Shown piece by piece: positions 1 through 44,238 of a DNA stretch of 44,238 bases (its first letter is position 1; each line of letters begins with the position of its first letter). The stretch comes from Deltaproteobacteria bacterium (GTDB lineage Bacteria; Desulfobacterota; Desulfuromonadia; Geobacterales; Pseudopelobacteraceae), in contig JAJYCS010000011.1 of assembly GCA_021778115.1 (NCBI GenBank), positions 1-44,238 of the forward strand. The letters are read 5' to 3'. The position numbers and the translations under genes were made by a program. The notes under the pieces were generated by a model. The model saw nothing but the letters and a program-made list of their open reading frames with translations. It did not search any database and was not told where the DNA came from.

Positions 1-709
1 AGTACTCGACAAAGGAGTTGATCCCGCCTTCATAGTAAAACTCGTGTGACTTTGCCTCGGTACGGGCATCGGTAATGGTGATCCTGACGCCTGCATTTAA
101 GAAGGCCAGCTCACGCAACCGTTGCGACAGCACCTCGAACGAAAAATCGGTGGTCTCAAAGATCTCCTCGTCCGGCATGAAGGTAATCTTGGTGCCGCGC
201 CGTCTGCTCTCTCCCGTCACCTCCAGCGGCGCCTGCGGATCGCCCCGCCGGTAGGACTGCCGCCAGATCTTGCCGTCACGGCGAATCTCCAGCTCAAGCC
301 ACCTGGAAAGCGCGTTCACCACCGAGACCCCCACCCCGTGCAGACCACCGGAGACCTTGTAGGAGTCGTTGTCGAACTTGCCGCCGGCGTGCAGCACGGT
401 AAGCACCACCTCGGCCGCCGAACGGCCCTCGGTGGGGTGCATGTCCGTCGGGATCCCCCGGCCGTTGTCCACCACCGTCACCGAACCGTCGGTGTTGATG
501 GTGACCGAGACCGTGTCGCAGTAACCGGCCAGGGCCTCATCAATGGAGTTATCCACGATCTCGTAGACCAGGTGGTGCAGTCCCTGGGCAGCGGTGGAGC
601 CGATGTACATGGCCGGCCGTTTGCGAACTGCCGCAAGCCCTTCCAGGATCTTGATACTTTCGGCCCCGTAATCGGCCGCCTCTGGCGCATTCTGCTCAAT
701 CTCGCTCAT
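1..709 (-). CDS. gyrB: DNA gyrase subunit B, N-terminal part (3' end beyond window)
   Basis: GyrB is the ATPase subunit of the type II topoisomerase that introduces negative supercoils. The visible 236 codons cover the GHKL ATP-binding domain. They show the YxGS-type start region ([10 protein letters not shown]), the ATP-lid and Mg-binding motif [13 protein letters not shown], the DNGRGIP motif and the [15 protein letters not shown] loop. The ATG (complement of 707-709) overlaps the recF stop in an ATGA, so recF and gyrB are translationally coupled. The reading frame is open to window position 1, so the transducer and Toprim domains lie outside. ParE is the only serious alternative; position directly after recF at the origin makes GyrB much more likely. 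Confidence 0.97.
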
Positions 710-1791
710 CTAGGTCCAGTTCCCTCATACGTCAAAGTGCCGGCATCCATCCGGTAGAGACTGCTTGTCTGCAGCATACCGGGGTCAATGCCGACCGTGG
801 TGGTGGTCGTTATCAGCACCTGCACCTCCCGCTGACGCAGGAAGCCTAGCAGGTTATGGATACGCTCCCGGTCGAGTTCGGAGGCGATGTCATCCAGCAG
901 CATCAGCGGCGGTTCGCCAAGGGTCTGCTGCAGGTGGTCAAGTTCGGCCAGTTTGAGGGCCAGCACAAACGAACGCTGCTGCCCTTGGGAGCCGAAGGTC
1001 TTCAAGGGGCGACCATCGATCAGAAACTCCAGGTCATCGCGGTGGGGACCGCGTCCGGTGGCTCCGTGACGGAGATCGCTTTCCCGGCACTGTTCAAGCT
1101 GCTCCAGAAAATCGGCTTCGTCAACGTCGGGACAGTAGGTCAGGCCGACCGGTTCTCCGCTGCCGGCAATACGGCGATAATGTTCCTGCAACAGCGGCAG
1201 CAGGTGTCGCACATAGCGATTACGCTGCCGCATCAGTCGTATACCACTTCCCAGCAGCTGTTCGCTCCAGATATCCAGAGCGGTTGTCGTGCTACTGCGC
1301 AATAATGCGTTACGCTGTTTAAGGGTCCGGTAATAGTCGTGATACTCGTGCAAAAAACCGGCGTTGCTGCTGTAGAGCGCCCGATCGAGATACCGCCGCC
1401 GGGATTCAGGTCCCAATTTCACCATGGCGGTGTCGTCGGGTGAAAAGACCACCGAGGCCAGTTTACCGTGTAGTTCGGCGGCCCGCTGCACCACTTTGCC
1501 ATCAACCGTTACCCGCCGGTGCCGTCCCTCCAGCTGCAGTGTGATCTCACTGGTAACACCGGCTGTCTGCACTTGACCCCAGATGGCGGCGTTTGACCAG
1601 CCATGGCGAATCAGATCCGGCACCTTGACGTTTCGGAACGGCCTACCGGTACCCAACAGATAGACCGCCTCCAGCAGGTTGGTCTTACCTTGCCCGTTCA
1701 GACCGTACAGCAGGGTTATCTGGCTGCTTGGCCGCAGGTCGATACCGGCTATGTTGCGATAATTCTCAAGCCTGATGCCGGTCAGCAGCAC
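706..1791 (-). CDS. recF: DNA replication/repair protein RecF
   Basis: RecF is an SMC-like ATPase that loads RecA at single-strand gaps together with RecO and RecR. The 361-residue length is normal. The Walker A motif is at about residues 30-37 (GLNGQGKT), the ABC-type signature region near FGSQGQQRS, and Walker B is [12 protein letters not shown] near the C-terminus. The start is GTG, overlapping the dnaN stop by one base (TAGTG). The stop overlaps the gyrB ATG. Gene order dnaA-dnaN-recF-gyrB is the classic origin operon. Confidence 0.97.
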
Positions 1792-2909
1792 TATAGTCTC
1801 ATCGGCATGATCACCGCCAGGAAGGTGTCACTTGCATCGGGAGTGATAATAGAGGGGGACAGTTCGTTCTTGAACTTCATCACCACCTGCTCGCTTTCAC
1901 AGACCGACAGTACATCCAGGAGGTAGCGGGCGTTAAAACGGACTGAAAACGGCTCGCCACTGTAACTGATCTCCAGCTCTTCCATGGCGTCACCCAGTTC
2001 AGGATTGCTGGAGGATATCTTCACCCCGTTGCCGTTTATCTCCAGCATGATACCCTTGAATTTCTCGCTGGAGAGAATTGCCATACGACGTACGGCATGG
2101 ATCAGTTCCTCCCGCTTGGCCGTGACGTGCTGGTCGTTGGTGGCCGGTATCACACGGGTGTAATCGGGAAATTCCCCATCCACCAACCGCATCACCAGGG
2201 TGGTATCCCCCTTTTTTAGTACGGCGCTGCTGTCGACAAAACCGAACTTGAGCAGTCCATCCCCTTCTTCGGTGATCTTCTTTATCTCGTAGATCCCTTT
2301 TTTCGGCAGGATAACCCCTTTGAGCAGCTCCGGGTTAGCCGTGCCACTGAAATCCCCCGAGGCGATGGAAAGCCGGTGCCCATCGGTGGCCACCATCTTG
2401 AGCAGTTGGCCGTTTTCACTGGCCTCAACGCGGGTAAAAATGCCGTTTAAGTTGTATTTGGTCTCGTCGTTGCAAATGGCATAGGAGGTCTTCTCAATCA
2501 TGATCCGCAGCAGTGATGCCTCCAGTTCCAGCAACTGGTCATCCTTGACAACGGCAACATTGGGGAACTCATCCGGAGAAAGGCCGACAATGTTAAAACG
2601 TACCTTGCCACAGGTGATCTCAACCCAGTCATTCTCCTTGGTACTGAAGCTGATCTCCTGATTGGGGAGTTCCTTTACGATTTCATAAAGTTTTTTGGCC
2701 CCAACCGTAATCCGGCCCTCCTGCTCGACCGTTGCCGGATACCTGCTCTTCAAGCCAACCTCAAGATCCGTCGCTACAATCTCAATCCCGTCACCGGCCG
2801 CATCAATCAGAACGTTGGAAAGGATAGGCATAGAGGTCCGTTTTTCGACAATACCTTGTACCTTCTGCAGCGCCTTGAGGAAGTTTTCTCGGTCGATCCT
2901 GAAATTCAT
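1791..2909 (-). CDS. dnaN: DNA polymerase III beta sliding clamp
   Basis: DnaN forms the dimeric ring that tethers DNA polymerase III to DNA. The 372-residue length is typical. The start MNFRIDRENFLKALQKV and the C-terminal IMPMRL are characteristic of the family (the PMRL end is near-universal), and the three repeated clamp folds account for the length. An AGGAG ribosome-binding site precedes the ATG by six bases. It lies 254 bp downstream of dnaA on the same strand, and that gap carries DnaA-box-like sequences, so autoregulation by DnaA is possible but is only inferred. Confidence 0.97.
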   Translation of the reverse strand: MNFRIDRENFLKALQKVQGIVEKRTSMPILSNVLIDAAGDGIEIVATDLEVGLKSRYPATVEQEGRITVGAKKLYEIVKELPNQEISFSTKENDWVEITCGKVRFNIVGLSPDEFPNVAVVKDDQLLELEASLLRIMIEKTSYAICNDETKYNLNGIFTRVEASENGQLLKMVATDGHRLSIASGDFSGTANPELLKGVILPKKGIYEIKKITEEGDGLLKFGFVDSSAVLKKGDTTLVMRLVDGEFPDYTRVIPATNDQHVTAKREELIHAVRRMAILSSEKFKGIMLEINGNGVKISSSNPELGDAMEELEISYSGEPFSVRFNARYLLDVLSVCESEQVVMKFKNELSPSIITPDASDTFLAVIMPMRL

Positions 2910-2939
2910 TTCCCGCTCCTTTGTTCTGGGTGAGAGTGA

Positions 2940-3135
2940 CGCATAACAGGTTTCTGTCTTTGTTTTTAAAAAGATAAAACCTTTATTATTATAGTTAGGC
3001 CTGTTGATGGAGTTAATTATGTGTAACTTACTGGTATAATTATTAAATTATGATGCTATCCCTGTTGATGCTTCTGTGTGTTCAAGGTGGTTTTTCCACA
3101 GTCAGCTATCTATTCACAGTTACCCACAGGTCATT
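2940..3135. promoter_or_regulatory. dnaA-dnaN spacer with DnaA-box-like cluster and AT-rich tract
   Basis: Three sites resemble the DnaA box TTATCCACA: TTTTCCACA at 3092-3100 (one mismatch), CTATTCACA at 3110-3118 (two mismatches) and TTACCCACA at 3120-3128 (one mismatch). Reverse-oriented TGTTGATG sequences occur at 3002 and 3063. The stretch 2960-3058 is very AT-rich. Together these could form a second origin module or a DnaA-controlled dnaN promoter. DnaA binding is an inference from site similarity. Confidence 0.5.
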
Positions 3136-3163
3136 CAACACCTCTTGTGGAACGGTAGATGTT

Positions 3164-4594
3164 TTACTGTAGGATGGCATTTCGTATCGTATCTACCGTA
3201 TTGGCCAAGGTTGGGTCCTCTGCAAGTTGGCGGTCTATCTTTTTAGTTGCATGAATCACAGTTGAATGATCTTTTCCACCAAATTTGTTACCGATATCAG
3301 GGTAGGAGGCATTGGTCAGGTCACGGCAGAGCCAAACGGCGACCTGGCGTGCCTGTACAAAGGTCTTGAGTCGTTTGTCCGATTTTAGGTCTGCCACCTT
3401 GAGGCCAAAGTGTTCGGCCACATTTTTCTGAATTAGTTCAACGGTAATCTCCTTGCGTTTGTCGACAAGTATGTCTTTCAGGTTCGCCTTGGCCATGGGC
3501 AGGGTGATAGGAATATGCTGCAGGCTGCTGTAGGCCCCTAATCGGATAAGCATCCCTTCGAGTTCCCTGATGTTGCGGGTATCACTGGAGGCTAAAAAAT
3601 GTGCAACCTCATCAGGGAGGTTGATGCGATTCAGTTCTGCCTTCTTCTTTAAGATAGCAGTTTTCGTTTCAAGGTCAGGTGGTTGGATATCGGCAATAAG
3701 ACCCCATTCAAATCGTGAACGGAGTCGCTCCTCAAGATTTGGCATCTCGCGTGGAAATTTGTCGGAGGTGATGACTATCTGTTTGTGGGATTCGTAGAGT
3801 GAATTGAAGGTGTGAAAAAATTCGACCTGGGTTCGTTCCCTCCCAGCGATAAATTGTATATCATCGATTAATAGTACATCTATTGAACGATAACGCTCTC
3901 TAAATTCTTCCATCTTGCTGAGTTTAATAGAATTTACCATTTCATAGGTAAATTTTTCAGCTGAACAGTAGCAGATACGTGTCGATGGTGTAGCGGCGAG
4001 GACCTCGTGCCCAATCGCGTGCAACAGGTGACTTTTGCCAAGCCCCACCCCGCCATAGATAAAGAGCGGGTTATAGGTGATCGCCGGATTGGTGGCCACT
4101 GCCATGGCAGCCGCGTGGGCAAACTGATTTCCTGAGCCGTTGACAAACTGATCAAAGGTATAGCGAGAGTTGAGATGCGTTCGCTCTCTCTCCGTTACTA
4201 CCTGTTTTGGCGCGCTGTTTGCTGGTGATGTTTCCGGCTCGGTGCCCGATTTTTCCTGATCCGGTGATGCGGACTCACCGTCTCTGACGGCCACACTGAC
4301 GGTAAGATTTTTTTCGGCTGTTATGGAGAGTGCACTGTTGATCAGGTCTAGGTAATTGTCCTCCAGCCATTCCTTGAAGAACTGGCTGGGAACCGTGACG
4401 GTCATACCTTGCTCGTCGCTGTGACTGTACTGGATCGGTTTGATCCAGTTGATATAGTTTTGGGGTGAGATAACCTTTTCCAGGTTGGTAGCGGTCTGGT
4501 GCCAGACGGTCAGCATGAGATCTTTTTTTGAGGAAGGCATAATTGAATCGTTACCTGGTGAGCTAAGTGGCGTATCCGGTGTCTGTGTCAACAC
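3164..4594 (-). CDS. dnaA: Chromosomal replication initiator protein DnaA
   Basis: DnaA binds DnaA boxes and melts oriC as an ATP-dependent oligomer. N-terminal domain I contains WHQTATNLEKVISPQNYINW (residues 31-50). The AAA+ domain has Walker A GGVGLGKSH at about 181-189 and Walker B VLLIDDIQF. The C-terminal domain IV ends in the helix-turn-helix signature GGKDHSTVIHATKKI. The start is uncertain: the longest frame uses GTG at 4594 (476 aa), but ATG codons at 4540 (residue 19) and 4516 (residue 27, MLTVWHQT) would both leave a complete domain I. No candidate has a convincing ribosome-binding site. The residues before position 19 do not look conserved. Confidence 0.97.
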   Translation of the reverse strand: MLTQTPDTPLSSPGNDSIMPSSKKDLMLTVWHQTATNLEKVISPQNYINWIKPIQYSHSDEQGMTVTVPSQFFKEWLEDNYLDLINSALSITAEKNLTVSVAVRDGESASPDQEKSGTEPETSPANSAPKQVVTERERTHLNSRYTFDQFVNGSGNQFAHAAAMAVATNPAITYNPLFIYGGVGLGKSHLLHAIGHEVLAATPSTRICYCSAEKFTYEMVNSIKLSKMEEFRERYRSIDVLLIDDIQFIAGRERTQVEFFHTFNSLYESHKQIVITSDKFPREMPNLEERLRSRFEWGLIADIQPPDLETKTAILKKKAELNRINLPDEVAHFLASSDTRNIRELEGMLIRLGAYSSLQHIPITLPMAKANLKDILVDKRKEITVELIQKNVAEHFGLKVADLKSDKRLKTFVQARQVAVWLCRDLTNASYPDIGNKFGGKDHSTVIHATKKIDRQLAEDPTLANTVDTIRNAILQ

Positions 4595-4659
4595 CCTGCA
4601 TAGATTGCTTGATTTCTTGAGTCAGTTTTGATGGTTGAACCGTTATCTGAACGTGGTAT

Positions 4660-4735
4660 GAGTACGTTATCAACAGGTATATCAACATCTGTTGATAACT
4701 TTATTTCATAATAATATCAAATTGATATATGGTGA
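4660..4735. other. Candidate oriC core: DnaA-box-like sites plus AT-rich unwinding tract
   Basis: This is in the only divergent gene pair of the origin region, dnaA leftward and rpmH rightward. TTATCAACA occurs at 4667-4675, the related ATATCAACA at 4679-4687, and the same box inverted (TGTTGATAA) at 4690-4698; each full box differs from TTATCCACA at one base. An AT-rich stretch at 4699-4731 (with TAATAATAT) follows and would serve as the unwinding element. The rest of the 4595-4952 gap holds the rpmH promoter and leader; I see no gene in it. Confidence 0.6.
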
Positions 4736-4835
4736 ATGGCGGCTTTACTCGGGGCCTTTGACTAGGGTTTGCACCTTAACAGAGCCCCCCCTTTTTTTCA
4801 ATGCTTAAAAACCAGTGCTTGGCCAACAAAAAAGC

Positions 4836-4865
4836 TTGACACCATAACCACGATCTGCTTAATAA
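4836..4865 (+). promoter_or_regulatory. Sigma-70-type promoter for rpmH-rnpA-yidD-yidC
   Basis: A perfect -35 TTGACA (4836-4841) is followed at 17-18 bp by TTAATA/TAATAA (4859-4865) as the -10 element. Transcription would start about 80 bp before rpmH. The -35 is certain as a match; the -10 is only fair. Confidence 0.6.
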
Positions 4866-4952
4866 TGCCGTTCCTCATCTCAGAAATGCGTTTATAATTA
4901 AAATATGCGTGGTTTGCTACTACTCACCCCGCAAGAATTCAGGAGCAAAGCC

Positions 4953-5102
4953 GTGAAAAGAACCTTTCAACCAAGTAACACTTCTCGTAAGCGGACCCAT
5001 GGATTTCTCGTGCGCATGTCCAGCAAAAACGGCCGCCTGGTAATCAAGCGGCGTCGTGCTAAGGGGCGTAAGCGCCTTTCCGTGCAGATAGCTTCTAAGT
5101 AG
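4953..5102 (+). CDS. rpmH: 50S ribosomal protein L34
   Basis: L34 is a small basic protein of the large ribosomal subunit. The 49-residue product, beginning (V/M)[17 protein letters not shown] and ending in the [12 protein letters not shown] motif, matches the family along its whole length. The start is GTG at 4953, chosen because AGGAG (4941-4945) lies seven bases upstream and because the family begins at MKRT. An in-frame ATG further upstream at 4905 would add a non-conserved extension. It is followed by rnpA after 24 bp, the universal pairing. Confidence 0.97.
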
Positions 5103-5126
5103 TCTGCACATCACATCAGTACCGTC

Positions 5127-5486
5127 GTGCCATCTGCACGCGCCACCTATGCAAAGTCTGCTCGTCTGTTGCGGCGCTCAGAGTTTACCAAACTCTCGGC
5201 TGGCCGGCCCGGTTTTACCGGTCCGGCCTTCTTGGTTGTTTGGCAGCAGAATAGCGCCGGTCAACCTCGACTGGGCGTTACCGCCAGTCGCAAGGTGGGC
5301 GGAGCGGTGGTGCGTAACCGTATCAAGCGTCATGTCCGCGAGTTTTTCCGCCTGCATTGTCAGCTGTTACCGCCTCTGGATCTTCATCTAATAGTGCGTC
5401 GACGCGCGGCGGAACTCTCTGGTGTTCAACTGCGCGCTGAATTACTGCGCCTCTTTGGGCGCATCGGAACGTGCGATGGCAGCTAA
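5127..5486 (+). CDS. rnpA: Ribonuclease P protein component
   Basis: RnpA is the protein cofactor of RNase P, which matures tRNA 5' ends with the catalytic RNA (not in this window). The 119-residue product has the family signature [13 protein letters not shown] and the preceding [17 protein letters not shown]. The start is GTG at 5127. It directly follows rpmH, and its 3' end overlaps the start of yidD by 11 bp, which suggests coupled expression. Confidence 0.93.
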
Positions 5487-5688
5487 ACTTCTTATATTTT
5501 GTATCCAGTGTTATCGGTTTGCTATCTCGCCGGTATTACCACCTTCCTGTCGTTTTTACCCCTCTTGTTCTGTATACGCGTTGGAGGCAATCCGTCGTCA
5601 CGGTTCCCGAAAAGGCGCCTTCATGGCTTTGCGTCGTCTCCTTAAGTGTCACCCTTGGCATCCCGGCGGTCATGACCCTGTAATCTGA
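5476..5688 (+). CDS. yidD: Membrane protein insertion efficiency factor YidD
   Basis: YidD is a small membrane-associated protein that aids insertion by YidC. The 70-residue product shows the diagnostic cysteine-rich core [16 protein letters not shown] and the end [12 protein letters not shown]. The ATG at 5476 gives the family-typical [19 protein letters not shown] beginning; an upstream in-frame ATG at 5422 lies deep inside rnpA and is unlikely. It sits between rnpA and yidC as usual. Confidence 0.93.
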
Positions 5689-5713
5689 TCATTTGTCTGA
5701 TTTGGAGCCTCCT

Positions 5714-7315
5714 ATGGAAAAGCGAACCATTATTGCAGTCATTCTCTCAGTTGCAGTGTTTTACCTGTTCTCCTTTTTTACCGGTCCCCACAAGCAACCA
5801 CAAAACCCAGTAAATACCCCAGCAGCAGTTACACAGCTCCCTGCTTCGCCACCACCTCCCCAGGCATCTACCACTCTTTCTCCTGTCCACCCTTTGCCTC
5901 AGGTGCCACCACAACTGGTCACAGTCGATACACCCCAGTATACTGCCGTCTTCACCACGGCCGGAGCAGCGTTAAAAAGCTTGACGTTAAAGGGCTATAG
6001 GGAAATGAACACCCCTGATGCCCCCCTTGTGGTACTCGGTAATCTCGCTGATCCTGCCTTGCCGGTGGCCTCTACCCGCGGCGCCGGTTTTGTGTTGTCC
6101 CCCCAGTCGCTCTACTCCCCTTCCGTTCAGCATCTTGTGGTCCAGTCTGGTCAGCAACAGCCCCTTGTTTTCACCTATCTCGCACCCCAGGGGTATCTGG
6201 TTCGCAAAACCTATCTCTTTAATGGCTCCCAGTATGGCATTCAACTGGATACCGAGCTGATAAACAACTCTCAGCTCTCTTTGGCAGGTTCTCTGCAGCA
6301 GATACTCACCGCTCCGTTTGAGATCAAGGAAAAAAACAGCCGGTATGAGACCCACGGTTCCACCGTGTATACCGATAACTCCTTGCAGGCCGATCCTCCC
6401 AAGGCCTTTGACAAGGCCTCCAAGCGGTACGATAAGCGTGTTGAGTGGGCAGGGATCACCGATAAGTATTTTTTAATCGCCTTGTTAGCCGAACATGGCA
6501 GCATTGCAGATGTGGAGATTAAAAAGAACAGCTCTGGTTTTCTTGAATCAATCATTGCCAGCCCTGCTTTTTCACTTGCTCCTGGTCAATCGGTTACGGT
6601 ATCCGATAAACTTTTTGCAGGACCGAAGGATATTGATATCCTTAAGGCCCAGGGCTCCTCTCTCGAACAGTCCCTAAACCTTGGCTGGTTTACGATACTC
6701 GCCAAACCTATGTTGCATTCCCTTAAGTTCTTTTACCGCTATGTTCATAATTACGGCTTGGCTATTATTATAATAACCATTATTTTGAAGGCCCTCTTTT
6801 TCCCACTGACCCAGAAGAGTTACCGGTCAATGAAGGAAATGAGCAAACTTCAGCCAAAGATGGCGGCCTTGAAGGAGAAATACAAGGATGATCGCGACGC
6901 CATGAACCGTGCGGTGATGGAACTGTACCGCGAGCACAAGGTAAATCCGCTTGGCGGCTGTTTACCTATGTTGGTACAGATTCCGGTTTTCTTTTCATTG
7001 TATAAGGCCCTAATGTTCTCCATAGAGCTGCGCCACGCCCCGTTTTTTCTCTGGATTACCGATCTTTCAGACAAGGATCCCTATTATGTAACGCCGGTTG
7101 TCATGGGGCTCAGTATGTTTGTTCAGCAGCGGATGACCCCCTCTAATATGGATCCCGTTCAGCAGAAAATGATGCTTGCTCTGCCGGTTGTTTTTACCTT
7201 TATGTTCCTTAATTTTCCTTCCGGCTTGGTCTTGTACTGGCTTGTCAACAATATCCTGACGATAGGTCAGCAGTTTTACATAAACAAAATGATCAAGGAT
7301 TCAGAGGTGGTCTGA
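5714..7315 (+). CDS. yidC: Membrane protein insertase YidC
   Basis: YidC inserts and folds inner-membrane proteins, alone or with SecYEG. The 533-residue product is of the Gram-negative long form. [19 protein letters not shown] is the first membrane segment, followed by a proline-rich linker, then a periplasmic beta domain of about 250 residues. The conserved insertase core of about five helices begins near the segment [21 protein letters not shown]. The start at 5714 is chosen for MEKRT and for the GGAG six bases upstream; a TTG at 5693 would only add seven residues. The stop overlaps the mnmE ATG (TGATG), leaving no room for the jag gene often found here. Confidence 0.96.
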
Positions 7316-8688
7316 TGTATACTGAGGATACCATTGCCGCAATTGCAACTCCTCCGGGTTGTGGTGGCATCGGTATTGTGCGTGTAAGCGGTTCGCTGGC
7401 GGATCAGGTTGGTCGTGCTATCTTTCGCGGTATCCCTGGCGGTGGCTTCGACAGCCACCGTCTTTATTATGGTCACTTTCACCGTTCGGTTGATGGCGCC
7501 CTCATTGACGAGGGAATGGCCGTTTTGATGCGGGCTCCTCGCTCCTATACTCGCGAGGATGTTCTCGAACTGCATAGTCATGGCGGGTATCTGGTTGTTC
7601 GCGCCATCCTTCAGGCCTGTGTTGCTGCCGGCGCCCGTCTCGCTGAGCCAGGCGAGTTTACCCGTCGCGCCTTTTTGAACGGTCGGATTGACCTGTGCCA
7701 GGCTGAGTCGGTGCTTGACATCATTACTAGTCGTACCGAGGCCTCTCTGGCCCTTGCTCAACGTCAGCGCGAAGGGCTTCTTGGGCGTGAGCTTTTCGCA
7801 GTCAGCGACCTTTTAACTGGCGCCCTGGCCACACTTGAGGCCTATATCGATTTTCCGGATGAGGATATCGACCCTGCTCTCCAGGTCGCTGTCAGTCAGC
7901 GTGTCACCACTGCGCAACAGCAGCTTTACCGGCTAGTTGGCTCATTTCGTTTCGGCCGTGTCTTGCGCGAAGGTGTGTCGGTACTCTTGGTGGGTAAACC
8001 CAATTCCGGCAAATCGAGTCTCCTAAACGCTCTTTCCTGTGAGGAACGGGCCATCGTCTCCCCGGTTCCGGGGACTACACGTGATCTGATTGAGGAGATT
8101 ATATCTGTGGATGGCCTGCCGGTCCGTATTGTCGACGCTGCCGGTATTCGCCGCCATCACGGTGACGCGGTCGAGCAGGAAGGTATCCGCCGCACCGTGG
8201 GGAGATTGTCGGAGGCCGATCTGGTCCTTTTTCTCGCCGATGCGAGCCGTCCTTTAGACCATGACGACCTGGAGATTCTTGCGCTTCTTGCTGACAGGCC
8301 ATACCTGACCGTTCTCACCAAGTCAGATCTCCCCCCATGCTTGGAGCCATCCCAGCTCCCCCCATCCCTGACCACGCTTTCCCTTTCCTGTCTTACGGGT
8401 GCGGGGTTGCCCCAGCTGCGTTCAGCCCTGTTTGACTATTTCATGCATGACGCATCCAGCTCTCCAGATGATCTGGTGGCAATTTCAAATGTGCGCCATC
8501 GGGATTTACTGCAGCGCGCAGTTGGCGCGCTCGATCGGTTTTCTCGACATGCAGCCCAGGATCTGACGTATGATCTGTTGTCGATTGACCTCAGGGATGC
8601 TCTGTCTGCGGTTGGCGAGGTCACCGGTGCAACGACTCCGGATGCCGTTCTGGACCGCATCTTTTCCTCTTTTTGCATTGGCAAGTAA
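7315..8688 (+). CDS. mnmE: tRNA uridine-5-carboxymethylaminomethyl modification GTPase MnmE
   Basis: MnmE acts with MnmG to add the (carboxymethyl)aminomethyl group to the wobble uridine of certain tRNAs, using formyl-THF and GTP. The N-terminal tetrahydrofolate domain is intact. The inserted G domain has G1 GKPNSGKSS (about residue 226), G3 DAAG (about 273; DTAG in most relatives) and G4 TKSD. The C-terminus ends in the catalytic FCIGK, whose cysteine is essential in the family. The 457-residue length is normal. mnmG follows 30 bp later, separated by a parS site. Confidence 0.97.
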   Translation: MYTEDTIAAIATPPGCGGIGIVRVSGSLADQVGRAIFRGIPGGGFDSHRLYYGHFHRSVDGALIDEGMAVLMRAPRSYTREDVLELHSHGGYLVVRAILQACVAAGARLAEPGEFTRRAFLNGRIDLCQAESVLDIITSRTEASLALAQRQREGLLGRELFAVSDLLTGALATLEAYIDFPDEDIDPALQVAVSQRVTTAQQQLYRLVGSFRFGRVLREGVSVLLVGKPNSGKSSLLNALSCEERAIVSPVPGTTRDLIEEIISVDGLPVRIVDAAGIRRHHGDAVEQEGIRRTVGRLSEADLVLFLADASRPLDHDDLEILALLADRPYLTVLTKSDLPPCLEPSQLPPSLTTLSLSCLTGAGLPQLRSALFDYFMHDASSSPDDLVAISNVRHRDLLQRAVGALDRFSRHAAQDLTYDLLSIDLRDALSAVGEVTGATTPDAVLDRIFSSFCIGK

Positions 8689-8693
8689 GTGGA

Positions 8694-8709
8694 TGTTTCA
8701 CGTGGAACA
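8694..8709. promoter_or_regulatory. parS: parS centromere site (ParB binding)
   Basis: The sequence TGTTTCACGTGGAACA differs at one base from the bacterial parS consensus TGTTTCACGTGAAACA and keeps the central CACGTG. It lies in the mnmE-mnmG gap about 4 kb from the candidate origin, a usual position for chromosomal parS. ParB spreading from such a site loads SMC, whose gene is also in the window. Recognition is from the consensus alone. Confidence 0.88.
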
Positions 8710-8721
8710 ACGGTGTGAGTG

Positions 8722-10599
8722 ATGCATAGCTACGAGACGCGATACGATGTGATTGTGGTTGGCGCCGGTCATGCTGGATGTGAGGCTGCCCTTGCTGCTG
8801 CCCGGATGGGGTGTCTGACACTGTTACTGAATATGAGTCTGGACGGTATGGCGGTGATGTCCTGCAACCCATCCATCGGTGGTCTGGCCAAGGGGCATCT
8901 GGTGCGCGAAATCGACGCCCTGGGCGGAGAAATGGCCAAAAATATCGACGCCACCGGCATTCAGTTTCGGGTGTTGAATACCCGCAAGGGTCCGGCGGTG
9001 CGGGCGGGCCGTGCCCAGGCCGACAAGCAGCTCTACCGCCTGCGGATGAAGCGGGTGCTGGAGCAGCAGGGCAATCTGCATCTCAAACAGGGGGAGGTCA
9101 CAGCCCTATACCTTGAGCGAGATGAGCTGCACGGCGTGGACACCCGTAGCGGGATCCGCTTTCTGGGCACGACCGTGGTTCTGACCACCGGCACCTTCAT
9201 GCGTGGACTGATCCATATCGGCCTGATCAATTATGCTGGGGGGAGGGCGGGGGATCTGCCTTCATTAGGCCTTTCCGACCAACTAAAGGGGCTTGGCTTT
9301 GAGGTGGGGCGCCTCAAGACCGGCACTCCGGCCCGGCTTGACGGTAGGACCATCGATTTTAGTAGGCTTGAGACCCAGTACAGCGATGACCAGCCGCGAC
9401 CGTTTTCCTTTAGTACCGAGCGGATTACCATGCCACAGGTGCCCTGTTATATCGCCTATACCAATCCGCGCACCCATGAGATCATCCGCAGTGGGTTGGA
9501 TCGTTCGCCCCTCTATGCCGGGGTAATCGAGGGGATCGGACCCCGCTACTGCCCATCCATTGAGGATAAGGTGGTTCGCTTCCCGGATAAGGAGCGCCAT
9601 CAGACCTTTATTGAGCCGGAAGGGCTGGAAACGGTGGAATACTACCCCAGTGGCATGTCCACCTCACTGCCGATCGATATCCAGATCGCCTTCTACCGTT
9701 CCATGCACGGGCTTGAACAGGTGGAGATCATGCGTCCGGCTTACGGCATTGAGTACGATTATGTAAATCCGGTGCAGCTGCATGCAACGCTGGAGACTAA
9801 GCTGATCCCTCGCCTGTTCCATGCCGGACAGATCAACGGCACCTCTGGTTATGAAGAGGCGGCAGGTCAGGGGATATTGGCCGGGATCAACGCGGCCCTC
9901 AGGGCGCAGGGTAAGCAGCCGATCATGCTGGGCCGGCATGAGTCCTACATCGGAGTGATGGTGGATGACCTGGTCACCCTGGGGACCAAGGAACCATATC
10001 GGATGTTTACCTCTCGGGCCGAATACCGATTGCTCCTGAGGGAGGATAACGCCGACCTCCGTTTGCGGGAGCTGGGACATGCAATTGGACTGGTTTCCGA
10101 TGAGTTGTATGCCGGCTTTTGCCGCAAAAGGGAGCAGATCGCGGCGGAACTGGAGCGTGTAGCAACAACGCGTATCGGCATGGGCGAGGCTGAACAACAA
10201 TGGCTGATGGACCATGATTGCGCCGATGTGCAGAAGGGAACCACCCTTGAACAGCTGCTCAGAAGGCCCGGAATCGGCTATATCGATCTCGCAGGTCTGC
10301 CGGGCGGAACCGCAGTACTTACGCCCGAGGTCCAAGAGCAGGTTGAGATCCAGGTTAAGTATCACGGGTACCTCGAGCGCCAGGAAGAGCAGATAGAGCG
10401 GATGCGCAAGATGGAGAATTCGGTAATACCCCAAGAGATGGTATACAGTCAGCTGCAGGGGTTAACACCGGAGGTCCGGGAAAAGCTGGAACGGTTCAGG
10501 CCGGGGACCCTGGGCCAGGCCTCACGCATCCAGGGAGTCACGCCGGCTGCCTTGGCAATATTAGCGGTGGCGCTGAGGGTAAACGGAGCTCGGCAGTGA
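8722..10599 (+). CDS. mnmG: tRNA uridine-5-carboxymethylaminomethyl modification enzyme MnmG
   Basis: MnmG (GidA) is the FAD-dependent partner of MnmE in wobble-uridine modification. It shows the N-terminal dinucleotide-binding motif GAGHAGCEAALAAARMG, then the family block SCNPSIGGLAKGHLVREIDALGG, and later GYEEAAGQGILAGINAA. The length of about 625 residues is complete. The ATG at 8722 is preceded in frame by GTG at 8719, which could equally be used; neither has a strong ribosome-binding site. Its stop overlaps the GTG of rsmG (GTGA). Confidence 0.96.
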   Translation: MHSYETRYDVIVVGAGHAGCEAALAAARMGCLTLLLNMSLDGMAVMSCNPSIGGLAKGHLVREIDALGGEMAKNIDATGIQFRVLNTRKGPAVRAGRAQADKQLYRLRMKRVLEQQGNLHLKQGEVTALYLERDELHGVDTRSGIRFLGTTVVLTTGTFMRGLIHIGLINYAGGRAGDLPSLGLSDQLKGLGFEVGRLKTGTPARLDGRTIDFSRLETQYSDDQPRPFSFSTERITMPQVPCYIAYTNPRTHEIIRSGLDRSPLYAGVIEGIGPRYCPSIEDKVVRFPDKERHQTFIEPEGLETVEYYPSGMSTSLPIDIQIAFYRSMHGLEQVEIMRPAYGIEYDYVNPVQLHATLETKLIPRLFHAGQINGTSGYEEAAGQGILAGINAALRAQGKQPIMLGRHESYIGVMVDDLVTLGTKEPYRMFTSRAEYRLLLREDNADLRLRELGHAIGLVSDELYAGFCRKREQIAAELERVATTRIGMGEAEQQWLMDHDCADVQKGTTLEQLLRRPGIGYIDLAGLPGGTAVLTPEVQEQVEIQVKYHGYLERQEEQIERMRKMENSVIPQEMVYSQLQGLTPEVREKLERFRPGTLGQASRIQGVTPAALAILAVALRVNGARQ

Positions 10600-11246
10600 A
10601 CAGCAACCTGCTTCTGCAGGGGGCAGACAGCGTCGGAGTGAATCTTGACGGATCGACCATGGGCCGTTTTCAGCAGTTCATGACGGAACTCCTCCGTTGG
10701 AACCGAGCCATCAATCTGACCTCCATCACTAGCCCAGATGAGATTGTGTTGAAGCATTTTGTTGACTCCCTGAGTATTGTGCCGTTGCTCAACCCTGGCG
10801 AGCGGCTGCTCGATGTGGGATCAGGAGCCGGACTGCCGGGGCTTGTGGTGGCCCTCGTGCGGAGCGACCTGACGATCACCTCGCTGGATGCGGTCGATAA
10901 GAAGGTGCGATTTCAGCGGCACCTCTGCCGTTTATTAGACTTAACGCAGGTGGAGGTTGTTCATGGCAGGATTGAACAATTTTCGGCACAACATGAGGAG
11001 GGGTATGACGTCGTCACCTCGCGCGCCTTCCGCGATCTTGATCGGTTTGCCACGTTGACCAAGGGAGCCGTGCGTCGAGGAGGACGTTTGGTGGCGATGA
11101 TGGCGGGAACTGCGGCAGATGTCGCCACGAGGGTTGACAACGTGAGTAGGCGGGTTGGAATGGAACACCTCGAGACCAGATCCTACAATCTGCTGAATGG
11201 CCTGGGGGCGCGCAATTTAGTGGTTCTGCAGCGCAACATGCTGTAG
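10596..11246 (+). CDS. rsmG: 16S rRNA (guanine-527-N7)-methyltransferase RsmG
   Basis: RsmG (GidB) methylates G527 in the 530 loop of 16S rRNA. The 216-residue product has WNRAINLTSI near the N-terminus, the SAM-binding motif LLDVGSGAGLPGL and the later DVVTSRAF motif, all as in the family. The start is GTG at 10596 overlapping the mnmG stop, with GGAG seven bases upstream. In many bacteria parA-parB follow; here a 230-bp gap and an unrelated operon follow instead. Confidence 0.95.
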   Translation: MNSNLLLQGADSVGVNLDGSTMGRFQQFMTELLRWNRAINLTSITSPDEIVLKHFVDSLSIVPLLNPGERLLDVGSGAGLPGLVVALVRSDLTITSLDAVDKKVRFQRHLCRLLDLTQVEVVHGRIEQFSAQHEEGYDVVTSRAFRDLDRFATLTKGAVRRGGRLVAMMAGTAADVATRVDNVSRRVGMEHLETRSYNLLNGLGARNLVVLQRNML

Positions 11247-11297
11247 ACACGGGATTAAACCCGGGGCTCTACAGGGGTGGCGAAAAACCATTTTTTT
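11241..11297 (+). terminator. Possible terminator hairpin after rsmG
   Basis: CTGTAGA (11241-11247) pairs with TCTACAG (11268-11274), with an inner CGGG/CCCG stem and an ATTAAA loop. A run of seven T follows only at 11291-11297, so it is not a classical intrinsic terminator. The rest of the 11247-11476 gap holds nothing I can name. Confidence 0.35.
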
Positions 11298-11476
11298 GAT
11301 GACGTGCAGGGTGCCAGCCGTCTTTTTGATAAAAATCGTTTGTGCGGCCTATGGGGTATGGTTTAGCCGATTTTAAACTATCAGGCCGTTTCGGCGTAAC
11401 TGCTGAGGGGGAAGCGGGTTGCCATGCGGAGCAACTCTGCAGTAGAGTGTGACAAAAGGAGGCCTAAGGATACAGG

Positions 11477-11875
11477 ATGCTGCTGCGCGTCTACTACGAA
11501 GATACCGATGCCGCCGGTGTTGTCTACCATTCCAACTATCTGAACTACTGTGAGCGGGCGAGGACCGAATACCTGCGCGAACGGGGCTGTTCGGTTGCTG
11601 CCCTTGCTGCCGACGGTGCCATCTTTCCGGTAGTGCGGATGGAGATCGACTTTAAAGCGCCGGCACGGCACGATGAGCTGCTGCAGATAGTCACACGGCC
11701 GCTCAAGGTTGGAGGTTCCTCATTTGTCCTACAGCAACAGGTGCGCCGTGATGTCGATGGCCAGCTATTGGTTGAGGCCTTGGTGACGCTGGCCTGCGTG
11801 TCGCCTCAGTTAAAGCCAGGCAGGTTGCCAGCGACTGTCAGGGAGATCCTGTCTGCCGAGGTGCATAACCCATGA
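11477..11875 (+). CDS. ybgC: YbgC/FadM-type acyl-CoA thioesterase
   Basis: This is a small hotdog-fold thioesterase, likely acting on acyl-CoA or acyl-ACP. The start LLRVYYEDTDAAGVVYHSNYLNYCERARTEYLRE holds the family signature, including the catalytic aspartate (EDTDAAGVV) and YHSNYL. The 132-residue length is normal. Tol-Pal genes, the usual neighbours of ybgC, are not nearby, so the physiological role is open. An AGGAGG lies 13 bases upstream of the ATG. Its stop overlaps the ATG of mqnC (ATGA). Confidence 0.85.
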   Translation: MLLRVYYEDTDAAGVVYHSNYLNYCERARTEYLRERGCSVAALAADGAIFPVVRMEIDFKAPARHDELLQIVTRPLKVGGSSFVLQQQVRRDVDGQLLVEALVTLACVSPQLKPGRLPATVREILSAEVHNP

Positions 11876-12915
11876 CACCCCTACAACCGATCATACACCG
11901 TGAGCAGGCCCTCGAACTGCTGTTGCATGGTGACCTGCTGGCCCTGGGGCGGGAGGCCGATGCGGTCCGGCAAAGATTTCACCCGGAAAACCGGGTAACC
12001 TTTGTTGTAGACCGCAATGTCAATTACACCAATGTCTGCTTATCACGCTGCTCATTTTGCGCTTTTTACCGCGATATCGACGCAAAAGATGCCTATCTAC
12101 TTGATAATAAATCAATATTTGACAAGATAGATGAACTGGTTGAGCGGGGAGGGACACAGCTCCTGATGCAGGGGGGGCTGCACCCCGGGCTGCAGCTGTC
12201 ATACTTTGAGGAGCTGTTCAGGGAGATCAAGGGGCGCTTTCCACAGGTTCAAAACCATTCATTATCCCCTGCCGAGATCTGCCACCTGGCCGACCGGCAC
12301 GGCTTGAGCATTCTGCAGGTCCTGACCCGTTTGAAGGAGGCAGGACTTGATTCCGTTCCGGGCGGTGGCGCCGAGATCCTGGTGGATGAGGTACGGCAGG
12401 CCATCTCTCCCAAAAAGATCGGCTGGCAACGTTGGGGGGAGGTGATGTTGGCGGCGGCTTCCCTCGGGATGACCACCACCGCGACCATGATGTTCGGCAG
12501 TCGTGAAACCCCTGAACAGCTCATTGAGCATCTGTTCAGGGTCCGATCACTCCAGGAGCAGGGAGGCTCTTTCACCGCGTTCATTCCGTGGACGTATCAA
12601 CCCGGCAATACTGAACTTGGGGGGGAAACGGCCACCGGCGTCGAATACCTTAAGGTGCTGGCGCTGTCGCGGATGGTATTGGACAACATCCCCAGCATCC
12701 AGGCCAGCTGGGTGACCCAGGGGGCCAAACTGGCACAGGTCGCGTTGTTTTTTGGGGCCAACGATCTGGGGGGGACCATGCTTGAGGAAAACGTGGTGGC
12801 CGCGGCCGGCTGCAGTTTCAGGATGTCCCAGCAGGAGATGATCGACCTGATTCAGGGGGCCGGCTTCACGGCTGCGCAGCGGAGCACCGGCTATCAGATC
12901 TTGAGGGAATTTTAA
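11872..12915 (+). CDS. mqnC: Cyclic dehypoxanthinyl futalosine synthase (radical SAM)
   Basis: MqnC cyclises dehypoxanthine futalosine in the futalosine route to menaquinone. The radical-SAM cluster motif CxxxCxxC is at Cys56, Cys60 and Cys63. Family blocks follow: TQLLMQGGLHP, AGLDSVPGGGAEIL, TTTATMMFG, FTAFIPWTYQPGNTELGG and SWVTQG. The SWVTQG and PGGGAEI blocks separate it from MqnE and from CofH. The 347-residue length is normal. The other mqn genes are outside the window, so the gene is detached from its pathway cluster. Confidence 0.92.
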   Translation: MTPLQPIIHREQALELLLHGDLLALGREADAVRQRFHPENRVTFVVDRNVNYTNVCLSRCSFCAFYRDIDAKDAYLLDNKSIFDKIDELVERGGTQLLMQGGLHPGLQLSYFEELFREIKGRFPQVQNHSLSPAEICHLADRHGLSILQVLTRLKEAGLDSVPGGGAEILVDEVRQAISPKKIGWQRWGEVMLAAASLGMTTTATMMFGSRETPEQLIEHLFRVRSLQEQGGSFTAFIPWTYQPGNTELGGETATGVEYLKVLALSRMVLDNIPSIQASWVTQGAKLAQVALFFGANDLGGTMLEENVVAAAGCSFRMSQQEMIDLIQGAGFTAAQRSTGYQILREF

Positions 12916-12918
12916 GGG

Positions 12919-14058
12919 ATGGCATGTTTTACCCTGGTGGAAAATGGGCATCAGCTGGCCCGGATCTGTGCGGAACTTCGGCATGAAACGGAGTTGGCTC
13001 TTGATCTTGAGGCTGATTCCCTGCACCATTACCGCGAAAAGGTATGCCTGCTGCAGCTCTCCACCCGCACTGCCACCTGGCTGATTGATCCACTTCTGGT
13101 GACCGATCTTGAACCGTTGGGGTCATTACTGGCCAGCCCCGACCGGTTGACGGTGTTTCACGGCGGGGACTATGACATCCGATCGCTGCACCGCGACTTC
13201 GGCATTTCAGTGGCGAGGATGTATGATACCATGATCGCCGCCCAGTTTGTCGGGAGCACAGAGTTCGGCCTGGCAGCTCTGCTGCGCAGCCATTTTGGTA
13301 TTGAACTGGACAAGCGTTTTCAGAAGGCCGATTGGAGCAAGCGTCCCCTGACAGCGGAGATGGCGGATTATGCAGCCCATGACACTGCGCATCTGCTGAG
13401 GCTTACCGATCATCTGCAAGAAAAGCTGCAGGTGCTGGGACGCACCGCATGGGTTGCTGAGGAATGCGTCCTAGTGGCAGCCAACCGGATAGCGGAGAAG
13501 GGGGAGAACCCCCTGTTTCTCCGTTGCAAAGGGGCAGGCAAACTCTCCAGGCGCAGTCTTGCCATTTTGGAAGAGCTCCTCCAGCTGCGCGATGAGTATG
13601 CCCGTTCTCTGGACCGACCGCCGTTTAAGGTAATGTCGGCCGAGAGTCTGTTGTGGGTTGCTGAACGGCAGATCCGTACCGTGCGAGACCTGACCGGTGT
13701 ACCGGGCTTAACGCCAACCCTGATCAAGCGCTATGGTGAACAACTGATGTCAGCCGTGCAGCGGGGGCTGGCCTGGACGGACGAGAATCTGCCGCGGTTT
13801 CCTCGGGGGAGGGGTGAACCCAACCCCGGTATCAAGGCCCGTGTAGCGCGGCTTAAAACCTGGCGTGAAACCTATTGTAACCGTCTGGCGTTGGCCACCG
13901 GACTGGTAGCCCCTAACTGGCTGCTGGAACGGATTGCAGAGCTGCAACCGATGAACCGTGAGCAACTGGCCACGGTTGCAGGGATTCGGCGCTGGCAACT
14001 GGGGCTGTGGGGAGATGAGCTGGTGACCATCATGGCAAAGGAGGCGCAGACCCCATGA
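12919..14058 (+). CDS. rnd: Ribonuclease D
   Basis: RNase D is a 3'-5' exoribonuclease used in tRNA maturation. The DEDDy exonuclease domain is complete: LALDLEADS supplies the first acidic pair (Asp29, Glu31), VFHGGDYDIRSL the next aspartate, and YAAHDTAHLL the tyrosine and last aspartate. An HRDC domain follows (about residues 215-290, LSRRSLAILEELLQLRDEYA). The length of 379 residues agrees with E. coli Rnd. Its stop overlaps the ATG of arnC. Confidence 0.92.
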   Translation: MACFTLVENGHQLARICAELRHETELALDLEADSLHHYREKVCLLQLSTRTATWLIDPLLVTDLEPLGSLLASPDRLTVFHGGDYDIRSLHRDFGISVARMYDTMIAAQFVGSTEFGLAALLRSHFGIELDKRFQKADWSKRPLTAEMADYAAHDTAHLLRLTDHLQEKLQVLGRTAWVAEECVLVAANRIAEKGENPLFLRCKGAGKLSRRSLAILEELLQLRDEYARSLDRPPFKVMSAESLLWVAERQIRTVRDLTGVPGLTPTLIKRYGEQLMSAVQRGLAWTDENLPRFPRGRGEPNPGIKARVARLKTWRETYCNRLALATGLVAPNWLLERIAELQPMNREQLATVAGIRRWQLGLWGDELVTIMAKEAQTP

Positions 14059-14993
14059 CAACACCCTACGTCAGCATCGTGGTGCCGGTCTACAACGAGG
14101 AAAAATCACTGCAGCCCCTCATGGACCGCCTCTATCCGGTGGCACAGGGACTCAGTCGACCGTTCGAGATCATCTTCACCAACGACGGCTCCAAGGACCG
14201 GTCCCTGGAGATGCTGCGGGAGTATGTCCTGCGGTATCCGGGCGTCAAGGTGGTAGAATTTAACGGCAACTTTGGTCAGCATATGGCGATCCTGGCCGCC
14301 TTTGAACGGGCCACCGGTGAGATCGTGATCACCCTTGACGCCGATCTGCAGAATCCACCGGAAGAGATCCCCCGGATGATTGCCGAGATCGAAAAAGGGC
14401 ACGACGTGGTGGGGACTATCCGAGAAAAACGCCAGGACCCGCTCTTCCGCAGGGTCGCCTCCCGGATCGTGAACATCACCACCAACAAGATGACCGGCAT
14501 GCAGATGAGTGACTACGGCTGCATGCTGCGGGCCTATCATCGCAACATCATCAACAACATCAACCAGTGCGGCGAATCCACCACCTTCATCCCTGCCCTG
14601 GCCCAGACCTTCTCCTCCAACCCGAGCGAGATCATGGTGGGCCATGCCGAGCGGACCCTGGGAGAGAGCAAATACTCCTTCTACCGTCTGATCCGGCTCA
14701 ACTTCGACCTGATGACTGGCTTCTCGGTGGTGCCGCTGCAGCTGTTCGCCCTCTTAGGGATCATCACCTCCTTCCTGTCGGTGGGCTTCGCCCTGTTCCT
14801 GTTCATCCGGCGCTTCATGATCGGGGCCGAGGTGGAGGGGGTGTTCACCCTGTTCGCGATCATGTTCTTCTTTATCGGGATCATCATCTTCGGCATCGGC
14901 ATCGTGGGTGAGTACGTGGGCCGGATCTATCAGGAAGTGCGCAAGCGGCCTCGCTATGTGGTCCGAAAGACCTACGGGTTTGATAAGCCATGA
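14055..14993 (+). CDS. arnC: ArnC-like undecaprenyl-phosphate aminoarabinose-type glycosyltransferase
   Basis: ArnC transfers 4-deoxy-4-formamido-L-arabinose from UDP to undecaprenyl phosphate for lipid A modification. The GT2 domain begins VSIVVPVYNEEKSLQPL and carries the DADLQNPPEEI metal-binding motif and the GESTTFIPAL segment. Two membrane helices follow (about residues 230-255 and 265-290). The 312-residue length suits the ArnC/DPM1-like class. The next two genes encode the ArnA activities, which supports the ArnC reading over other polyprenyl-phosphate transferases; the exact sugar is inferred. Confidence 0.85.
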   Translation: MTTPYVSIVVPVYNEEKSLQPLMDRLYPVAQGLSRPFEIIFTNDGSKDRSLEMLREYVLRYPGVKVVEFNGNFGQHMAILAAFERATGEIVITLDADLQNPPEEIPRMIAEIEKGHDVVGTIREKRQDPLFRRVASRIVNITTNKMTGMQMSDYGCMLRAYHRNIINNINQCGESTTFIPALAQTFSSNPSEIMVGHAERTLGESKYSFYRLIRLNFDLMTGFSVVPLQLFALLGIITSFLSVGFALFLFIRRFMIGAEVEGVFTLFAIMFFFIGIIIFGIGIVGEYVGRIYQEVRKRPRYVVRKTYGFDKP

Positions 14994-15886
14994 AGATAGT
15001 CGTCTGCGCCTATCATAATGTCGGCTATCGCTGCATTGAGGAACTGCTGCGCCAGGGGGCGGCGATCAGGCTGATCTTTACCCATGAGGATTCGGCAACG
15101 GAGCAGATCTGGTTCAGTTCAGTGCGTGAACTGGCTGCGCGGCGCGGGATTCCGTATCTGACCAGTTCCATCAACGAGCCGGAGAATATTGAACGGCTGC
15201 GGCAGCTGGCGCCGGATTTCCTGCTGTCGTTTTACTACCGCAACATGATCAGGCCGGAGGTGTTGGAGCTGCCGACGCAAGGTGCACTTAACCTGCATGG
15301 ATCTTGGCTGCCCAGCTATCGTGGCCGGGTGCCGGTCAACTGGGCGGTGATCAACGGTGAGACCGAGACTGGGGCCACCCTGCATTACATGGTTGCCAAG
15401 CCGGATGCTGGTGATATCGTAGATCAGGAAAAGGTAGCGATAGCCTTTACTGATACGGCCCACGACGTCTTCGGTAAGGTGACCGAGGCGGCGGTGACGG
15501 TGATAAGGCGGGCCTGGCCCCGGCTACTTGACGGCACGGCAGCCCGTATCCCGATGGACTTGAAAGCGGGCAGCTACTTTGGGGGCCGCAGGCCGGAGGA
15601 TGGCCGGATCGACTGGAACAAGAGCGCGGTGGAGATCTACAATCTGATCCGTGGCGTGACCCACCCTTATCCAGGGGCATTTACCGAGCTAAACGGCGAG
15701 AAGATCATCATCTGGTCGGCCTGGCCGGTAGAAGGGGTTGCAGAGCCGGGACTGGTGGTGTCAACGGCGCCGCTGTTAGTTGGTACCGGGAGAGGGGTTT
15801 TGGAGGTGCGCAGACTGCAACGCGGCAACGGGCCGGAAGGGGCTGCCTCCGATTATGTGTGGAATGAATCCGATCGATTCGGATAG
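14990..15886 (+). CDS. Stand-alone ArnA-type UDP-aminosugar formyltransferase
   Basis: This protein corresponds to the N-terminal half of E. coli ArnA, which formylates UDP-4-amino-4-deoxy-L-arabinose with 10-formyl-THF. The catalytic Asn, His and Asp fall at residues 101, 103 (NLHGSWLPSYRG) and 139 (KPDAGDIV), one position off the E. coli residues 102, 104 and 140. The 298-residue length equals that domain alone, and the decarboxylase is a separate gene 16 bp downstream. The start overlaps the arnC stop (ATGA). Methionyl-tRNA formyltransferase is a distant alternative that the neighbours make unlikely. Confidence 0.85.
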   Translation: MKIVVCAYHNVGYRCIEELLRQGAAIRLIFTHEDSATEQIWFSSVRELAARRGIPYLTSSINEPENIERLRQLAPDFLLSFYYRNMIRPEVLELPTQGALNLHGSWLPSYRGRVPVNWAVINGETETGATLHYMVAKPDAGDIVDQEKVAIAFTDTAHDVFGKVTEAAVTVIRRAWPRLLDGTAARIPMDLKAGSYFGGRRPEDGRIDWNKSAVEIYNLIRGVTHPYPGAFTELNGEKIIIWSAWPVEGVAEPGLVVSTAPLLVGTGRGVLEVRRLQRGNGPEGAASDYVWNESDRFG

Positions 15887-15902
15887 CAGACAGGAGCAAC
15901 AG

Positions 15903-16943
15903 ATGAAAGTACTGATTCTTGGCGTCAACGGTTTTATCGGCAACGCACTGACCCACCGTATCCTCACCACCACCGACTGGGAGGTGTACGGCCTGGACAT
16001 GGCCTGCGACAAGCTGGAGCGCTCGCTGGGGCATGAACGTTTCCACTTCCTTGAAGGGGATATCACCATCAACAAGGAGTGGATCGAGTACCACATCAAG
16101 AAGTGCGACGTGGTGCTGCCGCTGGTGGCCATCGCCACACCGGTCACCTATGTCAAGGACCCGCTGCGGGTCTTCGAGCTTGACTTCGAGGAGAACCTCA
16201 AGATTATCCGTCTGTGCGTGAAACATAAAAAGCGGGTGATCTTTCCCTCCACCTCCGAGGTGTACGGCATGTCCCCGGACGCCGAGTTCGACGAGGAGAA
16301 CTCGCCGCTGGTGCTGGGGCCGATCGCCAAGGAGCGCTGGATTTACTCCTGCGCCAAGCAGATGCTGGACCGGGTCATCTACGCCTACGGCAACCATGCA
16401 GGGTTCAAATTCACCCTGTTCCGCCCCTTCAACTGGATCGGTCCCAAACTGGACAGTATCCATACCGCCAAGGAGGGGAGCTCACGGGTGCTGACCCAGT
16501 TCCTGTATGACATCCTGGCGGAAAAACCGATCGAGCTGGTGGATGGCGGCAATCAGCGCCGTTCCTTCACCTACATCGAAGACGGCATCGACGCCCTGAT
16601 GCGGATCATCGAAAACAAGGATGGTTGTGCTGACGGCAAGATCTTCAACATCGGCAACCCCGGAAACGACCTGTCGGTCAAGGAGCTTGCCGAGAAGCTG
16701 CGGGCCATGGTGGCCACCTTCCCGCTCTACCGGGAAAAGGCCGACAAGTGCCGGATCGTGGAGACCTCTTCGGATAGTTTCTACGGTAAGGGGTACCAGG
16801 ATATGCTGACCCGGGTGCCGTCGGTGCAGCGGGCCAAGGAATGCCTGGGCTGGGAGCCCACCACCACCATCGACGAGGCCCTGCGCAAGACCCTGGAGTT
16901 TTATCTGGTGGATGAGCGGGAGAAGCTCTCAGAGTTTCTCTAG
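15903..16943 (+). CDS. ArnA-type UDP-glucuronate oxidative decarboxylase (bifunctional ArnA C-terminal half as separate gene)
   Basis: This is an extended short-chain dehydrogenase that oxidises and decarboxylates UDP-glucuronate to the UDP-4-ketopentose. The N-terminus has the NAD motif GVNGFIG (7-13). The STSEVYG and YSCAK motifs give the catalytic Ser and Tyr-xxx-Lys, and FRPFNWIGP with RRSFTYI are typical of ArnA decarboxylases. The start is ATG 15903 with AGGAG (15892-15896) six bases upstream; an in-frame ATG at 15780 lies inside the previous gene. The 346-residue length fits the ArnA C-terminal half. Confidence 0.9.
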   Translation: MKVLILGVNGFIGNALTHRILTTTDWEVYGLDMACDKLERSLGHERFHFLEGDITINKEWIEYHIKKCDVVLPLVAIATPVTYVKDPLRVFELDFEENLKIIRLCVKHKKRVIFPSTSEVYGMSPDAEFDEENSPLVLGPIAKERWIYSCAKQMLDRVIYAYGNHAGFKFTLFRPFNWIGPKLDSIHTAKEGSSRVLTQFLYDILAEKPIELVDGGNQRRSFTYIEDGIDALMRIIENKDGCADGKIFNIGNPGNDLSVKELAEKLRAMVATFPLYREKADKCRIVETSSDSFYGKGYQDMLTRVPSVQRAKECLGWEPTTTIDEALRKTLEFYLVDEREKLSEFL

Positions 16944-16951
16944 GAGCGGCC

Positions 16952-17593
16952 ATGAGACTCGGCCTGCTTGGCGGCACCTTCAACCCGATCCATCTGGCCC
17001 ATCTGCGGATAGCCGAAGAGGCCCGCGAAGCAGGGGGGCTGGATCAGGTGCTGTTCGTCCCGGTGGCGGATCCGCCCCACAAGCCGCTGGCAGGTGAGGC
17101 GACCTTTTCCCTCCGGTGCCAGATGGTCCAACGGGCCATCGCCGGTCATCCGAACTTCGCCTTAAGCGATATCGAGGCGCGGCGCCAGGGAAAGTCCTAC
17201 ACGGTGGAGACCCTGACTCTGCTTCGCAGGGAACGTCCAGGAGATGAACTGCACTTCATCATCGGCAGTGACTCATTTCTGGAGATTGGGTCGTGGCATC
17301 GGTACGACGAACTCTTTGCCCTGGCCTCGCTGATCGTGGTGGCACGGCCTGCAAAGGAGATTGCCGACCCGCTGCTGCAGCTGCCGGAGGCGGTGCGCAG
17401 CCGTTTTGTCCAGGAGTCCCCAGGTCTTCTGCGGCATAGCAGCGGGACCGCTGTCCGTTTTATAACCGGCACCCGGCTGGAGATCTCCTCCAGCCGTCTG
17501 CGGGAGCAGGTGGCAGCCGGCCAATCGATCCGCTACCTGGTGCCGCCGGCTGTCAAAACCTTTATTACCCAGAAGGGATTGTATCGATCATGA
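16952..17593 (+). CDS. nadD: Nicotinate-nucleotide adenylyltransferase
   Basis: NadD adenylates nicotinate mononucleotide in NAD synthesis. The nucleotidyltransferase motif GGTFNPIHLAHL opens the protein and ISSSRLRE near the C-terminus matches the ISSTxxR motif. The 213-residue length is normal. The stop codon of the upstream gene (TAG) is part of the AGGAG ribosome-binding site. The stop overlaps the ATG of rsfS, and the nadD-rsfS-rlmH order is the common one. Confidence 0.95.
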   Translation: MRLGLLGGTFNPIHLAHLRIAEEAREAGGLDQVLFVPVADPPHKPLAGEATFSLRCQMVQRAIAGHPNFALSDIEARRQGKSYTVETLTLLRRERPGDELHFIIGSDSFLEIGSWHRYDELFALASLIVVARPAKEIADPLLQLPEAVRSRFVQESPGLLRHSSGTAVRFITGTRLEISSSRLREQVAAGQSIRYLVPPAVKTFITQKGLYRS

Positions 17594-18006
17594 CCGAAGC
17601 AACAGCAAGCAACCGTACGCTCACAGCTCAGGAGCGGGCCATCCGCTGCGCAGAGCTGGCCGCCGACAAAAAGGGCTACGACATCCGGGTGCTGGATATC
17701 ACCCGGATCAGCGCCATCGCCGACTTTCTGGTGATCATCACCGGCCAGTCCGACAAGCAGAACCAGGCGATCTGCGACCATATCCGCAGGGAGCTGAAGA
17801 GGTTCGGCAAGGTGCAGGAGATCGAGGGGGAAACCGACGGCAGGTGGATCGTGATGGACTATGCCGATGTGTTGGTACATATCTTCCACGAGGAGCAGCG
17901 CCGCCGTTACGACCTGGACGGCCTGTGGGAAAAGGCCGAGCTGCTGGAGCTCCCGGCCGCGCTGCAGGCCACCGACGCCGCCAACAAGGCTTCGTTCACT
18001 ATTTGA
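17590..18006 (+). CDS. rsfS: Ribosome silencing factor RsfS
   Basis: RsfS binds L14 of the 50S subunit and blocks subunit joining in poor conditions. The 138-residue product contains the family blocks ADFLVIITGQSDKQNQAI and EGETDGRWIVMDYADVLVHIF. The start ATG overlaps the nadD stop by four bases. The tail after WEKAELLEL is variable and not informative. Confidence 0.95.
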   Translation: MTEATASNRTLTAQERAIRCAELAADKKGYDIRVLDITRISAIADFLVIITGQSDKQNQAICDHIRRELKRFGKVQEIEGETDGRWIVMDYADVLVHIFHEEQRRRYDLDGLWEKAELLELPAALQATDAANKASFTI

Positions 18007-18018
18007 TCGGACGAACGT

Positions 18019-18480
18019 ATGAAGTGCCGCGTCATCTGGTTTGGCAAGACACGTGAAACCTGGATTAAGGCCGGGATAGACGAGTATGCCGGGCGGGTAC
18101 AGCGCTACCTGCCGCTCACCGTCGATGAGTTGAAAGACGAAAAAGATGCCGAGGCGGCGGAGGGGCGCCGCCGCGAGGGAGAACGGCTGCTGAAGCAGCT
18201 GCCGCCCCAGGCGTTGCTGGTGGTGCTGGATGAGCGGGGGCAACAGATGGATTCGGTCGCGTTTGCCCAGTTCATTGGCCGGCACCGTGACGGTGGCACT
18301 CCGGAACTGGCCTTTGCCGTTGGCGGCGCCTACGGCTTCAGCGACGAGGTCCGTCGGCGGGCCGCCAAGCTGCTGTCTCTGTCTGCCATGACCTTTACCC
18401 ACCAGATGGTGCGCCCCTTTCTGCTGGAGCAGCTCTACCGGGCCTGCACCATCCTCAACAATGAGCCGTACCACCACTGA
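18019..18480 (+). CDS. rlmH: 23S rRNA (pseudouridine-1915-N3)-methyltransferase RlmH
   Basis: RlmH is a SPOUT-class methyltransferase that acts on pseudouridine 1915 of 23S rRNA in assembled ribosomes. The 153-residue product has LLVVLDERGQQMDS, FAVGGAYGFSDEV (SAM-binding knot) and the C-terminal end RACTILNNEPYHH, which is diagnostic. It lies 12 bp after rsfS, as in most bacteria. Confidence 0.96.
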   Translation: MKCRVIWFGKTRETWIKAGIDEYAGRVQRYLPLTVDELKDEKDAEAAEGRRREGERLLKQLPPQALLVVLDERGQQMDSVAFAQFIGRHRDGGTPELAFAVGGAYGFSDEVRRRAAKLLSLSAMTFTHQMVRPFLLEQLYRACTILNNEPYHH

Positions 18481-18482
18481 CC

Positions 18483-19172
18483 ATGTCTGATGTGATCAAA
18501 CTTGACAGAATCCGCCGAGTGTTCGGCGCGGGAGATCAGCAGGTTGAAGCCTTGCGAGGGGTCTCCTTCAGCATCGGCGACGGCGAGTTCGTGGCGATCA
18601 TGGGGGCATCGGGCAGCGGCAAGTCCACCTGCATGAACACCCTGGGCTGCCTGGACCGCCCCACCAGCGGCACCTACTGGCTGGACGGCATCGACACCGC
18701 CGGCATGACGCCGGACCAGTTGGCCGAGGTGCGCAACCGGAAGTTGGGATTTGTCTTTCAGGGTTTCAACCTGCTGTCCCGCACCAGCGCCCTGGATAAT
18801 GTGGAACTGCCGCTTATCTACGCCGGGGTGCCGGCTGTCGAGCGCCATAGCCGGGCACGGGCGGCCCTGGAGCGGGTCGGCCTGGGGGAACGGGTCCATC
18901 ACACCAGTGCCCAGCTCTCCGGCGGCCAGCAGCAGCGGGTCGCCATCGCCCGGGCCCTGGTCAACGATCCTGCGGTGATCTTGGCCGATGAGCCCACCGG
19001 CAATCTGGACACCATCACCACCCGCGAGATCATGCAGCTCTTCACCGACCTGAACCGTCAGGGGATCACCATCGTGATGATCACCCATGAGCCGGAGGTG
19101 GCGGCCTATGCCACCCGCCGGATCACCTTCCGCGACGGCGCGATCATCGCCGATACCGCAGACCAGAACTGA
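18483..19172 (+). CDS. MacB/LolD-type ABC transporter ATP-binding protein without adjacent permease
   Basis: This is the ATPase subunit of a type VII (MacB/LolD/FtsE-like) ABC system. Walker A is GASGSGKST (about residues 41-49), the Q-loop region is [21 protein letters not shown], the signature is LSGGQQQR and Walker B is [12 protein letters not shown]. The 229-residue length is a complete ATPase. These proteins normally pair with a MacB- or LolC-type membrane subunit, but the flanking genes are rlmH and an ABC-F ATPase. The substrate and partner are unknown. Confidence 0.88.
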
Positions 19173-19176
19173 AACC

Positions 19177-21120
19177 ATGCTCCAGCTCGTCAACCTCTCC
19201 AAGGACTTTGCCGGACGTACCCTGTTTTCCGACCTCTCCTGGCACCTGCGCAAGGGTGAGCGGGTGGCGCTGATCGGTGAGAACGGCGCCGGTAAATCGA
19301 CCCTGATGAAGATCATCGCCGGATTGGAGGAGTCCAGCAGTGGTGAGATCCAGCTGGCCAGGGGGGCCAAGGCCGCCTATCTGCCCCAGGACGGCATCGT
19401 CACCAGCGGTCGGCTGCTGTTCCACGAGGCCCGCTCGGCCCTGGCCGAACTGTTGGCCATGGAGGAGGAGCTGCACCGGCTGGGCGATGCGTTGGAGCAA
19501 CTGCCCCACAACCGTGCCGAGCATGACAGTCTGCTCCATCGCTATGGCGAGCTGCAGGAACAGTTCCGGCACCGCGGCGGCTACACCATGGAGGCCGAGA
19601 TCGGCACCGTCTTGAAGGGGCTGGGATTCAGTCAGGAGGATTGGCACAGGGACTGCGGCCAGTTCTCCGGCGGCTGGCAGATGCGGATCGCACTGGCACG
19701 GCTGTTGCTGCAGAAGCCGGACGTGCTGCTTCTGGACGAACCGACCAACCATCTGGACATCGAGGCCCGCAACTGGCTGGAGGGATACCTCTGCAGCTAC
19801 CCCGGCTCGGTGATCCTGGTCTCCCACGACCGGTTCTTCATGGATCAGGTCTGCTCCCGCATTGCCGAGGTCTGGAACCACGCCATCACCGATTACCACT
19901 GCTCCTACTCCAGCTATCTGGTGCAACGGGAGGAGCGGGTGGCGGCCCTGCGGGAGGCCAAACGGCTGCAGGACGACGAGGTCCAGAAGACAGAGGACTT
20001 TATCAAACGCTTCCGTTATCAGGCCAATAAGGCCTCGCTGGTCCAGTCCCGCATCAAGCAGTTGGAAAAGATCGAACGGATCGCGCTGCCGCCGGAACGG
20101 AAAAAAATCCGTTTCCAGTTTCCGCAGGCCCCCAAGAGCGGCAGGATCGTGCTGGAGCTTGCGGGGCTGACCCGTGCCTATGGCCCCAAGCTGGTGTTGG
20201 ACAAGGTGGATCTGACCGTGGAGAAGGGGGAGCGCGTAGCGCTGGTGGGGCAAAATGGCGCCGGCAAGTCGACCCTGATGGCGGTGCTGGCCGGCGGTGA
20301 ATACCAGGGGGGCGGCCTGAACGTCGGGCATAACGTGGTGGCCGACTACTTTGCCCAGGATCAGGCCAATGTGTTGGATGCCGACAAGAGCGTCTACGAC
20401 GAGCTGTACCGCGACTGCCCCTACGAGATGGTGCCCAAGCTGCGGGATATCCTGGGGGCCTTCCTGTTCTCCGGTGACGATATCCACAAAAAGGTGGGGG
20501 TGCTGTCCGGCGGCGAGCGCAATCGGCTGGCCCTGGCCAAGATGCTCTTGCGTCCCTCAAACCTGCTGCTGATGGACGAGCCGACCAACCATCTGGACCT
20601 GTTCAGCAAGGAGGTGCTGCTGGATGCCCTGAAAGGCTTCGACGGCACCGTGGTCTTTGTCTCCCACGACCGCCACTTTGTCAACGGTCTGGCCACCCGC
20701 ATTGTTGAGGTCGGCGATGGCGGACTGACCAACTATTATGGCGATTATGAGTACTATCTGGAGAAGAAAGAAGGAGTAGCGATACAGGGGCAAGCGTCAG
20801 GGGCCAAGGGTCAGGAAAAAACGGCGACTAATCTTGCCCCTTGCCCCTTGCCCCTTGCCCCTCAAAAAGAAGAACGCCTGAAAGACAGAGAAGAACAGAA
20901 ACGGATAAAGCGGGAAGAACAGGCGCGTGGCAAGCAGCAGCAGGCTATCGAGCAGGAGATTGCAGCGGTCGAACGGCAGATTGCGGCTCTGGAGGCCGAG
21001 ATGAACGGGCCTGGCTTTTTTGATGATCCCGAACGGGGGTTGGAGGCAGGAGAACAGCACACGGCGCTCAACGAACGGTTGGAGACGCTGTATGGCGCGT
21101 GGGAACAGGTATCTGCGTAA
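19177..21120 (+). CDS. ABC-F family ATPase (Uup/YheS-like)
   Basis: ABC-F proteins are soluble twin ATPases that act on ribosomes rather than as transporters. Two ABC domains are clear: Walker A GENGAGKST at 34-42 and GQNGAGKST near 360, each with a LLxDEPTNHLD Walker B. The interdomain linker (about 260-300) is the helical arm rich in Arg, Lys and Gln. A charged coiled coil of about 80 residues forms the C-terminus. The start is ATG 19177, four bases after the preceding stop; a longer frame from 19087 overlaps the upstream gene. A low-complexity insert at 20787-20861 separates ABC domain 2 from the coiled coil. Confidence 0.92.
   Translation: MLQLVNLSKDFAGRTLFSDLSWHLRKGERVALIGENGAGKSTLMKIIAGLEESSSGEIQLARGAKAAYLPQDGIVTSGRLLFHEARSALAELLAMEEELHRLGDALEQLPHNRAEHDSLLHRYGELQEQFRHRGGYTMEAEIGTVLKGLGFSQEDWHRDCGQFSGGWQMRIALARLLLQKPDVLLLDEPTNHLDIEARNWLEGYLCSYPGSVILVSHDRFFMDQVCSRIAEVWNHAITDYHCSYSSYLVQREERVAALREAKRLQDDEVQKTEDFIKRFRYQANKASLVQSRIKQLEKIERIALPPERKKIRFQFPQAPKSGRIVLELAGLTRAYGPKLVLDKVDLTVEKGERVALVGQNGAGKSTLMAVLAGGEYQGGGLNVGHNVVADYFAQDQANVLDADKSVYDELYRDCPYEMVPKLRDILGAFLFSGDDIHKKVGVLSGGERNRLALAKMLLRPSNLLLMDEPTNHLDLFSKEVLLDALKGFDGTVVFVSHDRHFVNGLATRIVEVGDGGLTNYYGDYEYYLEKKEGVAIQGQASGAKGQEKTATNLAPCPLPLAPQKEERLKDREEQKRIKREEQARGKQQQAIEQEIAAVERQIAALEAEMNGPGFFDDPERGLEAGEQHTALNERLETLYGAWEQVSA
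20787..20861 (+). repeat. Heptanucleotide tandem repeat with inverted counterpart inside ABC-F gene
   Basis: Four perfect copies of TTGCCCC occupy 20834-20861. An inverted match GGGGCAAG lies at 20787-20794 and GGGGCCAAGGG at 20800-20810, so the whole block could form a hairpin. It is read in frame as a Pro/Leu/Ala-rich linker of the ABC-F protein, so the gene is not broken. Confidence 0.85.
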
Positions 21121-21219
21121 ATCTTCGTGCAATTTTCAGGAGAAACCGGTATATAAGACTAAAGAGGTCCAAAATAATCCGGCGTAATGCTGAGCTAATC
21201 ATCACAAAGGAGATCTGCA

Positions 21220-21444
21220 ATGCAAGAAAAGGTACAGGCGGTACTGGATCAGGTCCGTCCGATGCTGCAGCGTGACGGGGGCGATGTGCAATTGGTTGAG
21301 GTCACCGAGGATAATATTGTCAAGGTGAAGCTGCAGGGGGCCTGCGGCTCCTGCCCCATGTCCACCATGACCCTCAAGATGGGGATTGAAAAGGCGCTTA
21401 AAGAGCAGATCCCGGAGATCGCCGAGGTGCAACAGGTCCGCTAA
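21220..21444 (+). CDS. NFU-domain iron-sulfur cluster carrier protein
   Basis: This 74-residue protein is a free-standing NifU C-terminal (NFU) domain, which holds a bridging [4Fe-4S] cluster and passes it to client proteins. The CxxC motif is Cys42-Cys45 ([14 protein letters not shown]), preceded by the conserved [11 protein letters not shown] block. AAGGAGAT (21207-21214) gives a good ribosome-binding site. It stands alone between the ABC-F gene and a terminator. Confidence 0.93.
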
Positions 21445-21469
21445 ACATTTGCGCGTCCATTGTGTGAAC

Positions 21470-21508
21470 AACGCCCCACTGTCATCAGACAGCGGGGCGT
21501 TGTGTTTC
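21470..21508 (+). terminator. Intrinsic terminator after the NFU gene
   Basis: AACGCCCC (21470-21477) pairs with GGGGCGTT (21494-21501), and CTGTC (21479-21483) pairs with GACAG (21488-21492) around an ATCA loop, with one A-C mismatch. A weak TGTTT tract follows. The strong GC stem supports termination, but the T tract is short. Confidence 0.7.
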
Positions 21509-21623
21509 ATCCCCCGCTCTGGTAGAATCCCCCCGATTTCTGTGGAAATCTGCTGGCGGAAAGGAGATGAGACCGGTCGGCAGGACCCGCGTCATACTGA
21601 TTGGATGGATTGTCTACACTGAC

Positions 21624-21652
21624 GTCAGGATGTGCCACTGACATCTCCTGAC
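21624..21652 (+). promoter_or_regulatory. Leader hairpin upstream of the MFS gene
   Basis: GTCAGGATGT (21624-21633) can pair with ACA and TCCTGAC (21641-21652) with a two-base bulge. It lies about 40 bp before the MFS start codon. A regulatory role or an operator is possible, but nothing identifies a factor. Confidence 0.3.
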
Positions 21653-21693
21653 ACGATTGACTCACGGGAAACTGAAAGCGGGGAGAGAGCATT

Positions 21694-22998
21694 ATGGACA
21701 GCGCCTTGGAACAGAAGAGCGGCTATTTGTATCTGGTTCTTTTTGCTGCATGGCTCGGTTGGGTCTTTGATGGCATGGACGCCATGCTGTACAATATTGT
21801 CATGATCCCAGCGCTCCACGACCTGTTGGGGGCGGGTGCGACAAAGGCACAGGTGGGGTATTACGGCGGCCTGGTGATGTCCAGTACCCTGCTTGGCGCC
21901 GCCTTTGGCGGGATACTGTTCGGCATCCTGGCGGATTATATCGGCAGGGTGAAGGTACTGCTCATTACCATATTGACCTATTCCCTGATGACGGGGCTTT
22001 CAGGGCTTGCACACAGCTGGCAGGAACTGGCCCTGTACCGGGGGCTGACCGGCTTCGGCATTGGCGGGGAATGGGCGGTTGGTTCAGTCCTGCTTGCCGA
22101 GACTTGGCCTGACATCAAACGGACCTTTGCGGGGAGTTTCATGCAGATGGGGTGGCCCGTCGGCTTTTTTCTCGCGGCCGCCATTAACTTCCTGGTCGGC
22201 ACCCACGGGTGGCGAACCGTGTTCTTCGTCGGGGCCTTCCCTGCCTTGATTACGGTGCTGTTCCGGCTGAAGCTGCGCGAACCGGAGAAATGGGTGAAGG
22301 ACCATGCCAGACGGGCAGAGCTGAAACGAAGCAATAGCTATGCAACGGAGGAGGAGCGCGAGTACCGTCACTTCACCTTCTCCCTCCTGTTCAGCAGGAA
22401 GTATATCAAACTCACCACCATCGGATTTCTGCTCTCGGCGGTTGCCCTCTTTGGCGTCTGGGGGGCGACCTATTGGATCCCCGCCATCGTGGAGACCCTC
22501 GCAAAATCTGCAGGGGTGGCGGAAGGGGCGATTCATGGCAGGATATTCCTCGCCATCACCCTCTTAAACATCGGGGCCATCGCGGGGGCCCTCTCCTTCT
22601 GGCCGATTGCAACCAAATTCGGAAGAAGGGGCGCCTTTCTGTTTTATTTTCTCACCGGTCTGGTCCTCATACCGCCGATCTACATCAATGCAAATGATTT
22701 CAACCTGTTTCTGATGCTGCTGCCGATCATCGGCTTTATCGGCAACGGCGTGTTCTCCGGATTCCCCGTCTATCTGCCGGAACTGTTTCCCACAAAGATC
22801 AGGGCCACCGCCCAGACCACCTGCTACAATGGCGCACGACTGGTCACGATCCTCAGCCCCTTCTTTACCGGGGTGTTGATCGGCCTGTACCACGGCAATT
22901 TTGCCTATGCCGCCGCCACCATCATGTCGGTCTATCTGATCGGTTTGATCACCCTTTTCTTTGCGCCCGAGACGAAAGGGGCGGCGTTGCCTGATTAA
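21694..22998 (+). CDS. MFS transporter, aromatic acid/sialic acid-type proton symporter
   Basis: This is a 434-residue major facilitator with twelve predicted membrane helices. It has the family marks WLGWVFDGMD in helix 1, GILFGILADYIGRV between helices 2 and 3, and RGLTGFGIGGEWAVG in helix 4, which point to the metabolite/aromatic-acid:H+ symporter group. PELFPTKIRATAQ in the second half supports this. The substrate cannot be told. GGAGAG lies upstream of the ATG. The next gene is another small-anion-type membrane protein, so a shared transport theme is possible. Confidence 0.85.
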   Translation: MDSALEQKSGYLYLVLFAAWLGWVFDGMDAMLYNIVMIPALHDLLGAGATKAQVGYYGGLVMSSTLLGAAFGGILFGILADYIGRVKVLLITILTYSLMTGLSGLAHSWQELALYRGLTGFGIGGEWAVGSVLLAETWPDIKRTFAGSFMQMGWPVGFFLAAAINFLVGTHGWRTVFFVGAFPALITVLFRLKLREPEKWVKDHARRAELKRSNSYATEEEREYRHFTFSLLFSRKYIKLTTIGFLLSAVALFGVWGATYWIPAIVETLAKSAGVAEGAIHGRIFLAITLLNIGAIAGALSFWPIATKFGRRGAFLFYFLTGLVLIPPIYINANDFNLFLMLLPIIGFIGNGVFSGFPVYLPELFPTKIRATAQTTCYNGARLVTILSPFFTGVLIGLYHGNFAYAAATIMSVYLIGLITLFFAPETKGAALPD

Positions 22999-23100
22999 AT
23001 CGCGTGCTGCGCCCGCCGCCCAGGTTTACCCGCGTGCCGGGTGGTCTGAACGGCGAGCGCAGCTACCCACTTCTGAAACGAACCGAGGACAACGGCATCG

Positions 23101-23847
23101 ATGACCCTGCATGCAGCGCTCATACTCTTTGGCGTAGGCCTGGTGGCGGGGTTTGTCAATGTGAATGCCGGCGGCGGCTCGACCATCACGCTGCCCGCCT
23201 TGATCTTTCTGGGTCTCGATGCCCCGGTGGCCAACGGGACGAACCGGATAGGCATTGTTATCCAGTCACTGACCGGGAGCTACGCATTTGCCAGAAGCGA
23301 TCATCACCAGTTTGACAGGAGCTTCAAGCTTGCCGTATTGACGTTGCCCGGCGCCATAGCCGGTGCACTGCTGTCAGTACGGATTGGCAACGAGATGTTC
23401 CATAAAATTCTCGGTGTCGTTATGATCGGTATCATCATCACCATGCTGATTCCACGGGCAAAGGGGGTGAATGTTGGCAAACAGGGGACACCGATCACCC
23501 CGAAAGTCGTTGCGGCTATGCTCGCCATCGGTTTTTACGGCGGCTTCATCCAGGTTGGTGTCGGTTTTTTGTTGATGGCCGTGCTGCAGTATCTCATGAA
23601 GTACAATCTCGTCTACGTCAATATGCACAAGGTCTTTATCGTGGCGCTTTACTCCATCCCCGCCCTGCTCATCTTTATCGTCAAAGGGGACGTGAACTGG
23701 TTCTACGGCCTGACCCTTGCGGCGGGGAACTCCCTTGGCGCCTACTGGGCAGCACGATACGCGGTCCGGGCCGGTGAAAAGTGGATAAAAGGCGTGCTTA
23801 TACTGGCCGTGCTGTTGATGTCGGCAAAGCTGTTCAAACTTTTCTGA
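23101..23847 (+). CDS. TauE/SafE family membrane transporter (sulfite/organosulfur exporter type)
   Basis: The 248-residue polytopic protein has the TauE/SafE hallmark at its N-terminus: GFVNVNAGGGSTITLPALI followed by GLDAPVANGTNRIGI. A second pseudo-repeat appears at GFYGGFIQVGVGFLLMAVL. About seven to eight membrane segments are expected. Known members export sulfite, sulfoacetate or related anions; the substrate here is not determined. The gene lies 102 bp after the MFS gene. Confidence 0.88.
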   Translation: MTLHAALILFGVGLVAGFVNVNAGGGSTITLPALIFLGLDAPVANGTNRIGIVIQSLTGSYAFARSDHHQFDRSFKLAVLTLPGAIAGALLSVRIGNEMFHKILGVVMIGIIITMLIPRAKGVNVGKQGTPITPKVVAAMLAIGFYGGFIQVGVGFLLMAVLQYLMKYNLVYVNMHKVFIVALYSIPALLIFIVKGDVNWFYGLTLAAGNSLGAYWAARYAVRAGEKWIKGVLILAVLLMSAKLFKLF

Positions 23848-23915
23848 TCACCCAGACCGATGGGCCGCCCGTGCAGCCGATAACCATGAGCTCAGGAGTT
23901 TTCCCGTAACCTGCG

Positions 23916-26900
23916 ATGAAGATTAAACGGATCGAGTTAAGCGGCTTCAAATCCTTTGCCGACAAGGTCGTGCTGGACTTCCAGCAGCGGGTTACCGGCG
24001 TGGTGGGGCCCAACGGCTGCGGCAAGTCCAATGTCGTGGATGCCATCCGCTGGTGCATGGGGGAACAGTCCGCCAAAAACCTGCGCGGCAAGGGGATGGA
24101 GGATCTGATTTTTGCCGGCAGCGATAGCCGAAAGCCGCTGGGGATGGCCGAGGTCTCCCTGGTCTTCTCCACCGAAGACGGCCGCGCTCCGGCAAAATAT
24201 CTCGCATTCAACGAAGTACAGCTGACGCGACGGCTGTACCGGGACGGCGAGAGCGAGTATCTGATCAACAAGACCCCCTGCCGCCTGCTTGATATCACTG
24301 AGCTATTCATGGATACCGGGGTCGGCACCAAGGCCTATTCGATCATCGAGCAGGGGAAGATCGGCCAGTTGCTGCACGCGCGGCCCGAGGAGCGGAGATT
24401 TCTGATCGAGGAGACGGCCGGCGTCACAAAATATAAGGCCCGGAAGCAGCTGGCCCTCAAAAAGATTGAGGGGACGCGTCAGAACTTGATGCGGCTGTCA
24501 GACGTGATTGCAGAGATCAAGCGGCAGCTGAACGGCCTGCAGCGTCAGGCTAAAAAAGCCGAAAAATTCAGGGAGTTGCGGGAAGAACTGCGGGAGATCG
24601 ATCTGCTGTTCAGTGTGCATGCCGCTGCGGGGCTGCAGCAGGGGCGTAGTCAGGTGGAAGTCGAGCTGGCGGCCTTGGACGATCGTATGCGGGAGCGGTC
24701 CGGAGCAGCCAGCAGCGCCGATGCCCAGGTCGAGCAGTGCCGCCTGCGACTGGCCGAGGCCGAACAGCAACTAGCCACGGTGCAGGAGCAGAGCTACCGG
24801 GTGCGCAGCGATGCTGCTGCAGCCGAGAGTGGCCTTGGATTTCAGCGTAAGGAGTTCGAGCGGCTGGGAGAACGGTTGGGGCGGCTTGAGGCGGAACTAG
24901 TAGTGATCCGGCAGCGCCGCGAGGAGTTGCAGATTCAGCAGGAACGCCTGCAGGAGCAGCGTACGAGCCTGGCAACAGAGCTGGCCGACGCCGAAGCCCA
25001 GGTGCAGAGCGCACAGGAGCAGCAGGCTGCGTTGGAGCAGGACTTTGAAGCCGCTAACCGTGCTTTGGAGGTGCAGCGTCGCGAGCTGTTCAGCGCTCAG
25101 GGCGCTGCGAGCCAGTGCCGCAGCCGGATCGAGCAGGCCGACAAGCGGCTGGCCGCAGTGACCGAGCGGGTGGAGCGCCAGGCGCGGGAGCAGCAGCAGC
25201 TGACGGCGCGGCTGGCGGAAGCCGCTGACCGTCGTGCGGCCTTGGAGGTTGCGGCCCGGCAGAAGGCCGCCGAGCGTGACCAGGCCGAGCAGGAGCTGTC
25301 TCGGCTGGCAGGGGAGGAGCAGCATCTGGCAAGCCAGCTGCCCGATGCCGAACAGGCCTGGCAGACGGCCCGTGATGAGCTTGCCCGGGTTGCCTCGCGG
25401 CTGAAGGCGCAGCAGGAGCTGGAGGCGCAGTTCGCCGGCTATGGCCCCGGGGTGCAGGCGCTTTTGAAGCAATCGCCCGGCAGGACAGCTCTACACGGCC
25501 TGCTGGCCGACCGGCTTGAGGTGCCTGAGGCGTATGAAGCAGCGCTGGAGGCGGCGCTGGGCGACCGGTTGCAGATCATCCTCTGCGAACAGGAGCAGGA
25601 CCTGCTGGGAAGCCTTGAATATTTGCGTCAGCAGGGGGGCGGGCGCGCACTGCTTGCGCTGCCGCTTTCCCTGGCCCCTCAGCCGACGGCCATCGCCGGG
25701 GCGGAGCCGATGCTGCGCTTCGTGACGGCCGACCCTGCCGTGCAGGGACTGATTTCGCAGCTGCTCGCCAATGTACAGGTCTGTGCTACACTGGCTGAGG
25801 CCTTGCCGCTCTCACGCCGGTACCCTGCGGCTCAGTTCGTCACGCAGCACGGCGAGCTGGTCTCCCTGGGAGGGTTGGTGGCGGGCGGCTCCAGTGAGCC
25901 GGTGACCGCCGGGATCATCCATAAGAAGCGGGAGATCAAGACCCTTGAGGCGCAGGTAGCGCAACGTGAGCGGCAGGTTTCCGACCTGCAGGCTGAGCGT
26001 GACCGCCTGCGGCAGGCCCAACAGGATCTGGCCCGCAACCTGCTTGCCGCCCGTGGCGGGTTGCACCGGCTCGAACTGGAGCAGGCAGGCCTGCAGAAGG
26101 ATCTGCAACAGGTGGAACTGGAAGCCGGGCGGCTCCAGGAACGGGTCAAGTTGCAGACGCTGGAGCAGGCTGCCCTGGATGACGAGCGTACCGCCCTTGC
26201 GGCGGAACAGCGGGAGGCGGCCAGCGGCCTTGAACGGGCAGAGGCCACGGCCAGTGAATTGCAGCAGGCAGGCCCGGGCCTTGCCGCTGGCCTTGAAACC
26301 TGCCGCAATGTCCTGGCGTTGGCACGGGAACGCCTGACGACACTGCGGGTGACCGCCGCCACCCTGAAGGAACAGGGTGAATCGCAGCAGCGCAACGCCA
26401 CCATGGCGGTGACCCAGCTGGCCGACCTGGAGACCCGGCTGCACCAGGGTACGGCCGAACAGCAGGAGTACGCGGCACAACGGGAACAGTTGACCAGCCA
26501 GCTAGGGGCCACCGAACAGCAGTTGCAAACGTTGTTGGCCGGTCAGATTGAGCTCGACCAGCGGTTGCAGGGGGTGCGTGAGGCCTATGAACAGTCCGGT
26601 GGCCAGCTGGTCGAGGCCGAAACAGCGGCCCGCAGCCGCCGCGAGGAGTGTGAGGCCATCCGGCAGCAGCAGGCCGACCTGACGCTGCGCTTTTCATCCC
26701 TGACCCTGCAGCTGGAACACCTGGAGCAAGCGTTGCAGGATCGGCACCGCTGCCCGCTGGTGGAGGCCCAGCAGCGGATGGCCGGCCGCCACCTGGATGA
26801 GGCGGCCGCCCGCGCACGGCAGCAGGATTTGGAGCGGCAGTTGGCAGAGCTGGGTGAGGTGAACCTGATGGCGATCGAGGAATATGCCGGCATGGAGGAG

Positions 26901-27443
26901 CGGCACACCTTCCTGACCGCGCAAAAGACCGATCTGGAGTCGTCATTGCATGACCTGCAACAGGCGATCCAGCGGATCAACCGGACTACCCGCAAGCGCT
27001 TTCTGGAGACCTTCCACCAGGTGAACGACCAGTTCCGCGAGGTGTTTCCCCGCCTGTTCTGCGGCGGTCGTGCCGAGTTGCGCCTCACCGACGAACAGGA
27101 TCTGCTGGAGACCGGGATCGAGATCATCGTCCAGCCGCCGGGCAAGAAGCTGTCCAATGTGATGCTCCTGTCGGGGGGAGAAAAGGCGTTGACCGCCGTG
27201 GCGCTGATCTTTTCCATCTTCCTGATCAAGCCGACCCCATTCTGTCTGTTGGACGAGGTGGATGCCCCGCTGGATGATGCCAACATCGGTCGTTTCAATG
27301 AGATGGTCAGGGAGATGAGTGCGGTCTCGCAGTTCATCATCATCACTCACAACAAGGCCACCATGGCCGTTGCCGATACACTGTATGGTGTTACCATGGA
27401 AGAGGCGGGAGCCTCCAAGATCGTTTCCGTCCGCCTGAACTAA
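23916..27443 (+). CDS. smc: Chromosome segregation protein SMC
   Basis: SMC is the ring-forming condensin ATPase that compacts and separates chromosomes, loaded at parS by ParB. The 1175-residue length is full. The N-terminal Walker A is GPNGCGKS (31-38), preceded by the typical LSGFKSFADK. Two long Gln/Glu/Ala/Arg-rich coiled coils flank a hinge (about residues 510-660). The C-terminal head has LSGGEKALTAVAL and FCLLDEVDAPLDDANIGRF. scpA and scpB are not in the window. Confidence 0.97.
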   Translation: MKIKRIELSGFKSFADKVVLDFQQRVTGVVGPNGCGKSNVVDAIRWCMGEQSAKNLRGKGMEDLIFAGSDSRKPLGMAEVSLVFSTEDGRAPAKYLAFNEVQLTRRLYRDGESEYLINKTPCRLLDITELFMDTGVGTKAYSIIEQGKIGQLLHARPEERRFLIEETAGVTKYKARKQLALKKIEGTRQNLMRLSDVIAEIKRQLNGLQRQAKKAEKFRELREELREIDLLFSVHAAAGLQQGRSQVEVELAALDDRMRERSGAASSADAQVEQCRLRLAEAEQQLATVQEQSYRVRSDAAAAESGLGFQRKEFERLGERLGRLEAELVVIRQRREELQIQQERLQEQRTSLATELADAEAQVQSAQEQQAALEQDFEAANRALEVQRRELFSAQGAASQCRSRIEQADKRLAAVTERVERQAREQQQLTARLAEAADRRAALEVAARQKAAERDQAEQELSRLAGEEQHLASQLPDAEQAWQTARDELARVASRLKAQQELEAQFAGYGPGVQALLKQSPGRTALHGLLADRLEVPEAYEAALEAALGDRLQIILCEQEQDLLGSLEYLRQQGGGRALLALPLSLAPQPTAIAGAEPMLRFVTADPAVQGLISQLLANVQVCATLAEALPLSRRYPAAQFVTQHGELVSLGGLVAGGSSEPVTAGIIHKKREIKTLEAQVAQRERQVSDLQAERDRLRQAQQDLARNLLAARGGLHRLELEQAGLQKDLQQVELEAGRLQERVKLQTLEQAALDDERTALAAEQREAASGLERAEATASELQQAGPGLAAGLETCRNVLALARERLTTLRVTAATLKEQGESQQRNATMAVTQLADLETRLHQGTAEQQEYAAQREQLTSQLGATEQQLQTLLAGQIELDQRLQGVREAYEQSGGQLVEAETAARSRREECEAIRQQQADLTLRFSSLTLQLEHLEQALQDRHRCPLVEAQQRMAGRHLDEAAARARQQDLERQLAELGEVNLMAIEEYAGMEERHTFLTAQKTDLESSLHDLQQAIQRINRTTRKRFLETFHQVNDQFREVFPRLFCGGRAELRLTDEQDLLETGIEIIVQPPGKKLSNVMLLSGGEKALTAVALIFSIFLIKPTPFCLLDEVDAPLDDANIGRFNEMVREMSAVSQFIIITHNKATMAVADTLYGVTMEEAGASKIVSVRLN

Positions 27444-27459
27444 CTGAAGGAGCTGGCAG

Positions 27460-27816
27460 ATGCCATTTCAGACCATCTTGCAGGAGCTGGTGGAGACCGT
27501 GCCCCATGCCGTGGGGGCCATTCTGGTGGACTGGGAGGGGGAGGCGGTGCAGGAGTACTGCCACTGTGACCCCTACGACATCCGTTTTATGGCGGCCCAT
27601 AAGGGGATTATCCTCTCCCGACTGCGGGAGACCCACGGTGACAACCAGGGGGGACCGATTGAGGAGGTGATGGTCACTGCTGAAAAGCAGCATCTGCTGA
27701 TCGGTGCCGTTGACAAGGATTACTCCCTGGTGTTGCAGGTTGGACGTCCGTGTCCGCTGGGACTCGCCCGATTCCATTTCAAAAGGGCCCTGCTCCAGGT
27801 ACGGGAGGAGTTGTGA
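27460..27816 (+). CDS. Roadblock/LC7 domain protein
   Basis: This 118-residue protein resembles the roadblock/LC7 fold (MglB-like), which usually regulates or binds small GTPases. The pattern is an N-terminal helix, then VGAILVDWEGEAVQEY, a mid helix, and the strand pair HLLIGAVDKDYSLVLQV. It lies between smc and ftsY, and its stop overlaps the ftsY ATG (TGATG), so it is probably co-translated with ftsY. No MglA-like GTPase is nearby. The fold is judged by pattern, not by a search. Confidence 0.65.
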   Translation: MPFQTILQELVETVPHAVGAILVDWEGEAVQEYCHCDPYDIRFMAAHKGIILSRLRETHGDNQGGPIEEVMVTAEKQHLLIGAVDKDYSLVLQVGRPCPLGLARFHFKRALLQVREEL

Positions 27817-28733
27817 TGGCCAGCCTGTTTGAACGGTTGAAGGCTGGACTGAAGCGAACCACCGATGGGCTGGTGGGGCGGATCGATACCCTGGTGCTGG
27901 GTAAGAAGACGATCGATGCCGACACGCTGGAGGAGCTTGAGGAGATCCTGATTACTTCGGACATCGGGGTTAAAACCACCGTCGAATTGACGCGGAGCCT
28001 TGAACAGAGGCTTTCACGAAATGAACTGAAGGATGGTGCGGCGTTGCGTGCAGCGTTGAAAGAGGAGCTGCTGATCAGGCTGCGTGCCCATCACCGGTTG
28101 CTGGAGGTCACCGCACGACAGCCGTTCGTACTGCTGGTGGTGGGGGTGAACGGCGTCGGCAAGACCACCACCATTGGTAAACTGGCCGCCCGCTATGCCG
28201 CCGAAGGGCGCACGGTGGTTTTGGCGGCAGCCGATACCTTTCGGGCTGCTGCCGCTGACCAGCTGGCGGTTTGGAGCGATCGGGCCGGTGTGGAACTCAT
28301 CCGCCATCAGGAGGGGTCCGACCCCTCGGCGGTTACCTTTGACGCCTGCAAGGCAGCTGTTGCCCGGGGTGCGGACCTGCTGATCGTGGATACCGCCGGG
28401 CGTCTGCACACCAAGGTCAACCTGATGGAGGAGATGAAGAAGATCCGGCGGGTGATTGATCGGGAGATCCCCGGCGCCCCCCACGAGACCCTGCTGGTGC
28501 TGGATGCGGCAACCGGCCAGAACGCCCTCAATCAGACCAGGATATTCAAGGAGGCTGCCGGTGTGACCGGTCTGGCCCTGACCAAGCTGGACGGTAGCGC
28601 GAAGGGGGGGGTGGTGGTGGCGGTTTCTCATGAGTTTGGCCTGCCGGTCCGGTTCATCGGCGTCGGTGAAGGGGTCGACGACCTGCGTGATTTTGATCCG
28701 CAGGAGTTTGTGGATGCCCTCTTCCAGCGTTAG
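27816..28733 (+). CDS. ftsY: Signal recognition particle receptor FtsY
   Basis: FtsY is the membrane-associated GTPase that receives SRP-bound ribosomes. The NG domain is complete: G1 [15 protein letters not shown], then [21 protein letters not shown] (G3), [10 protein letters not shown] (G4) and the end [24 protein letters not shown]. At 305 residues it lacks the long acidic A domain of E. coli FtsY, as in many bacteria. The start is ATG 27816 with GGAGGAG six bases upstream; GTG 27813 is possible. Confidence 0.95.
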
Positions 28734-28771
28734 ACAGCAACGGTCGGTTCTGGCGCATCGTCAAATGCCGC

Positions 28772-28800
28772 TTGACTTTGTCAAGGAAAATCAATATATT
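28772..28800 (+). promoter_or_regulatory. Sigma-70 promoter before zapB-zapA
   Basis: TTGACT (28772-28777), a 17-bp spacer and TATATT (28795-28800) make a near-consensus promoter 28 bp upstream of the zapB start codon. Confidence 0.75.
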
Positions 28801-28827
28801 AATGCACCTTTGCAAGGAGTTTTGGTG

Positions 28828-29004
28828 ATGAGTGATGTGTTGTTTGAAAAACTCGATAAAAAAATCAGTGAGTTGCTGGATAGGCAGGTTGCGCTGAAAG
28901 GCGAGAACCAGGCTCTGGCAGAGGAGAATAAACGGCTGCTGCAGGAGCGTGAGGGCTTGAAGGGGCGGATTGATGCCATCCTCAGCAGACTCGAGGGCGT
29001 CTGA
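28828..29004 (+). CDS. zapB: ZapB-like coiled-coil cell division protein
   Basis: The 58-residue product is a single coiled coil (LFEKLDKKISELLDRQVALK, then repeated heptads to the C-terminus). ZapB-type proteins bridge the Z-ring to other factors. Identity rests on coiled-coil pattern, small size and position directly before zapA. AAGGAG (28814-28819) supports the ATG at 28828; GTG 28825 is possible. Confidence 0.7.
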   Translation: MSDVLFEKLDKKISELLDRQVALKGENQALAEENKRLLQEREGLKGRIDAILSRLEGV

Positions 29005-29008
29005 TCAG

Positions 29009-29311
29009 ATGAGGCAGACCCACCTGGTGACCATCCTGGGGCGGGAGATACCGGTCAAGAGTTCGGCGCCGGAGGCGGCGGTGCGGGAGGTCGAGACCTT
29101 TGTCAATCAACGTATTCATGAAATAAGCGGCAGGATGACCACCGCAGACCCGCAGTTGTTGGTTACCTTGGCGTTTTTGAATCTGGCCGAGCAGTATTTG
29201 GCCCAACGGGCGGTTCAAGCCGCGGCGACAGCCCTTGATGCCAGGCTGGCCGTCCTGGTGGACCGCCTTGATGCCGCCCTTGGGGCACACGGTCTCTTCA
29301 GGGAGACTTGA
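29009..29311 (+). CDS. zapA: Cell division protein ZapA
   Basis: ZapA binds FtsZ and cross-links protofilaments in the Z-ring. The 100-residue product has the ZapA pattern: a small N-terminal beta unit (VTILGREIPVKS, then the VREVETFVNQRIHEIS helix) and a long C-terminal helix. The ATG at 29009 follows the zapB stop by four bases. Order zapB-zapA-(6S)-fau is the one seen in several proteobacteria. Confidence 0.82.
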   Translation: MRQTHLVTILGREIPVKSSAPEAAVREVETFVNQRIHEISGRMTTADPQLLVTLAFLNLAEQYLAQRAVQAAATALDARLAVLVDRLDAALGAHGLFRET

Positions 29312-29329
29312 TATATATCCAAACGCGTA

Positions 29330-29545
29330 ACTACGGCAGTACCACCAGTCAGTCCCAGCAGGCGCAGCAGTTTTTGCCGCCCCTGTAGCTGCTCTGCCGC
29401 ACCGGTTATATATCCGCACCATCGGGGGCGGCCGATTATTCCGTAATCGCGCTGCGGCAGCCATGCCGGTCATCCCTCCCGGTCCCACCTGAAGTGACCA
29501 CCCGCCCGGCATCCCCGGGTTATTCTCCAGTTGTACGCCGTATCG
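29330..29545 (+). ncRNA. ssrS: Candidate 6S RNA
   Basis: The 246-bp gap between zapA and fau is the classical place of 6S RNA. The ends can pair: TACGGCAGTAC (29332-29342) with GTACGCCGTA (29533-29542), one bulged A, giving a closing stem and an RNA of roughly 210 nt. Internal pairings exist too: GCCGCCCC (29376-29383) with GGGGCGGC (29425-29432), and ATGCCGG (29463-29469) with CCGGCAT (29506-29512). I did not derive a full 6S fold; the call rests on location, size and the long-hairpin tendency. Confidence 0.5.
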
Positions 29546-29557
29546 CAAGAGGGCGTT

Positions 29558-30133
29558 ATGCCCAAACAACAGCTACGAGACAGCATGCTCATCCGGCGCG
29601 CTGTCCTGACGGATGGGCTCTGGCAGACGAACAGCCAGGCGGCTCAGCAGCGTTTGTTAGCGCTGGATCTCTTCCAGAGGGCCGCTCGACTGGCGTTGTA
29701 TGCACCACTCAAACATGAGATCGATACGGCGCTGCTATTTGATTCGGCCCGGCAGGCCGGCAAGCAAGTGCTGTATCCTTTGGTCTGTGGTGACCGCCTG
29801 ACGTTCCACGAGATCGAGACCCTGGGGCAGTTACAGCGGGGCAGCTTCGGTATCCTTGAACCCTGTTTACTTGCCACTGCCGCTGCCTCTCCTGATTTCG
29901 ATCTGATGGTGGTGCCGGGGGTGGCCTTCGACCTGCAGGGGCATCGGATCGGTTTCGGTAAAGGGTACTATGACCGCTATCTCGCGGGGTTGACACATCT
30001 GCCGACCCTAGTCGGGTTATGTCACGATTTTCAGGTTTGCTCTGAGCTCCCTGCCGAGGGGCATGATATCCGGATGCACTATCTGGTGACCGAGGCGCGG
30101 CTGCTGGAGGTGGCGGTAACCGATCGTCCGTGA
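29558..30133 (+). CDS. fau: 5-formyltetrahydrofolate cyclo-ligase
   Basis: This enzyme (YgfA/MTHFS) converts 5-formyl-THF to 5,10-methenyl-THF with ATP. The 191-residue product has the family blocks VVPGVAFDLQGHRIGFGKGYYDRYL and ARLALYAPLKHEIDT. The ATG at 29558 gives MPKQQLRDSML; a longer frame from 29531 would run into the candidate RNA gene. rny follows after 33 bp. Confidence 0.92.
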   Translation: MPKQQLRDSMLIRRAVLTDGLWQTNSQAAQQRLLALDLFQRAARLALYAPLKHEIDTALLFDSARQAGKQVLYPLVCGDRLTFHEIETLGQLQRGSFGILEPCLLATAAASPDFDLMVVPGVAFDLQGHRIGFGKGYYDRYLAGLTHLPTLVGLCHDFQVCSELPAEGHDIRMHYLVTEARLLEVAVTDRP

Positions 30134-30166
30134 CGGTCGGTTGATCATATATGAAGGAGGTAGCTG

Positions 30167-31735
30167 ATGGTAACAACCAGTATTATCATGGCCTTGGTGA
30201 TCGTTGCGGTCGCCGTGGCGGCTTATGTCACCGGTAGTCGAACCGGACGCAGGAGTACCGATGGGATTGTGAAGCAGGCCGAGGAACTGGCGGCCAAGGT
30301 GCTGGATGATGCCCGCAGAGAGGCGGATACCATCACCAAGGAGGCCGAACTGACCGCCAAGGATGTGGCCCTGGAGGCCAAGGAGGCGGCGGAAAACGAC
30401 CTGAAAGAGAAGAAGAAGGAGCTGGTGGGGCAGGAACGTCGGATTCAGCAGAAAGAAGAGAACCTGGATAAGAAGGCGGCCCTGTTTGACCAGAAGGAGA
30501 TGGAATTCCTGAAGAAGGAACAGGCCAACAGTCAGCGTGAACAAGCCCTCGCCAAGAAAGAGGAGGAGTTTGACCGCTCCATTGCCGAACAACGGGCCAG
30601 ACTGGAGCAGATATCCGGTATGACGGCCGAGGAGGCAAAAAATAGCCTGATGGAGGCGATGGAGAGCGAGGCCCGTCACGATGCCGCCAAACGGATCAAG
30701 GCAATTGAAGATGAAACGCGTGAAACGGCCGATAAAAAATCAAAAGAGATCATCGCCTCGGCCATCCAGCGCTATGCCGGCGAGTACGTCTCCGAGAAGT
30801 GCGTCTCGGTGGTGCCGCTCCCCTCCGATGAGATGAAGGGTCGCATCATCGGGCGGGAAGGCCGCAATATCCGCGCCCTGGAGGCCGCCACCGGTATCGA
30901 CCTGATCATCGACGACACCCCGGAGGCGGTGATTCTGTCCGGCTTCAACCCGGTGCGTCGCGAGGTGGCCCGTCTGTCGCTGGAAAAACTACTGGCTGAT
31001 GGTCGGATTCACCCCGGCCGGATCGAAGAGGTGGTTTCAAAATCCGAAGAAGAGGTTGAAAAGGCGATCAAGGAGGCCGGCGAGCAGGCCGCCTTCGACC
31101 TGGGGGTCCATGGTATCAATCCCGAGATCCTCAAATTGATCGGCCGTCTCAAGTACCGCACCTCCTACACCCAGAACGTCTACCAGCACTCGTTGGAGGT
31201 GGCCTTCCTGTGCGGCATCATGGCCGCCGAGCTGGGGATCAACGTCAAGCAGGCCAAGCGGGCCGGCCTGCTGCACGACCTGGGCAAGGCCGTTGACCAC
31301 GAGGTGGAGGGCTCCCACGCCGTGATCGGCGCCGACCTGGCCCGCAAGTACGGGGAGTCCCCCAAGATCGTGCATGCCATCGCCGCTCACCATGAGGATG
31401 AGAAGCCGACCACGATCCTTGCGGTCCTGGTGCAGGCTGCCGACGCCCTGTCCGGTGCACGGCCCGGCGCACGGCGCGAGATGATGGAAACCTACGTCAA
31501 GCGCTTGGAAGATCTGGAGCGGATCGCCACCTCCTTCCAGGGGGTACAGACCTCCTTTGCCATCCAGGCCGGCCGCGAGATCCGGGTGATGGTCTCCAGC
31601 GAGCAGGTCTCCGACGAGCAGTCGGTGCTGCTGGCCCGCGACATCGCCAAGAAGATCGAGAGCGAGATGACCTATCCCGGCATGATCAAGGTCAACGTAA
31701 TTAGAGAGACCAGAGCAACCGAGTACGCCCGATAA
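30167..31735 (+). CDS. rny: Ribonuclease Y
   Basis: RNase Y is a membrane-anchored endoribonuclease that starts mRNA decay. The 522-residue product has one N-terminal membrane helix ([16 protein letters not shown]), a charged coiled coil (about 40-190), a KH domain (about 210-275, [19 protein letters not shown]) and an HD domain with [13 protein letters not shown] and later AAHHEDEKP. The ATG at 30167 has AAGGAGGT upstream. The stop overlaps the ATG of ymdB (TAATG). Confidence 0.96.
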
Positions 31736-32520
31736 TGTCTGTTCGGATTCTGTTCATAGGCGATGTGGTCGGCGCCCCCGGCCGCGCCGCCATCAACCGT
31801 GAGCTGCACCGGCTGGTGGATAAGCACGCCGTGGACCTGGTGATTGCCAACGGCGAGAACGCCGCCGGCGGCTTCGGCATCACCCGCGAGACCGCCGACG
31901 AGCTGTATCGCCAGGGGGTGGCACTCCTGACCAGCGGCAACCATATCTGGGACAAGAAGGACAACAGTGGCTATCTGGACAGCGAGACCCGCCTGATCCG
32001 GCCACTGAACTACCCGCCCGGCACGCCGGGCCGCGGCAGCGCGGTGATCGAGACCCCGGCCGGGATCAAAGTAGGCGTGCTCAACCTGGAGGGGCGAGTC
32101 TACATGAAGAACCTGGACTGCCCGTTTCGCGGTGCCGACAGTGAAGTAGCGCTGCTGCAAAAAGAGACTCCGATCATTCTGGTGGATATCCACGCCGAGG
32201 CAACGTCAGAAAAGGCGGCCCTGGGTTGGTACCTGAACGGTCGGGTTTCTGCGGTGGTCGGCACCCACACCCATGTCCAGACCGCCGATGAGCGGATTCT
32301 GCCAAACGGCACCGCCTACATCACCGATGTGGGGATGACCGGTTCCTTCGATTCGGTGATCGGCATCGACAAGGACCAGGCCATCAGGCGTTTTCTGACC
32401 CAACAACCGGTCAAGTTCGACGTGCCCAAGAAGGACCTGCGGATCAACGCCGTGGTGATCGGGGTCGAGGCGGCCAGCGGCAAGGCGGTCAGCATTGAAC
32501 GGATTAACGTACCCTGTTGA
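31735..32520 (+). CDS. ymdB: YmdB-type metallophosphoesterase (2',3'-cyclic nucleotide phosphodiesterase)
   Basis: The 261-residue protein belongs to the TIGR00282 metallophosphoesterases, known in Bacillus as YmdB. Motifs for the two-metal site are seen: [34 protein letters not shown] and [11 protein letters not shown]. It directly follows rny with a one-base overlap, a conserved pairing seen also in Bacillus. The DxH at the first metal site is replaced by GDVVG, as in the YmdB family. Confidence 0.9.
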
Positions 32521-32540
32521 ATAGACGAAGGAGTAGCAGC

Positions 32541-33746
32541 ATGAGTATGACCGTTGCCGAACAGATGGCCGTGATCAAACGCGGCTGTGTCGAACTGCTG
32601 GTAGAGAAGGAGATGGAAGACAAGCTGGCCTCCGGCCGACCGTTGATCATCAAGGCCGGCTTTGACCCCACTGCGCCCGACCTGCACCTGGGCCACACCG
32701 TGCTGATCCAGAAGCTGCGCCAGTTCCAGCAATTGGGCCATGATGTTCACTTTCTGATCGGCGATTTTACCGGCATGATCGGCGACCCCACCGGCAAGTC
32801 CGAGACCCGCAAGGTGCTGACCCGCGAGGATGTGCTGCGCAACGCCGAGACCTACAAGGAACAGGTCTTCAAGATCCTCGACCCCGAAAAGACCAGGGTG
32901 GTCTTCAACTCCTCCTGGCTGAACGACCTGGGCTGCGGCGGCCTGATCGCCCTGGCCTCCAAGTACACCGTGGCCCGCATGCTGGAGCGGGACGACTTTC
33001 ACAAGCGCTATACCGGCCAGCAGCCGATCGCGATTCACGAATTCCTCTACCCCCTGATCCAGGGCTACGACTCGGTGGCCATGAAGGCCGACGTGGAGCT
33101 GGGGGGCACCGACCAGAAGTTCAACGTGCTGATGGGGCGCGAACTGCAGCGGGAATGGGGCCAACCGCCCCAGTGCGTGTTGACCATGCCGCTTTTGGAA
33201 GGTCTGGATGGCGTCAACAAGATGTCGAAGTCGTTAGGAAACTATATCGGCATCAGTGAGCCGGCAGACGAGATCTTCGGCAAGGTGATGTCGATCTCCG
33301 ATGCATTGATGATCCGCTACTACGAGCTGCTCTCCGACATGAGCGTGGCTGAGTTTGAGAAGCTGAAGGCCGGCATGGCCGACGGGTCGGTGCACCCGAT
33401 GGCGGCCAAGAAGGCCCTGGGCCGGGAGATCGTGACCCGTTTCCACGGCGCCGGCAGCGGCGAGGCGGCCGAGGAGAACTTTGTCAGGCGCTTCAAGGAA
33501 AACGCGATCCCGGACGAGATGCCCCAGGTCAGCTACGGCACGGCCGATTGCCCGGTCTCGCTGGCCAAGGCGTTGACCGAGGCGGGCCTGACCAAGTCCA
33601 ACGGCGAGGCCCGTCGTTCCATCGACCAGGGCGGGGTCAAGTTGAACGGTGAGAAGATCAGCAATACCAACCTGGAGCTGACCGCCAGCGGCGAGTACAT
33701 CGTGCAGATCGGCAAGCGCCGCTTCGCGCGGATCGTGATTGTCTAA
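32541..33746 (+). CDS. tyrS: Tyrosyl-tRNA synthetase
   Basis: TyrRS charges tRNA-Tyr. The class I HIGH motif is HLGH (49-52), KMSKS is present near residue 227 ([10 protein letters not shown]), and an S4 RNA-binding domain forms the C-terminus ([20 protein letters not shown]). The 401-residue length and the [15 protein letters not shown] block indicate the TyrZ type. The ATG at 32541 has GAAGGAG seven bases upstream; a GTG/TTG-type start at 32517 would lie in the ymdB stop region and is unlikely. Confidence 0.96.
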
Positions 33747-33769
33747 AGAAACACAGCACGCAATGTATG

Positions 33770-33807
33770 AAGCCCCGCAGGACAGAATCCTGTGGGGCTT
33801 TGTTTTG
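33770..33807 (+). terminator. Strong intrinsic terminator after tyrS
   Basis: AAGCCCCGCAGGA (33770-33782) pairs with TCCTGTGGGGCTT (33788-33800) around a CAGAA loop, followed by TGTTTTG. This is a clean terminator that closes the smc-to-tyrS segment. Confidence 0.92.
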
Positions 33808-33857
33808 TAACGGGGTGACAGAACAGCGGCTTGACCGCTGCTTCTGGCTGGTTATAC
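33805..33857. repeat. Weak attC-like palindrome abutting the tyrS terminator
   Basis: GAACAGCGG (33821-33829) pairs with CCGCTG-C-TTC (33835-33844) with one unpaired C, and the outer ends TTGTAAC (33805-33811) and GTTATAC (33851-33857) have AAC/GTT cores. Both agree partly with attC simple sites. At 53 bp it is short for attC and could be only a local hairpin. Confidence 0.3.
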
Positions 33858-33923
33858 CAGTCTTCTCAGGTTTAGCTACACTCCTTGGCTTCCCTTCGGG
33901 GAGAGATAGGGGAAGGTAAAAAC

Positions 33924-34157
33924 ATGTCAGATACATTTGTACCACCAGCGCCAAGCGATGATTATGTGTTGTTTCTCTTGCGAACCAAGGACGGTCATGA
34001 ATACAAACTCTACTTAAACGGCATGGGCGAAGGCTTCCCCGAAGGCACCTTAGTCATTAATCGTGCGGCGCCGTTGTATGGCTTTTTGTATTCTTTCTGG
34101 AAAAAAGGCTTGCCAGCATCTAAAATCCCCGCAAGTGAGCTGCAAGTTGTCCCCTGA
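33924..34157 (+). CDS. Small hypothetical protein (77 aa)
   Basis: I do not recognise this protein. The 77 residues have no signal peptide or membrane segment; a short aromatic stretch (YGFLYSFWKKG) lies near the C-terminus. GGAAGGT precedes the ATG by a workable distance; an in-frame start at 33885 lacks one. It lies between the tyrS terminator and the leftward cassette-like genes, and its last 35 codons overlap the leftward gene 34050-34388 on the other strand. It may be an antisense gene of a cassette or part of the original flank. Confidence 0.5.
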   Translation: MSDTFVPPAPSDDYVLFLLRTKDGHEYKLYLNGMGEGFPEGTLVINRAAPLYGFLYSFWKKGLPASKIPASELQVVP

Positions 34158-34388
34158 CGGTTTCGCGCATGGGGTTGCATTAAATTTTTCAGCTAGAGCG
34201 CGGGCAGAGGGGGTAAAGTAAGCAGTTTCGATGTTAGTTCTTGAATTTGTTTCCGTGAAAATAGCAATATAGCCGATATCCTTCAATGTCAGGCAATAAT
34301 AGAAATAAGCATCATGTATTTGCGTGTTCTTGGGAATTGCAGTTAGTATGTCTCCAAGCTCAACAGAATACCAGGTTTCTTCTGACAT
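34050..34388 (-). CDS. Hypothetical protein (112 aa)
   Basis: Unrecognised. AAGGAG lies seven bases before the ATG, which favours a real gene. The first 70 residues look like a compact alpha/beta protein (YSVELGDILTAIPKN, then a strand-rich part). Residues 78-112 are read from the strand opposite the 33924-34157 gene and look like read-through tail. It follows the 34411-35244 gene by only 22 bp on the same strand, so both probably share one transcript and, if the integron reading is right, one cassette. Confidence 0.55.
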   Translation of the reverse strand: MSEETWYSVELGDILTAIPKNTQIHDAYFYYCLTLKDIGYIAIFTETNSRTNIETAYFTPSARALAEKFNATPCAKPSGDNLQLTCGDFRCWQAFFPERIQKAIQRRRTIND

Positions 34389-34410
34389 GACAGGCTCCTT
34401 TTGAGTTTTA

Positions 34411-35244
34411 TTACTTCAAGAACTCTTCTTCTGAAATGTCGTATGTCTTGAAATTGCCGTAGGGTACTTTGTGCAATGTAATTGACATTCTGGACGCTCT
34501 TGTATGTTTGATGACGCCGTCGTCTGTTTCTTCGTCCCATGCTGATTCAGTTATGTCGAACGATTCGCTTTTGCCAAAGGAACGCTGAAAGTTAAATCGC
34601 TTCCTTTCATTATCCCAATCGTTGCCAAAGGCAACCTTGAGAACGTAGTCACCGGGCGGAATTTGATTTGCAGTAAATTTTCGGTCGTTGGGAATGAAGA
34701 AACTCCGTACAGTTTGATTTGGTTCACCGAGTCGGATTACTCTTACAACCGCGTCAGTGCTCGTTCCGTTGTCGATAGTGAGAGTTGATCTTCCACTTCG
34801 TATCCCTTTTCCGAAAGGAGAGGCCCCAAGAGGAAGTCTATTCGGATTTGTTGGTTCTCTTGCTGGTTCGGGTTGGCTGGTTGGTTCTGGCGGCGTTTCG
34901 ATGGTATACCTTGCGGTAGATGTGGGTTGTTCATGTGGGTCGCTTTTATATGAGGTTTTGTTTGAAATGAAAACCGATGACAAAATGATAAGAAGCGCAA
35001 GCGCTCCAACAGCTATTGCTACTTTGTAGTGCTCTCTGAATTTGTTACGGATTTTGCAGATTGTTATAGATTTTTCGGCTTTGGTCGGTTGAACAGAAAC
35101 GGTCGTGGAAGAACTATTGATAGCGGTCGGGACGTTCTCCTGAACGACAATGGTGTTCATGCACTTCTTGCACAGAATGTACTTCCCGATATGCTGCCGG
35201 TTGGAATGATAAACCTCTCCGCACTCGCAAGTTAGTTTTATCAT
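34411..35244 (-). CDS. Zinc-ribbon, single-membrane-helix hypothetical protein
   Basis: No known family is recognised. The N-terminus has a CxC...CxxC zinc-ribbon pattern (Cys6, Cys8, Cys25, Cys28). One membrane helix follows at about 75-93 (VAIAVGALALLIILSSVFI), then a Pro/Glu/Thr-rich linker of about 45 residues. The C-terminal domain of about 130 residues looks beta-rich and includes IPPGDYVLKVAFGNDW, similar in style to extracytoplasmic carrier or sensor folds. The ATG at 35244 is chosen over an upstream one at 35280 because of the MIKLTCECGE beginning. The DNA is AT-richer than the housekeeping genes around. Confidence 0.7.
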   Translation of the reverse strand: MIKLTCECGEVYHSNRQHIGKYILCKKCMNTIVVQENVPTAINSSSTTVSVQPTKAEKSITICKIRNKFREHYKVAIAVGALALLIILSSVFISNKTSYKSDPHEQPTSTARYTIETPPEPTSQPEPAREPTNPNRLPLGASPFGKGIRSGRSTLTIDNGTSTDAVVRVIRLGEPNQTVRSFFIPNDRKFTANQIPPGDYVLKVAFGNDWDNERKRFNFQRSFGKSESFDITESAWDEETDDGVIKHTRASRMSITLHKVPYGNFKTYDISEEEFLK

Positions 35245-35261
35245 GGTGTATTCCTTTGGCT

Positions 35262-35332
35262 GTATAACGTGGAAAGGCACACCGGCTCTGCGGGGGCTTT
35301 TTCCCGCTGACCGGTGCTGCCGTTTGTTGGGA
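35262..35332 (-). repeat. attC-like recombination site between two cassette-like genes
   Basis: Read on the minus strand this 71-bp element starts TCCCAAC and ends GTTATAC, each matching 6 of 7 positions of the integron attC consensus RYYYAAC and GTTRRRY. Between them GGCAGCACCGG pairs with CCGGTGTGCC (one unpaired base on one arm), and GCGGG pairs with CCCGC around a short loop. An extrahelical base, length of about 70 bp and a position after the 3' end of the upstream gene are all typical of attC. Confidence 0.55.
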
Positions 35333-35374
35333 ATTTGGTGTTCTCGCCGTTGGTTATAAGGTTAGCTTATCTGA

Positions 35375-36445
35375 TTAGATTCCATCTTTTTCCAAGATAA
35401 CAAATGTTTCAACCTTATCTTTAGGGATAGACAGGATGTTTCTGCTATTACTAACATGGCAAGAGGTGCAAGTTTTTACTTCCACAACATACTCTGTCCC
35501 AATTCGTGTTAATAATTTCCCGCTGTATTCATTTCGTCGTAATGGAAGTTGTGATGTAGAGCTATTCATTTTTAATGACTTTACATAGTCTTTATTCAAG
35601 GTCATAGACACATCTATGTTTCCCAGCTTGAAGTTAGTCATGATTGATTTTGATAATGTATTACCAGAAGGAGACTCCCAAATTAAAAGAAATGACAATG
35701 TCCCAATTATTGTGCCAGCTACAACCCCTGCTTTTGTTTTTTTGCCGAGTACAATTCCCGTGAATACTGTACAAGTTAAAGCTGTTATCATTAAGAATGT
35801 GTCAACATTATTTTTAAGTGGTAATCCTGTGACAGGCTTTCGAAATAAAAAGGAGGATATGTCATAGTCGAGGCTTACGACAGCACCAACAGCTATGAAA
35901 TACAGAACAAACAATCGGCAATATTTTTTCACCTCTTTCGGCAGCCATGGATACAATAAAAAAGACCCAGCTATGGAAATAGTGATAAAGATACCCACAT
36001 AAATTAGCCGATCTAGGGGATGTCTAAAGTAATAATAGTAATATATTGGCCATAGAACCCAAGGAATTGATAAATATAATCCGTTGATCACACTAAACTT
36101 ATCCAATTTCTTGCGGAGTTCGTCTCTAGCGGATTCGTTTGCGTGACCCAGAAGCCAATCAATAACGAATAAAGCGTAACTTGGTAAAAGCACAACTGTA
36201 CATGCAGCGACAGTTATTACAAAGCCAGATGCAAATACAAAAAGTACGGACCAAAAAATTATTGATACTTCTATGGTAGGCAGATAATGAATGCTTGAAA
36301 AATATTGGTAAAATATAACTCCACCTGCTGCAAGAGAGATGAAATATAATGTCGTAAGGTAGGCAGTTCCATCTTTAAATGAAAATTTCTCTGGCGCTGT
36401 GACACTCTGCGGTACTCTCTTACCAAGATATTTCGGTCGCCTCAT
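35375..36445 (-). CDS. Polytopic membrane protein with C-terminal CxxCH motif, unknown function
   Basis: I do not recognise this protein. The 356 residues have about seven or eight hydrophobic segments (residues about 30-255), e.g. GGVIFYQYF and VFTGIVLG. A soluble C-terminal domain of about 100 residues ends with CTSCH (326-330), a heme-c or metal-binding-like motif. The start is ATG at 36445 with an AGGAAGG upstream; a TTG at 36490 is less likely. Codon use is AT-rich and unlike the core genes, which suggests transfer. The attC-like site follows its stop by about 40 bp. Confidence 0.65.
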   Translation of the reverse strand: MRRPKYLGKRVPQSVTAPEKFSFKDGTAYLTTLYFISLAAGGVIFYQYFSSIHYLPTIEVSIIFWSVLFVFASGFVITVAACTVVLLPSYALFVIDWLLGHANESARDELRKKLDKFSVINGLYLSIPWVLWPIYYYYYFRHPLDRLIYVGIFITISIAGSFLLYPWLPKEVKKYCRLFVLYFIAVGAVVSLDYDISSFLFRKPVTGLPLKNNVDTFLMITALTCTVFTGIVLGKKTKAGVVAGTIIGTLSFLLIWESPSGNTLSKSIMTNFKLGNIDVSMTLNKDYVKSLKMNSSTSQLPLRRNEYSGKLLTRIGTEYVVEVKTCTSCHVSNSRNILSIPKDKVETFVILEKDGI

Positions 36446-36484
36446 TAATAATCTTCCTTCCTCTAAAATCTCACATTCGATTTT

Positions 36485-36491
36485 GACCAAC
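36485..36491 (-). other. Possible integron core site (attI-like simple site)
   Basis: On the minus strand GTTGGTC matches GTTRRRY at 6 of 7 positions, 40 bp before the ATG of the membrane-protein gene. Together with the site ending at 35262 it would bracket one gene cassette. A 7-mer is weak evidence by itself. Confidence 0.25.
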
Positions 36492-36513
36492 TCGTTATTG
36501 ATCGGTTACGGAA

Positions 36514-36653
36514 AGCATCTAATATTAGATGCTGGTATATATATGTAGATGCTTGCATCTATATGTATATGCCGAGGCAGCATCTACAGGTATATGCTTT
36601 GATCTGAATTTGTAGTTCTTGTGTCTGACTGATCGGCATCTACTACTATATGC
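36514..36653. repeat. 18-bp GCATCTA...TATATGC repeat family
   Basis: Four 18-bp units share GCATCTA at one end and a (T)ATATGC or TAGATGC at the other: 36515-36532 (inside the 20-bp palindrome AGCATCTAATATTAGATGCT), 36555-36572, 36580-36597 and 36636-36653. A further TAGATGC at 36546-36552 pairs with the start of the second unit. The third contains the stop codon of the small gene 36584-36976 and the fourth lies inside its coding sequence, encoding HIVVDA. Confidence 0.85.
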
Positions 36654-36976
36654 TTTTCCAACTCAGTTCCTTTTATTTTGCCATAGGCAATAAACCAGAC
36701 CCGCTTTTCAGGGTTCCAGCGGCCCCCTGCCATCTTTGCGCTACTTTTTAGCTCGTTTTCTGCAAAGGAAATCTGCACCGGCACAAGTGTGTCGTCAGAA
36801 AATTTGGGTTGGGGTGGTGTCCAGTCTGTTTTTTCTACGATGATTTCAACGGTTTTTATACGTGTGCGGCTTGCTTCGTCGTAGCGGTAGCGGACGCAGA
36901 CTAGCGTGTCACCGTAAATATCAACCAGGGCTTTGGTTCCTCTTTGTCCGGGATTCAGTTTTAACCTGGTTTTCAC
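36584..36976 (-). CDS. Small conserved-looking protein next to the integron integrase (130 aa)
   Basis: The protein begins MKTRLKLNPGQRGTKALV, continues with ALVDIYGDTLVCVRYRYD and holds SAKMAGGRWNPEKRVWFIAY near residue 90. The GGRWNPEKRVWF stretch resembles the GARWD..KxW motif of small DUF5710-like domains, though I cannot assign it. I have the impression of similar proteins beside recombinases in other proteobacteria, but cannot verify this here. No signal or membrane segment is seen. It is divergent from the integrase with a 144-bp gap. The 3' end is built from repeat units. No enzyme activity can be proposed. Confidence 0.7.
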   Translation of the reverse strand: MKTRLKLNPGQRGTKALVDIYGDTLVCVRYRYDEASRTRIKTVEIIVEKTDWTPPQPKFSDDTLVPVQISFAENELKSSAKMAGGRWNPEKRVWFIAYGKIKGTELEKHIVVDADQSDTRTTNSDQSIYL

Positions 36977-37087
36977 GAGTAAGCTCCGCTAAGTGGGCAG
37001 GGGTTCGAATTCATATAGCATGGATTTGGTCCATGTACAGCCATCAATGATTGCCGGAAGTTTCTTCCTGAATGATGCTGTGGTAGT

Positions 37088-37104
37088 ATCTGGCACTGCC
37101 AGAT
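37088..37104. promoter_or_regulatory. 17-bp perfect inverted repeat before the integrase gene
   Basis: ATCTGGCA-C-TGCCAGAT is a perfect dyad of eight-base arms with a one-base centre, 16 bp upstream of the integrase start codon and touching its ribosome-binding site. It could be an operator for a dimeric repressor or an integrase site. It does not match the E. coli LexA box. Confidence 0.5.
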
Positions 37105-37120
37105 GGGGAGGAATGCCAGT

Positions 37121-38167
37121 ATGCTTGAAGTTCCAGAAACGGTTCGTGAACGGTATAAACAGTTCCTCAGCGCAAAAGGCATAGCTGCGGATTGCCATCA
37201 CAACTATCTGAAATGGCTACGGTATTTTCTTGATTTTGGCGCCAGGTATCACCTTCCTGCATCTAAAACAGAGCAGATCCGAAGGTTTAGTGAAAAGTTG
37301 CGGACAAAACAGCAATCCGAACTTCAGCGGCAACAGGCAATACATGCGGTTTTCCTGTTTTTTGAGCTCCAGAGCACAATTGAAGCGGCTGCAAACCTGC
37401 CTCCCCGACACGACAACACTGAAATACAGGCTTTTCACATCAGATCGTCGCAGCGAAGGTCACAGTTTTCTCTTGCCGGCTACGAAGAAACGTCAGACTC
37501 GCCGGAATGGGATGCAGTGCTTGAAACCATGGCAGGTGAGATCGACGCCATTCTTGCCCAGCTTTCCTATCCGTTTGATCTGGTGGTGAAGTTGCTGTTT
37601 GGTTGCGGGTTGCGGCAGTTTGAATGCCTGCAACTGCGGGTGCGGGATTTCAATTTTGACGCCGGTATCCTGACGGTGCATGGCAAAGGGAAGAAGGACC
37701 GTACGGTGCCGATTCCCGAGGCGATACGGCCTGAGCTGCAGGCACAGATCAAGGCGGTAGGTGAGCTGCACGACCGGGACCTGGCTGACGGTTACCATGG
37801 TGTGTTTCTGGATGATGCCGTGGAGAAGAAGTATCCCAAGGCCCCCAGGGAGTTTCTGCATCAGTGGTTTTTTCCGCAGAAGAGCTTGACGACGGTTCAG
37901 GAAACCGGAGAACGGCGGCGCTGGCATCTGCACGAGTCTGAACTTCAGGAGGCGCTCTACCCTGCCGTTCGTAAGGCGAAAATTCCCAAGCGGGTTACCT
38001 CGCACACCTTTCGTCACTCCTTTGCCACCCATCTGCTGCAGGCTGGGTATGATATCCGGGTGATCCAGAATCTTTTGGGGCATTCCAGTTTAAAAACCAC
38101 CATGATCTATACCCACTGCGTGCAGGTCAGGACGGTGAAGGAACCCAGGAGTCCGCTGGATATCTGA
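37121..38167 (+). CDS. intI: Integron-integrase-type tyrosine recombinase (IntI family)
   Basis: This 348-residue protein is a tyrosine recombinase with all catalytic residues: Arg165 (GCGLRQFECLQLR), Lys189 (HGKGKKDR), His295 and Arg298 (SHTFRHSFATHLL), His321 (LLGHSSLKTT) and Tyr330. Between Arg165 and His295 it has the extra segment that marks integron integrases: ELHDRDL, then KKYPKAP and HQWFFPQ (residues 215-253). The C-terminus ends RSPLDI, like the RSPLD end of IntI proteins. An N-terminal SAM-like domain binds DNA. ATG 37121 with GGGGAGGA upstream is preferred to ATG 37103. It is divergent from the leftward cassette-like genes. Confidence 0.9.
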   Translation: MLEVPETVRERYKQFLSAKGIAADCHHNYLKWLRYFLDFGARYHLPASKTEQIRRFSEKLRTKQQSELQRQQAIHAVFLFFELQSTIEAAANLPPRHDNTEIQAFHIRSSQRRSQFSLAGYEETSDSPEWDAVLETMAGEIDAILAQLSYPFDLVVKLLFGCGLRQFECLQLRVRDFNFDAGILTVHGKGKKDRTVPIPEAIRPELQAQIKAVGELHDRDLADGYHGVFLDDAVEKKYPKAPREFLHQWFFPQKSLTTVQETGERRRWHLHESELQEALYPAVRKAKIPKRVTSHTFRHSFATHLLQAGYDIRVIQNLLGHSSLKTTMIYTHCVQVRTVKEPRSPLDI

Positions 38168-38215
38168 CTTATCAGTATGATGTGACACTATACGTACAAT
38201 ACATTGGAGTAGCAC

Positions 38216-39412
38216 ATGCAACAACGAATCGTAGGACCGGAGACGGTCAGGATGCTGGAGCTGGGCCATCCCTGGGTGATTAGCGACAGCTTCACGAAGC
38301 GCTGGGCCAAGGGACAGCCTGGCGAGCTGGTTGTGCTGACCGACGAGCGGGGCAAGCGCTTGGCCACGGCGCTACTGGACCCGGCCGACCGGGTGGTGGC
38401 ACGGGTGCTGTCATACACACCGATGCAGCTGGACCGGGCCTGGCTCAAAAAACGGCTGCAGCCCGCCATCAGCCTGCGCGAAAATTATCTGCAGCTGAAC
38501 GAAACCAACGCCTATCGGCTGGTAAACGGCGAGGGAGACGGTCTGCCCGGCCTGACCGTGGATCGCTACGCCGGCTATCTGCTGGTGCAGCTCTACTGCG
38601 AGGGGTGGCGGCCCCACCTTAAGCTGCTGACCTCCGTGCTGCAGGAGCAGCTGCAACCGGTTGGTATCTACGAGAAGACCCGCCCCCAGAATACCCGTGA
38701 ACTGGAGGCGGTCAGTGATTCGAAGAAGTACGGCCGGCTGCTGGCCGGCTCCCCTGCCCCGCAGCGGCTGGAGGTGCAGGAGAACGGCCTGAACTTTCTG
38801 GTCTCGCTGGAGGAAGGGCTGAACACCGGGCTGTTCCTGGACCAGCGCGAGAACCGCCGGGCTCTGATGCCCCGCATGGCCGGCAAGCGCTTCCTGAACC
38901 TGTTTGCCTACACCGGCGCCTTTTCGGTGGCAGCTGCTGCGGCCGGCGCCAGTCAGGTCACCTCGGTGGATGTCTCGTCGGGCTACACCGACTGGAATCG
39001 GGCCAATTTCGGCGTTAACCGGCTCAACCCCAAGCAGCACCGCTTCCTGGTTGGCGATTGTATGGCCAAACTCGCTGAACTGGCAACCGCCAAGGAACGC
39101 TTTGAGGTGATCCTGATGGACCCGCCCTCCTTTTCCACCACCGGCAAGGGGCGCTTCACCACCAGGGGCGGAACCTCCGATCTGGTGGCCGTCAGCCTGC
39201 CGCTGTTGAACGAAGGGGGCCTGCTGATCTGCTCCTCCAACCACCAGAAGACCGATCTGGCCGACTACCTAAAGGAGTTGCGGCGCGGGGCACTGCAGGC
39301 CGGGGTCGAGCTGCGGGTGATCGAGCACAAGGGGCAACCGGCCGACTTCCCCTACCCGGTTACCTTCCCAGAGGGGCGCTATCTGAAATATCTGGTCTGT
39401 GTGAAGGGATAA
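38216..39412 (+). CDS. RlmI-like class I rRNA methyltransferase (PUA domain)
   Basis: RlmI-type enzymes methylate a cytosine (C1962 in E. coli) of 23S rRNA. The 398-residue product has an N-terminal PUA-like domain (about 1-80, LELGHPWVISDSF), then VNGEGDGLPGLTVDRYAGYL, the SAM motif FLNLFAYTGAFSVAAAAAGA, the catalytic DPPSFS motif and CSSNHQ near the C-terminus. Exact target specificity is inferred from similarity to RlmI. It is the first gene after the integron segment and is followed by cydD after 3 bp. Confidence 0.85.
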   Translation: MQQRIVGPETVRMLELGHPWVISDSFTKRWAKGQPGELVVLTDERGKRLATALLDPADRVVARVLSYTPMQLDRAWLKKRLQPAISLRENYLQLNETNAYRLVNGEGDGLPGLTVDRYAGYLLVQLYCEGWRPHLKLLTSVLQEQLQPVGIYEKTRPQNTRELEAVSDSKKYGRLLAGSPAPQRLEVQENGLNFLVSLEEGLNTGLFLDQRENRRALMPRMAGKRFLNLFAYTGAFSVAAAAAGASQVTSVDVSSGYTDWNRANFGVNRLNPKQHRFLVGDCMAKLAELATAKERFEVILMDPPSFSTTGKGRFTTRGGTSDLVAVSLPLLNEGGLLICSSNHQKTDLADYLKELRRGALQAGVELRVIEHKGQPADFPYPVTFPEGRYLKYLVCVKG

Positions 39413-39415
39413 CCG

Positions 39416-41122
39416 GTGCAGACAACCGACATTCATCGTTCGCCGGAACCCTGGCTGCGGCAGCAGGCCCGCACGGTGCGTGGGCAGCTGGTGACCGCAC
39501 TGCTGTGGGGACTGGCGGGCGGTCTGCTGATCATCCTGCAGGCTCGGCTTTTGGCCGTGATCTGCCAGCGGGTGGTGATTGACGGTCAGGGGCTCGCAGC
39601 GGTGCAGCCGCTCCTGGCGTGGGTCGTCTTGATTATCCTGCTACGTGGTAGTGCCAGTTACCGGGGGGAGCATGCCGCGGTACGGGCCGCGGCCGAGGTA
39701 CGCCAGCAGGTGCGCAGCCGGCTGTACCGCAAACTGTTGCTGCTGAAACCGGCCGGACTGGCCGGCGAGGTGGGGCCGCTGACCGAGGTGGTGACCGCCG
39801 GGGTGGAGGGGCTGGAGGCCTACCTGGCCCGATTCCTGCCGCAGATGGTGCTGGCCGGCCTGCTGCCGCTGGCCATGCTGCTGGTGGTGTTGCCCACCGA
39901 GTGGCGTTCCGGGCTGGTATTGTTGTTTTCAGCCCCCTTTATCCCGCTGTTGATGGTGCTGATCGGCAAGGGGAGCGAGGCGTTAAACCGTCGGCAGTGG
40001 GAGCGTCTGGCCAGCATGGCCGGGCACCTGCTGGATCTGGTGCAGGGGTTGCCGGACCTGAAGATCTTCGGACGGGCCAAGCACGAGGCCGAGCTGGTGG
40101 CTTCAGTTTCGGAGGAGTACCGGCAAGGGACCATGGCGGTACTGCGGGTGGCCTTCCTGTCTGCCTTTACCCTGGAGTTCTTTGCCACGGTCGGCACGGC
40201 GGTGGTGGCGGTGCTGATCGGTTTTCGGCTGTTGGCTGGCAACCTGAGCCTTGTGGATGGTCTGTTTGTGCTGCTGCTGGCGCCGGAGTTTTACCTGCCG
40301 CTGCGTAACCTGGGGCTGGCCTACCATAGCCGGATGAACGGGCTGGCCGCCGCCGAGCGGATCATGCCGCTCCTGGAACAGCCGATACCGGAGATGACGC
40401 AGGCGGACGGCGTACTGCCTGCGTATAGAGCGCCGGAGATCCGCTGCGCAGCAGTCACTTTCCGCTACGGCGGTGAGCGGGGCGGCGTGCAGGATATCTC
40501 GCTGACCATTCCGTCTGGCGGCCTGACCGCTTTGGTGGGGGCCAGCGGCAGCGGCAAGTCGACCCTGGCCCGTCTGCTGCTGGGGCTGGCCCGGCCCGAA
40601 TCCGGCAGCATCACCGTGGACGGGATCGATCTGGCAGCGCTGAACCAGACCGCCTGGCGCGTGCAACTTGCCTGGGTGGCGCAGCAGCCGTTCTTTATGG
40701 TCGGCAGCATACGTGCTAATCTGCTGCTCGGTGCTGACGCCGCAGACGAAACCGCCATCCGCGATGCACTGGAACAGGCGGCGCTCTGGCCGGTGATCGC
40801 CCGCTTGCCCGCCGGTTTGGAGACCGTGCTGGGCGACCAGGGGGCAGGGCTGTCGGGCGGCGAGCTGCGGCGGCTGGCCCTCGGGCGGGTACTCTTGCGG
40901 GATGCGCGGCTGGTGGTGCTGGATGAGCCCACTGCCGGACTGGATGCCGACAACGAACGGCTGGTGCTGGAGACACTGAAACGGCTTGCCGTGGGCCGCA
41001 CCGTGCTGGTTATCTCCCACCGTGAGGCCGCCATCGCCTGCTGCGACCGTGTGGTCGAGCTTGCCAATGGGCGTTTGGAGCGGGTGGTAACCCCGCAGCA
41101 GTACCTGGGGGGGGCGCCATGA
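39416..41122 (+). CDS. cydD: Thiol reductant ABC exporter subunit CydD
   Basis: CydD and CydC form an inner-membrane ABC exporter of cysteine and glutathione required for cytochrome bd assembly. The 568-residue product has an N-terminal transmembrane domain (six helices) and a C-terminal ATPase with Walker [10 protein letters not shown], signature LSGGELRR and Walker B LVVLDEPT. The start is GTG three bases after the rlmI-like stop. Its stop overlaps the cydC ATG (ATGA). Confidence 0.9.
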   Translation: MQTTDIHRSPEPWLRQQARTVRGQLVTALLWGLAGGLLIILQARLLAVICQRVVIDGQGLAAVQPLLAWVVLIILLRGSASYRGEHAAVRAAAEVRQQVRSRLYRKLLLLKPAGLAGEVGPLTEVVTAGVEGLEAYLARFLPQMVLAGLLPLAMLLVVLPTEWRSGLVLLFSAPFIPLLMVLIGKGSEALNRRQWERLASMAGHLLDLVQGLPDLKIFGRAKHEAELVASVSEEYRQGTMAVLRVAFLSAFTLEFFATVGTAVVAVLIGFRLLAGNLSLVDGLFVLLLAPEFYLPLRNLGLAYHSRMNGLAAAERIMPLLEQPIPEMTQADGVLPAYRAPEIRCAAVTFRYGGERGGVQDISLTIPSGGLTALVGASGSGKSTLARLLLGLARPESGSITVDGIDLAALNQTAWRVQLAWVAQQPFFMVGSIRANLLLGADAADETAIRDALEQAALWPVIARLPAGLETVLGDQGAGLSGGELRRLALGRVLLRDARLVVLDEPTAGLDADNERLVLETLKRLAVGRTVLVISHREAAIACCDRVVELANGRLERVVTPQQYLGGAP

Positions 41123-42762
41123 GGGAGCTCATGCGCATCCTGCGGCCGGCTCGAGGCCAGCGGGGCTGGATGCTGGCCGGCGTTGGGCTGGGGGTGGCGG
41201 TGATTGCGGCCAACGCTGCGCTTATGGCGGTATCCGGCTGGTTTATCGCCTCCATGGCTGTGGCCGGGGTGACGCAGGCCTCCTTCAACTATTTTTTTCC
41301 CTCGGCCGCCATTCGGCTCTTGGCGATCCTGCGCACCACCGGGCGCTATGGAGAGCGTCTGGTGACCCACGAAGCGGCCTTCCGCATCCTGGCGGACCTG
41401 CGCAGCTGGCTGTTCCGGCGGCTGATCCCGCTGGCCCCGGCCGGGCTGGAACGGTATGCCAGCAATGATCTGGCCGGACGCCTGCGCGCCGATGTCGACA
41501 GCCTGGAAAGCCTCTATCTGCGGATTATTGCGCCGGTTTGTACCGGTCTGGCCAGCATCCTGCTGGCTGCGCTGTTTGTTGCCTGCTTCAGCGTCACTGC
41601 CGCCCTGGCAGTGCTGACTCTCCTCGTTTTGGCCGGCCTGCTGGTACCGATATGGACGCGCCGGTTGGCTCGGCAGCCGGGGCAACAGTCGACGGAACTG
41701 GCTGCGGCGCTGCGCAATCAGGTGGCACAAGGGCTGGAGGGGGCCGAGGAGCTGCTGCTATTGGGCACAACCGACCAGCAGACAGCGGAGGTGGAACGGC
41801 TGTCCGCGGCGCTGATTGAGCGGCAGGTCAGTCTGGGACGCCTGGCCGGGGCGACCGGGGCCGGGGTGGTTGTCCTGGCCGGGGCTGCTCTGGTGCTGGT
41901 GGCTCTGTTGGTGATTCCGGAGGTGCACCAGCAGCAACTCAGCGCACCCCTGCTGGTGATGCTGTTGTTGTTCACTGCCGTCGTTTTCGAGGGGGTTGGT
42001 CCGCTCTCTCACGCCCTGCAGCTGGTACCGGCCACCACCCAGGCGGTAAAACGGATCCGCGAACTGGCCGATGCCCCCCCTCCCCTGCCGGAACGGGAAA
42101 TCTCCAAGACGCCGCAGGGGTGTCGTGTTGAACTGCAGCAGGTGACCTGCGGCTATGATGGGGGACCTGCCGTGCTGGAACGGTTTTCGTTGGTGGTGGA
42201 AGAGGGAGAACGGGTGGCGCTGGTGGGCCCCAGCGGTAGTGGCAAGTCGACTCTGGTGGAGCTCTTGCTCCGTTTTCGACCCTATCAGGGGAGTAGTACC
42301 CTCGGTGGCATTGAGTTGGCCGATAGTGCCGACGATGACGTCAGCCGCTGGATTGTGGCGCTGCCCCAGCAGCCGCATCTCTTCAACACCACCATCCGGA
42401 ACAACATCCTGCTGGGCCGGGAGCTGGTAGACCAGGAACTGGCGCAGATTCTCGATGACTGTCAGCTGAGCAGTTGGATCGCCAGCCTGCCCCAGGGGCT
42501 GGATACTCCTGTGGGAGAGGGCGGCAGTGCCGTATCCGGCGGCGAGGGGCGGCGGATCGCCCTGGCCCGCACTCTGGTGGCCGATACGCCGGTTGTGCTC
42601 CTGGATGAGCCGACCGAAGGTCTGGATGGGGCGACGGAACGGCTGGTGGTACAACGTCTGGCACAGCGACTGGCGGGCAAGAGCGTACTGGTAGTGACCC
42701 ATCGTCCGGCGGTGCTGGCCCTGGCGCAGCGGGTCGTTCGGCTGGAGGGGCTGCACCGATGA
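41119..42762 (+). CDS. cydC: Thiol reductant ABC exporter subunit CydC
   Basis: This is the second half-transporter, forming a heterodimer with CydD. Of 547 residues, the first 300 form the membrane domain ([31 protein letters not shown]-type coupling region), then the ATPase: Walker [10 protein letters not shown], signature VSGGEGRR, Walker B VVLLDEPT. The cydAB oxidase genes are not in this window. The stop overlaps the ATG of the small GGQ gene. Confidence 0.9.
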
Positions 42763-43082
42763 CCATCGAGATCAACGAGACCGATATTGTGGTGGAATGC
42801 TACCGCGGCTCCGGCCCCGGCGGACAGCACCGCAACACCACCGATTCGGCGGTGCGGATCAGGCACTTGCCCACCGGCATCGTGGTGCATGCCGCAGAGA
42901 GCAGGTCGCAGCTCAGAAATCGGGAAGTGGCCATGGAGCGGCTGCGGCTGGCGCTGGAGAAACGGGCCAGAAAGCAGAAACCGCGCATCGCCACTAAGGT
43001 CTCCAGGGCCCAGAAGGAAAAGCGGTTGACGGAAAAGCGGCTGGTTTCGTTGCGGAAGCGGCAGCGAAAACCTGATGAATAA
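42759..43082 (+). CDS. GGQ-domain peptide chain release factor-like protein
   Basis: The 107-residue protein is a catalytic domain of class I release factors without codon-recognition domains. The peptidyl-tRNA hydrolysis motif is [18 protein letters not shown] (GGQ at 21-23). A basic C-terminal tail ([20 protein letters not shown]) is like that of ribosome-rescue factors such as ArfB or mitochondrial MTRFR. A role in rescuing stalled ribosomes is likely but inferred. It is co-translated with cydC. Confidence 0.85.
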
Positions 43083-43087
43083 CGAGC

Positions 43088-43567
43088 CTATTCAGGCTTG
43101 GTGGAGCTGATGGCGGTAATCGTGACGTTGATAGTGCCGGACGGCTTGCGGATCACCACCTCGTCATCGACTTTTTTATGCAGCAGGGCCTGTCCCACCG
43201 GTGAATCGATGCTGATCCTGCCGGCGGCTACATCAAACTCGTCCGGACCCACCAACTGGTAGCAGCGCTCGTTCCCCTCCTCATCCTCATAGCTGACCCA
43301 GCAACCGAAGCTGACCTGTCGGGGATTAAGCGGCAGGTTGGCCACCTTGACCAGCTTGAGACGGGTGCCCAGATGTTTCAGCTGGCGGTCGATCTCCCGC
43401 AGCCGTTTCTTGCCGTAGATGTACTCGGCATTCTCGGAGCGGTCCCCCTCGGCAGCGGCATCGGCCACGCCGCGCACCACCTTGGGACGCTCCACCCGCC
43501 AGAGCTGGTCGAACTCCTGCTCCAGCCGTTTCATGCCGGCTGCGGTTATCAGATTCGTCTTCTGCAT
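43088..43567 (-). CDS. greB: Transcription elongation factor GreB
   Basis: GreB stimulates RNA cleavage by backtracked RNA polymerase. The 159-residue product has the N-terminal coiled coil with AAAEGDRSENAEYIYGKKRLREID (acidic tip) and a C-terminal FKBP-like domain ending VGQALLHKKVDDEVVIRKPSG. The EYIYGKKRLREIDRQ block favours GreB over GreA. It is convergent with the GGQ gene, with only five bases between their stops. Confidence 0.93.
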   Translation of the reverse strand: MQKTNLITAAGMKRLEQEFDQLWRVERPKVVRGVADAAAEGDRSENAEYIYGKKRLREIDRQLKHLGTRLKLVKVANLPLNPRQVSFGCWVSYEDEEGNERCYQLVGPDEFDVAAGRISIDSPVGQALLHKKVDDEVVIRKPSGTINVTITAISSTKPE

Positions 43568-43569
43568 AG

Positions 43570-43827
43570 TTACATCAGGAACGAGGCAGCCAGCGACTGC
43601 GCCTCGCCCTTTTCTTTCGTCACCATGCGATGGCGCTCATCGGCCGGGATCAGGGCCGCCAGGTGTTCACGGGCACTGTCCGGGCTGCCGGCAATGGCCG
43701 AGGCCATCTGGAACAGAATCTTGATCGGCAGACCGGCCCGGTAACCGGCCACCAGTTTGGCAATCTCGTCACGGCGTTGGTCATCTGTCCAACTCTTATA
43801 GATATCTGCCCCGATCTGATCGAGCAT
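43570..43827 (-). CDS. Hypothetical protein (85 aa)
   Basis: I do not recognise this protein. The 85 residues are predicted mostly helical, with no membrane segment or signal. The ATG at 43827 overlaps the stop of the upstream ABC-F gene by one base (TGATG), and the stop lies two bases before greB, so it appears to be an operon member. GTG 43830 is an alternative start. Confidence 0.6.
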   Translation of the reverse strand: MLDQIGADIYKSWTDDQRRDEIAKLVAGYRAGLPIKILFQMASAIAGSPDSAREHLAALIPADERHRMVTKEKGEAQSLAASFLM

Positions 43828-44238
43828 CACGCCTCCCCATGCACCTTGTGCAGGTAGTACTGATAGTTGCCTTCATAGGTCCGCATCTCGCCGTGGTCCA
43901 CCTCAATCACCCGGTTCACCAGGCAGCGCAGGAAGTGGCGATCGTGGGAGACCAGCACCACCGTGCCGCTGAAGCGCTGCAGGGTGTCCAGCAGGATCTC
44001 GCGGGAACGGATATCCAGGTGGTTGGTGGGCTCGTCCAGGATCAGGAAGTTCACCGGCCGGGCAAACAGGGTGGCCAGCACCACCCGGCTCTTTTCGCCG
44101 CCGGACAGGTTCTCGATCCGCTTGTCCACCGCGTCGCCGGAGAACAGGAAGGCCCCCAGCAGGTTCATGATTACCCCGCGGTTGGCCAGCGGCAGCACCT
44201 CCTGGACGGTTTCAAAGATGGTCTTCTTCGGCTCAAGC
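43827..44238 (-). CDS. ABC-F family ATPase, C-terminal part (5' end beyond window)
   Basis: The visible residues form the second ABC domain of an ABC-F protein: signature LSGGEKSRVVLATLF, Walker B LILDEPTNHLDI, the H-loop VLVSHDRHFL and the end RTYEGNYQYYLHKVHGEA. It is different from the complete ABC-F gene at 19177. The reading frame is open to the window end, so the first ABC domain and most of the linker are outside. Confidence 0.9.
   Translation of the reverse strand, partial: LEPKKTIFETVQEVLPLANRGVIMNLLGAFLFSGDAVDKRIENLSGGEKSRVVLATLFARPVNFLILDEPTNHLDIRSREILLDTLQRFSGTVVLVSHDRHFLRCLVNRVIEVDHGEMRTYEGNYQYYLHKVHGEA

Follow-up and report, generated by a model that had tools for sequence, protein, structure and literature searches.

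A spaced array of dyads beside the attI core of Geobacterales integrons covaries in sequence with a small integron-encoded protein

Introduction

The window analysed here, 44,238 nucleotides of contig JAJYCS010000011.1 of a Geobacterales genome, raises the question of what a series of 18-bp repeats, running from non-coding DNA into the 3' end of a 130-aa gene (S below), may be for, and which protein reads it. The original prediction had offered integrase-binding repeats of an attI site, a REP-like family, or copies of the last codons of the gene. Phased arrays of protein sites beside the core of a tyrosine recombinase are familiar from phage attachment sites, with lambda Int, Xis and IHF as the proteins involved. 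Among integrons, attI1 of class 1 carries two IntI-binding sites, DR1 and DR2, which are absent from most attI sites, and for the Vibrio cholerae integron it has been concluded that attI x attC recombination depends on an as yet unidentified host factor (PMC8191803, PMC8946536).

Results

Five 18-bp dyads are found at the window locus, with start-to-start distances of 56-25-20-20 (Table 1). Four of them had been described before and all four exist, including the one inside a perfect 20-bp palindrome, the one that holds the stop codon of S and the one that codes for HIVVDA; the true number is five, one dyad having been missed. With up to three mismatches allowed, GCATCTANNNNTATATGC matches at 14 places in the window, where chance predicts 1.9, and none of 100 shuffles gave as many. 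Elsewhere in the 2.29-Mb genome there is a single exact match to the unit, on another contig within a prolyl-tRNA-synthetase-like ORF; lying inside coding sequence, it was rejected as a true unit and is regarded as a chance match. Comparison of the locus with known RNA families gave matches that were all below threshold and at chance level.

Table 1. Features of the window locus (positions in the window; attC-like sites identified by inspection)
Feature	Position	Strand	Remark
attC-like site closing the cassette array	33805-33858	-	GTATAACCAGCC...CACCCCGTTAC
Second cassette	34050-35280	-	289-aa ORF (no family match) and 112-aa ORF
attC-like site closing the first cassette	35262-35328	-	attC family in relatives
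First cassette	35375-36490	-	371-aa ORF, no family match
attI core	36488-36508	-	TAACCGATCAATAACGAGTTG; cassettes begin at its GTT; conserved in relatives between the array and a differing downstream gene
18-bp dyad, core-proximal, perfect palindrome	36515-36532	-	20-bp palindrome with flanks, 36514-36533
18-bp dyad, overlooked in the original prediction	36535-36552	-	GCATCTACATATATATAC on the minus strand
18-bp dyad	36555-36572	-	
18-bp dyad with the stop codon (TAG) of S	36580-36597	-	
18-bp dyad within S	36636-36653	-	encodes HIVVDA
Gene S, 130 aa	36584-36976	-	C-terminal half DUF5710-like; proposed reader of the units, from covariation with them
IntI-type integrase gene, divergent from S	37103-38167	+	TIGR02249, E 1.4e-76

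The locus is a chromosomal integron of a Geobacterales genome, because it combines an IntI-type integrase, an attI site with a varying first cassette, and attC-like sites. The order is integrase, S, dyads, core, and then cassettes with attC-like ends, so that S lies between intI and attI and is directed towards the units and the cassettes. Relatives have the same gene order, and the gene after the core differs each time, as would be expected for an attI adjoining intI and followed by a first cassette specific to each relative. That the cassettes are bounded by attC sites is indicated by the two candidates in the window and by enrichment in relatives: sites of the type AACCA...CCCGTTR, a pattern picked after the matches of a generic hairpin count had been viewed, number 22 in 35 relatives, counted on the cassette strand, against 1-4 in controls. 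The generic hairpin count itself gave no separation (91 against 44-110 in controls). The attI site proposed originally is thus borne out by an IntI-type integrase, a conserved core, cassettes with attC-like sites, and an array at orthologous loci.

The integrase of the window scores 257.9 bits against TIGR02249, under the cut-off of 265, and the match begins at model position 105, which is expected because the canonical core-binding domain is missing. The IntI-specific insertion of these tyrosine recombinases was identified by visual inspection of the alignment. An IntI from Deltaproteobacteria lengthened by about 120 aa through fusion was noted in 2008 (Nemergut et al. 2008, PMC2426708). In full-length relatives we see an extra N-terminal SAM-like stretch, the canonical one, and then the catalytic domain; two SAM_4 stretches are present in a relative's IntI and one in that of the window. 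In the latter, about 95 aa are missing in frame near 37535 by comparison with relatives, and the catalytic domain is retained together with the additional SAM-like domain at the N-terminus. Since this gap removes the canonical core-binding domain, the window intI probably no longer works. Other internal deletions of intI, with both gene ends kept, were seen in five relatives (L046, L048, L054, L076, L080). In two further loci (L018, L059) the catalytic part is 96% identical to that of the window and the N-terminal domain only 49%, which would point to much faster divergence or exchange of the extra domain than of the remainder of IntI.

A four-unit array with 24-26/20/20 bp spacing and a fit score of at least 11.5 was found in 65 of 89 related loci; control cassette windows scored up to 7.8, and among the 24 loci with no good array some lie at contig ends. 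As this fit permitted a narrow range of spacings only, independent evidence for the spacing comes from a free-spacing search, which placed dyads at steps of 45-25-20-20 or similar in most loci. Two classes of loci differ by about one helical turn in how far the last unit is from the core, at 26-27 bp (13 loci) and 35-37 bp (28 loci); the window has 36 bp. The sequence of the unit varies from lineage to lineage (GCATCTA, GTTTATA, GTTTCCTAT, GCATCCTAT, CTATATA and others).

These comparisons also bear on the suggestion that the units have no role as binding sites and are instead a dispersed repeat of REP type, or duplicates of the last codons of S. The readings HIPVDA and HIHIDA, which had been given for two downstream units, are indeed correct on the minus strand and in frame, as such copying would produce. 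The search of the genome and of relatives that had been proposed as a check, however, finds the array at orthologous loci and none of the many dispersed genome copies that define a REP element. Relatives keep the spacing while the sequences differ, many loci have no unit within S and still keep the downstream array, and where a unit does overlap the gene the encoded residues shift with the site motif (HIVVDA, LLVLET, FIVIEI). A DNA site that overlaps the 3' end of S would therefore be the better reading than duplication of codons, and we regard a dispersed repeat or codon copies as very improbable.

Of 147 related genomes, 97 have gene S, frequently as multiple copies. When the phylum was sampled more widely, all genomes with S belonged to the same order; one contig labelled Nitrospirae (L036) carries the gene as well, and a search of plasmids and viral contigs found none. 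Sequence comparison and, weakly, a viral fold search relate the C-terminal half of the protein to DUF5710, the N-terminal half lying outside this domain. Window S reaches 20.6 bits against PF18974, under the gathering score of 26.5, so it does not qualify as a member by Pfam's own threshold; a match at E up to 0.1 was obtained for 52 of 53 relatives. Profile and fold searches of S against the PDB returned no match, and none to a known DNA-binding protein. To our knowledge no function has been assigned to DUF5710.

Some genomes (G054, G052, G032) have up to seven copies of S, with some platforms lacking a nearby integrase (loci of these genomes: L042, L045, L069, L072, L080, L084, L118, L048, L073). 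Three platforms without intI (L043, L045, L047) share a promoter-like stretch, TTAAATACGTTTATT...ATACTGTGATATG, upstream of S. In one locus (L104) S is a broken chimera whose front comes from one clade and whose rear comes from the other, and the array there goes with the rear part.

If a protein of the integron reads the units, their sequence should follow that protein across loci, and among 35 complete loci it is S that they follow. Motif distance correlates with S distance at r 0.63, and the partial correlation given both parts of IntI is 0.58 (p < 0.0005), against non-significant partial correlations of 0.02 with the IntI N-domain and 0.03 with its C part. The covariation is sharpest at residue 5 of S and base 3 of the half-site. 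Residue 5 is L in 40/40 intact loci with A at base 3, and is another residue in 36/36 intact loci with T; L5 if and only if A thus holds in 76 of 77 intact loci, the remaining L locus being without a recognisable array, and the sole contradicting locus is the broken chimeric gene L104. The rule holds across the two main clades of the S tree, L5 proteins of the second being paired with a hybrid motif, GCAT|CCTAT. In several genomes S genes that differ at residue 5 each agree with their own array; one of them (G052) has L, V and T paired with the motifs GCAT, GTTT and GTTC. On the S tree residue 5 and base 3 have switched together only about three times independently, and a phylogeny-corrected sign test cannot reach significance because of this small number.

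A prediction fixed before 40 further loci were fetched (L with A, non-L with T) proved correct for 16 of the 21 loci that were intact and could be scored. It failed in the other five, which without exception have Gly5, a residue new at this position, and a base 3 that is C or mixed, and the part of the rule by which non-L means T was rejected for Gly5. That A occurs if and only if residue 5 is L held in 21/21 intact hold-out loci, yet only one of these has L.

The units might instead be extra IntI sites, like DR1/DR2 of attI1 or like arm sites, read by the additional N-terminal domain. The integrases do have this SAM-like domain, attI1 sets a precedent with its two extra IntI sites (PMC8946536, PMC8191803), and physical linkage could partly account for the covariation of S with the motif. 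Linkage alone, however, is a poor explanation, because the codon of residue 5 is at that end of the gene which is remote from the units, and this residue predicts the base better than S columns nearer to them. The best column of the IntI N-domain predicts base 3 in 79% of cases, against 97% for S. Six platforms whose IntI has the extra domain and which have no S (L026, L027, L029, L035, L037, L038) have no array, their scores of 7.1-8.5 being near the control range; most platforms with IntI and without S keep a core-like motif, AACNNGTT. With no covariation, a weaker column and no array where S is missing, the extra domain, our first candidate, is no longer favoured as the reader, and the integrase-binding repeats of the original prediction, tracking neither part of IntI, appear quite unlikely to us. 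Taken together, these data suggest that S is the reader of the units.

A reader of the units may also act on expression rather than on recombination: bound by S, they would form an operator or roadblock, and read-through into the cassettes, or the level of S itself, would be tuned in this way. Such a role would fit the position of S upstream of the cassettes and in the same direction, and the overlap of the units with its 3' end. It would fit as well the 23 array loci in which no intI was detected close upstream, for a few of them because sequence is missing, and the genome with seven S copies (G054), in which just an IntI fragment was found at the threshold used. Judging by median dN/dS, S without a local intI is under purifying selection (0.12, against 0.10 with intI), the values being rough since dS is high, often near saturation, in many pairs. 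Against a role in expression, a recombination complex would account better for the steps of a helical turn between array and core, and no units stand out at the promoters of S and intI in the window. We consider regulation of expression unlikely, though less so than reading by IntI.

Discussion

From the array, its geometry, its place at attI and its covariation with S, we infer that S would bind the dyads, do so as dimers and have some role in recombination. We propose, and think it rather probable, that the integron itself encodes in S a DNA-binding protein, which coats the attI of its own platform by way of operator-like dyads. Made from the gene between intI and attI, it would bind each dyad, probably as one dimer, and the resulting phased array of S on double-helical DNA beside the crossover core would influence the shape of attI or bring in IntI, either in cis or in trans. 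Such a complex could control where cassettes enter, either helping or restricting insertion at its own attI, and different S proteins within one genome appear to read their respective arrays. More tentatively, and with somewhat less confidence, we may suggest that Geobacterales integrons have an accessory protein dedicated to binding attI, whose protein-DNA code is readable, and that coexisting capture platforms, some without an integrase, are mutually specific by means of it.

The locus resembles attI1 in having extra repeats that adjoin an integron crossover site, and differs from it in having 4-7 dyads that are set at fixed intervals and whose sequence follows another, small protein and not IntI. 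Unlike the arm and accessory sites of phages, the array belongs to an integron, and its likely binder is a DUF5710-like protein for which our searches detected no resemblance to Xis or IHF. The clade 15 fusion integrases share the Geobacter-type IntI that is longer by fusion; the passages of the paper that were consulted describe this fusion only, with no mention of the small gene or the array (PMC2426708). No integron-encoded accessory protein that binds attI was found in the literature searched, the coverage of which was incomplete.

If our proposal is true, S is a part of the integron that had previously gone unnoticed, and an integron equipped with both an attI-binding protein and an array of sites for it would offer a direct model for the host-factor question raised by Vibrio cholerae. 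It would also suggest how multiple integron platforms in one genome stay apart. The pairing of residue 5 with base 3 can be tested through single-residue changes. The Gly5 group of S proteins (L176, L177, L179, L180, L182, L183), which goes with dyads of GTCAC type, is possibly a further specificity class.
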